Shown here in pieces: positions 1 to 64,000 of a DNA stretch of 64,000 bases. A program made the translations under genes and the position numbers. The stretch spans positions 310,001 to 374,000 of the forward strand of contig NZ_LVEG02000005.1 in assembly GCF_001614315.2 (NCBI RefSeq). The letters run 5' to 3'. Source of the stretch: Halofilum ochraceum. Its GTDB lineage: Bacteria > Pseudomonadota > Gammaproteobacteria > XJ16 > Halofilaceae. Positions within the stretch are counted from its first letter, which is position 1. Each line of letters starts with the position of its first letter. Under the pieces are notes generated by a model. That model was given only the letters and a program-made list of their open reading frames with translations, was not told where the DNA came from and ran no database searches.

Positions 1-714
1 TTGCTGCCCGTAGCCCAACGCGTTCAGCAGCAGCAGCTGACGCGGGGTGTTGGTGAGATGGTCCTCGCCACGCAAAACGTGCGTGACCGCCATCTCGGCA
101 TCGTCGACGGCGTTGGCGAGGAAAAAAGCCGGGGAGCCGTCCGAACGCGCGATGATGAAATCACCGATTTCGCGCAGGCGGGCCGTCTGGGAGCCCAGCA
201 CCAGATCACTGAACGTGATGGAACCCTCATCCGGGACCCGGAAGCGGATCGTCGGTACGCGCCCGGCGGCCTCGCGCTCGGCACGCTCTTCCGCGCTCAG
301 ATCCCGGCAGGTGCCCGGATAGCGCGGCGGTCGGCCCGCCGCGAGCTGACGCCGTCGCGCCTCCGCGAGTTCTTCCCGCGTGCAGTAGCAGCGATAGGCG
401 TGCCCACTGTCCTGCAGGCGGGCGAGTGCGTCGTCATACAGGCGGGAACGCTCCGACTGCCGGTACGGCCCATGCGGACCGCCCTCCTCCGGGCCTTCGT
501 CTACCGTCAGTCCAAGCCACCCGAGGGCATCGGTCAGCGCGGTAAGCGAGGCGTCCGCGCTGCGCTCGGCGTCGGTGTCCTCGCTGCGCAGAATAAACCG
601 GCCACCGTGACCGCGCGCATACAGCCAGTTGAACAACGCCGTGCGGACGTTGCCCAGGTGGAGTGCCCCGGTCGGGCTCGGCGCGAAACGTGTTCGGATC
701 GGGTCATCGGACAT
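1..714 (-). CDS. gltX: Glutamyl-tRNA synthetase, N-terminal 238 residues (cut by the window edge)
   Basis: Class I aminoacyl-tRNA synthetase that charges tRNAGlu in the cytoplasm. The reading frame begins at the ATG at 714 and is still open at base 1, so about half of a normal 460-490 residue enzyme is visible. The N-terminus reads RTRFAPSPTGALHLGN, the HIGH-type ATP-binding signature, followed by FILRSEDTDAERS and YRQSERS. A CYC pair and a later GTC match the zinc-binding insert of this family. FFLANAVDDAEMAVTHVLRGEDHL is typical of GltX. The KMSKS part lies outside the window, so the shorter GluQ-RS paralogue is not fully excluded, but the frame already continues through conserved GltX blocks. 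No convincing Shine-Dalgarno precedes the ATG. It is divergent from lpxH. Confidence 0.9.
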   Translation of the reverse strand, partial: MSDDPIRTRFAPSPTGALHLGNVRTALFNWLYARGHGGRFILRSEDTDAERSADASLTALTDALGWLGLTVDEGPEEGGPHGPYRQSERSRLYDDALARLQDSGHAYRCYCTREELAEARRRQLAAGRPPRYPGTCRDLSAEERAEREAAGRVPTIRFRVPDEGSITFSDLVLGSQTARLREIGDFIIARSDGSPAFFLANAVDDAEMAVTHVLRGEDHLTNTPRQLLLLNALGYGQQ

Positions 715-783
715 GGCGCGCGATGGTAGCAGAGCGTGACCGCCGATTCGTCATCCGACATCCGATTGACGCAGCTTTCGGTC

Positions 784-874
784 GCCCTTCGCCCTTCGCC
801 CTTCGCCCTTCGCCCTTCGCCCTTCGCCCTTCGCCCTTCGCCTGCCGCCTGCCGCCTGCCGCCTGCCGCCTGCC
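784..874. repeat. Heptamer tandem repeat: 8 x gcccttc then 5 x gcctgcc
   Basis: Eight perfect head-to-tail copies of gcccttc (784-839) run without interruption into five perfect copies of gcctgcc (840-874). The two units differ at two of seven positions, so the second block could have come from the first by mutation and re-expansion. The array lies in the only space between two divergent genes, 70 bp upstream of the gltX ATG and 102 bp upstream of the lpxH ATG. It does not encode part of either protein. Perfect short-unit arrays like this are prone to copy-number change by replication slippage. Confidence 0.95.
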
Positions 875-923
875 ATCGACCCCACGCTCATCCACGATCC
901 GGCCCTCCATGTCCAGCCGGTAG

Positions 924-950
924 CTGACAGCCACCGCCACACAGTATGAT
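924..950 (+). promoter_or_regulatory. Candidate sigma70 promoter of lpxH
   Basis: A TATGAT -10 box (945-950) lies 15 bp after CTGACA (924-929), a near match to the -35 consensus with a slightly short spacer. Transcription would start near 957, about 20 nt before the lpxH ATG, leaving room for the gaaagga ribosome-binding site at about 961. The promoter is downstream of the heptamer array, so changes in copy number would alter only what lies upstream of the -35 box. Confidence 0.45.
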
Positions 951-976
951 CCGGACTCGACGAAAGGACCCGAACC

Positions 977-1735
977 ATGGCCGACGCACCCGGGGCACAG
1001 TGGTCGGATGCCGCGACCGTATTGTTCATCGCGGATCTCCACCTCGATCCGGCCCGCCCACTGATGATCGACGCGTTCCGCGCCTTCTGCGAGGGGCCTG
1101 CACGCACGGCGAGGGCCGTCTACATCCTGGGCGATCTGTTCGAGGTGTGGATCGGTGACGATGACGACGACCCGGTCTGGGACCGGGTCATCGATGCGAT
1201 CGGCAGGCTCTCCGCACACGGCGTGGCGGTCCACTTCATGCCCGGAAACCGTGATTTTCTCGTCGGCGACCGGCTGCTCGCGCGCACCGGCATGGTGCGG
1301 CTGGACGACATCGAGGTGATCACGCTTGGCGATCGCCGTACCCTGCTCTGTCATGGCGATACGCTGTGTACCGATGACACCGCCTACCAGACGTTCCGGC
1401 GCCAGGTCCGCAGCCCGGATTGGCAACGGGATTTCCTTGCCCGTCCCCTGGCCGAACGACGCCAGATCGCGGCGGGTCTGCGCGACGACAGCGGCGATGC
1501 GATGTCCGGCAAAAGTTCCGTCGAGATGGACGTCAATGCCGAAGCCCTGCGTGCGGTCTGCCGCGAGCAGTCGGTCGAGCGCGTGATCCACGGCCACACC
1601 CATCGACCGACTCGCGACCAATGGAGGGTTGACGGCACGACGGTCGAGCGCTGGGTGCTGGCCGACTGGTTCACGGCCGGATCGATGCTGCGCGCGCGGG
1701 AGGGCGAAATCGAGGCCGTCGACCTGTCTGACTGA
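977..1735 (+). CDS. lpxH: UDP-2,3-diacylglucosamine diphosphatase
   Basis: Peripheral inner-membrane metallophosphoesterase of lipid A synthesis. It cleaves UDP-2,3-diacylglucosamine to lipid X and UMP. The 252-residue protein carries the calcineurin-like metal motifs in order: DLH (Asp20, His22), GDLFEVW (Asp53), GNRDF (Asn91), CHGD and HGHTHRP near the C-terminus. The GDLFEVW form separates LpxH from generic phosphoesterases. The ATG is preceded by gaaagga at good spacing. It is monocistronic on the plus strand; the next gene converges on it. Lipid A synthesis implies an outer membrane with lipopolysaccharide. Confidence 0.95.
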   Translation: MADAPGAQWSDAATVLFIADLHLDPARPLMIDAFRAFCEGPARTARAVYILGDLFEVWIGDDDDDPVWDRVIDAIGRLSAHGVAVHFMPGNRDFLVGDRLLARTGMVRLDDIEVITLGDRRTLLCHGDTLCTDDTAYQTFRRQVRSPDWQRDFLARPLAERRQIAAGLRDDSGDAMSGKSSVEMDVNAEALRAVCREQSVERVIHGHTHRPTRDQWRVDGTTVERWVLADWFTAGSMLRAREGEIEAVDLSD

Positions 1736-1762
1736 AACCCGGCTTGCCAGGGCTCATGGTGC

Positions 1763-1894
1763 GTAGGCCGGCCTTGTGCGGTCCATGGATTTCGATACCG
1801 GCCGGGGGCATTCGACCGCGCAATGCCGGCATTCCCCGGCGGTTGCGGGTAGTGCATATGCCGATAGCGGGGGCGCCGGGAAAGGCCGGCCTAC
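1763..1894. repeat. REP-like nested palindrome, copy 1 (about 132 bp)
   Basis: The element is bounded by a perfect 13-bp inverted repeat, gtaggccggcctt at 1763-1775 and its complement at 1882-1894. Inside are a 7-bp pair (1801-1807 with 1834-1840) and a perfect 12-bp palindrome aatgccggcatt (1822-1833). It sits between the 3' ends of lpxH and the DUF4139 gene, which converge. A similar element with related ends lies at 12735-12862, also between convergent genes. Such placement is usual for REP/BIME elements. Confidence 0.7.
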
Positions 1895-1976
1895 AGGCTC
1901 GCGGAAATGTTTCCATGGAGGTGCAGGTTCGAATTCCCGTACGCAGCCCGGATCGGCTCCATCGGATGCGGACCTG

Positions 1977-3353
1977 TCAGCGCTTGATTCGGACCCGATA
2001 ACGCAACAGCCGTTCGCCGCCGCCCTCGATCTCGAATCGCCACACCGCCAGGTCCGCCGAAGCGCGCTCCCATTCGTCGCTCGCCTCGAGCATCTCCCAT
2101 TCGCCCGGGATCGATTCCTCGATCCGGATCGATGCCTCGCGCTGCCCCGCATTGCGGACACGAATCTCACGGGTGACGGTTTCGGTCCGCTCATCCGGGC
2201 CGCGTTGCCAATCCGTGCGCCGCCGCTCCGCGACGATATCGAATGGGCGGCCGAGCGCGACCTCCACCTGTTCACCGGCGGCCCGGTCGCCAAGGCGATC
2301 GCCACCGACCAGGCGTACCCCCTCGTCGCCGGGGCGCGGCTCATACACCCGCAGCGTGCCGGCGGGCTGCGGCCGGTCACCGACCGTCCACGCCAGCGTG
2401 GTCGTCAGGGGAACGCTGCGCCAACCGGGGGCGGGTCCTTTCGTACCCGTGATCCGCGCGTCCGAACGGAGTACGTACTGACGCTCGACCGGGATCGAGG
2501 GGCGGTCGAACACCGCCACCGACGTACGTTCACCCGCTTCCAGTGTCACGGGACGCGGCAGTGCCAGGTGATAATAATCACCGGCCGCCTCGGGCGGCGC
2601 CGCCGCGTCACTCATGCTTCGCGCCTGCATCATTTCGGCCCCGTTGCCGCGATCGCCGCGCGGGATCGCGGGTTCTCCGGCGATCAACTCCACCCGGGCA
2701 TCGCGCACCGCCATGCCGCTGGCGTTCGCAATCGACGCCCGCGCCTCCAGCCGCAGCCGGGAGCCATCGGCCGACAGCCTAGCGACGTAGTCCAGTGACC
2801 AGGCAAAGCCCTCGGCGAGATAATCGAGGCGCAACGGTTGTCGCCAGCGGCGATCGGTGGCGATATCGAGCGCGAGCCCGGGCGAACTCATGAGGGCATC
2901 GGGCACGCCGCCGGGAAATACCAGCCGCTCCGGCGTGAGCGGCCTTACACCGGCGTCCGTGCGGACCAGTAGCGGATCCGCTGAAACGATCTCACCGACG
3001 CCACCGTTATCGCCATTGGCCGCGGTGAAGCGGACCTCGCGGCCCACATAACCCTCGACCAGTCGCTGCAGCGTCAGGCGTTCCCCGCTCCGGCGGTATG
3101 CGCGCAGTTCCGGCGCTTCGCCGGCAAGGCGCACGCTGTCCCACTGGAGGGTATCGGCGACGTTTGGCCAAACGAGACGATGGTTTCCCGCCTCCAGATC
3201 AATCGGCCGCCGATCGCGCACGAGCGCGACCCCCGGTCGATACACGGTCAAATCGAGTTCCCGCTCCGCGGGTGCAGGGACGGGCTCTGCCGCACTCGCG
3301 GCAAGCGGCAAGAACAATAGCGGCAGGTACCAGCGCAGCGATCGTACAGGCAC
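1977..3353 (-). CDS. Exported DUF4139 domain protein
   Basis: A 458-residue protein with a clear N-terminal signal peptide (hydrophobic run LPLLFLPLAASA, predicted cut before AEPVPAP), so it is probably periplasmic or surface-located. The central and C-terminal parts match the DUF4139 family: an FPGG stretch, then YLAEGFAWSLDYVARL, a region on added derivatives (ARASIANASGMAVRDARVELIAGE) and a C-terminal beta-rich part ending in IEESIPGEWEM. Proteins of this family have no settled biochemical role. The start is GTG with a strong purine-rich site (gggagagagagcc) before it. It is transcribed alone, converging with lpxH. Confidence 0.8.
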   Translation of the reverse strand: MPVRSLRWYLPLLFLPLAASAAEPVPAPAERELDLTVYRPGVALVRDRRPIDLEAGNHRLVWPNVADTLQWDSVRLAGEAPELRAYRRSGERLTLQRLVEGYVGREVRFTAANGDNGGVGEIVSADPLLVRTDAGVRPLTPERLVFPGGVPDALMSSPGLALDIATDRRWRQPLRLDYLAEGFAWSLDYVARLSADGSRLRLEARASIANASGMAVRDARVELIAGEPAIPRGDRGNGAEMMQARSMSDAAAPPEAAGDYYHLALPRPVTLEAGERTSVAVFDRPSIPVERQYVLRSDARITGTKGPAPGWRSVPLTTTLAWTVGDRPQPAGTLRVYEPRPGDEGVRLVGGDRLGDRAAGEQVEVALGRPFDIVAERRRTDWQRGPDERTETVTREIRVRNAGQREASIRIEESIPGEWEMLEASDEWERASADLAVWRFEIEGGGERLLRYRVRIKR

Positions 3354-3500
3354 GGCTCTCTCTCCCGATCAGGGGTAGTTCAGGTCGGCATGATCCCGCG
3401 CGGCACGAGCAGTGCACACCGACTACCTGACCGCATACAGTACTGGGTCCCGCCGAAGGGCGGCAATCGGCGAAGGTACCTTTCGGACGGCAGCCACCGC

Positions 3501-4694
3501 TCAGGTCTTGCGGGCGGACTCCCGGTCGGGGACGCCGCGAAGCCCAAAACCGGCGACGACGAAGGCGGCTGCCGCCACCGCCGCCGCGCCGGCGAAGGTG
3601 ATCGTCCCGCCGGCCACAGTCCACATCAGCCCCGCGACGAACGTCCCGACCGCCTGGCCCGCCCCGAAACTCAGACTCGAATAGAACGCCTGGCCCCGGC
3701 CCTGATGCGGACCGGTGAAGAACCGGTCGACCAGCGAGATCGCGACCGCGTGGTACAGGCCGAAGCTGGCCGCATGCAGCGTCTGGGCGGCGATCAGTAC
3801 CGAGGGCCGATCGACAAAGCCCGCCACGAGCAGCCAGCGCAGCGCCGTCAGACCGAGGCTCGCGAGCAGCAGTGTCAGCGTACCGTGACGCGGCAGCAGT
3901 CGGTGCATCGCCAGAAACACGCCGATCTCGGCGATCACGCCGAGCGCCCACAGGCCACCGATCGAGAAACCGCTGTAACCGTAATCCTGGAGATGGATGC
4001 TGAAAAACGCGTAATACGGCCCGTGACTGGCCTGCATCAGAAAACAGACCAGCAGCAGCGACCATACATGCGGCCGCCGCAGGACCTCGCCGATGGAGCC
4101 ATGGTCGCCATGCGCCGTGCGCCCGCCGGGCGCCGGCGGCGCGGCGAGGCTCGCGATCCACAGCCCGAAGAACACCGCCGCGACGAACCACGGAAGCGTC
4201 GTCTCCCCGAAACGGTCGAGCAGTGGGCCGATGCTGGCGGCCGTGGCGATAAACCCGACCGATCCCCACAGCCGGATCCGGCTGTAACGCTCGCGCTCGG
4301 CGCCCAGCCAGTTGAACGTGTTGGCCTCGAACTGCGGCAGCGCCGCGTTCCAGAAGAAGGAAAACAGCGCCATCGTCGCGGCGAGCCACCAGAACCCCTG
4401 GGCGAAGAACACGCCGAGGAACAGCACGAACGCCAGGCCCGACCCCAGCCGTACGATGGGCAGACGCTCGCCACGCCGATCCGCCACCCAGCCCCAGATA
4501 TTCGGGGCCACGATCTTGGTCGCCGCGATGATCGCCATGAGCGAACCGATCTCGCCCGGGCTGTACCCGAGGTCGCGCAGGTAGACGCCCCAGTACGGCA
4601 GGAGCGCGCCCAGGGCCGCGAAGAAGAACAGGTAGAAGGCGGACAGTCGCCAGTACGGCACTATCGCGCCGCCGGGCGCCGTGACCGGCGTCAC
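3501..4694 (-). CDS. MFS transporter of the HcaT/phenylpropionate-like family
   Basis: A 397-residue inner-membrane protein with about twelve hydrophobic segments and the major-facilitator layout. The first helix pair contains YWGVYLRDLGYSPGEIGSLM followed by KIVAPNIWGWVADR, the form seen in the 3-phenylpropionate permease (HcaT) subgroup. The substrate cannot be read from sequence; the phenylpropionate label is by family only, and no aromatic catabolism genes are nearby. The reading frame starts at GTG (4694); an in-frame GTG 11 codons later is an alternative. It begins 4 bp after the aroC stop codon, so it is the last gene of the relA-VIT-aroC run. Confidence 0.8.
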   Translation of the reverse strand: MTPVTAPGGAIVPYWRLSAFYLFFFAALGALLPYWGVYLRDLGYSPGEIGSLMAIIAATKIVAPNIWGWVADRRGERLPIVRLGSGLAFVLFLGVFFAQGFWWLAATMALFSFFWNAALPQFEANTFNWLGAERERYSRIRLWGSVGFIATAASIGPLLDRFGETTLPWFVAAVFFGLWIASLAAPPAPGGRTAHGDHGSIGEVLRRPHVWSLLLVCFLMQASHGPYYAFFSIHLQDYGYSGFSIGGLWALGVIAEIGVFLAMHRLLPRHGTLTLLLASLGLTALRWLLVAGFVDRPSVLIAAQTLHAASFGLYHAVAISLVDRFFTGPHQGRGQAFYSSLSFGAGQAVGTFVAGLMWTVAGGTITFAGAAAVAAAAFVVAGFGLRGVPDRESARKT

Positions 4695-4698
4695 CGGA

Positions 4699-5811
4699 TC
4701 AGGACCCGGAGTGGCCGGCCGGGATGATCGGGGTGACCGACTCGACGTCGGCGTTCTGGGCGCGGTGGCGCAGGGCGTGGTCGATCAGTACGAGCGCAAG
4801 CATGGCCTCGGCGATCGGCGTCGCGCGGATCCCGACACAGGGATCGTGACGCCCCTTGGTGCGCACATCGACGGCCTCGCCATCGACGTCCACGCTGCGT
4901 CCGCTCAAATGGATGCTGGAAGTCGGCTTCAGGGCCAGCGAGGCGCGGATATCCTGCCCGGTGGAGATGCCGCCCAGCACGCCGCCGGCATGGTTCGAGA
5001 GGAAGCCATCCGGCGTGATCTCGTCGCGGTGCGCGGTGCCTTTCTGCGCGACCGCCGCGAACCCGGCGCCGAGTTCGACGCCCTTGACCGCGTTGATGCT
5101 CATCAGGGCCTTCGCGATGTCCGCGTCGATGCGATCGAACACGGGCTCGCCCCACCCCGGCGGCAGCCCGGAGGCCATCACCTCGACGCGCGCGCCGGCC
5201 GAATCGCCGGACTTGCGCAGCCGATGCATGAAGGCCTCGAGGTCTTCGATCTGATCCGGGTTCGGCCAGAAAAACGGGTTGGCATCGACCGCATCCCATT
5301 CGAAGCGGGAGCGATCGAGCTCGATCTCGCCGAGCTGACTGAGATGCCCCTGGATCCGAATACCGAAGCGCTGATCGAGCCATTTCCTGGCGATGGCCCC
5401 GGCCGCCACGCGCAGTGCCGTTTCGCGCGCCGAAGAACGGCCGCCACCGCGGTAATCGCGGAAGCCGTATTTCTGTTGATAGGTGTAATCGGCATGCCCA
5501 GGACGGAACGTCCGCGCGATCTCGCTGTAGTCCTTGGACTTCTGATCGACGTTCTCGATCAACAGACCGATCGGCGTTCCGGTCGTACGGCCTTCGAAGA
5601 CGCCGGAAAGGATCCGGACCTGATCAGGCTCGCGCCGCTGGGTGGTGTATTTGCTCTGGCCCGGGCGCCGCCGGTCGAGCTGATACTGCAGGTCCGCCTC
5701 GTCGAGTTCGAGCCCGGGCGGACAGCCGTCGACCACGCAGCCGAGGGCCGCGCCGTGACTCTCGCCAAAGCTCGTGACCGTGAACAGTTTGCCGAAGGTA
5801 TTGCCGGACAT
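4699..5811 (-). CDS. aroC: Chorismate synthase
   Basis: Last enzyme of the shikimate pathway: anti-elimination of phosphate from EPSP to give chorismate, using reduced FMN. The 370-residue protein starts [19 protein letters not shown] and carries the family blocks [53 protein letters not shown] and [16 protein letters not shown]. The open frame extends 47 codons upstream of this ATG, but those residues resemble no AroC N-terminus, so the ATG at 5811 is chosen. It lies downstream of the VIT transporter (50-bp gap) and upstream of the MFS gene. Confidence 0.96.
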
Positions 5812-5861
5812 AGGGGCGGGATTGTACTCGAAACGCGGGCGCCTGACTCTACTCCATCGCC

Positions 5862-6614
5862 TCAGTGTCCAGCGCCGAACAGCGTCTGGAGTGCCCAGCC
5901 CGCACCATAGGCCAGCCCTGCGGCTGCGGCCCCGGTCCAGAGTGTCTGCCATGCGGAGCGCAGGCGCGGCAGTTCCAGTCGCTGCCCTTTCACCCAGCCG
6001 ATGCCCCAGAAGGCGACGGCCGCCATCACGCCACTGGCCGCAAACGCGGCACCATCCGCGATGCCCGGGACGAGGTACGGCAACAGCGGTACCAGACCGA
6101 CCCCGACAAACGCCGCGAACGTAACGGCGCCGGCCCGCACCGGATCGGCGCCTTCGAGCTGCAGCCCATGCTCCTCGGTGAGCATCGTATTCACCCAGAG
6201 CCGCCGATTGCCGGTAATGGTCTCGACGATGCGTTCGAGCACATCGCCCTCGAATCCCTTCGCGGCGAAGATCTGGCGGATCTCCTCGCGTTCGCCTTCG
6301 GGGACCTGCTCGATATGACGCTCTTCGGTACGCCGCGTCTGTTCGACCCGATCGCGTTCGCTGCGGGTCCCGTGATAGTTGCTCACCGCCATGGAGAAGC
6401 CGTCGGCGAGCAGGTTGGCAAAGCCGAGTATGATCACGACCAGCGGTGACAGTGCCCCGCCGGTCGCCCCCGCGACGACGGCGAAGGTCGTCACGCAGCC
6501 ATCGATCGCACCGAGCACGGCATCGGCCAGGTAATCATGACGACTGCCCCCGGCCAGGCGACGCCGGATCACATCGGGGCGATGCTGCTCGTTCGTGGCG
6601 GCGTGATCGCTCAT
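5862..6614 (-). CDS. VIT1/CCC1-family transporter (iron/manganese)
   Basis: A 250-residue membrane protein of the vacuolar iron transporter family, which moves Fe2+ or Mn2+ out of the cytoplasm. Segment [25 protein letters not shown] is the first helix with the conserved Asp and Gly pattern, followed by [25 protein letters not shown] charged cytoplasmic region (about residues 85-145, rich in Glu and Arg) corresponds to the metal-binding arm. Three further hydrophobic segments follow. The start ATG overlaps the relA stop as ATGA, so it is translationally coupled to relA. The metal actually carried is not decided by sequence alone. Confidence 0.85.
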
Positions 6615-8782
6615 CCGTTACGCACCGCGTCGAAGACGTTGGGCAGTTGCTGCAGACGCTGAAGTGCCCGGTCCAGCTGGGCCATATCGCGGATCTGCAC
6701 GGTCAGTTCGATCCGTGCGGCGGGCGGGCGCTTCATGTGCATCTCCGCGCGGGTGACATTGACGTCATCCTCCGCCAGCACACGGGTAGCATCCCGCAGC
6801 AGGCCGGGACGATCAAACGCGTCGACGACGATATCGACGCTCCAGCGACCCTGTGGCTCCGCGGCCCCCCACTCCACCTCGATCAGCCGGTCGCGCTCCT
6901 CACCTTCGATGCGGAGGATGTTGTGGCAATCGCGTCGATGAACGGTAACCCCTCGACCGCGGGTGATGTAACCGATCACCTCGTCGCCCGGGACCGGCTT
7001 GCAGCAGTTCGCGGTGCGCGTCATGAGATCGCCCATGCCGCTGACGCGCAGCGCTTCGGATTCGTTGGCCGTACGCGCGGGGCGATGCGTGATCGCAGTT
7101 TCGTCCTCCGTGCGCGGCCGCATCAGCGTCTGCACGGCACCGGCGACCCGTGACGAACTCACCTCATTGCGCCCGAGAGCCGCCAGCAGATCGTTGCAGC
7201 GATCGTAGCCCAGTTCCCGCGCCAGTCGATCCTGCGACAGGTCCCGGGCATGCAGGCGCTTGAGTTCGCGCTCCAGCAGCGCCCGCCCGTCCTCGACATG
7301 CTGGGCGTGATCTCTTTGATTGAACCACGCCCGCACCTTGGCCCGGGCACGGCTCGTACGCAGATACCCGAGATCCTGATTGAGCCAGTCCCGGCTCGGG
7401 CGTGCCTCACGCGTGGTCAGGACCTCGACGTGATCGCCGTTGCGCAGCTGGTACGTCAGCGGCACGATCCGGCCATTGACGCGCGCACCGCGGCAGCGGT
7501 AGCCGATCTGCGTGTGCACGCTGAAGGCGAAGTCCAGGGCCGTGGCGCCCTGCGGCAGGTCGATCACCTCGCCCTTCGGGGTAAACACGAATACGCGGTC
7601 GGCGAACAGTTCGCGCCCGAAGGTCTCTCCGAACGCATCGTCGCCACCGCCCGCCTCGAGCAACGACCGCAACGCATTCACGCTCTGCTGCAGGCGCTCG
7701 TCCTCGGTACTGCCTTCCTTGTACAGCCAGTGGGCCGCCACTCCGCGCTCGGCATGTGCATCCATGGCCCATGTGCGGATCTGCACCTCGACCGGTTTTC
7801 CATCCGGGCCGATGACCGCCGTGTGCAGTGACTGGTACCCGTTTTCCTTCGGATTGGCGATGTAATCGTCGAATTCCTTCGGGATATGGGCCCAGCGTCC
7901 ATGGACGGTGCCGAGCGCGGTGTAACAGTCCTGGACCCGATCCACGAACACCCGTACGGCGTGCACGTCGAACAGCTCATCGAGATCGACGTGCTTGCGC
8001 TCCATCTTCCGCCAGATGCTGTAGATGTGCTTGGGGCGCCCCTTGACCGTGAAGTCCCGCAGCCCATCTTCCTCGAGCGCGACGCGAAGCTGTTCCATGA
8101 AGGTCTCGATGAACCGCTCACGATCCGCCCGCCGTTCCGCCAGGCCGTTCGCGATACGCTTGTAGGCCTCCGGATCGAGATAGCGGAATGCGAGGTCCTC
8201 CATCTCCCATTTCAGGCGAGAGACGCCGAGGCGATTGGCCAGTGGCGCGTAGAGTTCCAGGGTCTCACGGGCGACGCGGCGACGTTCCTCGCGCCCCTCA
8301 CCACCCAGGTTGCGCAAACGGCAGGTGCGATACGCCAGCCGGATCAGGACCGCGCGCACGTCCTCGGCGAGCGCCAGGATCATGCGCCGCAGGCGCTCTG
8401 CAGGTTCCCGCTCGCCGGTGGTGGGCGTGAACTCGCGGAAGGCGTTCAGCCAGCGTGCATTGCGCGCCAGGCGCGCGACCGTCGCACCGTACTCCGTTTC
8501 CAGGCCATCATCCGGCGCGGTGGTCGCCACCTCGGGCGGGCTGAGCAGTGCGGCGACGAGCGTATCGGAATCGACGCCGAGTTCTTCCAGCAGCTCCGCG
8601 ACCTCGAGGCCGGTCGGCCAGCGGCCCGCTGGGGGGTTGGCGGCCATCGCCGCCCCCGCACGCTCGATTCGGTCCGCCGCCTCCGGATGACGCGCCGCGA
8701 AGGCCGTCACCCCCACGACCGGCGTCCCGCCTGGTTGGACTGCATCGTTCATCGTGACTCGAATCCGGGCCCCGTGGGCCAT
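6611..8782 (-). CDS. relA: RelA-type (p)ppGpp synthetase
   Basis: Ribosome-associated stringent-response enzyme that makes (p)ppGpp from ATP and GTP or GDP on amino-acid starvation. The 723-residue protein has a degenerate HD region (about 50-180, without the His-Asp pair of SpoT), the synthetase domain (DLDELFDVHAVRVFV, then EFDDYIANPKENGYQSLHTAV and VEVQIRTWAMDAHAERGVAAHW), a TGS domain (RVFVFTPKGEVIDLPQGATALDFAF), a zinc-finger region with NCCKPVPGDEVIGYITRGRG and HRRDCHN, and a C-terminal ACT domain. Loss of the HD pair points to RelA rather than SpoT. An ATG 10 codons downstream (8752) is an alternative start. It appears to lead a relA-VIT-aroC-MFS transcript. Confidence 0.93.
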   Translation of the reverse strand: MAHGARIRVTMNDAVQPGGTPVVGVTAFAARHPEAADRIERAGAAMAANPPAGRWPTGLEVAELLEELGVDSDTLVAALLSPPEVATTAPDDGLETEYGATVARLARNARWLNAFREFTPTTGEREPAERLRRMILALAEDVRAVLIRLAYRTCRLRNLGGEGREERRRVARETLELYAPLANRLGVSRLKWEMEDLAFRYLDPEAYKRIANGLAERRADRERFIETFMEQLRVALEEDGLRDFTVKGRPKHIYSIWRKMERKHVDLDELFDVHAVRVFVDRVQDCYTALGTVHGRWAHIPKEFDDYIANPKENGYQSLHTAVIGPDGKPVEVQIRTWAMDAHAERGVAAHWLYKEGSTEDERLQQSVNALRSLLEAGGGDDAFGETFGRELFADRVFVFTPKGEVIDLPQGATALDFAFSVHTQIGYRCRGARVNGRIVPLTYQLRNGDHVEVLTTREARPSRDWLNQDLGYLRTSRARAKVRAWFNQRDHAQHVEDGRALLERELKRLHARDLSQDRLARELGYDRCNDLLAALGRNEVSSSRVAGAVQTLMRPRTEDETAITHRPARTANESEALRVSGMGDLMTRTANCCKPVPGDEVIGYITRGRGVTVHRRDCHNILRIEGEERDRLIEVEWGAAEPQGRWSVDIVVDAFDRPGLLRDATRVLAEDDVNVTRAEMHMKRPPAARIELTVQIRDMAQLDRALQRLQQLPNVFDAVRNG

Positions 8783-8846
8783 ACGGGCAGTTCGATCGGT
8801 GCGCGAGCCTACGCCCGGCCCGAGTCGCGCGCAACGGCAACCCCGC

Positions 8847-11339
8847 TCACTCCCGCCGCAGCACCGCCAGTGGCCGCTCGGTCAGCAGGGACCGCGTCGC
8901 GATCAGCCCCGCGAGGGCAATCCCGATTCCGCCGCCACCGACCCCGAGCAGGAACAGCCACGGATTGAAATGGTAGGGCAGATTGAGCACGCGGTCCGTG
9001 ACCGCCCAGCCGGTCAAGGCCGCACCGCTCGACGCGATCAATCCGGCCAGCGCCCCCAGCGCGACGAACTCGGCGCCGAGTATGCTGCGCACCCGACGTC
9101 GACTCGCACCGAGGGTGCGCAGCAACGCGATCTCGACCCGACGTTCGTCGCGGCTGGCCTGTACCGCGGCCACCAGCACCACAATGCCTGCGAGCACGGT
9201 GAATACAAAGACATACTCCACCGCGCGCGTACCCTGACGGATGATCGAACGGACCTGCTCCAGGATCTGTTCGACGTTCAGCACCGTGACCCCGGGGAAC
9301 TCGCGTACCAGGGCATCGACCGCGCCCCGGCTCTCGGGTGGGGCGTAATAACTCGTAATCCAGGTCGCCGGTGCCCCGTCCAGCATGCCGGGCGTCGTGA
9401 GCACGAAGAAGTTCACCTTGAAGCTGTCCCACTGCACCCGGCGCAGGTTGGTCACCTCTCCGGTCACCTCCTGGCCGGCGACATTGAACGTCAGCCGGTC
9501 ACCGGTCTCGACGCCCAGCACATCCGCGATACCCTCCTCGACCGACAGCGCCGGGCGTTCGCGCGCGCCGGGGTTCGACCACCACTCCCCGGCGACGATC
9601 TCGTTCTCCGGCCGATGACGTTCGGCCCAGGAGAGATTGAATTCGCGCTCCACCAGGCGCCGTGCACGACCTTCCGCGAAGGACTCCGGCTCCACCGGAT
9701 TATCGTTGATGGCCCGTAACCGACCGCGGATCATCGGATAAAAGCCGGCCGGTTCGATTCCGGCATCGCGCAGACGGTTCTTCACGGCATCGACATCATC
9801 CGGCTGCACGTTGACCATGAACTGGTTCGGGGCATCGGGCGGCACGTCATTACGCCAGGCCTCGAGGACATCGACACGGACCACGGCCAGCAGCAACAGG
9901 GCCAGCAGACCCAGGCCGAATCCGACCATCTGGACCGTACTGGTCCGCGGCCGCCGCGCCAGGTTGGCGAGACCGAAGCGCCAGCCGCTGACCGCCCGTC
10001 CCCGCAGACGCCCGACCAGCCGCACCAGACCGGCGGCGGCCAGTCCGAGCACCAGCAGCATCCCGAGTGTCCCCAGCAGAATCCAGCGCGCGAGCGCCGG
10101 GTCGCCCGCCTGATAAAACACGAGCACGGCCAGCGCCGCGATCGCGAGGCCCAGGGCGGCGAGCACGGACGGTTCCGGGGTCGTCGCCGAGCGCTGCAGG
10201 ACCCGCATGACCGGTACGCGGCGGATACGGAGCACGGGCACCAGACCGAAACCGACCAGCGTGATCAGACCCGCCGCCAGGCCAACACCCACCGGGCGCA
10301 GCGAGGGCGGCGGCAGGGAATCCCCGAACCACGCCCCGACCAGGGACACGAGGCCATTCTGGGCCAGCCATCCGACGCCGATCCCGACCGCGCTCGCCGC
10401 CAGCCCGACCACACCGAGACGCAGGAGCAGCGTGGTGAGCACGAGCCGCTGGCGGGCGCCGAAACAGCGCAGCAGAGCACTGGCATCCGCCTCGCGGCCG
10501 GCGAGGGAATGCGCGGCCACGGCCACTGCCGCGCCGGCGAGGACCACCGCCATGATCGCGGCAAGGCCGAGGAATGCGCGCGCCCGCTCCAGTGCGGCAC
10601 GCATCTCGGGACGCGCGTTCTCCACGCCCTGTACCTCGACGCCCGGCGGAGCATTCGCGTCGATCCAGGCGCGGAAACGCCCAAGCGCTTCCGGCGCCCC
10701 CGCGACCAGCAGATGGGCATCGAAGCGACTCGCCTCCGAGATCAGGCCGGTCGAGTCCAGATCCGCGCGGTTGAACATCAACCGCGGCGCAAGCTGGAAC
10801 AGCGAGCCCGAGCGATCGGGTTCCTGCGCGATCGAGGCGGCGACCCGCAACTCGCGTTCGCCGACCTGGATGCGATCACCGACCGCCACACCCAGGCGGG
10901 CGAAAAGGCGTGGATCGAGCCAGACCGTCCCCGGCTCGGGTACCCCCTCGGCCGGACGTTCTTCGCCATACGCCCGGTCAGAGAGCAGCACTTCGCCGCG
11001 CAACGGGTAACCCGGTCCGACCGCCTTGACCGATGTCAGTTCGCTGCCCGCGTCCGTTACGACCACCGTCGGAAAGGTCACGAACCCACTGGTATTCAGT
11101 CCTTCGGCTCGCGCGCGCTCGCGCCAGGTCTCCGGGATCGGATCGTCGGACTCCAGTACCAGATCGGCGCCGATCAACGTGGTCGCACGCTGGCCCATCG
11201 CCTGGTCGACCCGGTCGGTGAAAAAACCGACCGCGGTGAGTGCACCGACGGCGACCGCCAGGGCCATCGCGAGGACCCGCATTTCGCGGCTGCGCAGATC
11301 CCGCGGAAGCGCGCGGAGCGCGAAACCGATGGCCTTCAC
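8847..11339 (-). CDS. ABC transporter permease, YbbP/FtsX type
   Basis: An 830-residue inner-membrane permease with an N-terminal helix, a large periplasmic domain (about residues 45-250), a cluster of three helices, a repeat of the same plan and a C-terminal FtsX-like triple helix (YVFVFTVLAGIVVLVAAVQ, VALGALAGLIASSGAALTGW, FLLGVGGGGIGIALAGLIA). This is the two-module layout of E. coli YbbP. It starts with GTG overlapping the stop of the ATPase gene (GTGA at 11336-11339), so the two are coupled. The substrate is unknown; by family it may be a lipid or lipoprotein-related exporter or a mechanotransmitting complex. Confidence 0.87.
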   Translation of the reverse strand: MKAIGFALRALPRDLRSREMRVLAMALAVAVGALTAVGFFTDRVDQAMGQRATTLIGADLVLESDDPIPETWRERARAEGLNTSGFVTFPTVVVTDAGSELTSVKAVGPGYPLRGEVLLSDRAYGEERPAEGVPEPGTVWLDPRLFARLGVAVGDRIQVGERELRVAASIAQEPDRSGSLFQLAPRLMFNRADLDSTGLISEASRFDAHLLVAGAPEALGRFRAWIDANAPPGVEVQGVENARPEMRAALERARAFLGLAAIMAVVLAGAAVAVAAHSLAGREADASALLRCFGARQRLVLTTLLLRLGVVGLAASAVGIGVGWLAQNGLVSLVGAWFGDSLPPPSLRPVGVGLAAGLITLVGFGLVPVLRIRRVPVMRVLQRSATTPEPSVLAALGLAIAALAVLVFYQAGDPALARWILLGTLGMLLVLGLAAAGLVRLVGRLRGRAVSGWRFGLANLARRPRTSTVQMVGFGLGLLALLLLAVVRVDVLEAWRNDVPPDAPNQFMVNVQPDDVDAVKNRLRDAGIEPAGFYPMIRGRLRAINDNPVEPESFAEGRARRLVEREFNLSWAERHRPENEIVAGEWWSNPGARERPALSVEEGIADVLGVETGDRLTFNVAGQEVTGEVTNLRRVQWDSFKVNFFVLTTPGMLDGAPATWITSYYAPPESRGAVDALVREFPGVTVLNVEQILEQVRSIIRQGTRAVEYVFVFTVLAGIVVLVAAVQASRDERRVEIALLRTLGASRRRVRSILGAEFVALGALAGLIASSGAALTGWAVTDRVLNLPYHFNPWLFLLGVGGGGIGIALAGLIATRSLLTERPLAVLRRE

Positions 11340-12025
11340 GCCACGGCCTCCATCAGATGACCGTCTTCCATGCGCAGGCGCCGGTCGCAGCGCTGTGCCA
11401 CGGCTTCGTCATGGGTCACGAGCACGAGGGTCGTGCCGCGTTCGGCGCGCAGTTCGAACAACCGGTCGATCACGGCCGCCCCGGTGCGCCCATCCAGGTT
11501 CCCGGTCGGTTCATCCGCGAACAGCAGCTGCGGATCGGGAGCGAACGCGCGCGCCAGGGCCACCCGCTGCTGTTCGCCGCCCGACAGCTCATTCGGGCGG
11601 TGACGCAGCCGCGCCCCGAGCCCGACCTGCTCCAGCGCGGCCCGCGCCGTCTCGGCAACATCGGACCGATCGGCGAGTTCGAGTGGCAGCATCACGTTCT
11701 CCAGCGCGCTCAGTCCCGGCACGAGCTGGAATGACTGGAACACGAACCCGACGCGTCCGGCGCGCAGCGCCGCCCGGCCATCTTCGTCGAGCGCCGAAAG
11801 CGACTGACCGAACAGCGCCACATCGCCCTCGCTCGGCGCGTCGAGGCCCGCCAACAGCCCCAGCAGGGTCGATTTTCCGGAACCCGAGGGGCCGAGCACC
11901 GCCACGGCCTCCCCTCGCGGGACTTCAAGCGCGATTCCGTCCAGAATGGTCAGGCCGGCGTCGGGGCCGCCCACACGCCGCGTCAGGTTACTCGCTTGCA
12001 GAATCTTTCCGGAGTCATTGCCCAT
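11336..12025 (-). CDS. ABC transporter ATPase, YbbA/LolD type
   Basis: A 229-residue ABC ATPase that would energise the permease just downstream. Visible motifs are Walker A GPSGSGKST, the Q-loop FVFQSFQLVPGLSALENVMLPL, signature LSGGEQQRVALARAF, Walker B LLFADEPTGNLD and the switch His in LVLVTHDE, all typical of the MacB/LolD/YbbA subgroup. The frame is open 24 codons further, but the ATG at 12025 is chosen: AAGGA lies 8 nt before it on this strand and it gives MGNDSGKILQASNL, a normal N-terminus. The gene is head to head with tesA, with no spacer. Confidence 0.92.
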   Translation of the reverse strand: MGNDSGKILQASNLTRRVGGPDAGLTILDGIALEVPRGEAVAVLGPSGSGKSTLLGLLAGLDAPSEGDVALFGQSLSALDEDGRAALRAGRVGFVFQSFQLVPGLSALENVMLPLELADRSDVAETARAALEQVGLGARLRHRPNELSGGEQQRVALARAFAPDPQLLFADEPTGNLDGRTGAAVIDRLFELRAERGTTLVLVTHDEAVAQRCDRRLRMEDGHLMEAVA

Positions 12026-12038
12026 GCGTCTGGTCCTT
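12011..12038. promoter_or_regulatory. Shared start region of divergent tesA and ybbA-like genes
   Basis: The palindrome CATG at 12023-12026 supplies both start codons: ATG on the plus strand (12024-12026, tesA) and ATG on the minus strand (12025-12023, ATPase gene). The tesA Shine-Dalgarno ggag (12011-12014) lies within the first codons of the ATPase gene. The ATPase gene's AAGGA (12034-12038 on the other strand) lies within the tesA signal-peptide codons. There is no intergenic DNA, so promoters for each gene must sit inside the other's coding sequence. Confidence 0.8.
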
Positions 12039-12653
12039 GTGCTTGTTCTGCTGCTGTCGTCGCTGCCGCTGAGCGCGAAAGAGGATCGGCCGACCATCCT
12101 GGTGGTCGGCGACAGTATCAGTGCCGGTTACGGCGTCGCCGTGGACGACGGCTGGGTCGGTCGCCTCAGCTCGCGCCTCGACGCGAAGGATTACCCGCAC
12201 CGTGTGGTCAACGCGAGCATCACCGGCGATACGACCAGTGGCGGTCGCGCGCGCCTCCCCGATGCCCTCGATCGCCACGAGCCTGCGATCGTGGTGATCG
12301 AACTCGGTGGCAACGATGGCCTGCGCGGGCAACCGCTGGAGGCCATGCGAGCCAACCTGCGGGCGATGATCGAGGCGGCCCGCGGTGCCGGCGCACGTGT
12401 CCTGCTCCTCGGGATACGCCTGCCGCCCAATTACGGCCGTGCGTATATCGACCGGTTCATCGGTGTCTACGAGGCACTCGCCGAGGATACCGGAGTCGCT
12501 CTCGTTCCCCGTGTGCTGGACGGCGTCGGCGAACGCCGTGAGTTCATGCAGGACGACGGCATTCATCCGAACGCGGATGGGCATGAAGTCATCCTCGACA
12601 ACGTCTGGCCCACCCTGCTGCCACTGCTGAAGGCGACCAGCGGAGCAACCTGA
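12024..12653 (+). CDS. tesA: Acyl-CoA thioesterase I / lysophospholipase L1 (SGNH hydrolase)
   Basis: A 209-residue periplasmic esterase that releases acyl groups from thioesters and lysophospholipids. A signal peptide (MRLVLVLVLLLSSLPLSA) precedes the SGNH core. Block I is GDSISAGYG with nucleophile Ser31, followed by the Gly in NASITGDTTSGG, Asn in ELGGNDGLRG, and the Asp-His pair in DDGIHPNADGH near residue 187. The open frame runs 26 codons upstream, but the ATG at 12024 gives a proper signal peptide and has ggag 9 nt before it. E. coli also has tesA divergent from ybbA-ybbP. Confidence 0.93.
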   Translation: MRLVLVLVLLLSSLPLSAKEDRPTILVVGDSISAGYGVAVDDGWVGRLSSRLDAKDYPHRVVNASITGDTTSGGRARLPDALDRHEPAIVVIELGGNDGLRGQPLEAMRANLRAMIEAARGAGARVLLLGIRLPPNYGRAYIDRFIGVYEALAEDTGVALVPRVLDGVGERREFMQDDGIHPNADGHEVILDNVWPTLLPLLKATSGAT

Positions 12654-12734
12654 GGAACGGTAAAAGTATCCCTGCACCGGCTTTTGATGATCCTCCCCCA
12701 TTCCTGTCGTTCAACGCCGGCATGAGACCCGCGC

Positions 12735-12862
12735 AGGCCGGCTTGCGACCTAAGGTATCGCTGCGAGGCGCCGAAGGCGACGCGGCAGGAGCCAGCCGGC
12801 TGACCTCGATTCGGCCTCGAACAACGGCATGCCGGGTGTTGCCTGACGGCAGAAGCCGGCCT
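12735..12862. repeat. REP-like element, copy 2 (about 128 bp)
   Basis: The ends aggccggctt (12735-12744) and aagccggcct (12853-12862) form a perfect 10-bp inverted repeat, and the sequence runs on as ...aagccggcctac. A 10-bp palindrome cggcatgccg lies inside at 12825-12834. The ends match those of the element at 1763-1894 apart from one base, and the two have almost the same length. Like that copy, this one lies between the 3' ends of two convergent genes (tesA and the yigB-like gene). The rest of 12654-12903 holds nothing else that I can identify. Confidence 0.6.
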
Positions 12863-12903
12863 ACGGCCGAGGGGCTCCGGACCAGGCCCCATATTCTCGC
12901 GGC

Positions 12904-14150
<1,247 letters not shown>

Positions 14151-14235
14151 TCACCCAGGCCCGAACCCGGCAATCGTTCGTACGGGCAAGCCGAGTCGAT
14201 TCGGGATACCCCGTCAACCGTCGACCCCCGGGCAT

Positions 14236-14263
14236 AAAAAAAGGGGCCCGAGGGGCCCCTTTT
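14236..14263 (-). terminator. Rho-independent terminator of rpsO-pnp
   Basis: A perfect 11-bp stem (14239-14249 with 14253-14263, core aaaaggggccc) closes a 3-nt loop. Read on the minus strand it runs directly into seven T (14242-14236). It lies 25 bp after the pnp stop codon. Confidence 0.9.
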
Positions 14264-14287
14264 CTCCTTCCGCGGATCCATTCCGCG

Positions 14288-16375
14288 TCAGGCGGCGTCG
14301 ACCGCTTTCATCGACAACCGGATCCGTCCCTGCTTGTCCACTTCCAGCACCTTCACCCGGACGGTATCACCTTCGGCGAGCTTGTCGGTCACGCTCTGCA
14401 CGCGTTCGTCCGAAATCTGGGAGATATGAACGAGTCCGTCCTTGCCAGGCAGGATGTTCACGAAGGCACCGAAGTCCATGATCTTGGCGACACGGCCTTC
14501 GTATACGCTCCCGACCTCGACATCCGCGGTCAACTGCTCGATCCGCCGCTTGGCCTCTTCGGCCGCCGCCTTGTCGGCGGACGCGATCTTGATCAGACCA
14601 TCGTCGCCGATATCGATCGTCGCACCGGTCTCTTCAGTCATGGACCGGATGACGGAGCCACCCTTGCCGATCACCGAAGCGATCTTTTCCGGATCGATCT
14701 TCACCGTGATGAAACGCGGCGCATACTCGGAGAGTTCGGCACGCGCGGCACCGATCTCCTGATTCATGATGCCGAGGATATGCAGCCGGCCCTCGCGCGC
14801 CTGCGCCAGCGCCTGTTCCATGATCTCACGGGTGATCCCGTCGATCTTGATGTCCATCTGCAGCGCCGTGACGCCCTGCTCGGTGCCCGCGACCTTGAAA
14901 TCCATGTCGCCGAGATGGTCCTCGTCGCCCAGGATGTCGGACAGCACGGCGAACCCGTCGTCCTCCTTGATCAGGCCCATCGCGATACCCGCGACCGGGG
15001 CCTTGATCGGTACACCGGCGTCCATCAGCGCAAGGCTCGTGCCACAGACGCTGGCCATCGAACTGGAGCCGTTCGATTCCGTGATCTCCGAGACCACGCG
15101 AATGGTGTACGGGAAATCATCATCGCTCGGCATGACGCCGGAGATCCCGCGCTTCGCGAGTTTGCCGTGACCGATCTCACGACGCTTCGGGCCGGCCATG
15201 AAACCGGTCTCGCCGACGCAGTACGGCGGGAAGTTGTAGTGGAGCATGAACGGTTCGCGGTATTCGCCCTCAAGGGCATCCACGAACTGCGCATCCCGAC
15301 CCGTGCCCAGCGTCGCCACCACGACCGCCTGGGTCTCGCCGCGCGTGAAGATCGATGAGCCATGGGTACGCGGCAGGCAGCTCGTCTCGACCTCGATCGG
15401 TCGGATGCTGCGGTTGTCGCGCCCGTCGATCCGTGGCTGGCCCTCGATGATCCGGCCACGCACCAGCTTCTTCTCGAGCGCGCCGAAGGCCTCTTTCACC
15501 TCGTCGGCCGACCACTGGGCGTCTTCGGCACCGGACAGCTGCTCGACCACGGAATTGCGCAGTTCGCCCACGCGTTCCTGGCGTTCCAGCTTGTCGGAAA
15601 CCCCATAGGCCTCGCCCAGCGCGTTTTCGCAGGCATCGGCGACGGCTCGGTCGAGAGCGGGATCCCGTTCCTTCGCCTGCCAGTCCCACTTGGGCGCTCC
15701 GGCCTCGGCAACCAGTTCGTTGATGGCGTTGATCGCTACCTGCATCTGCTCATGGCCGTAGGTCACGGCCCCGAGCATGGTCTCCTCGGACAGCATCTGC
15801 GCTTCGGACTCGACCATCAGCACGGCGTTGTCGGTGCCGGCGACGACCAGATCGAGATCCGACTCGGCCAGCGCGCTGCGCGACGGGTTGAGCATGTACT
15901 CGCCGTCGCGGTAGCCCACGCGCGCACCGCCGATCGGGCCCGCGAAGGGCATACCCGACAGCGCCAGCGCGGCCGAGGCACCGATCATCGCCGGGATGTC
16001 CGGATCGACCTCCGGGTTCATCGACATGACCGTCGCAATGACCTGGACCTCGTTGGTGAATCCTTTGGGGAACAGCGGGCGGATCGGGCGATCGATGAGG
16101 CGGGAGGTGAGCGTTTCCTTTTCGGTCGGACGGCCTTCGCGCTTGAAGAAGCCGCCAGGCACTTTGCCGGCGGCATACGTCCGTTCCTGGTAGTTGATGG
16201 TCAGAGGAAAGAACGGTTTACCCGGATCCGCCTCACGCCGGCCCACGGCGGTCACGAGCACCACCGTATCCGACATGTTCACCCAGACCGCACCGGACGC
16301 CTGCCGCGCTACCTTGCCGGTCTCGAGGCGTACCGTCTGGTCGCCGTACTGAAACTCTTTACGATGCACTGACAA
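14288..16375 (-). CDS. pnp: Polyribonucleotide nucleotidyltransferase (PNPase)
   Basis: Phosphorolytic 3'-5' exoribonuclease of RNA decay and the degradosome. The 695-residue chain shows the full architecture: a first RNase PH domain ([21 protein letters not shown] onward), the helical linker, a second catalytic RNase PH domain ([23 protein letters not shown], then [20 protein letters not shown] with the metal-binding Asp residues), a KH domain ([20 protein letters not shown]) and a C-terminal S1 domain ending [14 protein letters not shown]. It follows rpsO by 26 bp, the standard gene pair, and is closed by a strong terminator. Confidence 0.97.
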
Positions 16376-16401
16376 TGTTGTTCTCCGGATCGAAGGCGGG
16401 A

Positions 16402-16674
16402 TCAGCGACGCAGACCAAGTTGCTGAATCAGATCCTGATAACGCTGGCGATCATTGCGTTTGAGATAGTCCAGCATCTTGCGGCGCTGGCTGACCATCTT
16501 CAGCAACCCGCGGCGCGAATGGTGATCGTGCTTGTGGGTACCGAAATGCTCGGTCAGATGGGAAATGCGCGCGGACAGCAGGGCTACCTGCACCTCGGGC
16601 GACCCGGTGTCGCCTTCCTCACGCCCGTGTTTCTCGACGATCTTGGCCTTCTCTTCGGCACTCAGACAGGACAT
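16402..16674 (-). CDS. rpsO: Small ribosomal subunit protein uS15
   Basis: An 90-residue primary-binding protein of the 30S platform, contacting 16S rRNA helices 20-22. Family blocks visible are [36 protein letters not shown] and [14 protein letters not shown]. The N-terminus [11 protein letters not shown] has one extra Cys compared with the usual MSLSAEEK. The gene has its own promoter after truB and is followed by pnp. Its leader folds so that the ribosome-binding site lies in a loop, which would suit the autogenous control known for S15. Confidence 0.97.
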
Positions 16675-16679
16675 CGCTC

Positions 16680-16699
16680 AGTTGCTCCTCAAACCAACT
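16680..16699 (-). promoter_or_regulatory. rpsO leader hairpin with the ribosome-binding site in its loop
   Basis: On the minus strand AGTTG (16699-16695) and CAACT (16684-16680) can pair over a 10-nt loop that contains GAGGAG (16690-16685), the Shine-Dalgarno sequence, 10 nt before the rpsO ATG. S15 represses its own translation in several bacteria through leader structures that differ between groups. That this small hairpin is such a site is an inference. Confidence 0.4.
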
Positions 16700-16713
16700 C
16701 CAGACAAACCCCT

Positions 16714-16741
16714 ATTGTAACAGCCGCGGGGGGCCGCACAA
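16714..16741 (-). promoter_or_regulatory. Sigma70-type promoter of rpsO-pnp
   Basis: Read on the minus strand, TTGTGC (16741-16736) is followed after 16 bp by TACAAT (16719-16714). The promoter starts 20 bp after the truB stop codon. Transcription would begin near 16707, giving a leader of about 33 nt that contains the rpsO ribosome-binding site hairpin. This allows rpsO-pnp to be expressed apart from the upstream nusA-infB transcript, as in E. coli. Confidence 0.65.
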
Positions 16742-16761
16742 GACAGGGAATACGCTTAATT

Positions 16762-17685
16762 TCACAGGTTCATCAGGCGCTTGGGCGCCACCCGGCCATC
16801 GCTGGCGATACGCCCCATGCCCAGAAACCCGTCATCGCGGCCATACAGCCGCACCAGACCCGCGGTCGGGGCCCGCGGCACCTGAACCGCCTGCCCCTGC
16901 CGGATAAAACCCGCCAGATCCGGCCCGAGATCCACCCGCGGCCAGGCCTGCAATGCGCTGTCGATCGGCAGCAGATGCCGATCGAGTTGCTGCGCGCCCC
17001 CTGGTTCACCCGCAGCTTCCGACTCGAGTTCTTCCAGGGTGATCAGTGCATCGTCGGCGAACGGGCCCGCGCCGGTGCGCCGCAGCGCGGTCACGTGCGC
17101 GCCGCAGCCGAGCGCCGCCCCGAGGTCTTCCGCCAGCGTGCGCACGTACGTGCCCTTCGCGCAGTGGACCTCGAACTGTGCATCACGACCGTCAAAGGCC
17201 AGCAGATCAAGACGGTGAATCACGGTCGCGCGCGGGCTGCGCTCGATGTCGATCCCCCTGCGCGCATATTCATACAGGGGCCGACCCGCGTGCTTGAGCG
17301 CCGAGTGCATGGGGGGCAACTGCAGGATTTCCCCCCGCAGCCCTTCCAGCGCGGTCTCGATACGATCGCTGTCGACCGCCTCTACCGGACTGGTCGCAAG
17401 CAATTCACCGTCGGCGTCGCCGCTGTCAGTGGTTTCCCCGAACCGGGCCGTGAACCGGTACCGCTTGTCCGCCTCCAGCAGGAAGGCCGACACTTTCGTC
17501 GCTTCGCCCAGGCAGATCGGGAGCAGGCCGGTCGCGAGGGGATCCAGGCTCCCGGTGTGGCCCGCCCGCGACGCGTCGAACAGTCGCTTGACGCGCTGCA
17601 GTGCCCGATTGGAGGACATACCACCGGGCTTATCCAGCAGCAGGATGCCATGTACCGCGCGCCCGCGCTTATTGCGTCGCCCCAA
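16762..17685 (-). CDS. truB: tRNA pseudouridine-55 synthase
   Basis: Makes pseudouridine 55 in the T-loop of tRNAs and also acts as a tRNA chaperone. The 307-residue protein has the catalytic block RAGHTGSLDPLATGLLP with nucleophile Asp48, the KxxR-type stretch LLLDKPGGMSSN before it and EVHCAKGTYVRTLAEDLG later, plus a C-terminal PUA-like part (VPRAPTAGLVRLYGRDDGFLGMG). It follows rbfA by 15 bp in the rimP-nusA-infB-rbfA-truB transcript. Confidence 0.96.
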   Translation of the reverse strand: MGRRNKRGRAVHGILLLDKPGGMSSNRALQRVKRLFDASRAGHTGSLDPLATGLLPICLGEATKVSAFLLEADKRYRFTARFGETTDSGDADGELLATSPVEAVDSDRIETALEGLRGEILQLPPMHSALKHAGRPLYEYARRGIDIERSPRATVIHRLDLLAFDGRDAQFEVHCAKGTYVRTLAEDLGAALGCGAHVTALRRTGAGPFADDALITLEELESEAAGEPGGAQQLDRHLLPIDSALQAWPRVDLGPDLAGFIRQGQAVQVPRAPTAGLVRLYGRDDGFLGMGRIASDGRVAPKRLMNL

Positions 17686-17700
17686 CGCCTGGACCCCGGG

Positions 17701-18060
17701 TCAGTCGTCGTCACGCCTGTCGCGCTCCTCGCGCAACAGCCGCTCAACGCGATCAACCCGGTCCAGGGTCGCGTCGTACTGGAAGACGAGGCGTGGGACC
17801 GAGCGCAATTCAAGCCGCCCGCCGAGCCGGCCGCGAAGAAAACCGGAAGCCCGGTTGAGCGCCGCGACGGTCGTTTCCGGTTCGTCCGTTTCCAGCACGG
17901 TCACGAACACCTTCGCATGCCCGAGGTCGGGGCTTACGTCCACGCTCGATACCGTCACCATCCCGACCATGCGCGGATCCTTGACCGTCCTGATCAGGCC
18001 ACCGAGCTCGCGCTGGATCTGGTCAGCGACACGGTACCGGCGCGGATAATCACGTGGCAT
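17701..18060 (-). CDS. rbfA: Ribosome-binding factor A
   Basis: A 119-residue KH-fold factor for late 30S maturation that binds near the 5' end of 16S rRNA. Characteristic parts are RRYRVADQIQRELGGLIRTVKDPR, VTVSSVDVSPDLGHAKVFVTVL, and the end block VPRLVFQYDATLDRVDRVERLL. The frame is open 32 codons upstream into infB, but the ATG at 18060, 5 bp after the infB stop, gives the standard N-terminus. The acidic and basic tail RREERDRRDDD is slightly longer than some relatives. Confidence 0.95.
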   Translation of the reverse strand: MPRDYPRRYRVADQIQRELGGLIRTVKDPRMVGMVTVSSVDVSPDLGHAKVFVTVLETDEPETTVAALNRASGFLRGRLGGRLELRSVPRLVFQYDATLDRVDRVERLLREERDRRDDD

Positions 18061-18065
18061 CGGCG

Positions 18066-20663
18066 TCAGACCGTCCGGGCGACCTCGGTCCGCTCGAAGA
18101 CCTCGATCTGGTCGCCGGCACGCACGTCGGTGTAGTTGCGCACGCCGATACCACACTCGGTACCCATGCGGACCTCGCTGACGTCATCCTTGAACCGTCG
18201 CAGGGACTCGAGCTCGCCTTCGTAGATCACGACATTGTCGCGCAGGACACGGATCGGGGCGCTCTTGCGGACCACGCCATCGACCACCAGGCAGCCGGCA
18301 ATCTGGCCGAACTTCGGTGACTTGAATACGTCCTTCACTTCCGCGAGGCCGATGATCTGTTCGCGGATCTCCGGTTCCAGCATGCCGCTGATCTGTGACT
18401 TGACGACATCGATCACGTCGTAGATCACGCTGTGATAGCGCACCTCGATATCGTGTTCATCGACCAGCTTCCGGGCCGCCGAATCGGTCCGGGTGTTGAA
18501 GCCGACCAGAACGGCATTCGAGGCAATGGCCAGATTGACGTCGGACTCGTTGATCCCGCCGACACCACCGCCGATCACCTTGACCTTGACCTCGTCGCCG
18601 GACAGCTTCTCCAGCGAGTCGCGCAGCGCCTCGTAACTGCCCTGCACGTCCGCCTTGACCACGCAGTTGATGACCTTGGTCTCGTCTTCCCTGATCTGGG
18701 AGAAGATATCCTCCGCCGAGGTCGCCTGGCGCTGGGCCAGGCGCTGGTCGCGCGAGCGTTCGCGCCGGAACTCGGCCAGTTCGCGCGCCTTGCGCTCATC
18801 GGCCACGACCGCCATATCGTCGCCCGCCCCGGGTGCGTTCGACAGCCCCAGGAGCACCGCCGGCATCGATGGACCGGCCGAATCGATTTTCTTGCCGGCT
18901 TCGTCGAACATCGCGCGGACACGGCCGTACTCGCTGCCACACAGCACGATGTCGCCACGGTGCAGGCGGCCGCTCTGGACGAGAACCGTCGCGACCGGGC
19001 CGCGGCCCTTCTCGACCGTCGCCTCGACCACCACGCCGCGCGCCGGTCCTTCCGGCGGCGCCTTCAGTTCGAGCACTTCGGCCTGCAGCAGGATCGAATC
19101 GATCAGACCGTCGATCCCCTCACCCTTGAGCGCCGAGACGTTGGCGAAGATCGTATCTCCACCCCACTCCTCCGAGATCACCTCATGCTGTGACAGCTCG
19201 TTGCGGACGCGATCCAGATCGGCCCCTTCCTTGTCGATCTTGTTAACGGCCACGACCAGCGGTACCTCGGCGGCCCGCGCGTGCTGAATGGCCTCGATCG
19301 TCTGCGGTTTCACACCGTCGTCGGCCGCGACCACCAGGACCACGATATCGGTCGCCTGGGCCCCGCGGGCACGCATCGCCGTGAACGCGGCGTGCCCGGG
19401 CGTGTCGAGGAACGTTACGGTGCCGTTCGGCGTCTCGACGTGATAGGCGCCAATATGCTGCGTGATGCCACCGGCCTCGCCCGCGGTCACCTTGGTGCGG
19501 CGGATATAGTCGAGCAACGAGGTCTTGCCGTGGTCGACGTGGCCCATGACCGTAATCACCGGCGGCCGCGTAACCGGCTCCGCGGTCTGCTCCGGAACCA
19601 CGTCCTGGGTCAGGGCCTCCTCGACGTCGCTGTCGGACTGCGGGATCGGGGTATGCCCCATCTCCTCGACCAGCAACAAAGCGGTTTCCTGATCGAGCGT
19701 CTGGTTGATGGTCGCCATGACGCCCATGCCCATCAACGCCTTGATCAGTTGCGGCGCCTTGACGGCCATCTGGTTGGCCAGATCGCCGACGGTAATCGTT
19801 TCCGGGACGGACACCTCACGCTTGACCGGCGCGGTTGGTTTCTCGAAACCATGTTTCGACCCGGTATGCACCGGCGCCGCGCGGGAGGTCTTCTGTTTCT
19901 TGTCACGCCGCTTGCCCGACTTGCCCTTGGCGACATGCAGCTCATCGGGCCCCTTCGCGCGGTCGTCGTCGCCGCGGGCACCGCGGCGCTTGCCGCCGCG
20001 CCGGCGATCGTCACGCCCGCGTTCGGACTTGCCGGCGCTCTCGGGCGCAGGCGCGGCCGGAGCCGGCTCGGGCTGAGCCGCGGCGGCGGTGCGCTCGCGC
20101 TCCTGCCGCTCTTTCTCTTCGGCCTCGCGCCGTGCCTGCTCTTCGGCTTCGCGCTTCTGGCGCTCTTCCTCTTCCTGCGCGCGTCGCTGCGCCTCTTCAC
20201 GCTCCTGGCGCTGGCGTTCTTCCTCGGCGCGCTTCGCCTCTTCCGCCGCGAGCCGTTTCTCCTCCTGCTCGCGAAGCTCCTCTTCCTTGCGCTGGCGCTC
20301 GGCCTCGGCCTGTTCGCGGCGCTCCTGGTCGGCCCCCGTTGCCACGCTGCGCTTGACGTACGTGCGCTTGCCGCGGACTTCCACGTTGACCGCCTTGCGA
20401 CCGCCCGCGCCACCGACCTTGAGCTCGCTGGTGCGCTTGCGACGGAGGGTGATCCGGCTCGAATCGCTCTCCTCCGAAGAGCCTGCCGTACCCACGCGAC
20501 CATGCGACTGGCGCAGGTACTCAAGCAGCTTCATTTTCTCTTCGTCATTGACCGTGTCCTCGGCACTTGATTTGCCGACGCCCGCTTCGCCCAGCTGCTC
20601 GAGCAGACGCTCGACCGGCGTGCCGACCACACCTGCCAATTGCTTGACGGTCACCTCTGCCAT
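18066..20663 (-). CDS. infB: Translation initiation factor IF-2
   Basis: GTPase that places fMet-tRNA on the 30S subunit and promotes 50S joining. The 865-residue protein has an N-terminal IF2N module (1-53), a long charged, Glu/Arg/Lys-rich helical stretch (about 110-190) and a basic low-complexity linker, a second IF2N module near residue 285 ([21 protein letters not shown]), the GTPase domain (GHVDHGKT near 373, [12 protein letters not shown] near 472), and domains II to IV ending with [21 protein letters not shown]. Internal initiation sites, as in E. coli, are possible but were not identified. It lies between nusA and rbfA. Confidence 0.97.
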
Positions 20664-20757
20664 GCATTTACCCCTTCATACCACCGGGATGTCACCCGAT
20701 CGGCCCCGCCGATGCGGGCGCCCCGTCACTTCCGCCGGCCATACGCCGGCAGGCGGC

Positions 20758-22281
<1,524 letters not shown>

Positions 22282-22320
22282 ACCCTTGCCACTCAAACAG
22301 CGAATTGCGAAATGGGCGCG

Positions 22321-22782
22321 TCAGAGTTCAACGACCAGGTGCGCCTCTTCGACGGCGTCCAGCGGTAACCGCCACGTTTCGTCATCGACCTCGATCAGGA
22401 GCGACACCCCCTCGACGCCACCGAGCACGCCCTTGAAGCGCTTGCGACCCTCGGGGATGGCGCCGGCGGCGATCCGAACGAACGCCTGCTGCCCCGAGAA
22501 ACGTTCGAAATCGGCCGCCTCGAACAGCGGCCGATTGATCCCCGGCGAGGACACCTCCAGCGTGTAGGCATCCCGGATCGGCTCATCCACGTCGAGCGCG
22601 GCCGAGACCCGTTCGCTGACCGCCGCGCAGTCGTCGACATCGATCCCGTCCGCGGCATCGATGTACACGCGCAGGAGGCCGTTACCGGAGCCGCCGCCGT
22701 ATTCCACGCCGACGAGTTCGTAGCCCATGCCACGTACGACCGGCTCGACACAGCCGAGAATCGCGCTGGAGGCACGCCGCAT
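22321..22782 (-). CDS. rimP: Ribosome maturation factor RimP
   Basis: A 153-residue factor for 30S assembly (S12 and the 5' domain). Typical parts are the N-terminal stretch PVVRGMGYELVGVEY, LRVYIDAADGIDVDDCAAVSERV, and YTLEVSSPGINRPLFEAADFERFSG, then the SH3-like C-terminal domain. It is the first protein gene after tRNAfMet and opens the nusA-infB transcript. A terminator between the tRNA and rimP probably sets how much transcription enters this gene. Confidence 0.95.
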   Translation of the reverse strand: MRRASSAILGCVEPVVRGMGYELVGVEYGGGSGNGLLRVYIDAADGIDVDDCAAVSERVSAALDVDEPIRDAYTLEVSSPGINRPLFEAADFERFSGQQAFVRIAAGAIPEGRKRFKGVLGGVEGVSLLIEVDDETWRLPLDAVEEAHLVVEL

Positions 22783-22827
22783 TACGACACCCCGTTCAAG
22801 ACACGCCGAAAATTTTTCCGCCGGGAA

Positions 22828-22852
22828 TAAAAAGGCCCCTGAAAAGGGGCCT
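22828..22852 (-). terminator. Terminator between tRNAfMet and rimP
   Basis: An 8-bp stem (aggcccct at 22833-22840 with aggggcct at 22845-22852) closes a 4-base loop. On the minus strand it is followed by five T, an A and TT. It lies 19 bp after the encoded CCA end of tRNAfMet. Partial read-through would be needed for rimP-nusA-infB expression from the tRNA promoter. Confidence 0.85.
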
Positions 22853-22871
22853 CTTGAGAATCCCGAAATCT

Positions 22872-22948
22872 TGGTAGCGGGGGCAGGATTCGAACCTGCG
22901 ACCTTCGGGTTATGAGCCCGACGAGCTGCCAGACTGCTCCACCCCGCA
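22872..22948 (-). tRNA. Initiator tRNA-fMet (CAT)
   Basis: A 77-nt cloverleaf with encoded CCA. The anticodon is CAT. The anticodon stem carries the three consecutive G-C pairs (GGG before, CCC after the loop) that mark initiator tRNAs. D-arm AGCAGTCTGGCAGCTC and T-arm GCAGGTTCGAATCCTGC are normal. The acceptor reads TGCGGGG at the 5' side and CCCCGCT-A-CCA at the 3' side, so positions 1 and 72 are T and T. The E. coli initiator has C and A there; both lack a Watson-Crick 1:72 pair. The gene corresponds to E. coli metY, upstream of rimP-nusA. Confidence 0.95.
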
Positions 22949-22961
22949 ACCGCAAGAGCGG

Positions 22962-22990
22962 ATTCTAGTTATCGAACGGGGACAACGCAA
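22962..22990 (-). promoter_or_regulatory. Sigma70 promoter of tRNAfMet-rimP-nusA-infB
   Basis: On the minus strand TTGCGT (22990-22985), 17 bp, TAGAAT (22967-22962). The start would be about 7 nt before the tRNA. The discriminator is GC-rich (CCGCTC), the type seen at stringently controlled tRNA and rRNA promoters, so repression by ppGpp is likely. The position between nuoN and the tRNA separates the translation genes from the complex I operon. Confidence 0.75.
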
Positions 22991-23043
22991 CCCCTTTCCG
23001 CAAACACGCCCGGCGAAATCGGGTCACGCCCCTTGCCGACGGC

Positions 23044-24474
23044 TTACCAGGAGACCGCGGCGAGGCACCACGACATGAGTGCCGCCGGGTACAGGCCGAG
23101 GGCCAGCATGGACAGGCCATTGACGGACAGCGCCGCGCGCAATCCGGTCCCCTCCTGGAAGCCCCCGGTCTCCTCCGGCTCGTCGAAATACATCAGCTTG
23201 ACGACCCGCAGGTAGTAGAACGCCCCGACGACCGAGAAGACGACGGCTACGATCGCCAACCAGATCTCGTCGACCTGGACGACCGCCCGGAGCACCGACA
23301 GCTTCGCGTAGAAGCCGGCAAACGGCGGCACCCCCGCCATCGAGAACATAATGAAAAGCATCATCAGGGCGAACCACGGGCTGCGCGCATTGAGCCCCCG
23401 GAAATCATCGAGCTGCTCGGCCTCGAGGCCCCGGCGGCTCAGGAGGATGATCATGCCAAACGCCCCGGCGGTCACCAGCGCATAGAAGATCACGTAGAAC
23501 ATCGCCGCCGAATAACCCTGGGCCGTACCGGCGAGGAGGCCCAGCAGAATGAAGCCGACATGGGAGATCGTGGAGTACGCCAGCATGCGCTTGAGGTTCG
23601 TCTGGGCGATGGCCACGACATTACCCAGCACCAGCGAGAGCACGGCGAGGACGGCCAGCATGACCTGCCAGTCGGCCTGCAGCACACCCAGGCCCTCCGC
23701 CAGCATGCGCATGAACAGCGCGAACGCCGCCACTTTCGGCGCGGAGGCGATATACAGTGCCACGGCCGTCGGCGCGCCCTCGTACACGTCCGGAACCCAC
23801 GCGTGAAACGGCACGGCCCCGAGCTTGAACGACAGACCGACGATGATGAAGATCAACCCGAGCAGCGCCCCGATCTGGTCGACGCCATGACGGATCAGGT
23901 AGTTGTGGATCTCGATGACCTCGAGCGAACCGGTGAGCCCGTAGATCAGCGACATCCCGTACAGCAGCATCCCCGAGGCGAACGCACCGAGCACGAAATA
24001 CTTCATCGCCGCCTCGCTCGCCCGCGGCGAGTCCCGGTTGAATGCAACCAGGGCGTATTGGCAAAGCGACAGCAGCTCCAGCCCGAGATAGATCGTCAGC
24101 ATGCTGTAGCCGGAGATCATGATCAGCATGCCGAGCAGACCGAACAGCCCGAGCGCGAAATACTCGCCGTTATACAGCCCCCGCGCAGCGAGATACGGCC
24201 GCGAATAGACGAACACGAAGAACGTGAGCACGATCACGGTCAGTTTCAGCAGGAGGCTCATCGGATCGGCGATATACGACCCGCCGAAGAGGATACGCAC
24301 CCCATCCGGCTGACCCACCACCGTGGCGACGAGCGTCGCCACCAATGCCGCGAGCGCGAACACGAATGTCGTGTCCCGGCGTTCGGGGGGAACGAAGAGA
24401 TCGACGACGAGCACGACACACGCGCCGATGGCCAGCGTGATCTCGGGTAGCAGCGGCAGAAACTGACTTGTCAT
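23044..24474 (-). CDS. nuoN: NADH-quinone oxidoreductase subunit N
   Basis: Antiporter-like proton-pumping subunit of complex I, 476 residues with about 14 membrane helices. The conserved helix region with GLSFKLGAVPFHAWVPDVYEGAPTAV holds the key Lys, and the following segment VAIAQTNLKRMLAYSTISHVGF carries the second conserved Lys region. The ATG at 24474 is chosen, as the 32 codons before it lie over the end of nuoM and do not resemble NuoN. It is the last gene of the operon; its stop is 95 bp from tRNAfMet. Confidence 0.96.
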   Translation of the reverse strand: MTSQFLPLLPEITLAIGACVVLVVDLFVPPERRDTTFVFALAALVATLVATVVGQPDGVRILFGGSYIADPMSLLLKLTVIVLTFFVFVYSRPYLAARGLYNGEYFALGLFGLLGMLIMISGYSMLTIYLGLELLSLCQYALVAFNRDSPRASEAAMKYFVLGAFASGMLLYGMSLIYGLTGSLEVIEIHNYLIRHGVDQIGALLGLIFIIVGLSFKLGAVPFHAWVPDVYEGAPTAVALYIASAPKVAAFALFMRMLAEGLGVLQADWQVMLAVLAVLSLVLGNVVAIAQTNLKRMLAYSTISHVGFILLGLLAGTAQGYSAAMFYVIFYALVTAGAFGMIILLSRRGLEAEQLDDFRGLNARSPWFALMMLFIMFSMAGVPPFAGFYAKLSVLRAVVQVDEIWLAIVAVVFSVVGAFYYLRVVKLMYFDEPEETGGFQEGTGLRAALSVNGLSMLALGLYPAALMSWCLAAVSW

Positions 24475-24491
24475 CGCGATGCCGTTCCCGT

Positions 24492-25997
24492 TCAGAGTTT
24501 GGATTGCGCGACCTGCGCAATAAGCTTGTCTACGGCCGGGTGCATGACCTCGACCAGCGGTGCCGGCCACAGGCCCAGCGCCAGGACCGTCACGGCCAGC
24601 AGCGCGAGCACAGCGAACTCTCGCGGGCCGATATCCCGGAGCGCGCCGACATTCTCGTTAGCGACCGGCCCGAACACCACCCGCTTGACCATCCACAGCG
24701 TGTAAGCCGCACCGAGAATCAGGGTCAGTGCCGCCAGTGCGGCCAGCCAGAAGTTCGCATGGAACGTGGCGAGGATCACCATGAACTCCCCGACGAACCC
24801 TGAAGTCCCCGGCAGTCCGGCGTTGCTGAGGGCGAACAGGACCAGGAAGGACGCGAACACCGGCATGGCATTCACGACGCCGCCATAGTCCGCGATCATC
24901 CGCGTGTGCATGCGGTCATAAAGCACGCCGACACAGAGGAAGAGCGCGGCCGATATCAGACCGTGCGAGACCATCTGCACGATCGCGCCTTCGACGCCCA
25001 GGCGCGCCCCGGCCGCTTCCGGCGAGTCGGCCACCAGCAGGAATACGATGAAGGTGCCCAGCGTGACGAAGCCCATGTGCGAGATCGAGGAATACGCGAT
25101 CAGCTTCTTCAGATCCTTCTGCGCCAGCGCCACGAAACCGATGTAGACCACCGCGATCAGCGACAGGGCGATCATCACCCCGGCGAGCTCGTGCCCCGCA
25201 TCCGGGGCGATCGGGAGGCTCAGGCGGAGGAACCCGTACCCCCCCATCTTCAGCATGATGGCGGCCAGGATCACGGACCCCCCGGTCGGCGCCTCGACGT
25301 GCGCATCGGGCAGCCAGGTATGCACGGGCCACATCGGAATCTTGACCGCGAACGCCAGGAACAGCGCCACGAAGATCCAGATCTGTTCCGGCATCGACAG
25401 CCGCAGCAGATGCAGCTCCTGCAGATCGAACGTGCCCGACTGGTAGTAGAGGTAGACCAGCGCCACCAGCATCAACACCGAGCCGAGGAACGTGTACAGG
25501 AAGAACTTCAGGGTCGCGTACACGCGATTCGGCCCGCCCCATGCCCCGATGATCAGGAACATCGGGATCAACTGGGCCTCGAAGAAGACGTAGAACAGGA
25601 CCGCGTCCAGTGCCGCGAACACCCCGATCATCACGCCCTCGAGGATCAGGAACGAGGCCATATACTGCGACACGCGCTTCTCGATCGAGCCCCAGCCCGC
25701 GATCACGACCAGTACCGTGACGAAACTCGTCAACAGGATCAGTGGCAGCGAGATCCCGTCGATGCCCAGGTGATAATTGATATTGAAACTCGGCAACCAC
25801 GGCAGGAACTCACGGAACTGCATCGCCTGCGTGGTGGTATCGAACCCGGTGTAGAGCGGGATCGTCACACCGAACGTGGCGATCGCGAACAGCAACGCGA
25901 GCCGACGCGCACCCTGTTCGCCGGACATGAGTACGATCACGCCCCCGAGGATGGGCAGCCAGATGGAGAGGCTCAGCAGTGGCCAGTCGGCAAACAT
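24492..25997 (-). CDS. nuoM: NADH-quinone oxidoreductase subunit M
   Basis: Antiporter-like proton-pumping subunit of complex I, about 501 residues with 14 membrane helices. Family blocks visible are YHLGIDGISLPLILLTSF, the Glu-containing segment AVLFYVFFEAQLIPMFLIIG, AVKIPMWPVHTWLPDAHVEAPTGGSVILA and ALAQKDLKKLIAYSSISHMG. The frame starts GTG-ATG; the ATG at 25997 is preferred. It lies between nuoL and nuoN. Confidence 0.96.
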   Translation of the reverse strand: MFADWPLLSLSIWLPILGGVIVLMSGEQGARRLALLFAIATFGVTIPLYTGFDTTTQAMQFREFLPWLPSFNINYHLGIDGISLPLILLTSFVTVLVVIAGWGSIEKRVSQYMASFLILEGVMIGVFAALDAVLFYVFFEAQLIPMFLIIGAWGGPNRVYATLKFFLYTFLGSVLMLVALVYLYYQSGTFDLQELHLLRLSMPEQIWIFVALFLAFAVKIPMWPVHTWLPDAHVEAPTGGSVILAAIMLKMGGYGFLRLSLPIAPDAGHELAGVMIALSLIAVVYIGFVALAQKDLKKLIAYSSISHMGFVTLGTFIVFLLVADSPEAAGARLGVEGAIVQMVSHGLISAALFLCVGVLYDRMHTRMIADYGGVVNAMPVFASFLVLFALSNAGLPGTSGFVGEFMVILATFHANFWLAALAALTLILGAAYTLWMVKRVVFGPVANENVGALRDIGPREFAVLALLAVTVLALGLWPAPLVEVMHPAVDKLIAQVAQSKL

Positions 25998-26034
25998 CAC
26001 GCGGTTGTCCCGTTCGTCGTATTCTTGTCAGGCA

Positions 26035-27990
26035 TCACGCGCTCAGTACGACCCAGCTGAGCGCGACGAGCACGCCGAGGATCATCGCGAAGGCGTAGTG
26101 ATACAGATAGCCGCTCTGGAGGTGGCGCATCAGGCCGGAGCACTGCCCGACCACGCGGGCGGCGCCATTGACGATCCAGCCGTCGATGACCCGCTGGTCG
26201 CCGACCCGCGACAGGAAACCGCCAAGGCGTCGTCCTCCCTCCGCGAACACGGCCTGGTACAGCTCGTCGAAGCCGTATTTCTTCTCGAGCATACGGTGCA
26301 CCGGACGCAGCCGCTCGGCCGCCCGGTCGGCCAGCTCGGGTCGCCGGATCCAGACAAACCAGGCGACGACGACGCCGGCGAGCGCCAGATACACGGCCGG
26401 CCCCTGGAAACCATGGAGGATGAAGCCCCACCAGCCATGGAAACCCTCCCCGAGTTTCGCCATCACGTCGTGCTGCGGTAGCACGAGGATCGACGAACCG
26501 AACCAGCCGCCGAACAGCAGCGGCCCGATCGTCCAGGCGCCGATGATCACCGACGGGATCGCGAGCAGCACCAGCGGCACGGTTACGACGAGCGGCGTCT
26601 CATGGAGATGCTCACGCGTGTGCTCATCCATGCGCGGCTCGCCATGGAAGGTCAGGAACAGCATCCGGAACGTATACAGCGCGGTCACGAACACGCCGAT
26701 CAGGACGCACCAGTACGCGAAACCCGCCCCGGGGGTGGTCGAATAATGCACCCCCTCGATGATCGCGTCCTTGGAGAAGAATCCCGAAAACCCCGGGAAC
26801 CCGATCAGGGCGAGCGACCCGATCACCGCGGTGATGTAGGTCACCGGCATGTAGCGCCGCAGCCCGCCCATCCGGCGCATGTCCTGCTCGTGATGCATGG
26901 CGATGATCACCGAGCCGGCACCGAGGAACAGCAGCGCCTTGAAGAAGGCGTGGGTCATCAGGTGGAAAATCGCCGCCGAGTAGGCCGACGCACCCAGCGC
27001 CACGGTCATGTAGCCGAGCTGGGAAAGCGTCGAATACGCGACCACCCGCTTGATATCGTGCTGCACGATTCCGACCAGGCCCATCGCCAGCGCGGTGATC
27101 GCACCGATCACGAGCACGAAAGACAGCGCGGTCTCCGACATCTCGAACAGTGGCGACATCCGCGCCAGCATGAAGATGCCCGCCGTCACCATGGTAGCGG
27201 CATGGATCAGCGCGGAGATCGGCGTCGGACCCTCCATCGAGTCCGGCAGCCAGACGTGCAGCGGGACCTGAGCCGATTTGCCCATCGCGCCGACGAACAG
27301 CAGCAGACAGGCCACGGTGGCCACCGACCACGGGGCACCATCGAAGAGTTCGATCCGGGCGTTGGCGAGATCCCCCGCCTGCGCGAATACGGCCGCGTAA
27401 TCCAGTGTCCCCGTCCAGGCGAGGATCGCGCCGATCCCGAGGATGAACCCGAAGTCACCGACGCGATTGACGAGGAACGCCTTGAGGTTCGCGAAAATCG
27501 CGGATTCCCGCGTATACCAGAACCCGATCAGGAGGTACGAGACCACCCCGACCGCCTCCCAGCCGAAAAACAGCTGCAGGAAGTTGTTCGCCATCACGAG
27601 CATCAGCATCGAGAAAGTGAACAGCGAGATATAGCTGAAAAAGCGCTGGTAGCCCGGATCGTCGTGCATGTAGCCGATGGTGTAGATATGCACCATCAGC
27701 GAGACGCTCGTGACCGTTGTCATCATGAGCACGGTCAGGCGATCGATGAGAAACCCGATCTCGAAGGTGATCCCGTCGCTCACCATCCAGGTGTAGACCG
27801 ACTCGTTGTAGACGGCCCCGCCCCCGAACACGATATGCCAGAAGGCGATGACCGACAGAACGAACGAGATGGCCACGGCCCCGATCGTGACCGTATGCGC
27901 ACCCACCCGACCGATCTGCCGGCCGAAGAGACCGGCGATGATCGCGCCCGCGAGCGGGAACAGCGGGATGGCGAGATAGACGGATTCCAT
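26035..27990 (-). CDS. nuoL: NADH-quinone oxidoreductase subunit L
   Basis: The largest antiporter-like subunit of complex I, 651 residues. It has 14 core helices with blocks FFGWEAVGVVSYLLIGFW, GKSAQVPLHVWLPDSMEGPTPISALIHAATMV and GIVQHDIKRVVAYSTLSQLGYM, then the long lateral amphipathic helix and a final membrane anchor at the C-terminus (YHYAFAMILGVLVALSWVVL). Length is slightly above the E. coli 613 residues. It begins 4 bp after nuoK. Confidence 0.97.
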   Translation of the reverse strand: MESVYLAIPLFPLAGAIIAGLFGRQIGRVGAHTVTIGAVAISFVLSVIAFWHIVFGGGAVYNESVYTWMVSDGITFEIGFLIDRLTVLMMTTVTSVSLMVHIYTIGYMHDDPGYQRFFSYISLFTFSMLMLVMANNFLQLFFGWEAVGVVSYLLIGFWYTRESAIFANLKAFLVNRVGDFGFILGIGAILAWTGTLDYAAVFAQAGDLANARIELFDGAPWSVATVACLLLFVGAMGKSAQVPLHVWLPDSMEGPTPISALIHAATMVTAGIFMLARMSPLFEMSETALSFVLVIGAITALAMGLVGIVQHDIKRVVAYSTLSQLGYMTVALGASAYSAAIFHLMTHAFFKALLFLGAGSVIIAMHHEQDMRRMGGLRRYMPVTYITAVIGSLALIGFPGFSGFFSKDAIIEGVHYSTTPGAGFAYWCVLIGVFVTALYTFRMLFLTFHGEPRMDEHTREHLHETPLVVTVPLVLLAIPSVIIGAWTIGPLLFGGWFGSSILVLPQHDVMAKLGEGFHGWWGFILHGFQGPAVYLALAGVVVAWFVWIRRPELADRAAERLRPVHRMLEKKYGFDELYQAVFAEGGRRLGGFLSRVGDQRVIDGWIVNGAARVVGQCSGLMRHLQSGYLYHYAFAMILGVLVALSWVVLSA

Positions 27991-27994
27991 CGCT

Positions 27995-28300
27995 TCAGCC
28001 CTTCATCGTGTCGAGGTCGGCCACGTTGATCGTGCCCCGGTTGCGGAACAGCACCACCAGAATGGCGAGCCCGATCGCCGCCTCCGCGGCGGCGACCGTC
28101 AGGATAAAGAACACGAAGATCTGGCCCGAGAGGTCCTCGAGGAAATGCGAGAACGCCACGAAGTTCATGTTGACGGCGAGCAGCATCAACTCGATCGACA
28201 TCAGCAGGATGATGACGTTTTTCCGGTTGATGAATATCCCGGCCATGCTGATACCGAACAGCACGGCGCCGAGGATCAGATAATGTGAAAGCGGGATCAT
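27995..28300 (-). CDS. nuoK: NADH-quinone oxidoreductase subunit K
   Basis: Small membrane subunit of complex I (MrpC-like), 101 residues with three helices. The helix segments [23 protein letters not shown] and [22 protein letters not shown] carry the two conserved Glu residues of the proton path. The ATG at 28300 has a strong purine-rich site (gggagggag) before it; the frame extends ten codons upstream without a better site. A 136-bp gap with a stable palindrome separates it from nuoJ, the widest gap in the operon. Confidence 0.96.
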
Positions 28301-28361
28301 CTCGCCTGCTCCCTCCCGAGTGGCGCGCATCCGCGCGTCCGGGGATTATTGTGATTATGCG

Positions 28362-28396
28362 GCGCGACGGGCCCCGGGCGCCCGGAGCCGTCGCGC
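28362..28396. repeat. Stem-loop in the nuoJ-nuoK spacer
   Basis: A perfect 9-bp inverted repeat, gcgcgacgg (28362-28370) and ccgtcgcgc (28388-28396), flanks a 17-base loop that itself holds a perfect 12-bp palindrome ccgggcgcccgg (28374-28385). It lies in the 136-bp spacer between nuoJ and nuoK, whereas most other nuo gaps are under 50 bp or are overlaps. There is no T-run on either side, so it is not a simple terminator. Confidence 0.65.
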
Positions 28397-28436
28397 TCTC
28401 GCCATGCCCCGGCCCGATGCGCGGGGACGGCGGCTG

Positions 28437-29051
28437 TTATGGGCGTTCGCGCCGCTCGCTGTCCATCTGCACCACACGCAGGCGATCGCCCTTGCCGGCC
28501 CGGACCTGATTACCCGGCGTCTGGTATTTCGTCGTCTCGGGCCGCTTGCGCATGGTCAGCGTGATCGCGGCGATAATCGCGACCAGCAATATGAATGCCG
28601 CGATTTCGAACTGGTAGAGATACTCGGTATACAGCAGGCGCCCGAGCGCTTCGGTGTTGCTGTAATCCGCGGGCGCGGCGGGCGGCGCCGCGTAGCGGTC
28701 GCTGCCAAAATAGCGCGGACCGACGATCAGGACGAGTTCCGCCACCATGACGATGCCCACGAGCGCGCCCAGCGGCAGGAACCGCACGAAACCCTCGCGC
28801 AGCGGCGCGATATTGACATCAATCATCATGACCACGAACAGGAACAGCACCATCACAGCGCCGACGTAGACAAGCACCAGCACGATGCCGAGGAATTCGG
28901 CCTCGAGCAGGAGCCACAGCGCGGCCGCCGTAAAGAACGTCAACACCAGGAAGAGGACCGAGTGCACCGGATTCCGGGCCGTAATCACGCGCAGCGAGGA
29001 CGCGATCATCACCGCCGAGAAAATCCAGAATGTGAGCTGTTCCACTGGCAT
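28437..29051 (-). CDS. nuoJ: NADH-quinone oxidoreductase subunit J
   Basis: Membrane subunit of complex I, 204 residues with five helices. The pi-bulge helix region LGIVLVLVYVGAVMVLFLFVVMMID is diagnostic, with MIASSLRVITARNPVHSVLFLVLTFF upstream. The C-terminal tail after the last helix (RKRPETTKYQTPGNQVRAGKGDRLRV) matches the family. It begins 5 bp after nuoI and is followed by the structured spacer before nuoK. Confidence 0.95.
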   Translation of the reverse strand: MPVEQLTFWIFSAVMIASSLRVITARNPVHSVLFLVLTFFTAAALWLLLEAEFLGIVLVLVYVGAVMVLFLFVVMMIDVNIAPLREGFVRFLPLGALVGIVMVAELVLIVGPRYFGSDRYAAPPAAPADYSNTEALGRLLYTEYLYQFEIAAFILLVAIIAAITLTMRKRPETTKYQTPGNQVRAGKGDRLRVVQMDSERRERP

Positions 29052-29056
29052 GCGGC

Positions 29057-29545
29057 TTACCTGTAAGGGGCATCGAGAGCGCGGTCGGCCGCGATCATCT
29101 CTTCGTATTTGTCACCGATCGCGAGCAGTTCGGGTTTCGTGATGATCTGCTCGCCCCGCTGCTCGAAATGGTATTCGTGGATACTGGTCTCCACGATCGA
29201 ATCCACCGGGCAGGATTCCTCGCACAGGCCGCAGTAGATGCATTTGAACAGATCGATGTCATAGCGCGTCGTGCGACGCGTCCCGTCATCGCGCTCCTCA
29301 GACTCGATCGTGATCGCCAGCGCCGGGCATACCGCCTCGCATAGCTTGCAGGCGATACAGCGCTCCTCGCCGTTCGGATACCGGCGCAGGGCGTGCAGTC
29401 CGCGGAACCTGGGCGATTTCGGCGTCTTCTCTTCCGGATAGGCGATCGTCACCTTGCGGGAAAAGAAATTCCGCCCGGTCAGGCGCATGCCCTTGAGCAG
29501 CTCCCAAAGCAGGAACGATTTGAAAAAACGCGAGATCGCACTCAT
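29057..29545 (-). CDS. nuoI: NADH-quinone oxidoreductase subunit I
   Basis: Peripheral iron-sulfur subunit of complex I, 162 residues, carrying clusters N6a and N6b. The two ferredoxin motifs are [12 protein letters not shown] and [12 protein letters not shown]. The N-terminal amphipathic region [23 protein letters not shown] anchors it to the membrane arm. The ATG at 29545 is chosen because the 31 codons before it overlap the nuoH end and do not resemble NuoI. Confidence 0.96.
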
Positions 29546-29588
29546 CTGCGCGACTCCTCCCGACCGGTCAGGTTGTTGCGGCCGGTCA

Positions 29589-30620
29589 TCATACGGACCA
29601 CGGGCCGACCTGGAACCAGGCCATGACACCCTCGACAAAAATCCAGATGATCGTGATCGGGATGAACACCTTCCACCCCAAGCGCATCACCTGGTCGTAG
29701 CGGTAGCGCGGGAACGTGGCCCGGAACCAGAGATAGAAGAACGCCACCACGGCCGTCTTGACCAGGAACCAGTGCACGCCGTCCGTACCATCCGGGAACG
29801 GCGACTGCCAGCCACCCAGGAACATCACCCCGGCGAGCGCCGCGATCAGGATCATGTTCGCATATTCGGCGAGGAAGAAGATCGCGAAAGCCATGCCGGA
29901 ATATTCAACATGGAAACCCGCCACGATCTCGGACTCGCCCTCGGCGACGTCGAACGGCAGACGGTTCGTTTCGGCTACGCCGGCAATGAAATACACCACG
30001 AACAGGGGCAGCAGCGGCAGCCAGAACCAGGAGAACAGCCCACCTTCCTGCGCCTGGGTGATGGCGCCCAGATTGAGGCTCCCGCCCGCCATGAGCACGC
30101 CGACCAGGGCGAAGCCCATGGCGATTTCGTACGCGACCATCTGCGCGGCCGATCGCATCGCGCCGAGAAACGCATATTTCGAGTTCGAGGCCCAGCCGGC
30201 GATGATCACGCCGTAGACACCGACCCCGGTGAGTGCGAGCACGTACAGGAGCGCCGCATCGATGTCGGCAAGGATCCAGCCCTCGGCGAACGGGACCACC
30301 GCCCAGGCCGCCAGCGACGGCCCGATCGAGAGAATCGGCGCGAGCAGGAACAGAAATCGGTTCGCATTGGTCGGGAGGATGACCTCCTTCGACAGCAGCT
30401 TGAGTCCATCCGCGATCGGCTGCAACAGACCGTAGTACCCGACCCGATTCGGTCCGCGGCGGCGCTGCATATAGCCGATCACGCGCCTTTCCGCATACGT
30501 CAGGTAGGCGACGGAGAGCATCACCGGAATGATGATCAGCAGGATCTTCCCCTGGATCACCAGCGAGACCCGGACGAACTCCGGGAGCGAGGCCCACATT
30601 GCGGCAATGGATTCGATCAT
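29589..30620 (-). CDS. nuoH: NADH-quinone oxidoreductase subunit H
   Basis: Membrane subunit that forms the quinone-binding chamber with NuoB and NuoD. It has 343 residues and eight helices. Blocks visible are [36 protein letters not shown], and the loop [25 protein letters not shown] with the acidic residues of the E-channel. It starts 6 bp after nuoG. Confidence 0.97.
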
Positions 30621-30626
30621 GGTCGC

Positions 30627-33032
30627 TTACGCCCGCTCCAGTTCCACGCCACCGAACACCGGACCGAGCGTGCCGGTCGCTTCCATCCCCTGCGGGATCC
30701 AGACGCACCCTTCGGGAATCCGGACGTCCACCAGCAGATCGAGCACACCGGCCTGCGCGCCCTGGCGCACGGTCACCCGCTCCGCGTCCGTCAGGCCCAG
30801 CCGCGCGGCATCGGCCGGCGCGACCCGGGCGGCCGGTTGGCCCGCATCGGCCGCCTCCTGCAAGGGCCGCGAACGCCGTACGAGCGGATCGACCGAATAC
30901 ATCGGTACGTCGCCGTAGCGTACGAGGCCGTCGATCGACCGAGTCTCCGGCAGGCTTTCCCCCGCCGGGACGGTGTTATCCAGTGTCACCTCGCGGCAGC
31001 GTTCCTTGAGTTCACGCCGGATTTCCGCCGCCGCGTGGTATTCGAAGCCGGCGATGCCCAGTTCGTTGCCAAGCACGCGCAGAATCTTCCAGTTCGGTCG
31101 CGAGTCGCCCGGCGGCGTCCCCGCCGCGCTGAAGTTCTGCCAGAGGCCCTCCGCGTTGACGAACGTGCCGTCGGTCTCGGCAAACGTGGTGCCGGGCAGG
31201 ATGATATCCGCGTATTGCAGCATCGCATCGCTGGTGAACGGCGCGATCGCGACGACGGACTCGGCCGCGTCGAGCGCCGCCTTGGCCGCGGCCGCGTCCA
31301 CGCTGTCGAATTCCGGTTCGACGCCGAGCAACAGGTACCCGGGTTTCGGTGACGACCAGAAGTCGGCCGCCGTGGCACCCGCCGTGTCGACCGCCTGCCC
31401 ACCCGGACCGCGGTGCGGCACGCAACCGGCGAGCCAGGCGCCGGCGGCATTGCCGTATTCGGGCAGGTAGCCGAAGCGCGCGGTGGCCATCTGCGCGATC
31501 GCGGCCGCGAGCCGCCGCAGGGTTGCCAGCTCGGGATGCCCGAGTGCCTGACTGCCGAGGAGGACCGTGCTCGACGCGCCATCGACCAGTGCTTCGGCGA
31601 CCGCGCGCTGCTCCCCGTCCGGAACGCCCTTGCCCGCCAGCGGTGCCAGGTCCCGTGGCAGTTCGGTGCCCGCGCGCTCGGCGACGGCGGCCGCGATCCC
31701 GGCCAGCGACGCCACCATCCGATCGGGGCGTACCGCGATTTCGCGATCGACATCGAAATGCCAGTCGAAGCGACGCGCATTCAGGAAGCTCACGCGTGCA
31801 CCGTGCCCGATCACCGCCTTGCGCAGGCGATGGGCGGCAAGGGGCTGTTCCTTGCGCACGTTGGAGCCGACCAGCAGCGCCGCGTCCAGTTTTTCCAGCT
31901 GCTCGATCGACTGACCGAGCCAGGGCATCACGGGCGCCTGATCCTGATCGGAAAAATCGAGCTGGCGCAGACGGTGATCGACGTGCGGACTGCCCAGCCC
32001 ACGGATCAGCTTCTGGCCCAGATAGTGCTCCTCGGTCGTCGCATAACCCGAGATCACGCCCGCCACACCGTCACCGCCGTGGCGCGCCGTGACGTCACGC
32101 AGGGCCTCCGCGGCCGCCGGCAATGCGACGTCCCAGTCGACCTCTTCCCAGATACCGTCGCACTTGATCAGCGGCAGCATGACCCGATCGTCGGCGTACA
32201 GCCCATGACAGCTGTAGCGATCCCGATCCGCGATCCAGGTCTCGTTGATCCGTTCGTTGTCGCGCGGGACGGCGCGCATGATGCGCCCGCGCCGCTGATG
32301 CATGAAGACATTCGAGCCGATGCTGTCGTGTGGCGAAACCGTCGGCTGCTGCAGCAGTTCCCACGGCCGGAAGGTATACCGCGCCGGCTTGTTCGTGAGT
32401 GCGCCCACCGGGCACAGATCGATGACGTTGCCCGACATCTCGGAACTGACGGTACGCCCGACATACGTGCCGATCCGCATCTCCTCACCGCGCCCGGTCG
32501 CCCCGAGCTCGCGGACGCCCGCGATCTCGGTGCCGAAACGGACACAGCGCGTGCAGTGGATGCAGCGGGTCATGTCGGTCGAAATCAAGGGGCCGAGGTC
32601 TTCGTCGGCGACGGCGCGTTTCGATTCCGTGAAGCGCGAGATCCCCTCGCCATAACCGAGCGCGACATCCTGCAGCTCGCACTCACCGCCCTGGTCGCAC
32701 ACCGGGCAATCAAGCGGGTGATTGATCAGCAGGAACTCCATGGTGCCCTGCTGGGCATCGAGCGCGCGCTCGGAACCGGTCCAGACCTTCATGCCGTCCG
32801 CAACCGGGGTCGCGCACGCGGGCAACGGCTTCGGCGCCTTCTCGACCTCGACCAGACACATCCGGCAGTTGGCCGCGATCGAGAGCTTGCGGTGATAACA
32901 GAACCGCGGCACGTCGATACCCGCCGCATCGGTCGCCTCGATCAGCATCGCCCCTTTGCGCACGCGCACCGGCTTGCCGTCGACCTCGATCTCGACCATC
33001 TCGACGTTCTGTTCCAGCGTTTCTTCCGTCAT
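30627..33032 (-). CDS. nuoG: NADH-quinone oxidoreductase subunit G
   Basis: Large iron-sulfur subunit of the NADH module, 801 residues. Cluster motifs in order are a 2Fe-2S set (FCYHRKLSIAANCRMCLVE and a later Cys), the His/Cys set HPLDCPVCDQGGEC for N5, and CIHCTRCVRFGTE with CPVGAL for N4. The region where E. coli has the extra N7 cluster cysteines has none here (TVSPHDSIGSNV), so this is the N7-free type, like the mitochondrial enzyme. The rest is the molybdopterin-oxidoreductase-like domain without cofactor function. Confidence 0.95.
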   Translation of the reverse strand: MTEETLEQNVEMVEIEVDGKPVRVRKGAMLIEATDAAGIDVPRFCYHRKLSIAANCRMCLVEVEKAPKPLPACATPVADGMKVWTGSERALDAQQGTMEFLLINHPLDCPVCDQGGECELQDVALGYGEGISRFTESKRAVADEDLGPLISTDMTRCIHCTRCVRFGTEIAGVRELGATGRGEEMRIGTYVGRTVSSEMSGNVIDLCPVGALTNKPARYTFRPWELLQQPTVSPHDSIGSNVFMHQRRGRIMRAVPRDNERINETWIADRDRYSCHGLYADDRVMLPLIKCDGIWEEVDWDVALPAAAEALRDVTARHGGDGVAGVISGYATTEEHYLGQKLIRGLGSPHVDHRLRQLDFSDQDQAPVMPWLGQSIEQLEKLDAALLVGSNVRKEQPLAAHRLRKAVIGHGARVSFLNARRFDWHFDVDREIAVRPDRMVASLAGIAAAVAERAGTELPRDLAPLAGKGVPDGEQRAVAEALVDGASSTVLLGSQALGHPELATLRRLAAAIAQMATARFGYLPEYGNAAGAWLAGCVPHRGPGGQAVDTAGATAADFWSSPKPGYLLLGVEPEFDSVDAAAAKAALDAAESVVAIAPFTSDAMLQYADIILPGTTFAETDGTFVNAEGLWQNFSAAGTPPGDSRPNWKILRVLGNELGIAGFEYHAAAEIRRELKERCREVTLDNTVPAGESLPETRSIDGLVRYGDVPMYSVDPLVRRSRPLQEAADAGQPAARVAPADAARLGLTDAERVTVRQGAQAGVLDLLVDVRIPEGCVWIPQGMEATGTLGPVFGGVELERA

Positions 33033-33059
33033 GAGCGTCTCGCTGCTGCCGGCACGCGA

Positions 33060-34367
33060 TCAGGCCGCCTCGGAGGCGCGATCCGCGAGCACGCTCCGCC
33101 CGTGTTCGATGTAATACTCGAACTCCGGCCGGAAATGTTTCAGGAAACTGCGAACGGGCATTGCGGCCGCATCGCCGAGGGCACAGATCGTGCGTCCCTC
33201 GATACGGCGGGCGGCATGCTCCAGCCGCTCGAGATCGTCCATGACCGCCTCACCCCGAACGATACGCGTGAGCATCCGATACAGCCAGCCCGTGCCTTCC
33301 CGGCACGGCGTGCACTGACCACAGGACTCCGACATATAGAAACGTGAGATCCGCCGCAGCGCCTCAACCATATCCGTCGAGTCGTCCATCACGATCACCG
33401 CACCGGATCCGAGCATGGAGCCGACTTTGGTGATCGAATCGTAATCCATGTTCGCCTCGAGCATCGTCGCGCCCGGCACGACAGGCACCGACGACCCACC
33501 GGGGATCACCGCTTTCAGATCGCGGCCTCCCCGCACGCCACCGGCGAGTTCCAGCAGCTCACTGAACGGGGTGCCCATCGGGACCTCGAAATTTCCGGGT
33601 CGTTCGACGTGCCCCGAGACCGAGAAGATCTTGGTCCCCCCGGCGTTCTCCACCCCAAGCCCGGCAAACCAGTCACCGCCACGGCGCAATACCGTCGGCA
33701 CCGAGGCGAGCGTCTCGGTGTTGTTGACCGTCGTCGGGCGGCCATAGACACCGTATTGGGCGGGGAACGGCGGTTTGAACCGCGGGAGCCCTTTCTTGCC
33801 CTCCAGCGATTCGAGCAGCGCGGTTTCCTCGCCGCAGATGTAGGCGCCGGCACCGAGCGCGTTATGCAGATCGAAATCGATCCCGCTGCCCTGGATATCC
33901 CGGCCGAGCCATCCGTGTTCATAGGCTTCGGCGAGTGCCTGCTCGCAGCGCCGGTACACCTCGTCACCGAACTCGCCGCGCAGGTAGTTGTAGCCGACCG
34001 TCGCCCCCATCACGAACCCGCCAATCGCCATGCCCTCGATCAGTGCGTGGGGATTCAGTGTCAGGAGGTCACGGTCCTTGCACGTGCCGGGCTCGGACTC
34101 GTCCGAGTTGCAGACGATGTACTTCTGCCCCGGTGCATTGCGCGGCATGAAGCTCCATTTGATGCCGACCGGGAACCCCGCGCCGCCGCGCCCGCGCAGG
34201 TTCGAGGTCTTGAGTTCGTCGATGATCGCCTCGGCGCTCAACTCGCCGCGGAGGACCCGCTGCCAGGCCTCATAGCCGCCGAGCTTGAGGTAGTTTTCAT
34301 ACGACCACGGCTCATCGAACTGGAGCGTGGCGTAACAGACCTGATTGAGACTGGCGTCATCGAGCAT
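33060..34367 (-). CDS. nuoF: NADH-quinone oxidoreductase subunit F
   Basis: NADH- and FMN-binding subunit of complex I, 435 residues. The glycine-rich FMN/NADH site is GRGGAGFPVGIKWSFM, followed by KYIVCNSDESEPGTCKDR and GAGAYICGEETALLESLEG. The N3 4Fe-4S cluster ligands are in SESCGQCTPCREG and the later TICALGD. It ends 27 bp before nuoG and begins 4 bp after nuoE. Confidence 0.97.
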   Translation of the reverse strand: MLDDASLNQVCYATLQFDEPWSYENYLKLGGYEAWQRVLRGELSAEAIIDELKTSNLRGRGGAGFPVGIKWSFMPRNAPGQKYIVCNSDESEPGTCKDRDLLTLNPHALIEGMAIGGFVMGATVGYNYLRGEFGDEVYRRCEQALAEAYEHGWLGRDIQGSGIDFDLHNALGAGAYICGEETALLESLEGKKGLPRFKPPFPAQYGVYGRPTTVNNTETLASVPTVLRRGGDWFAGLGVENAGGTKIFSVSGHVERPGNFEVPMGTPFSELLELAGGVRGGRDLKAVIPGGSSVPVVPGATMLEANMDYDSITKVGSMLGSGAVIVMDDSTDMVEALRRISRFYMSESCGQCTPCREGTGWLYRMLTRIVRGEAVMDDLERLEHAARRIEGRTICALGDAAAMPVRSFLKHFRPEFEYYIEHGRSVLADRASEAA

Positions 34368-34371
34368 CGTT

Positions 34372-34881
34372 TCACTCCAGCGCGTCGAGTATCTCGTCGA
34401 CGCGCTCCGGCGTGAGGTCCGTGTAATAGACGTGATCGACCTGCATCATCGGCGCACAACGGCAGGCGGCGAGACACTCCTCTTCCATCTTGAGAAAGAT
34501 GCGGCCGTCGGCGGTGGTCTCCCCTCGCCGGCAGCCGAGCCGTTTCTCGACATGGGCGACCAGATCGTCCGCCCCGCGCAGCATGCAGGAGATATTCGTG
34601 CAGATGGAGACGCTGTGCCGGCCGACCGGCTCGGTCTCGATCATCGAATAGAACGTCGCGACCTCATAGATCGAGACGCGCGGTATGCCGAGGTAATCAG
34701 CGACGGCATCCATCAGTTCCGTGCTCACCCAGCCGCCGTTCGCGTGCTGAACCGCCATCAGCGACTGCAGCGAAGCCGACTGGATCCCCTCGGGCGGGAA
34801 TCGCGCGACCCATTGGTCGATCTCCGCCTTGACCTCGTCCGAAAGCAGATCGGTCCGGCTTTGTTCCTGTTCGATACTCAC
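34372..34881 (-). CDS. nuoE: NADH-quinone oxidoreductase subunit E
   Basis: Thioredoxin-fold 2Fe-2S (N1a) subunit of the NADH module, 169 residues. Cluster ligands are in [10 protein letters not shown] and [30 protein letters not shown] before them is a family block. The start overlaps the end of nuoD by 4 bp (34878-34881), indicating translational coupling. Confidence 0.96.
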
Positions 34882-36131
34882 CGGTCCACCTCCCCGAATA
34901 CGAGATCCTGGGTTCCGACCACGGCGACCACGTCGGCCAGCATATGGCCCTGCACCATCTCGTTGAACGCGGAGAGGTGCGCGAAGCCCGGGGCGCGGAC
35001 CTTGAGCCGGTATGGCTTGTTGGCGCCATCGGAGACTAGGTAACAGCCGAACTCGCCCTTCGGCGCCTCGACCGCCGCATAGGCCTCGCCCGCCGGCACG
35101 CTGAATCCCTCCGTGAAGAATTTGAAGTGATGAATCAGCGCCTCCATGTCGGCCTTCATCTCCTCACGCCGTGGCGGGGCGATCTTGCGGTCGTCGATCA
35201 TGGTCGGCCCCGGATTGTTCCGAAGCCAGTCGATGCATTGTTTGATTATTCGCGTTGACTGCCGCATCTCTTCGATCCGTACGAGGTAGCGGTCATAGCA
35301 GTCGCCTTTCGTACCGACCGGGATATCGAAATCCATGCGATCGTAGACTTCGTACGGCTGTTTCTTGCGCAGATCCCATTCGACCCCGGAGCCGCGCAGC
35401 ATGGGCCCGGTAAATCCAAGCTCGATCGCGCGATCGGCCGAAACCGTCGCGATATCAACCGTGCGCTGCTTCCATATGCGGTTGTCGGTCAGCAGCGTTT
35501 CGTACTCATCGACACAGCGCGGGAAGCGCTCGCAGAAATCCTCGATGAAGTCGAGTAACCCACCCTTGCGGGCCTCGTTGAGCTGCTCGACTTCGCGCTT
35601 CGACCGCCAGCGGGATGCCTCGTACTGCGGCATATAGCCCGGCAGATCCCGGGCGACTCCGCCGGGGCGGTAGTATTTCGCATGCATGCGCGCACCGGAG
35701 ACCGCCTCATAGCAGTCCATCAGGTCTTCGCGTTCCCTGAAGGCATAAAGGAATGCGGTCATCGCGCCGATGTCGAGCGCATGCGCACCCAACCAGAGCA
35801 GATGGTTCAGGATGCGCGTGATCTCGTCGAACATCACGCGGATGTACTGCGCGCGGATCGGCGGCTCGATACCGAGCAGCTTCTCGATCGCGAGCACATA
35901 GCCGTGCTCGTTGCACATCATCGAGACGTAGTCGAGCCGGTCCATATACCCGATGCTCTGAACGTACGGCTTGGTCTCGGCGAGCTTTTCGGTCGCCCGG
36001 TGCAGCAGACCCACATGCGGGTCTGCCCGCTGGATCACCTCGCCGTCCATTTCGAGGACGAGGCGCAGGACCCCGTGGGCGGCCGGGTGCTGCGGGCCGA
36101 AATTGAGCGTGAAATTCTGTATCTCAGGCAT
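34878..36131 (-). CDS. nuoD: NADH-quinone oxidoreductase subunit D
   Basis: Quinone-site subunit of the peripheral arm, 417 residues, related to the large subunit of NiFe hydrogenases but without metal ligands. Blocks: [22 protein letters not shown] (conserved HPAAHG loop), [38 protein letters not shown] and the ending [35 protein letters not shown]. It is separate from nuoC, unlike the fused nuoCD of E. coli, and overlaps nuoC by 8 bp. Confidence 0.97.
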
Positions 36132-36852
36132 CTTTGTCGCCCTCTTCCGTTTCCGGCCGGGCGTACCGGTTGTCCTCGCGAATCACCTTCGGCACCAGCA
36201 CACGCGCCTCGATGGTGACCGGCTGGTAGATGACGCGTTCCTTTTCCGGGTCGTAACGCATCTCGACATGGCCGACCAGCGGGAAATCCTTGCGGAACGG
36301 ATGGCCGACAAAACCATAGTCGGTCAGGATGCGACGCAGGTCAGGATGGCCGTCGAACAGGATCCCGTAGAGATCGAACGCCTCGCGCTCGAACCAGTTC
36401 GACCCCGGCCAGATCTCCGTCAGAGTCGGCAGGATCGGCGCATCGTCGTCCGGCGCGTAGCAGCGGATGCGAAGACGCTGGTTATGCGTGTAGGAAAGGA
36501 GATGGATGACGGCGGCGAAGCGCGGCGTGTCGAGTTCACCCCCCTGAGCCTCGTCACCGAAATGCAGCCGCCCCGTCGTACCCGCGTCCTCGACGCCGCG
36601 CGAGTAACCGCTCTCGCTCAGCTCGCCACGGCTCCATTCATCGGTGCCATACGAGAGGTAATCGACCCCGCAGAGATCCACCAACTGCTCAAACCGGAAG
36701 GGCTCTTCGTCACGCAGCGCGCGGCTGACGTCCAGGAGATCCTGCGCGGCCACTTCGATGGTGACCTCACCCACCGCGACGCGACAATCGCCGAGTCGGG
36801 CGTCAAAGCGCTCCTTGATCCGGTCCGCAAGGTCATGAACCCGTTGCGACAT
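36124..36852 (-). CDS. nuoC: NADH-quinone oxidoreductase subunit C
   Basis: Peripheral-arm subunit of complex I, 242 residues. The 30-kDa-subunit signature is near ERERAFDLYG-type sequence, here [41 protein letters not shown]. An insertion between about residues 75 and 105 ([20 protein letters not shown]) is longer than in short relatives. The gene overlaps nuoD by 8 bp and lies 27 bp after nuoB. Confidence 0.95.
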
Positions 36853-36879
36853 CGTATTCCCCCGCTCCGCGCGCCGTTG

Positions 36880-37356
36880 TCAGCGTGCGATGGTTTCGGT
36901 CCGCTTGATCTTCTTCTGCAGCTGCAGGATGCCGTAGAGCAGCGCCTCGGCGGTGGGCGGGCATCCGGGGACGTAGATATCGACCGGCACGATCCGGTCG
37001 CAGCCGCGGACTACCGAATAGGAGTAGTGGTAGTAGCCGCCGCCATTCGCGCAGGAGCCCATGGAGATGACCCAGCGCGGTTCCGCCATCTGGTCATACA
37101 CTTTGCGCAGGGCCGGCGCCATCTTGTTGCACAGCGTACCGGCGACGATCATCACGTCCGACTGGCGCGGGCTCGGCCGAAACACGATACCGAAACGGTC
37201 CATGTCATAACGGGAGGCGCCCGTGTGCATCATTTCGACTGCACAGCACGCGAGGCCGAAGGTCATCGGCCACAGCGACCCGGTTCGCGCCCAGTTCAGG
37301 ACCTTGTCCGCGGAGGTCGTGACAAAACCCTTCTCGAGAACGCCTTCTATTCCCAT
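36880..37356 (-). CDS. nuoB: NADH-quinone oxidoreductase subunit B
   Basis: Subunit carrying the terminal 4Fe-4S cluster N2 that reduces quinone, 158 residues. Ligands are the adjacent pair in [12 protein letters not shown], the Cys in [17 protein letters not shown] and that in [18 protein letters not shown]. The ATG at 37356 lies inside the end of nuoA (10-bp overlap); the 37 codons upstream in the open frame overlap nuoA and do not belong to the family. Confidence 0.97.
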
Positions 37357-37703
37357 TCCAGCGCCCCCTTCTTCCACTCGTAGATAAAACCGATCACCAG
37401 GATACCGAGGAATATGGCCATGGCGATGAAACCGGCAGCCGCCATGTCTCCGAGGGCCACAGCCCATGGAAACAGGAACGCGATTTCAAGGTCGAAGATG
37501 ATGAACAGGATGGCGACAAGGTAGTAGCGGACGTCGAATTTCATCCGCGAGTCTTCGAAGGCCTCGAAACCGCACTCGTACGGCGAGTCCTTCTCGCTGT
37601 CGGGGCGGTGAGGGCCCACCACCCGGCCGGCGATCAGCGTGACGACCCCGACGACGACGCCGATCATGATGAACATCAGGATCGGCAGATAATTCGCGAC
37701 CAT
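37347..37703 (-). CDS. nuoA: NADH-quinone oxidoreductase subunit A
   Basis: Small membrane subunit at the junction of the two arms, 118 residues with three helices. The loop [39 protein letters not shown] carries the conserved Cys and acidic residues. It is the first gene of the nuoABCDEFGHIJKLMN operon. The 107 bp before it contain a GC-rich hairpin (cccgcgg pairs at about 37735-37752 on the plus strand), but I found no clear promoter. Confidence 0.97.
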
Positions 37704-37810
37704 GTCGTAACCCCGATTCTTGATCGCGGCGCCCGCGGGCGGTTCCGCGGGACCGGGCGATATCGTTCACGGCGGGCGCAATAACGCACGTCAACGATAC
37801 CACAGAAAGA

Positions 37811-37896
37811 TGGTGCCGACGCCCGGACTCGAACCGGGACGGCCAGTGGCCACTACCCCCTCAAGATAGCGCGTCTACCAATTCCGCCACGTCGGC
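37811..37896 (-). tRNA. tRNA-Leu (GAG)
   Basis: An 86-nt class II tRNA with encoded CCA. Acceptor GCCGACG pairs with CGTCGGC, followed by A and CCA. The D-arm GGCGGAATTGGTAGACGC is typical for leucine. The anticodon loop TTGAGGG gives anticodon GAG. The long variable arm (TGGCCACTGGCC) and T-arm CCCGGTTCGAGTCCGGG are complete. It lies between secG and nuoA, matching E. coli leuU downstream of secG. Confidence 0.96.
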
Positions 37897-37926
37897 AATG
37901 GACCGGAGCACCGGCCCGAAACACCA

Positions 37927-37955
37927 ATGATACCCGATGAGCGGGCATCAATCAC
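37927..37955 (-). promoter_or_regulatory. Possible promoter of tRNALeu
   Basis: On the minus strand TATCAT (37932-37927) is a good -10 box about 30 nt before the tRNA. The -35 position 17 bp upstream holds GTGATT, only a partial match, and overlaps the secG stop codon. The tRNA could equally be processed from the secG transcript. Confidence 0.3.
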
Positions 37956-38353
37956 TCCTCGATCGGCGGCAAATCGCCATCCGATTCACTCTCGCCACCG
38001 GCCGCGCCGGTACCAGAAGTTCCCTCGTCCGCCGGCAGGTCGCTGCTGCCGCCCGCAGCGCCCGGATCGGCCTGCTCCGTCGCCGGCGCCGTGCGGTCCA
38101 CCACGCTATCGGATTCGCCCCCACGGTTCGCCGCGATGACGGCGAGTGCAAGACTGGTCACGAAGAACAGCGTCGCGAGTGCGGTCGTCATGCGGGTCAG
38201 AAACGATCCGGAACCGCCGGCACCGAAGACGGTCGCCGAGGAACCGCTGCCGAAGGCCGCGCCCGCGTCGGCGCCCTTGCCCTGCTGGATCAGCACCAGG
38301 CCGATCACGCCGATGGCAAGCAGTACGTGTATGGTCAGGACAACCGTGTGCAT
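37952..38353 (-). CDS. secG: Preprotein translocase subunit SecG
   Basis: A 133-residue auxiliary subunit of the SecYEG channel with two membrane helices: [20 protein letters not shown] and [20 protein letters not shown]. Between them is the conserved loop [27 protein letters not shown]. The C-terminal tail from about residue 78 is a low-complexity acidic, Gly/Ser/Asp-rich stretch, as in related bacteria. It follows tpiA by 22 bp. Confidence 0.94.
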
Positions 38354-38375
38354 CGGTGCTCTCTATTGAATGGGT

Positions 38376-39134
38376 TTACGCGGCCACCGCGGCGCGCGCG
38401 ATGGCCAGGAATTCGTCCGCGTCCAGCGAGGCGCCGCCGATCAGGCCACCGTCGATATCCGGCATGGCCATAAGCTCGCCCGCATTCGCGCCCTTCATGC
38501 TGCCGCCATACACGATTCTGGCGCCCTCACCGAGCGCCGCATCGTGTGCGGCCAGGCGACCACGCAGTGCCGCATGGACCTCCTGCGCCTGTTCGGGGGT
38601 CGCCGTTCGCCCGGTACCGATCGCCCATACCGGCTCGTACGCGATCACACCGTCACCGAAGCCGGCAACACCGGTCATCTCAAGCACGGTATCGAGCTGG
38701 CGTGTCACCACCGCCAGCGTATCCCCGGCATCGCGCTCGGCCAGCGTCTCGCCGACGCAGAGGATCGGCGTCAGCCCCGCGCCCCGGGCCGCGATGAACT
38801 TCGCGGCGACACCGGCATCCGTTTCACCGTGCCGCGCCCGGCGCTCGGAGTGACCGAGAATCGCAATCCGTGCGCCGAACTCAGCCGCCATGCCGGCCCC
38901 GACCTCACCCGTAAACGCGCCCTGGGCCTGATCGGAGACGTCCTGCACACCGATATGCAGCGCGGTCCCGGCAGCCCGCTCACAGGCCAGCGGCAGATGG
39001 ACGAACACGGGGCAAACGGCGATATCGACGCCGTCGATACCAGTCATCCCGCTCACCAACGCGTCGATGAGCTGACCGGTCTTGCCGATCGAACCGTTCA
39101 GTTTCCAGTTGCCGCAGACCAACGGTCGACGCAT
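38376..39134 (-). CDS. tpiA: Triose-phosphate isomerase
   Basis: Glycolytic TIM-barrel enzyme interconverting dihydroxyacetone phosphate and glyceraldehyde 3-phosphate. In 252 residues the active-site features are visible: Asn and Lys in CGNWKLNG, His in ILGHSERR, catalytic Glu in [13 protein letters not shown] (followed by the mobile loop), and the phosphate site [15 protein letters not shown] with GGLIGGASL. The ATG at 39134 gives the usual [11 protein letters not shown]; the 11 codons before it are not conserved. It lies between glmM and secG. Confidence 0.97.
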
Positions 39135-39191
39135 CGCTACCACCCTGCCCGGATACGGGAGGCGCAAGGGTACACGCGCCCAAGGGGCAGA

Positions 39192-40556
39192 TCAATTTGA
39201 CGCGGCGTTTTCCGCGCTGCAGAACTCCTGACGTACCGTGCCGGCGAGGCGCTCGGCCATGGACTCGATCGCGTCCTCGTTCGGCCCCTCCACCATGACC
39301 CGCACCAGCGGCTCGGTACCGGAAGCCCGAAGCAATACCCGACCGTGCTCCCCCAGCTCTTTCTCCACTCTCCGGATTTCGGCCTGGACCGTTTCATTCG
39401 CGCACGGGTCGACCCGTTCGGCGACCCGGACATTCACGAGCAGTTGCGGATAACGCTCAAAAGACGCAGCCAGCGTGTCCAGTCCGGTATCGGCCTCGAC
39501 CATGAGGCCCAGCACCTGCAGTGCCGACACGATCCCGTCACCCGTAGTCGTGCGATCGAGGCAGACGATATGCCCGGACGCCTCGCCACCGAGTTTCCAG
39601 CCACGCGCGTGCAGCCGCTCCAGTACAAAGCGGTCACCGACGGCCGCCCGCTCGAAGGGAATATCCAGCGCCTTCAGGCCCCGTTCGAGGCCGAGATTCG
39701 ACATCAGCGTACCGACCACCCCGCCGCCCAGATTTCCGGCTGCATGCCGCGCCTGTGCCAGGATCAGCAGCAGCACATCGCCATCGACGACCCGGCCGTT
39801 GCGATCGACCATGATCAGGCGGTCGCCATCACCGTCCAGCGCGACCCCGACGTCCGCATTCTCGGCGACCACCTTCTGCGCGAGCGCCTCCGGCGCCGTT
39901 GCGCCGCAATCCTGATTGATATTGAGCCCATCCGGTTCGACACCAATCGCCACGACGTCCGCACCCAGTTCGCGGAATACCTGCGGCGCGACCTGGTAGG
40001 TCGCGCCATGGGCGCAGTCGACGACGATTCGCAGCCCGCGGAGACTGGATCCGAATGGCAGCGTGGCTTTGCAGAACTCGATATAACGCCCACGGGCGTC
40101 TTCAACCCGGCTCGCGCGGCCGAGCTTGTCGGGTCGCACCGTACCGACGGGGTCGTCCAGCAGCGATTCGATCTCGGTCTCGACCGCGTCGGGCAGCTTC
40201 GTCCCCTCGGACGAGAAGAACTTTACGCCGTTGTCGTAGTAGGGGTTGTGCGACGCGCTGATGACGACGCCCGCGGCCTGGCGGAAGGTCCGGGTAAGGT
40301 ACGCGATCGCGGGCGTGGGCATTGGCCCGACCAGGCTCGTATTCACGCCCGCCGACGCCAGGCCCGATTCAAGCGCTGATTCGAAGAGATAGCCGGAGAG
40401 GCGCGTATCCTTGCCGATCAGGACCTCGCGGCTGCCGCGGGCCGCGAGCACCCGTCCGGCCGCCCAGCCCAGGCGCAGCACGAACTCCGCGTTCATGGGC
40501 TGCTCGCCGACCCGCCCGCGGATTCCGTCCGTGCCGAAAAACCGACATCCACCCAT
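39192..40556 (-). CDS. glmM: Phosphoglucosamine mutase
   Basis: Converts glucosamine-6-phosphate to glucosamine-1-phosphate for peptidoglycan and lipopolysaccharide. The 454-residue protein has the phosphoserine loop [17 protein letters not shown], the metal site [11 protein letters not shown], the sugar-binding loop [12 protein letters not shown] and the phosphate-binding end [14 protein letters not shown]. The N-terminus [18 protein letters not shown] is standard. It follows folP by 8 bp; folP-glmM is a conserved pair. Confidence 0.97.
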
Positions 40557-40564
40557 AACCTGTA

Positions 40565-41407
40565 TTACTCCGCTTTCATGGTCGCCTGGACGATCGCGAG
40601 GGCCTCCACAGTGGGCCGCACGTCATGAACGCGCAACACCCTTGCACCACGCTCGGCCGCCAGCACGGCAGCCGCGAGACTACCGTATAGCCGTTCCTCG
40701 GCCGGTGCGCCACCCGTCAGGGTGCCGATCATGCGCTTGCGCGACATGCCGGCGAGCAGCGGCAGATCAAGCCGCACGATCAGCGTCGCGAGATGGCGCA
40801 GCAGCGAGAGATTGTGGTCCAGCGTCTTGCCAAAGCCGAATCCCGGATCGACCACGAGCCGATCACGCCCGATCCCCGCGTCGATGCAGGCGGCGATCCG
40901 CTCTTCGAGGAAATCGCCCACCTCGCGGACGACGTTGTCGTAATACGGCGACGTCTGCATGCTGCGCGGTTCGCCCTGCATATGCATCACGCAGACACTG
41001 GCGTCCAGCGCCGCCGCCGCGGATAACGCCCCGGGCGCCGCCAGCGCACGCACGTCGTTGATCAGCGCCACGCCGGCGGCGCCCGCCTCGGTCATGATCT
41101 CGGGCTTGCTCGTGTCGATCGACAGGGGCACATCCACCCGCTCGGCCAGCGCCTCGAGCAGCGGCAGGACCCGCCGCCGTTCTTCGTCCAGCGGCACAGC
41201 TTCGGCACCCGGCCGGGTCGACTCGCCGCCGATATCGATCAACTCGGCGCCTTCCTCGACCATCTGCTGCGCCCGCGCCACCGCGGCATCCACCTCCGTG
41301 TAGCGCCCACCATCGGAAAACGAATCCGGCGTTACGTTGAGCACGCCCATGACAAGCGGTTCGGGTCGCGCAAGTCGCTGGCGCAGACGTACAGCCGCGT
41401 CACCCAT
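40565..41407 (-). CDS. folP: Dihydropteroate synthase
   Basis: Folate pathway enzyme joining dihydropterin pyrophosphate and p-aminobenzoate; target of sulfonamides. The 280-residue TIM barrel has both family signatures: [16 protein letters not shown] and [15 protein letters not shown]. Further sites are [31 protein letters not shown] and GMSRKRMIG. It is the first gene after the ftsH terminator, beginning the folP-glmM-tpiA-secG run. Confidence 0.97.
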
Positions 41408-41459
41408 TGGCTACTCCTCTCAGGCATGCCCGGCGGATTCCGCTGCCGGCGCTGCAACG

Positions 41460-41488
41460 AAAACGGCCGGCGCAGGAAGCGCCGGCCG
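41460..41488 (-). terminator. Rho-independent terminator of ftsH
   Basis: A perfect 10-bp stem (cggccggcgc at 41464-41473 with gcgccggccg at 41479-41488) has a 5-base loop aggaa. On the minus strand it is followed by TTTT (41463-41460). It lies 22 bp after the ftsH stop codon and separates rlmE-ftsH from folP. Confidence 0.8.
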
Positions 41489-41510
41489 CATTACTCGCAA
41501 AACCCCGATC

Positions 41511-43463
<1,953 letters not shown>

Positions 43464-43521
43464 GGGCTACCTCACTCCGTCAGCGGCGCCATAAAGCCGC
43501 TTTCAACGTATTTGGACCGTA

Positions 43522-44139
43522 CTACAGTTGCCGCCCGGTCGCCACAATATAGACCTCGCGCGAGCGATCGCGCGATGCCTCCGGTTTGCGGATACGAACG
43601 CTGGTGAAATCGGATTTCAGCGCCCGCGTGAACGCATCGCTGCCTTCTCCCTGGAACATCTTCGTCACGAAGCTGCCGCCCGGTTTCAATACACGGACCG
43701 CGAGATCGTGCGCCAGTTCCGTCAGCGCCATGGACGCCGGCTGGTCCACCGCCGCCACCCCACTCATGTTGGGGGCCATATCGGACATTACAAGGTCGGC
43801 CCCCGGGCCCAGCGCCTCCAGCAGGCCGTTGAGCACCGTCTCGTCATGGAAATCCCCCTCCACGAACCCGACCCCGGCGATCGGGTCGATCGGGAGCCGG
43901 TCGCTCGCGATGACGAGCCCCTCGTCCCCCACGCGGGTGACCGCATACTGCGACCAGCTCCCGGGGGCCGCGCCGAGGTCCACGACGTGCATGCCCTTGC
44001 GCAGGAGCCGATCCTTGCGATCGAGCTCCATCAGCTTGTACACCGCCCGGCCACGCCAGCCCTCGCTGCGGGCACGGCGCGTCCACGGATCGGCATGCTG
44101 CTCACGCAGCCACCGCTGGCTGCTTTTGCTACGAGCCAT
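43522..44139 (-). CDS. rlmE: 23S rRNA (uridine-2552-2'-O)-methyltransferase
   Basis: Methylates U2552 in the A-loop of 23S rRNA; also known as RrmJ/FtsJ and induced by heat. The 205-residue protein shows the N-terminal RSKSSQRWLREQHADPWTRRAR, the SAM site VVDLGAAPGSWSQYA and the catalytic tetrad regions SDMAPNMSG and SFVTKMFQGEG, with Lys after AVYKLMELDRKDR. The ATG at 44139 is chosen; the long upstream open frame is unrelated. It is followed by ftsH, as in E. coli. Confidence 0.96.
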   Translation of the reverse strand: MARSKSSQRWLREQHADPWTRRARSEGWRGRAVYKLMELDRKDRLLRKGMHVVDLGAAPGSWSQYAVTRVGDEGLVIASDRLPIDPIAGVGFVEGDFHDETVLNGLLEALGPGADLVMSDMAPNMSGVAAVDQPASMALTELAHDLAVRVLKPGGSFVTKMFQGEGSDAFTRALKSDFTSVRIRKPEASRDRSREVYIVATGRQL

Positions 44140-44440
44140 TCCGCTGCTCCGCGCGCCGCGCCTGGCGCAGCGCGAGCAACAGGCCGCGCGCCCGCGTGTG
44201 CACCCACAGGCCGGCGCCGACGCCGTACGCGCCCAGCACCGCGAGTTCACGGGCCCCCTCCAGCCAGTGCATGACCAGCGGCGCGCCGATTACCGCGACG
44301 ATGATAATCGCCGCCAGTTCGCGCTTGATCGAGGCGAGCGCGGCGTCGGCGTCGCGTGCTAGACTCGCGCCGCTTTCAGCCGACCGGTCCTCACGATGCT
44401 CCGCCGTTCCCAGATCACTTTCCTCCGGGCTCAGGCCCAT
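44129..44440 (-). CDS. Possible small two-helix membrane protein upstream of rlmE
   Basis: I do not recognise this family. The 103-residue frame has an acidic N-terminal part (GLSPEESDLGTAEHREDRSAE) and then two hydrophobic segments, LAAIIIVAVIGAPLVMHWLEGA and LAVLGAYGVGAGLWVHTRA, before a basic tail RGLLLALRQARRAEQR, a credible membrane topology. It ends 11 bp inside rlmE, which suggests coupling. Against it: the only ATG (44440) lies 45 bp inside the divergent yhbY gene, and no ribosome-binding site precedes it. It may be a chance frame in the rlmE-yhbY spacer. Confidence 0.35.
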   Translation of the reverse strand: MGLSPEESDLGTAEHREDRSAESGASLARDADAALASIKRELAAIIIVAVIGAPLVMHWLEGARELAVLGAYGVGAGLWVHTRARGLLLALRQARRAEQRNGS

Positions 44441-44689
44441 AACCGCAAGCCCATTGTACGCCTCGGCCAGCGCGGGCTCACCGACGCCGTGGTCAAGGAA
44501 CTCGAACAAGCCCTCGACGACCATGAACTCGTCAAGATCCGGCTCGCTTCGGCGGGGCGGGAAGAACGGCGGGAAATGATCGCGACCCTGTGTGAGCGGA
44601 CCGGAGCCGAGAGCGTCCAGCAACTGGGCGCGACCGCGACCCTCTTTCGCCGCAACACCGAGCGGCCACGCCTGACGCTGCCGGACTGA
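44396..44689 (+). CDS. yhbY: Ribosome-associated RNA-binding protein YhbY (CRM domain)
   Basis: A 97-residue protein that is a single CRM domain, binding pre-50S particles. Typical parts are ITFLRAQAHNRKPIVRLGQRGLTDAVVKELEQAL, HELVKIRLA and the ending QQLGATATLFRRNTERPRLTLP. It is divergent from rlmE and convergent with greA. A TAGACT element about 30 bp before the ATG (44361-44366) could be its -10 box, but no good -35 box accompanies it. Confidence 0.93.
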   Translation: MLRRSQITFLRAQAHNRKPIVRLGQRGLTDAVVKELEQALDDHELVKIRLASAGREERREMIATLCERTGAESVQQLGATATLFRRNTERPRLTLPD

Positions 44690-44742
44690 ACCCCGAACGG
44701 CACCCGCGTGCGGTGGCGCTCGCTCACCGCGGCGGTGCGAAT

Positions 44743-44764
44743 GGCCCGCGACCTCACGCGGGCC
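44743..44764. terminator. Possible bidirectional hairpin between yhbY and greA
   Basis: A perfect 8-bp stem, ggcccgcg (44743-44750) and cgcgggcc (44757-44764), closes a 6-base loop directly after the greA stop codon and about 55 bp after the yhbY stop. Neither side has a T-run, so it would be a weak terminator or a 3' end stabiliser for the convergent transcripts. Confidence 0.35.
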
Positions 44765-45237
44765 TCATTCGTAGCGGATACCGACAACCTCGTACTCGCG
44801 GCGTCCACCGGGTGCCTCGACCTCGGCGACATCGCCCTCCTGCTTGCCGATGAGGGCCCGGGCGATCGGGGAACTGATGGATATCAGTCCGCTCTCGATG
44901 CTGGCCTCACCGTCACCGACGATCTGGTACGTCACCTCTTCATCGGAATCGAGATCGAGCAGTTCCACCGTCGCGCCGAATACGATCTTGTCTTTACCGG
45001 CGAGCGTGCTGACGTCGATCACCTCGGCGTTGGAGAGCTTGGACTCCAGCTCGCTGATCCGGCCCTCGATAAAGCCCTGCTGCTCGCGCGCGGCGTGGTA
45101 CTCGGCGTTCTCCTTGAGATCGCCATGGGCACGCGCCTCGGCGATCGCCTCGATAACCTGCGGGCGATCGACCGACTTGAGGCGATCCAGTTCCTCGCGC
45201 ATTTTCGCGGCACCGCGCGCCGTGATCGGGGCCCTGC

Positions 45238-45241
<4 letters not shown>
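44765..45241 (-). CDS. greA: Transcription elongation factor GreA
   Basis: Rescues backtracked RNA polymerase by stimulating transcript cleavage. The 158-residue protein has the N-terminal coiled coil ([49 protein letters not shown]), with the acidic tip DLKENAEY, and the FKBP-like C-terminal domain ([27 protein letters not shown]). The ATG overlaps the carB stop by 4 bp (45238-45241), making greA the third gene of the carA-carB-greA transcript, as in other gammaproteobacteria. Confidence 0.96.
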
Positions 45242-48462
<3,221 letters not shown>

Positions 48463-48615
48463 GGGCGTGCCCGTATCGGTTCGAGGTCCCGCCTGCCCGG
48501 AAAAGCGTCCGGTGCAGGCGCGGGGCGCGGAGAAGTCATCCCCCGCCCCTTCGTGTTCAGTGACGTACCCGCCAGCCGGCGTACGGCAGCGGTCGCCGCC
48601 GTACGGCGGCCGGCG
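48463..48615. other. Structured spacer between carA and carB
   Basis: These 153 bp within the carAB transcript hold a perfect 16-bp palindrome gccgccgtacggcggc (48595-48610), placed 5 bp after the carA stop codon, and a related block around 48570-48585 (ccggcgtacggc). No T-run follows on the minus strand. CarA and CarB are needed 1:1 and the spacer is long for such a pair, so the structure may affect RNA stability or processing. Confidence 0.55.
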
Positions 48616-49770
48616 CTATGCTCTGCCCGCCGTGCCGGCGCGGCCATCCATCAGCTCGATGAAATGATCGAACAGTGGCCGCATATCGTGCGGTCCCGGG
48701 CTCGCTTCGGGGTGCCCCTGGAAGCTGAAGGCCGGCTTCCGCGTGTGGTGCAGTCCCTGGGAAGAGCCATCGAAAAGCGACACATGGGTGCTCCGCAGGG
48801 TCGCCGGCAGCGTATCCAGGTCCACCGCGAAGCCGTGATTCTGCGAGGTGATCATCACCTGCCCGGTATCCAGGTCTTTCACCGGATGGTTGGCGCCGTG
48901 ATGGCCGAACTTCATCTTGGCGGTGCGGGCACCGCAGGCCAGTCCCAACAGCTGGTGGCCAAGGCAGATGCCGAACGTCGGCAGATCCGCGTCGATGAAT
49001 CGCCGGATCGCCTCGATCGCGTAATCGCAGGGTTCGGGATCGCCCGGCCCGTTGGAAAGGAACACGCCATCGGGCCCCAGGGCGAGGACCTCGTCGGCCG
49101 GTGTCTCGGCCGGCACCACCGTGATGCGGCAGCCACGATCGGCGAGCAGGCGCAGGATATTCCTCTTGACCCCGAAGTCGTAGGCGACGACGTGGTAGCG
49201 GGCGTTCGCCGGATCAAGCGGTTCCGGGTTGCCGCCATCCAGGTCCCAGGTGCCCTCCGACCACGGATAGATCTCGCGGGTGGAGACCACCCGTGCAAGG
49301 TCGGCCCCGGCCAGCCCCGGGAAACCGCGGGCCGACTCGATCGCCGCCGCCTCGTCGGGCGCCTCGCCAGCGACGATACAGCCCGCCTGGGCGCCGTGCT
49401 CGCGCAGGCGGCGCGTCAATGCGCGCGTATCGACATCCGCGATCGCGACGACACCGTTGCGTTCGAGATAGCCCGACAGGGTCTCCTGATTGCGCCAGCT
49501 GCTCGCGACCAGCGGCAGATCACGGATCACCAGACCGGCCGCCTGCACGTGCGCCGACTCCTCGTCCTCGAACGTGGTGCCCGTATTACCGATATGCGGA
49601 TAGGTCAGCGTGACGATCTGCTGCGAGTACGACGGATCGGTCAGGATCTCCTGGTAGCCCGTCATCGAGGTATTGAAGACCACTTCGCCAACGGAGTGGC
49701 CGTGGGCACCGATTGCTCGGCCGCGGAAGACGGTCCCGTCCGCGAGCGCCAGGATTGCCGGTACGGTCAA
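48616..49770 (-). CDS. carA: Carbamoyl-phosphate synthase small subunit
   Basis: Glutamine amidotransferase that delivers ammonia to CarB. The 384-residue protein has the N-terminal CarA domain ([34 protein letters not shown]) and the class I amidotransferase domain with [12 protein letters not shown], the nucleophile Cys in [15 protein letters not shown] and the His-x-Glu pair in [14 protein letters not shown] choose the TTG at 49770: aggag lies 7 nt before it and the protein then begins [15 protein letters not shown], as in relatives. An upstream ATG (49791) would add seven residues and has no ribosome-binding site. Confidence 0.96.
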
Positions 49771-49777
49771 GCGTTTT

Positions 49778-49828
49778 CTCCTGCCAGACATGCGAAACGG
49801 GAAGTTCCTCGCCGGTCCTTCCCGTTTC
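49778..49828 (-). promoter_or_regulatory. carA ribosome-binding site and leader hairpin
   Basis: On the minus strand AGGAG (49782-49778) is the carA Shine-Dalgarno, 7 nt before the TTG start. Just upstream, a perfect 11-bp inverted repeat (gaaacgggaag at 49794-49804, cttcccgtttc at 49818-49828) forms a hairpin with a 13-base loop. It ends 11 bases before the Shine-Dalgarno sequence. There is no T-run directly after it. It may be a control element of carA translation, which is not shown by the sequence alone. Confidence 0.55.
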
Positions 49829-49861
49829 CGGAATGCTCTCTTGTGCCCGGGCAGCCCAGGG

Positions 49862-50121
49862 CTGTTCACACTTCCCGCGGTCGCCGCGTTGCGGCCCCCG
49901 ATGCGGGCCCCGCAAGGCGCGAGAAGGGAGTGTAGCGTCACTACACGACCGACGAGCAACGCAGCGCGGTGCGCATCGCGGGCCGCAACCCTTCGGGGCG
50001 GGGCCTGTGTGCCGCAATGCGGCGTTGCGCCTCGCTCACGTAGGACGCGCTACGCTCACTCGGCGCGCCTTGCCTTGCAGCACACAGGCCCCGCCGCGGC
50101 GACCGCGGGAAGTGTGAACAG
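49862..50121. repeat. 260-bp palindromic element with perfect 27-bp terminal inverted repeats
   Basis: The left end at 49862-49888 (begins ctgttcacacttcccgcggt) and the right end at 50095-50121 are perfect reverse complements over 27 bp. Nested inside are a perfect 16-bp pair (49997-50012 with 50080-50095), a pair of 18 bp with one mismatch (gttgcggcccccgatgcg near 49888, complement near 49972), and a short palindrome gtgtag-cgtca-ctacac (49930-49946). Small frames across it code only Arg/Ala-rich peptides and are not genes. It lies in the carA upstream region, after the mgtE stop codon. Confidence 0.85.
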
Positions 50122-50187
50122 GCCCTAGCCACGGGCGGGCGAATTTTACTGTAGCGGGACCGCCACGTCCACGGGCACTGCGCCGCC
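50122..50187. other. Non-coding remainder between mgtE and carA
   Basis: Together with the palindromic element and the carA leader this completes the 417-bp gap 49771-50187. On the minus strand it holds an A/T-rich patch, TACAGTAAAAT (50153-50143), which could supply a -10 box for carA; no matching -35 box is clear. If used, the whole 260-bp element would lie in the carA 5' leader. No terminator with a T-run follows mgtE. Confidence 0.4.
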
Positions 50188-51498
50188 TTACAGCAGCACG
50201 GCGAAGAGCGTCGCGATGCCGAGGAACGAGAAGAACCCGGCGACGTCGGTCACCGTCGTCAGGATGATGGAGGACGCCGTGGCCGGGTCCTGCCCCAGCC
50301 GCCGCAGCACGATCGGCACCAGGGCGCCGGCCAGACCCGCAGCCACCATCGACAGCACCATGGAAACGGCGATGATCAGCGACAGCCCCCAGGATCCGCT
50401 CCAGACATACACGCCCAGCGCCGTGGTTGCCGCGACCGCGAGTCCGTTGATCGATCCGACCCGTAACTCCTTGAGCACGACCAGCATCGAATGCCGGGCC
50501 GTGATCTCACGCAGCGCCAGACCGCGCATCGTGACCGCAAGCGCCTGCGCGCCGGCGTTCCCCGACTGCCCGGCGACCACCGGCAGCAGGACCGCCAGCG
50601 CGGTGTACTGGGCGATCGTATGCTCGAACAGCCCGACCACGGATGCGGCAAGGAACGCGGTCAGGAGATTGATCTGCAACCATGGCAAACGTTTGCGCAC
50701 CGCGAACCACGAGGCCGACAGCGCACGCTCATCACGACTCGCGCCCACCATCGCCTGGATATCGCCGGCCGCATCGACCTGTACCGCCGCAAGCAGGCCC
50801 GCTTCGGGAACCGTGCCGATCAGGCGCCCCGCCGCATCGACCACGGGCAGGTCGGTGAAACGACTGTGCCCCAGCACTTCGACCAGTTCTTCGCGCGGAC
50901 TCAGCGCGTCCACCCACGGACCGATCGGTTCCGCCAGGTCGGCCAATGGCGTTTCAAGCCGCGCCAATGCGAGTGCCTGGATCGTTACGCGCCCGCACGG
51001 GATGTGGTCGTCATCGACCAGAAACAGCGTGTGCGAGTCGTACACGCTGAGCGCGCGCAGACGATCGGAGGCCTCCGCCACGGTCATGTCGCCGCGGAAG
51101 AACCCCAGCCGTGGAGACATCAGGCGCCCGGCGCAGTCCGGCGGATATTCGAGCAGTTCGCGCAGTTCCCCGGCGATGCCCGGATCCACCGACGCCAGCC
51201 AGTGGGCCCGGCGTTGCGGAGCCATCTGCGAAAGCAGTGCGCAGGCGACCGTGGGTTCCAGTTCCGCGAGCAGCGCGCTCGCCCGATCCGCATCCAGCGC
51301 CTCGAGCAAGCGCTCGGCGGCGAACGGACTCAGCCGTTCCCAGACCGGGCGCAGGATATCGACGGCGTGCGCCTGCAGGCTCGCGACCCCTTCATCGGGC
51401 GCCATGCGTTCAAGCGTCCGGGCCGCCTCTCCGGGGTATTCGCGGAGATAGCGGGCCGTCAGCGCGCGACGGGCGGTCAACGGATCAATACGGTCCAT
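50188..51498 (-). CDS. mgtE: Magnesium transporter MgtE
   Basis: Mg2+ channel of the inner membrane, 436 residues. An N-terminal superhelical MgtE_N domain (about 1-125) with helical repeats is followed by AGRLMSP, a CBS pair (about 135-250), a plug helix and five membrane helices. The pore region has VAGQSGNAGAQALAVTMRGLALREI and the last helices contain DPATASSIILTTVTDVAGFFSFLG with the conserved Asp. The ATG at 51498 has ggggagg 6 nt before it. It overlaps the preceding MgtE_N/CBS gene by 14 bp and is the last gene of the NRDE-tamAB-truD chain. Confidence 0.94.
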   Translation of the reverse strand: MDRIDPLTARRALTARYLREYPGEAARTLERMAPDEGVASLQAHAVDILRPVWERLSPFAAERLLEALDADRASALLAELEPTVACALLSQMAPQRRAHWLASVDPGIAGELRELLEYPPDCAGRLMSPRLGFFRGDMTVAEASDRLRALSVYDSHTLFLVDDDHIPCGRVTIQALALARLETPLADLAEPIGPWVDALSPREELVEVLGHSRFTDLPVVDAAGRLIGTVPEAGLLAAVQVDAAGDIQAMVGASRDERALSASWFAVRKRLPWLQINLLTAFLAASVVGLFEHTIAQYTALAVLLPVVAGQSGNAGAQALAVTMRGLALREITARHSMLVVLKELRVGSINGLAVAATTALGVYVWSGSWGLSLIIAVSMVLSMVAAGLAGALVPIVLRRLGQDPATASSIILTTVTDVAGFFSFLGIATLFAVLL

Positions 51499-52318
51499 GA
51501 CGGCCTCCCCGACCCGCGACCAGTCCCGCGAGCGTATGTCCCAGGCCACGTGCGGCAGCCGCATACGCATGCACCAGCACGCCACCGGGTCCCGCTCCCG
51601 CCGAGATTTCCGCCACGGGTTCCCGGCGCGCCGCCAGGATCCGGGCCAGGGTGATACACCCAACGAGACGCCGGGCGCTGTCCACGACCGGACGCTCGGG
51701 CCAGCCTTCCCAGCCTTCCACGGGATCGACCTGCGTGAGCGGCAGATCCGCCGCCAGAGGTGGGCAGTCACGGTCCACCAGGGCATCGATCGACCGCTCC
51801 CCGGCGCTGGCGAGCAGTGCCGCCAGCGGGACGACGCCTACCGGGCGTTCGCGCTCGTCCACCACATGGACCTGCACCGGACCCGGCGTCGCCCGCACCA
51901 GCGCGATTGCCTCGGACACCGTCGAATCGGCACGGGCCGTGGCCGTCTCCGCGTGCATGTGGGCCCCCACGAGCGTCGCGGCAAAGCGCAGCTGGCGCCG
52001 CAGCGCCCGCGCGCGTCGGGTGGGCACCTGCTCGAGGATCGCCTCACGCGCCTCCGGGGCGATCGCCCGCAGGAAATAAGGACAGCGCTGGGCGGGGATG
52101 GCCTCGATCAGCGCGGCCGCGCGCGCCGGTTCCATCGCCGCGAGCGCACGGCCGGCCCGCCATGGCGCCATCGCCGCGAGCGGCTCGGCGGCCAGGCGCA
52201 CCGGCACCGTCGTGAGGAATGCCCCCACCGCCGCCGGCTCGAGCTGTTCGAGGACGCGGGCGGCGTCCACGGGGCGCGTGTCGAGGTACGCCAGTGTCAG
52301 CGCGTCGGGATCAGTCAT
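51485..52318 (-). CDS. Free-standing MgtE_N/CBS protein without a membrane domain
   Basis: A 277-residue soluble protein resembling the cytosolic part of the MgtE encoded right after it. ALTLAYLDTRPVDAARVLEQLEP aligns with ALTARYLREYPGEAARTLERMAP of MgtE, and the helical repeat region and a CBS-like pair (STVSEAIALVRATPGPVQVHVVDERERPVGV and VDSARRLVGCITLARILAARR) follow in the same order. There are no membrane helices; the C-terminus ends in an Ala/Gly-rich stretch. It overlaps mgtE by 14 bp and the MscS-like gene by 8 bp. A role as regulator or partner of MgtE is an inference. Confidence 0.75.
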   Translation of the reverse strand: MTDPDALTLAYLDTRPVDAARVLEQLEPAAVGAFLTTVPVRLAAEPLAAMAPWRAGRALAAMEPARAAALIEAIPAQRCPYFLRAIAPEAREAILEQVPTRRARALRRQLRFAATLVGAHMHAETATARADSTVSEAIALVRATPGPVQVHVVDERERPVGVVPLAALLASAGERSIDALVDRDCPPLAADLPLTQVDPVEGWEGWPERPVVDSARRLVGCITLARILAARREPVAEISAGAGPGGVLVHAYAAAARGLGHTLAGLVAGRGGRHGPY

Positions 52319-53144
52319 CGCTGGTCGGCGCCAACAGCACCACCGGGCGTTCATGGAAGGCGCGTGCCGGGATGATCACCCGGCCCTCGCCGGTCGCGAG
52401 GATGACGCTGGTCGCCGTCATTTCGGTCACTTCGCCCTCGACCTCGCCGATGCGTATGCGCTGGTGCAGCTGGCAGTGTTCCTGCAGCCCCTGGGCACCG
52501 ATGAGATTGCGCACCACGTCAACGGCACCGAGCGCGAACGCCAGTGTCAGAGCACCCCCCACCGAGGCCGCGGCCACCACGATCAGGGCCACCGGCAGGG
52601 TCATATCGAGCCCCATCTGCCCGATACCCAGCACGACCGCCAGCGTCAGCACGGTCGCCTGCACGCCACGCCCGAGCAGGTGGCCGCGGGCGCCGCCCAG
52701 CGGGGTCGCGGCGGCCGTCGTCAGTTGCCCGAGCAGGATGCTGCCCGCGATCCCGATCACGATGATGAGCCCGCCGGCGAGCAGCGCTGGCAGGAAACCC
52801 GCAAGCCGCGCCAGCCACTCACTGACCGCGTCGAGTTGCAGCGCCGCCGCGATCCCGACCAGAAACAGGAATACCACCACCCAGAATGCAAGATCCGCGA
52901 TTACCCGCGCCACGGTGGGCGTCAATCCGAACAATGAGAACGGGCGGGCGGGCATGCGCCCGATCAGGCGGTTGAGTGCCCTGCAGGAGCGCAGCACCAG
53001 CAGCCGCGCAAAGCGCGCCACCAGCCACCCGAGCAGCCCCAGGATCAGCGCGGCCACCAGGTTGGGCAGAAAACCGGCAATCTCGCCCAGGGCGCGGCCC
53101 GCCGATACCGCCGGCTGTTCCAGCCAGGATGCTTCTTCACTCAT
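52311..53144 (-). CDS. Small MscS-like membrane protein (conserved TM-helix type)
   Basis: A 277-residue inner-membrane protein with about four to five helices. The first (LPNLVAALILGLLGWLVARFARLLV) has the pattern of the conserved TM-helix repeat found in MscS relatives. The segment VGGALTLAFALGAVDVVRNLIGA resembles the pore helix, followed by a short beta domain (IRIGEVEGEVTEMTATSVILATGEGRVIIPARAF). The chain ends there, so the large C-terminal vestibule domain of MscS is absent. The start overlaps the truD stop (ATGA), and it precedes the MgtE_N/CBS gene. Gating behaviour cannot be judged from sequence. Confidence 0.78.
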   Translation of the reverse strand: MSEEASWLEQPAVSAGRALGEIAGFLPNLVAALILGLLGWLVARFARLLVLRSCRALNRLIGRMPARPFSLFGLTPTVARVIADLAFWVVVFLFLVGIAAALQLDAVSEWLARLAGFLPALLAGGLIIVIGIAGSILLGQLTTAAATPLGGARGHLLGRGVQATVLTLAVVLGIGQMGLDMTLPVALIVVAAASVGGALTLAFALGAVDVVRNLIGAQGLQEHCQLHQRIRIGEVEGEVTEMTATSVILATGEGRVIIPARAFHERPVVLLAPTSDD

Positions 53145-54229
53145 TCCGTTTCTCCGATTGGTCCGCGGCGGCCTGCTGCCAAAGGCCCGGTGGGCGCTGA
53201 GCGGTTTGCGCCCGCCCGACTGACGTCGACGGCGGTCACCGCCTCATCGAGCAGACTGGTCGCGAAAATACCGCGGCCCAAGGTAAAACACAGTTCGAGA
53301 TCCGCGCCGTGCCAGGCCCAGGCGAGATCCGGCGCCACCGCGCGCAGGGCGCGTCGACGCGCCTGCATGGCGATCCGCTCCAGGCCTTCCCGCAGCTCGG
53401 ACTCATCCGCCAGCCACGCCCGTTCCCGCTCCGCGGCCGCCAACCCGACCGGCTGTTCCCCGATCCCCCAGAGCGGCCCGGTCACGTCCAGGTCGAAGCG
53501 ATCATGCCGGCTTTCGATATCGCCCTCGTCCCCACGGTACTCGAACACCGAGTTCGTACCCGCCAGCATCAAGGCATCGCCTGGCGCCGGTCGGATCCAG
53601 CTGCCATCACGGACCCGGGCATCGAGGACAAGGTTGAACAGCCAGCTGCGCGCTGCCGACAGATGGATCCCACGCGCACGCTTGATCGCATCCGGGGCCA
53701 GCAGCCGGCGCGCCCGGCGCAGGTTCTCGCCGCCGTGGCCAAAGCGCTGGGGGCCGAAATAGTTGGGGAAACCGCGGTCACGCACGGCCGCCAGGCGTTC
53801 GTCGATCGTGGCGCGATCGCCCTCGACCGCACGCAGGCGCAGGGCAAACCGGTTCGCCCGGTGGCTGCCGGTACGCAGCTTGCGGTTATGCCGGACGGCG
53901 TGCTCCACGACGCCCACGGTCGGGTCGACGTCCGACCACTCCGGCTCCGCCCGCCCGGGGAGATGGACCGAGAACCACTGCCCGGTATCCGCGTGGCGAT
54001 CCTTCATACCGCTGAACCCGACGTCCCGGCGGCGAACGCCCGCGAACCGGGCCAGCGCCTGCGCGACGTCCTCGGTATTGGTCCCACGCTTGCGCAACCA
54101 AAGCCACGCATGCTCACCGCCGCCACCGGGCTCGAAGCCGAGCACCTCGTCGACCCGGAAATCGGCCGCCTCGGTGCGCAGATCGCCGTGCCCACCGGGA
54201 CCGCCCCAGGCCCGCGCGTACTCCATCAT
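53141..54229 (-). CDS. truD: tRNA pseudouridine-13 synthase
   Basis: Modifies U13 of tRNAGlu. The 362-residue protein has the N-terminal EAADFRVDEVLGFEPGGGGEHAWL, the catalytic Asp77 in GFSGMKDRHADTGQWFSV and the block FPNYFGPQRFGHGGENLRRA, all specific for TruD. An ATG-ATG pair overlaps the tamB stop; either Met (54229 or 54226) may be used. It lies between tamB and the MscS-like gene. Confidence 0.94.
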   Translation of the reverse strand: MMEYARAWGGPGGHGDLRTEAADFRVDEVLGFEPGGGGEHAWLWLRKRGTNTEDVAQALARFAGVRRRDVGFSGMKDRHADTGQWFSVHLPGRAEPEWSDVDPTVGVVEHAVRHNRKLRTGSHRANRFALRLRAVEGDRATIDERLAAVRDRGFPNYFGPQRFGHGGENLRRARRLLAPDAIKRARGIHLSAARSWLFNLVLDARVRDGSWIRPAPGDALMLAGTNSVFEYRGDEGDIESRHDRFDLDVTGPLWGIGEQPVGLAAAERERAWLADESELREGLERIAMQARRRALRAVAPDLAWAWHGADLELCFTLGRGIFATSLLDEAVTAVDVSRAGANRSAPTGPLAAGRRGPIGETE

Positions 54230-57200
54230 GGTTCGATCCCTCCATCGGTCTCGATACTGTAAAGCAGATCCGCGCTGGCGGCCGCACCGCTGCGGGCCTC
54301 CAGCGACCACCGACGGGTCAGTTCGTAACGCATGCGTACGCTGTTCGCCTGCTCGGCGAGACCGATGCCATAGCCGACATAAAGACGCGGCGAGAGGTAG
54401 CGCCCGAGCACGAGCGAGGCGCCGTCGCTCTCGCCCACCTCGCCGCGGTCGACACTCACTTCCTGGATGCCGAGTTTACCCGCGATCGCCTGCCCCTGTT
54501 CCGAGGTCGCGAGCGCCGCCGCGGCAGCCGCCATGGTGCTGCGGTCGCTGCCAGAGCTCTCGCCGAGCGGGACACCCGCGATCAGATAGGAAAGCTGCTG
54601 GGACTCGGGCAGCGGGGGTTCCGAAAACAGCGTCGCTCGTGGTTCCCGCAGGGTGCCGCGGACGTTGACACCGACGACCACATCGCGCGGCCGGCGCACC
54701 GCGCGCACATCGAGCCCGGGGTCGGCCACCGGGCCGCCATCGAACAGCACGCGCCCGCGCTCGATTTCCAGCGACTGGCGGTAGATCGTGTATGTGCCCT
54801 CCTCGACCCGCAGTTCGCCGGTCGCGGTGGTCAGTTGGCCCGGTCGCTCGCGCACGTCGATGTTGCCGCCGAGACGCCCATCGAGCCCGAACGCATCCAC
54901 GCGCACGTCCTCTCCAAGATCGACGCCCACGTCCGCGAGCACCTGCCAGCCCGCGGCCGTTTCCTTTGCTTCACCGTTCTCGCCCACGATCACGGCGTCC
55001 GGACTCGTCTGTACCGCACCGGAAATATCCCGCGGTTCGATCCGGGCGTGCGGTATCGCCACGCTGCCATTGACCTCGATGCGGCGTCCTTCCACCCGCC
55101 AGTTCAGATCCGGCGACACGTCCAGGCCCAGCTCCGCCGTATCCACGGCCGCGAAAGAGGTCCCGCTGATCCGGCCCTCGCCGGACCAGGCACCGGCGTC
55201 GCCGCGGCGCAGATCGATCAGCGCCTCCATCTGGCCCTCGCCGGAGCGCCCCCCGAGCCGGACCCGGAATCCGCTGCCGACCGTTTCCAGGTCGAGGTCG
55301 AGCTCCGTCATCGCGATCCCGAGCGGGATGACGGTGACCCGGCCCTCCGCGAGCTCCGCACCCCCCGTCAGGCGCGGGTCCGCAAGTGTCCCCCCCAGCC
55401 CGACATCGGCGTTCAGCTGGCCTTCGACACGGCCGATCGCCGGCACCACGGCCGCGATCAGGCTGAGATCGTCGATCCGGGCCTGGACACGCCCGCTCAG
55501 CGCGGCGGCCTCGTTGCGCTCGATCCCGACCGTCGCCGCCAGGCGGCCCCCGTCCGACAGCGGCAACCGGATGCGCCCATCCAGCCGCTCGGGCGCCAGC
55601 TGCGCCTCCACGCTGCCGGACTCCCACGCCAGGAGTGTCCGCGTTTCGTCGTCGACCGGCCCCATCACACGCCCACCGGTGATCCCGAGACGGGCATCAC
55701 CGGTTACTGGACCTGCCCCGCCCTGCAGGCGCGCCTGCAGTTCGAGTTCGCCCTCATATTCCAGTTCTTCCGGCCCGAACCCGCCGATCAGTGCCAGCGG
55801 TACCGTGTCCGCCTGGATACGCGCCGACCAGTCTTCGGGCGTGCCCTGGCCCGTCAGGCACAGCCTTGCGGGCGCCTGCAGGAGACAGAGGTCTTCAAGG
55901 GCGCCACGCCCGTCGACCCAGCGCAGCGGCGCGGGCTCCGCCAGCGTCCAGGCCGTCCGGCCGGCGGGACGCAGCTGCAGCCCGGTCAAACGCCCCCGCC
56001 AGTCGACATCCTCAAGGGCACCGGCAGCCGTCAGATCCACCTCACCCCGCGGTCCGGCCGCAGCGATCTCCAGACGATGATCGCCGGGCCGGCCGGCCAG
56101 TGATGCCGACACCCGCTCCAGCGACTCCTCGCCGACCTCGACACCGCTCAACGACAGGTCGACGCTCGAATCACGATCATCCGCGAGAACGGCATCGGCG
56201 TTCAGCGCGAGCGTGTCGATCCGCAGCGTCGCCCATTCCAGGGCCGCGCCCTCCATCCGTGTCCTGATCGATGGTGCCGCCGGCGTGCCGCCGATCTGGC
56301 CGCTACCCGAGAGCCGCCCGGCACCGACCCCGGTCAACGCGCGCACATCCGGGATCGCGACCGACCAGTCGATCGCGAGTCGTTCCCCGGCCCGGCCGCT
56401 CGCTTCGAGGCGTGCATCGCCGGCAGCCAGGCGCAGGCGCGGCACTTCCAGTGTGCCGTCCGCATAGCGCAACTCCGCCGCGCCATCCAACGGACGCCCA
56501 TCCAGTTCCCCCTCGAACCGATCCAGTGTGACCTCCGCCGACACGCCGGTCTCGTCCCAGCGCGCGTCGGCCTCGAGGCCGGCGGCGAGGCGGCCGGCGA
56601 TGGCCGCGCCGAAGCGCTCCGGATCGACATCGCTCAGGTCGGCGCGGATGCGCGCGTTCCCCGGTGCCTGCCAGCGTACCTGACCATCCGCCGCGAGCCG
56701 CGCGCCGCCCCAGTCGATCCGGGCCGTGAAACGGTCAAGACCATCGACGTCACCACCGCCCTGGAGTTCGACCGCCGCCGGCTCATCCGGGCCGATATCC
56801 GGCAAAGAGACCCGCGCGCGGCCGTCGAGTTGATAGCCGTCCAGGGTCCCTTCGAGCGTCATACGGCCTTCCGTGCTGCGCGCCGTCGGCGCCCCGGTGA
56901 TCGGCCACTGCAGGGCTTGCCAATCCAGCGTCGCGTCGAATCGGGGCTTCGTCCCCGCATAGCCCACGCTGCCCTTGAGCGACGCCATCGTCTCGGCCTG
57001 CTCGACCGGGCGGATCGCAAGCTCCGCGATGCGCAGGGATTCCGTATCGGCCTCCACGTCGAGGCGGCCACTGTAGGGTCCGCCAAGGACCGCCCCGAGA
57101 CCAAAATCGCCACGCACCGAGACCGTATCCAGTGTCCCCTCCAGTGCGAGGTCGGCACTGGCCTCCAGTTCGGGGGCGGTAGAGAGCCACTGCGCGGGCC

Positions 57201-58080
57201 GCGTCGTCGGAACCGCGAGGTCCGCCTGCCATGTCGGCGTCCCGTCGAACAGTTGCAGGGCGGCGTTCAGCGTCACGGGGGTCGGTGCGGTCAGTTCGTG
57301 ATCGATCCGCAGATCCGCGAGCGTGCCACTGAAGCGACCGTTGCCGGCCAATGCCGGCAGATCACCAGCCGCCGCCCATCGCCAGTCGATCCGCCCGCTG
57401 ATCGGATACGGCGCCGCCGGGCCCGATTCGAGGCGGGCCTCCAGGCGACCGGCCGGGGCCTCGACCCGAAGCGAGTCGAGTACCAGCGCCTCCGGCCCGA
57501 CGCGCGCCCCAAGGGCGATGCGATCGATCCGATGCGAGGTGCCGTCGGCCAGAGTCAGTTCGATGGGCGCCACCGCAAGGCGATCGACCCGTATGGCGAC
57601 GGGGAACGCCAGCTCGTCGGGCAGCCCGGGGATCGCCGGCGCGCCGTCCGGCGCCGGCGCGTCCCCCGTATCGGCGAGGGCCACCGCCACCCGGTCGACC
57701 GCCAGGTCACGTACGTGCACTTCACCGGAGACCAGTGCTGCCGGGGCCCAGTCGAGATCGATCCGCTCCACATTCACCCTCGCCGCGTCCAACCGCAGTT
57801 CGAGCCCGTTAACCCGCAGCGGTCCGATCAGCCGCCCTTCGGCGGACTCGATGCGCACCCCTTCCGGCAGCCAGGGCCGCGCCTGGGCCAGCGCGAACTG
57901 CAACCCGGAGGACGTGGCGACCAGCCATGCGATTGCGCCCGCGAGCGCGATTGCGGTGACGAGCACGAGTCCGGCCACCGCGAGTGCAAACCGGCGGAAC
58001 CGGCGTCGACGGCGCGCCGACGGGCGCTCCCGCTGCTCGCCGGTGGGTCCGGCTTCCGGGTCACGCTCGGCCTGGTTCAA
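54226..58080 (-). CDS. tamB: Translocation and assembly module protein TamB
   Basis: A 1284-residue inner-membrane-anchored protein of the AsmA/VPS13-like bridge type that spans the periplasm and works with TamA in outer-membrane protein insertion or lipid transport. An N-terminal anchor follows a basic stretch (RRRRRFRRFALAVAGLVLVTAIALAGAIAWL). The body is long repetitive beta-rich sequence, and the C-terminal DUF490 part contains LPESQQLSYLIAGVPLGESSGSD and RYLSPRLYVGYGIGLAEQANSVRMRYELTRRWSLEARSG. The TTG start overlaps the tamA stop codon (58077-58080). The gene is followed by truD with a 4-bp overlap. Confidence 0.93.
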   Translation of the reverse strand: MNQAERDPEAGPTGEQRERPSARRRRRFRRFALAVAGLVLVTAIALAGAIAWLVATSSGLQFALAQARPWLPEGVRIESAEGRLIGPLRVNGLELRLDAARVNVERIDLDWAPAALVSGEVHVRDLAVDRVAVALADTGDAPAPDGAPAIPGLPDELAFPVAIRVDRLAVAPIELTLADGTSHRIDRIALGARVGPEALVLDSLRVEAPAGRLEARLESGPAAPYPISGRIDWRWAAAGDLPALAGNGRFSGTLADLRIDHELTAPTPVTLNAALQLFDGTPTWQADLAVPTTRPAQWLSTAPELEASADLALEGTLDTVSVRGDFGLGAVLGGPYSGRLDVEADTESLRIAELAIRPVEQAETMASLKGSVGYAGTKPRFDATLDWQALQWPITGAPTARSTEGRMTLEGTLDGYQLDGRARVSLPDIGPDEPAAVELQGGGDVDGLDRFTARIDWGGARLAADGQVRWQAPGNARIRADLSDVDPERFGAAIAGRLAAGLEADARWDETGVSAEVTLDRFEGELDGRPLDGAAELRYADGTLEVPRLRLAAGDARLEASGRAGERLAIDWSVAIPDVRALTGVGAGRLSGSGQIGGTPAAPSIRTRMEGAALEWATLRIDTLALNADAVLADDRDSSVDLSLSGVEVGEESLERVSASLAGRPGDHRLEIAAAGPRGEVDLTAAGALEDVDWRGRLTGLQLRPAGRTAWTLAEPAPLRWVDGRGALEDLCLLQAPARLCLTGQGTPEDWSARIQADTVPLALIGGFGPEELEYEGELELQARLQGGAGPVTGDARLGITGGRVMGPVDDETRTLLAWESGSVEAQLAPERLDGRIRLPLSDGGRLAATVGIERNEAAALSGRVQARIDDLSLIAAVVPAIGRVEGQLNADVGLGGTLADPRLTGGAELAEGRVTVIPLGIAMTELDLDLETVGSGFRVRLGGRSGEGQMEALIDLRRGDAGAWSGEGRISGTSFAAVDTAELGLDVSPDLNWRVEGRRIEVNGSVAIPHARIEPRDISGAVQTSPDAVIVGENGEAKETAAGWQVLADVGVDLGEDVRVDAFGLDGRLGGNIDVRERPGQLTTATGELRVEEGTYTIYRQSLEIERGRVLFDGGPVADPGLDVRAVRRPRDVVVGVNVRGTLREPRATLFSEPPLPESQQLSYLIAGVPLGESSGSDRSTMAAAAAALATSEQGQAIAGKLGIQEVSVDRGEVGESDGASLVLGRYLSPRLYVGYGIGLAEQANSVRMRYELTRRWSLEARSGAAASADLLYSIETDGGIEP

Positions 58081-59822
58081 AGATCGACCCCGAGACTGAG
58101 ATGCAGGCGCGCCGATCCATCGCCGTCGATCGGCCGGGCCACGTCGACCCGGAACACGCCCACCGGCGAGCGGTAACGCAGCCCGACGCCCGCCGACCGC
58201 CGCAATGGCGTATCCCAGTCATTCATCGCATTACCCGCATCCATGAACACGGCTGCGCCCCAGTCTCCGACGATCAACTGCTCCAGTTCGACGCTGCCGA
58301 CGGCAAGGTGGCGACCACCGACGACATCGCCGTCTTCGTTGACGGGACCGAGGGACTGATAGTCGAAGCCCCGCACACTGGAATCGCCGCCGGCAAAGAA
58401 CCGCTGCGACAGCGGCAGGCGATCGACATCGCTCACTTCGACCGTGCCGATCTCACCGCGCACAAGCAGCCGCCCGCCGTCCCAGAGCCGCGTGACACCA
58501 TGCCCGCTCAGGCGACCGCTCAGGAAACTCACGTCGGAACCCAGGGTCTCGGCACCGCCGCTGACAAACCCGCCGAGGCGGAATCCACGGGTTGCGTACA
58601 CCGGATCGTCGAACCGGCTGTACACCAGCCCCGCGCCCGGCATGACGAGGTTGCGCCGGATGGTCTCATCGCCAATCGTGTCCTCGTTGTACTGATAGTC
58701 GAGCGATACCGTGGCCTGGTAGCGGCCGCGCTGCTCCACGCGCCGCGCACCGATCTCGAATTGCCTCTGCTCCGCGTCGCCGAACTCCTCATTCCCATAT
58801 GACGTCTCGAGCACGAGCCGTTCGCGCGCGGGATCATCCAGCGGGATGTTATAGCGCGCGCTCACCTCGTTGCCGATCTCCGCCAGTTCTATCCGCGTAT
58901 CAAAGGAGTGCCCCGAGCGGTTGAAGCGCCGATTCTCCCAGCCGGCACTGATGCGCGCGCCGGTATCCGTGCCATACCCCACACCGAAGGTATAGCGATT
59001 CCGTGGCCGGGGTTCGAGCGCGATCCGGATCGGTACCCGGCCGTTACGCGCCTTTTCGCGCTGCGCGCGCACGTCGACGCGCAGGAAGTAATCGCTGTCA
59101 TCGAGCGCGTACTGCAGGTCGAGCAGCTCACTGCTTTCCCAGGGATCGCCCGGCTCGAACGGGACGTAGTCCTGCAGGAAGCGATCCTTGAGCATCGACT
59201 GCTCGAAGGTGACCTCGCCAAACGCGTAGCGCGGACCGCTATCGAGGATCAGATCGGCACGGGCTTCCAGCGCATCTGGATCGATCCGCAGGGTGCTGCG
59301 GGCCCAGTCCGCGTCGAAATACCCGCGCGACGCCGCCAGTTCCATGATCCGCTGTTTGGCATTGTCGTAGTCGGAATGCACGAGCGGTTCACCGGCCCGC
59401 AGCGCGAGTTGCTCGCGCAGATCGGAGAATGCCCGGTCCCCGGATGCGGGCCCGCGGATCTCAATAGTGACCTCCGCCAGGCGGACCCGTTCCCCCGGTT
59501 CGATCCGGTAGGTCGCCTGCCACTGGCCGTCCTCCTCCGACAGACGTGCATCGATCGTCGGGGCGTAATAACCGAACGGTTCCAGCGCGCGGCGGATCTC
59601 GTCGCCCGCCCGCCGGTGCAGACGCCGTACGGCTCGTTCCGGCGTGTCCTCCTCCGCCGGACGCTCGGCCGCGATCGAGAGCATCGCCCGCACGTTTTCG
59701 AGCACCGGCCCGTCGACGCCCACGATCTCCACATCGATGTCCGCCGCCCGCGCGCCGCCGGCCCATCCGCCCAGGACCAGCACAAGCACGAACCAGCACC
59801 GCGCGCGCTTCAATCCCGGCAT
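58077..59822 (-). CDS. tamA: Outer-membrane translocation and assembly module protein TamA
   Basis: A 581-residue Omp85-family protein with a signal peptide (CWFVLVLVLGGWAGGARA) and N-terminal POTRA domains (about 25-270), then a C-terminal 16-strand beta barrel. The barrel has the Omp85 motif region RFFAGGDSSVRGFDYQSLGPV and a terminal strand RLHLSLGVDL. Start: the ATG at 59822 gives a good signal peptide and lies inside the end of the NRDE gene (13-bp overlap). It is coupled to tamB. Confidence 0.93.
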   Translation of the reverse strand: MPGLKRARCWFVLVLVLGGWAGGARAADIDVEIVGVDGPVLENVRAMLSIAAERPAEEDTPERAVRRLHRRAGDEIRRALEPFGYYAPTIDARLSEEDGQWQATYRIEPGERVRLAEVTIEIRGPASGDRAFSDLREQLALRAGEPLVHSDYDNAKQRIMELAASRGYFDADWARSTLRIDPDALEARADLILDSGPRYAFGEVTFEQSMLKDRFLQDYVPFEPGDPWESSELLDLQYALDDSDYFLRVDVRAQREKARNGRVPIRIALEPRPRNRYTFGVGYGTDTGARISAGWENRRFNRSGHSFDTRIELAEIGNEVSARYNIPLDDPARERLVLETSYGNEEFGDAEQRQFEIGARRVEQRGRYQATVSLDYQYNEDTIGDETIRRNLVMPGAGLVYSRFDDPVYATRGFRLGGFVSGGAETLGSDVSFLSGRLSGHGVTRLWDGGRLLVRGEIGTVEVSDVDRLPLSQRFFAGGDSSVRGFDYQSLGPVNEDGDVVGGRHLAVGSVELEQLIVGDWGAAVFMDAGNAMNDWDTPLRRSAGVGLRYRSPVGVFRVDVARPIDGDGSARLHLSLGVDL

Positions 59823-60553
59823 GCCGCAACCGCTGACGGGGCGCATTGCCAGGATACGGCGGACTCCCCGAGCGGCTGTCCATGCGCGTCGAACCGCCGC
59901 TCGCGACAGATCGCGTTGCCGGCGGCGTCGATCCGCAGCACCGTGGAACAACGCGTACCGAACACCGGATCGCGGATGAATATCGGCCGGCGATCTCCCT
60001 GCCCATCACCCGGGGAGCCGCAATCGCCGAGCTGTTCCAGAATCGCCTCCGGTTCACCGCCGAGTACGGGCCCGAGACGACTGCATGCCCGCTGGCTGCG
60101 CGGGTCGTCGATATCGAGGCCCGCGTTGTCGATCGTGTGCAGCCCCGGAGAGAGCGTGACCGGCGTCCGTTCTACGCTCGCGCAGTACTCCAGCCCCGCC
60201 CGACCGCCGACCAGCAGATGGAAACCCGCGTAGTGTTGAAGGTCGGCCGCCAGTCCGTCCATCCACGCCCGCGGCTGGTCGCTCTCGAGAAAACCGGGCA
60301 CGAGCGCGCCACGCGAAGGAGCACCCGCCGGGGCCGGGAAGCGATGGTCATTGAGAACGGTTCCGAACCGGCCATCGCTGCCGACACCGAACCAGGTGCC
60401 GCCCGCCACGCGATCGCGACCCGCCAGAATCCCGGGACGATCGGACCACCAATCCAGTGGATCGGCCGGACGGTCATGTCTTTCGTCACGATTGGCGGCG
60501 ACAATGATCGGTACGTCAGCGCGGGGATCGAGTGCGACCAGAACCAGGCACAT
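59810..60553 (-). CDS. NRDE/TANGO2-family protein
   Basis: A 247-residue protein of the NRDE (TANGO2) family, named from the motif near the N-terminus, here IIVAANRDERHDRPADPL. It begins MCLVLVAL with the conserved Cys2, followed by GGTWFGVGSDGRFGTVLNDHR and GLHTIDNAGLDIDDPRSQRA. The family is linked to haem or lipid homeostasis in eukaryotes; the bacterial role is not settled. It opens the overlapping gene chain leading to tamA. Confidence 0.88.
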   Translation of the reverse strand: MCLVLVALDPRADVPIIVAANRDERHDRPADPLDWWSDRPGILAGRDRVAGGTWFGVGSDGRFGTVLNDHRFPAPAGAPSRGALVPGFLESDQPRAWMDGLAADLQHYAGFHLLVGGRAGLEYCASVERTPVTLSPGLHTIDNAGLDIDDPRSQRACSRLGPVLGGEPEAILEQLGDCGSPGDGQGDRRPIFIRDPVFGTRCSTVLRIDAAGNAICRERRFDAHGQPLGESAVSWQCAPSAVAACRD

Positions 60554-60631
60554 CCGGGAGGCCTCTTGCCTTGCGGCCGGCCGGTAGCCGGCATCGGGGG
60601 AAAATGTGCACCGTCCGAGCCTGGCTCAGGC

Positions 60632-61171
60632 CTAGGCGGTCTCCGCCGGAATCGCCCAATGCCACGGTTCGTAGACAATGCCGTGCGCGTTTTCGCGTGG
60701 ATAGGATAGCGCGAAACCGAATCGCTCGGCGTTACGCGTAAGCCATCTGAAGGCGTCGGTCTGCTCGAACGCCTCGGTCAGCGGCGGTACCCCCGGTACA
60801 CCCAGATCAACGGCCCGGCCCCCGTGATGCTCCGAAAACCCCGGCGCGGCATTGACCGCGAGGATGTCCTCGATCGCCTCACCGCGCGCGAGTTTGCGCT
60901 CGATCAGGCCACGCTGGTAATCGAGGCTGCGCCATGCCGAGACGAGAACGAGACGGATCCCGTCCCCTTCCGCCGCCGCCTCCATCGAGGCCCAGCGGGC
61001 GGCGGCATACGGCTCGAGCCAGTGCCGCCTATCGGTCCGCCCGGGTGAGACCTCGACCAGCGTCTCCGGTTCCCGCACCAGCGGCAGCCCCGTGCGCCGG
61101 GCGTAGTCCGCCGGCACCCCGAGTTCCCGGTGGAGTGCCGCGACCCGATCGGCAAACGAGTCGGTACTCAT
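60632..61171 (-). CDS. M15-family (VanY-like) D,D-carboxypeptidase
   Basis: A 179-residue zinc peptidase of the VanY/DacB M15B type, acting on peptidoglycan peptides. The metal motif parts are SEHHGGRAVDLG (His and Asp ligands) and the C-terminal IVYEPWHWAIP (catalytic Glu and His ligand), with LVSAWRSLDYQRGLI before them. No signal peptide is visible, so it is either cytoplasmic or exported in a non-classical way. The ATG at 61171 overlaps the stop codon of the preceding 58-residue membrane protein gene (ATGA). Confidence 0.87.
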   Translation of the reverse strand: MSTDSFADRVAALHRELGVPADYARRTGLPLVREPETLVEVSPGRTDRRHWLEPYAAARWASMEAAAEGDGIRLVLVSAWRSLDYQRGLIERKLARGEAIEDILAVNAAPGFSEHHGGRAVDLGVPGVPPLTEAFEQTDAFRWLTRNAERFGFALSYPRENAHGIVYEPWHWAIPAETA

Positions 61172-61344
61172 TCGCTCAGGAACAGCGCCTGCAACATCGC
61201 CGAAACCAGCAGCGCCCCGAATACCCCCGCGCCCGCGAACAGCGCGGTACGCAGGACCCGCAGGTGCAGCTCCGCGCGCGGCGTGCGCAGCGCGCCCCAG
61301 AGGCAGATGCCCGCCAGAATCCCGAGTGCCAGAAAGGTCCGCAC
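61168..61344 (-). CDS. Small 58-residue membrane protein coupled to the M15 peptidase
   Basis: I do not recognise a family. The frame starts at GTG (61344), with ggag 7 nt before it, and its TGA stop overlaps the peptidase ATG. The protein reads MRTFLALGILAGICLWGALR, a basic turn TPRAELHLRVLRT, then ALFAGAGVFGALLVSAMLQ and a short end ALFLSE: two membrane helices joined by a short basic loop. The good ribosome-binding site and exact overlap argue for a real gene. It might anchor the peptidase at the membrane. Confidence 0.6.
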   Translation of the reverse strand: MRTFLALGILAGICLWGALRTPRAELHLRVLRTALFAGAGVFGALLVSAMLQALFLSE

Positions 61345-61425
61345 GGCTTTTCTCCATTCAGCGAAGGACGCGGCTACCGCCCGCGGCCGTTACCCGGTGA
61401 TCGTAACCGGTGGTGGCCAACGCGG

Positions 61426-62736
61426 TCAGCCAAGCGTCTCGACGCGGATCCGCTGCACTTTGCCGATGATCGAATCAAGCGCCTCGAACTGCGCGATGGC
61501 CTCGTTGATCTGTTTCTCCACCACCCGGCGCGTGAGCATGATCAACGGCACCGTCGTCTCGCCCGGTCCGGGTTCCTTCTGCAGGATCGCCTCGATGGAG
61601 ATGTCGAGATCACCCATGATGCGCGAAACCTGGGCCATCACGCCGGGGCGGTCCGCAGCCTGCAGGCGCAGGTAATACGCGGTCTCGATATCCTCGACGG
61701 GCATGACGGGGAGATCCGTGATCTGGTCCGGCTTGAAGGCGAGGTGCGGCACACGGTTCTCCGGGTCTCCCGTCAGCGTGCGCACGACGTCGACGATATC
61801 CGCCACCACCGCGGAGGCGGTCGGTTCCGCACCGGCGCCGGCGCCGTAGTACAGCGTCGGCCCCAGCGCATCGGCGTGCACCACCACGGCGTTCATCACC
61901 CCGTCGACACTGGCGAGCAGCCGGCGCTCGGGGATCAGGGTCGGATGTACCCGCAGCTCGACATTCCCGTTGGTCCGGCGCGCGATCGCCAGGTGTTTGA
62001 TCCGATAACCCAATTCGTCCGCATACGCGACATCGTCGCGTGTCACACCGCTGATTCCCTCCATGTACACGTGGTCGTACTGCAGCGGAATCCCGAACGC
62101 GATGGAACCGAGAATGGTCAGTTTGTGCGCGGCGTCGATGCCGTCGACATCGAATGCCGGATCGGCCTCCGCATAGCCGAGGCGCTGCGCCTCCGCCAGC
62201 ACGTCGGCGAACTCGCGGTCGTGATCGCGCATCTCGGTGAGGATGAAGTTGCCGGTGCCGTTCACGATCCCGGCGAGCCAACGGATATGGTTGCCCGCAA
62301 GCCCCTCGCGGATCGATTTGATGATCGGGATCCCGCCGGCGACCGCGGCCTCGAAGGCCACCATGACACCCTTGCGCTGGGCCGCCGCGAAGATCTCGTT
62401 GCCATTCAGCGCAATCAACGCCTTGTTGGCGGTGACGACGTGCTTGCCGTTCTCGATCGCCCGCATGACCAGTTCGAACGCGGGCTGCTGGCCACCGATC
62501 AGTTCGACGATGACCTCCACGTCCGGGTCGTCCACGACGATCCGGGGATCTTCCGAGAGCCGGATATCTTGGGTGGCCAGTCCCTCGAGACGCGAGCGCG
62601 TGCGGACCGAGGCGTGACTGACGACGATTCCGCGCCCCGCGCGGCGCGCGATCTCATCGGCGTTGCGCTGCAAGACGGTCAGTGTGCCGCTGCCCACGGT
62701 ACCGAGGCCGAGGAGGCCGATTTTCACGGGATTCAC
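61426..62736 (-). CDS. hom: Homoserine dehydrogenase
   Basis: Reduces aspartate semialdehyde to homoserine for threonine, methionine and isoleucine. The 436-residue protein has an N-terminal Rossmann domain ([17 protein letters not shown]), the catalytic core with [30 protein letters not shown] and [11 protein letters not shown], and Lys in [14 protein letters not shown]-terminal ACT domain (about 350-430) suggests threonine feedback. The GTG start overlaps the alaC stop (GTGA at 62733-62736). Confidence 0.96.
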
Positions 62737-63935
62737 GAATCACTCTCCTGAAAGACGTTGTCCTGACGAAACATATTGCGGATGCCCCGCAGCGCCTGGC
62801 GCGTGCGATGCTCGTTCTCGATCAGCGCAAGGCGCACATGGTCGTCGCCGTACTGGCCGAAGCCGATCCCCGGCGATACGGCCACCTTCGCCTCGGCGAG
62901 CAGCTTCTTGGCGAACTCCAGCGACCCCATATCCCGATACGCCGCCGGGATCGGGGCCCAGACGAACATGGTCGCGCGCGGCTTCTCGACCGGCCACCCG
63001 AGCGCATTGAGGCCATCGCACAGCGCATCGCGACGCCGTTGATACATCGCGCGGATATCGTCCACGCAGGACTGGTCGCTCTCGAGCGCGTGAATCGCGG
63101 CCACCTGGATCGGCGTGAACATGCCGTAGTCGAGGTAGGACTTGATCCGCGCGAGGGCGGCGATCAGGTCCGGGTTGCCGCAGACGAAGCCCACACGCCA
63201 TCCCGGCATGTTGTAGGTCTTGGACAGCGAATACGTCTCGACGGCGATTTCGCGCGCGCCCGGCACCTGCAGGATCGACGGGGCCCTGTAGCCGTCGAAC
63301 ACGATCTCCGCGTAGGCGATGTCGTGCACGACCCAGATACCGTATTCCCGGGCCATCGCGATCACGCGCTCGAAAAATTCGAGGTCCGCGCAGTGCGCCG
63401 TCGGATTACCCGGGAAATTCAGGACCAGCATCTTGGGCCGCGGCCAGGAATCGGTGATCGCCTTTTCCAGTTCCGCGAAGAAATCGACGTCGGGCGTCAG
63501 CGGTACGTGCCGGATGTCGGCGCCGGAGATCACGAAACCGTAGGGATGGATCGGATAGGCCGGATTCGGCACCAGCACGGCATCGCCGGGACCGGTGGTC
63601 GCGAGCGCCAGATGCGCGAGGCCTTCCTTGGAGCCGATCGTGACGATCGCCTCGGTCTCCGGATCCAGTTCGACATCGAATCGTTCCTGATACCAGCGGG
63701 TGATCGCCCGGCGCAGGCGGGGAATGCCGCGGGAGACCGAGTACCGATGGGTGTCGCCGCGCTGCGAGGCCTCGTTGAGCTTGTCCACGATATGCTGCGG
63801 CGTCGGCTGGTCCGGATTGCCCATGCCGAAGTCGACGATATCCTCGCCGCGCGCCCGGGCCGCCGCCTTCAGATCATTGACGATATTGAAGACGTACGGC
63901 GGTAACCGTTCGATACGGGGAAACTGTTTTTCCAC
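62733..63935 (-). CDS. alaC: Alanine-forming aminotransferase (AlaC type)
   Basis: PLP-dependent class I/II aminotransferase, 400 residues, that makes alanine from pyruvate with glutamate as donor. Visible are [79 protein letters not shown] and the PLP Lys in [15 protein letters not shown]. The start is GTG, with a ggag 11 nt upstream. It is paired with hom; this alaC-hom (-thrC) order is common in proteobacteria, and the third gene, if any, is not here. Confidence 0.93.
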
Positions 63936-63985
63936 GGCCGCTGGATCTCCGGAGCTGACGGGCGAGTGACGCTGCCAAACCGCTC

Positions 63986-63991
63986 ATTATA
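63986..63991 (-). promoter_or_regulatory. -10 box of the alaC-hom promoter
   Basis: On the minus strand TATAAT, a perfect -10 hexamer, lies about 51 bp before the alaC GTG. The -35 box would fall just beyond the window end. Transcription would begin near 63979. Confidence 0.6.
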
Positions 63992-64000
63992 CGGCCGATC

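Follow-up and report, generated by a model that had tools for sequence, protein, structure and literature searches.

A widespread gene triplet places a divergent MgtE beside a detached gate-like protein and a CmpX-type MscS-like protein

MgtE is the standard model of a channel that is closed by the ion it carries. In the 64,000-nucleotide stretch of the Halofilum ochraceum genome analyzed here (contig NZ_LVEG02000005.1; the window), an mgtE gene is preceded by one gene for a soluble protein resembling the MgtE gate and another for an MscS-like membrane protein. This raises the question as to what controls an MgtE that is encoded in such company. A first-pass annotation of the window had proposed that the three genes form a dedicated, co-translated system. 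In the open-access literature, we found no MgtE-MscS operon, MgtE regulatory subunit, or link between MgtE and CmpX.

The locus and its three proteins

The open reading frame coordinates agree with the annotated arrangement, in which the three genes follow one another in tandem with overlaps of 8 and 14 bp (Table 1). The order on the minus strand is tamA, tamB, truD, mscS-like, soluble MgtE_N-CBS, and mgtE, followed by carA and carB, the last two identified from their translations. The truD gene overlaps the mscS-like gene by 4 bp (53141-53144) and is a local neighbor outside the conserved module.

Table 1. Positions of the triplet genes, their overlaps, and the adjoining truD gene within the window.
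Feature	Position	Strand	Length	Remark
truD	53141-54310	-		immediately upstream of mscS-like gene; start codon uncertain
MscS-like (CmpX-type) membrane protein	52311-53144	-	277 aa	
Overlap, mscS stop / soluble-gene start	52311-52318	-	8 bp	
Soluble MgtE_N + CBS-pair protein	51485-52318	-	277 aa	
Overlap, soluble-gene stop / mgtE start	51485-51498	-	14 bp	
MgtE, triplet subfamily	50188-51498	-	436 aa	

Between mgtE and carA lies a stretch of about 270 bp (49859-50124) with four nested or interleaved inverted repeats, the outer arms of which are 38 nt long and 89% complementary. Parts of this stretch are repeated at several places elsewhere in the genome, which marks it as a dispersed element. 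No Mg2+ riboswitch was found near the operon; the single Rfam match in the whole window is a tRNA. Elsewhere in the window, a 605-aa open frame on the plus strand (60934-62751) has no Pfam match, is mostly antisense to another open reading frame, and may be spurious. The 3.64-Mb H. ochraceum genome also encodes an ordinary MgtE (contig C18), CorA, and two CNNM genes, so the triplet is not its sole Mg2+ system.

The soluble protein matches Pfam MgtE_N (4e-11) and CBS (6e-7) without the transmembrane MgtE domain, which agrees with its annotation as a repeat of the MgtE_N and CBS parts of MgtE lacking a membrane domain. It is 31% identical to the neighboring MgtE across 232 residues. Its AlphaFold2 model (pLDDT 91.4) consists of an MgtE cytosolic domain and an extra C-terminal helix (residues 244 to 269) that is moderately hydrophobic and poorly conserved. 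The top PDB matches of this model are MgtE cytosolic domains.

The MscS-like protein of the window matches MS_channel_1st_1 but has no MS_channel_3rd domain; its MscS beta-domain match falls just under the Pfam cut-off, whereas that of the protein at locus L100 exceeds it. The AlphaFold2 model (pLDDT 93.5) has five long helices and ends after the beta-domain, in keeping with the annotated lack of a vestibule. In a Foldseek search, the last part of the model (pore-lining helix and beta-domain) matched MscS and YnaI. The last transmembrane helix and beta-domain are thus shared with the MscS family (Escherichia coli MscS and YnaI, T. cruzi MscS), while the triplet protein differs in having five long helices per subunit, in lacking the C-terminal vestibule, and in being co-inherited with a Mg2+ channel. 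Its homology to MscS suggests that the protein may sense membrane tension.

Conservation and descent of the gene order

Using a threshold of E <= 1e-70 for close MgtE relatives, we identified a triplet-type MgtE in 26 of 369 genomes of the class Gammaproteobacteria. The soluble gene lies directly upstream in all 25 of the genomes with continuous contigs; in G137 it is truncated by a contig end, and in the 26th genome (G156) the soluble gene and mgtE sit at the ends of two different contigs. The MscS-like gene comes next upstream wherever the contig extends far enough (25/25), including one genome (G301) with a histone-deacetylase-family gene between the MscS-like and soluble genes. In a 27th genome (G248, locus L066, G248:C2:663500-670500), mgtE appears to be broken across frames, next to soluble and MscS-like genes that seem intact.

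A wider scan covered about 85,000 species' genomes and yielded 80 loci. The search pattern was built on the MgtE alignment because the soluble family offers no sufficiently conserved stretch. Every within-clade locus with sufficient flank (59/59) retains the complete triplet; another 6 are cut by contig ends, and the remaining 15 are solo MgtEs, namely, 14 sisters outside the clade and its nearest relative, L137. The triplet order occurs in Pseudomonadota (alpha, beta, gamma, and Mariprofundus), Nitrospinota, Nitrospirota, Acidobacteriota, Gemmatimonadota, Bacteroidota, Myxococcota, and Binatota, at least eight phyla in all, though most records are metagenome bins and any one phylum label could be mistaken. 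Named strains carrying it are Nisaea denitrificans, Oceanibacterium hippocampi, Zooshikella harenae, Marinobacterium nitratireducens, Paraglaciecola hydrolytica, Bowmanella dokdonensis, and Mariprofundus sp. KV.

Short overlaps or gaps separate the genes in nearly all triplets, with start/stop spacings mostly between -23 and +13 bp. Departures from the standard layout include L104, in which the MscS-like gene is on the opposite strand, and L127, in which 2.4 kb separates the soluble gene from mgtE. None of the wide-scan loci contains a natural fusion joining two of the three proteins. The triplet is kept far beyond near relatives, and the proposal of a dedicated, co-translated three-gene system is borne out by an order common to so many phyla.

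Could the arrangement nevertheless reflect chance adjacency or local duplication? Two genomes of the same genus have no match to the soluble gene, the triplet-type MgtE, or the MscS-like protein, as might be expected of a fortuitous arrangement. An order kept across at least eight phyla is not due to chance, however, and the soluble proteins form one group (tree support, 95) rather than a series of repeated local copies, which rules out a local tandem duplication as the origin of the soluble gene. We consider this explanation almost certainly wrong.

Phylogenetic analysis of the MgtE transmembrane region places all 85 triplet MgtEs on one side of a single branch (SH-aLRT 98, quick method). Their nearest neighbor is the solo MgtE L137, assigned to Myxococcota, followed by solo representatives from Elusimicrobiota, Omnitrophota, Planctomycetota, and others. 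Phyla are intermixed in this tree, which suggests that the unit has spread laterally. In the MscS-like tree, nine CmpX-type proteins from outside the triplet cluster together (96), separate from the triplet proteins. Here the group "other" requires two changes, the second of which we read as L131_b, a copy adjoining a soluble gene. All three triplet proteins are co-inherited. Their pairwise distances correlate at rho 0.46 to 0.58, compared with 0.52 for the two halves of MgtE and less than 0.22 for shuffled pairings.

Pore and sensor residues of the triplet MgtE

The triplet MgtE has the same parts as Thermus thermophilus MgtE (PDB 2YVX/2ZY9/5X9H): MgtE_N, a CBS pair, a plug region, and a transmembrane pore domain. 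In the window protein, the MgtE_N, CBS, and MgtE matches are all above the Pfam cut-offs, and a TIGR00400 score of 220.5 against a cut-off of 232.75 identifies it as a divergent member of the family. The PX6GN motif is present (P306 VVAGQS GN), as is the pore aspartate (D418, equivalent to Thermus D432), which is kept in 85/85 triplet MgtEs. On the strength of this homology, the triplet MgtE probably conducts Mg2+. The gate residues N424/P425 are S/I in the triplet, unlike in Thermus, but the position of P425 is also occupied by residues other than proline in ordinary MgtEs of the class.

To compare sensor residues, we mapped the cytosolic Mg2+ ligands E59, D91, D95, D226, D247, D250, E258, and D259 (PMC5882242) and the ATP-site residues Y170, R187, D188, and F227 (PMC5529423), taking the Thermus reference sequence from alignments. 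The equivalents of D259 and F227 are, respectively, the only cytosolic Mg2+ ligand and the only ATP-site residue kept in the window MgtE. The same holds broadly for the subfamily, which, in contrast to the Thermus channel, has largely lost the Mg2-Mg7 ligands and the ATP residues and is accompanied by two partner genes. Among the 85 triplet MgtEs, the Mg2+ carboxylates are found at E59 in 7, D91 in 1, D95 in 2, D226 in 4 (54 have K or R instead), and E258 in 7; only D259 is common (66/85). Y170, R187 (mostly Q), and F227 are mostly lost.

Ordinary MgtEs of the class, ten of which were compared, including the one on contig C18 of H. ochraceum, have an acid at E59, D91, D95, D226, D247, and D250 in 10/10 cases. 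They lack the ATP site, whereas the solo sisters of the triplet clade have it, with Y170, R187, D188, and F/Y227 present in 14 to 15 of 15, and the three other than D188 in all 15. The solo sisters also keep E258 (13/15) and D259 (14/15), but are already without D91, D226, and D247. Since they too lack most of the N/CBS Mg2+ sites, these sites began to be lost before the triplet arose, which leaves E258 and the ATP residues as the only losses that fall on the triplet branch. Judging from these residues, Mg2+ sensing through the known sites is unlikely in the triplet. Carboxylates are still conserved in the triplet MgtE at positions equivalent to Thermus 139, 216, 217, 220, and 223, leaving room for another ligand or for noncanonical sensing.

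These comparisons bear directly on the first-pass annotation's suggestion of mixed dimers between the soluble protein and MgtE, here taken to sense Mg2+ or nucleotide or to compete for them. The soluble protein does match the MgtE cytosolic domain in fold and in the order of its domains, and one of the carboxylates conserved in the triplet MgtE, that at position 139, is conserved in it as well. Against this, the alignment revealed none of the known Mg2+ or ATP ligand residues to be consistently kept among the soluble proteins, and the triplet MgtE itself has lost nearly all of them. Sensing or competition by the soluble protein through the known sites was thus not borne out, and we regard such ligand-sensing dimers as improbable.

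CmpX relatives, neighboring genes, and control of the gate

The MscS-like protein of the triplet is related to Pseudomonas CmpX. In P. aeruginosa, cmaX is described as homologous to CorA, and cmaX-cfrX-cmpX as co-transcribed (PMC7641640). As in the triplet, a Mg2+ channel homologue and a CmpX-type MscS-like protein with the same Pfam domains share an operon, but the channel homologue belongs to the CorA family, a soluble MgtE_N-CBS protein is missing, and the triplet MscS-like proteins cluster apart from CmpX-like ones. With MgtE accompanying it in the triplet and CorA accompanying CmpX, one branch of MscS-like proteins is tied to two unrelated families of Mg2+ channel homologues.

Several loci touch on this relationship. 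L065 (G163:C13:35500-42500) carries corA, a CmpX-like gene, an ECF sigma factor gene, and oprF; the product of its CmpX-like gene is a relative of the triplet MscS-like protein. This layout is that of P. aeruginosa cmaX-cfrX-cmpX-sigX, after which oprF is the next gene. Loci L094 (447-2259) and L114 (1172-2134) each have an additional MscS-like gene, of the CmpX type, immediately upstream of the complete triplet; at L094, an ECF sigma factor gene precedes it.

Other genes recur nearby. CNNM is a family linked to Mg2+ efflux, and CNNM/CorB-type genes occur within a few kilobases of 13 triplets (L044, L075, L091, L095, L100, L106, L112, L115, L119, L126, L128, L130, and L144), three of which are close Binatia relatives. 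With about 1.4 CNNM copies per genome in the class, this recurrence is well above that expected by chance from copy number. CNNM/CorB (CorC) proteins are, like MgtE, CBS-regulated Mg2+ membrane proteins whose genes often adjoin the triplet; they differ in having an unrelated transmembrane domain and are no fixed member of it. RimB/RimK/AstE-type genes are found near 14 triplets. RimK-type ligase genes lie beside the triplet at L063, L081, L086, L089, L094, L101, L109, L116, L122, L128, and L136, spanning several phyla and often accompanied by a RimB-type protease gene and an AstE/aspartoacylase-type gene. A tie between the RimB-type neighbors and hypo-osmotic survival was considered and rejected, as published work assigns that phenotype to secreted Rlo homologues and found no effect of deleting rimB. 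In the window itself, the triplet is flanked by tamAB-truD and carAB.

A pore of the Mg2+ type from which the known sensors are gone is most simply read as one under partner control. We give about an even chance to the reading that the three genes encode one dedicated module, whose MgtE would conduct Mg2+ but no longer be closed by cytosolic Mg2+ or ATP, its gate being set instead by the partner proteins. In such a module, the MgtE gate would answer to these partners, with the soluble MgtE_N-CBS protein most likely serving as a regulatory subunit packed on the cytosolic domain of MgtE and the CmpX-type protein perhaps reporting membrane tension or osmotic state. A mixed dimer of the soluble protein and MgtE is plausible, as is a link to membrane tension, both of which the first-pass annotation had raised. 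That the soluble protein connects to the MscS-like protein is suggested by the added helix at its C terminus and by the unvarying order of the genes. A physical complex, a role for this helix, and tension as the signal are our inferences. The most specific form of the proposal is a Mg2+ channel complex gated by tension or osmolarity, with the MscS-like protein as membrane sensor and the detached gate protein as the link through which it would open or shut the sensorless MgtE pore. This form is tentative, and we consider it possible rather than probable.

Genes can also stay together through co-regulation alone. The three proteins might then act in parallel without forming a complex, for example, to retain or re-import Mg2+ after an osmotic downshift, and the soluble protein would sense something else altogether. 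The recurrence of CNNM and RimB/RimK/AstE-type genes nearby fits this account, as does the lack of a contact signal in a mutual-information analysis of co-variation over 74 pairs, although that analysis had little power: its partner maxima were no higher than with shuffled pairs, and signal within chains was nearly absent too. Contact is favored, however, by the persistence of the MscS-soluble-MgtE order and of start/stop coupling over eight phyla and through lateral spread, and by the homology of the soluble protein to its neighbor's gate. On balance, a co-regulated operon without a complex seems unlikely to us.

It is also conceivable that the target of the soluble protein is the MscS-like protein and not MgtE, the detached gate closing or tethering a CmpX-type protein that has no vestibule of its own. 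The absence of MS_channel_3rd, the adjacency and overlap of the two genes, and the correlated distances of their products (rho 0.54) would all suit such an arrangement. Yet the CmpX-like protein of L065, which stands outside any triplet, also lacks the MS_channel_3rd vestibule and has no soluble MgtE_N-CBS neighbor, while every triplet-type MgtE on a complete contig has the soluble gene. We therefore judge this alternative to be quite unlikely, and return to MgtE as the partner whose gate the soluble protein would set.

Taken together, the triplet points to an undescribed control of magnesium flow, possibly through membrane tension. It defines an old, widely shared MgtE subfamily that has kept the pore and lost the known sensors, and that is found with a second, free-standing gate and a relative of mechanosensitive channels. 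The system can be tested in cultured marine hosts, among them Paraglaciecola hydrolytica and Nisaea denitrificans. If the complex is real, bacteria would have a Mg2+ channel controlled by regulatory subunits, possibly one that ties membrane tension directly to Mg2+ flow, and there would be a possible molecular explanation for why CmpX is co-transcribed with a CorA-type channel in Pseudomonas.
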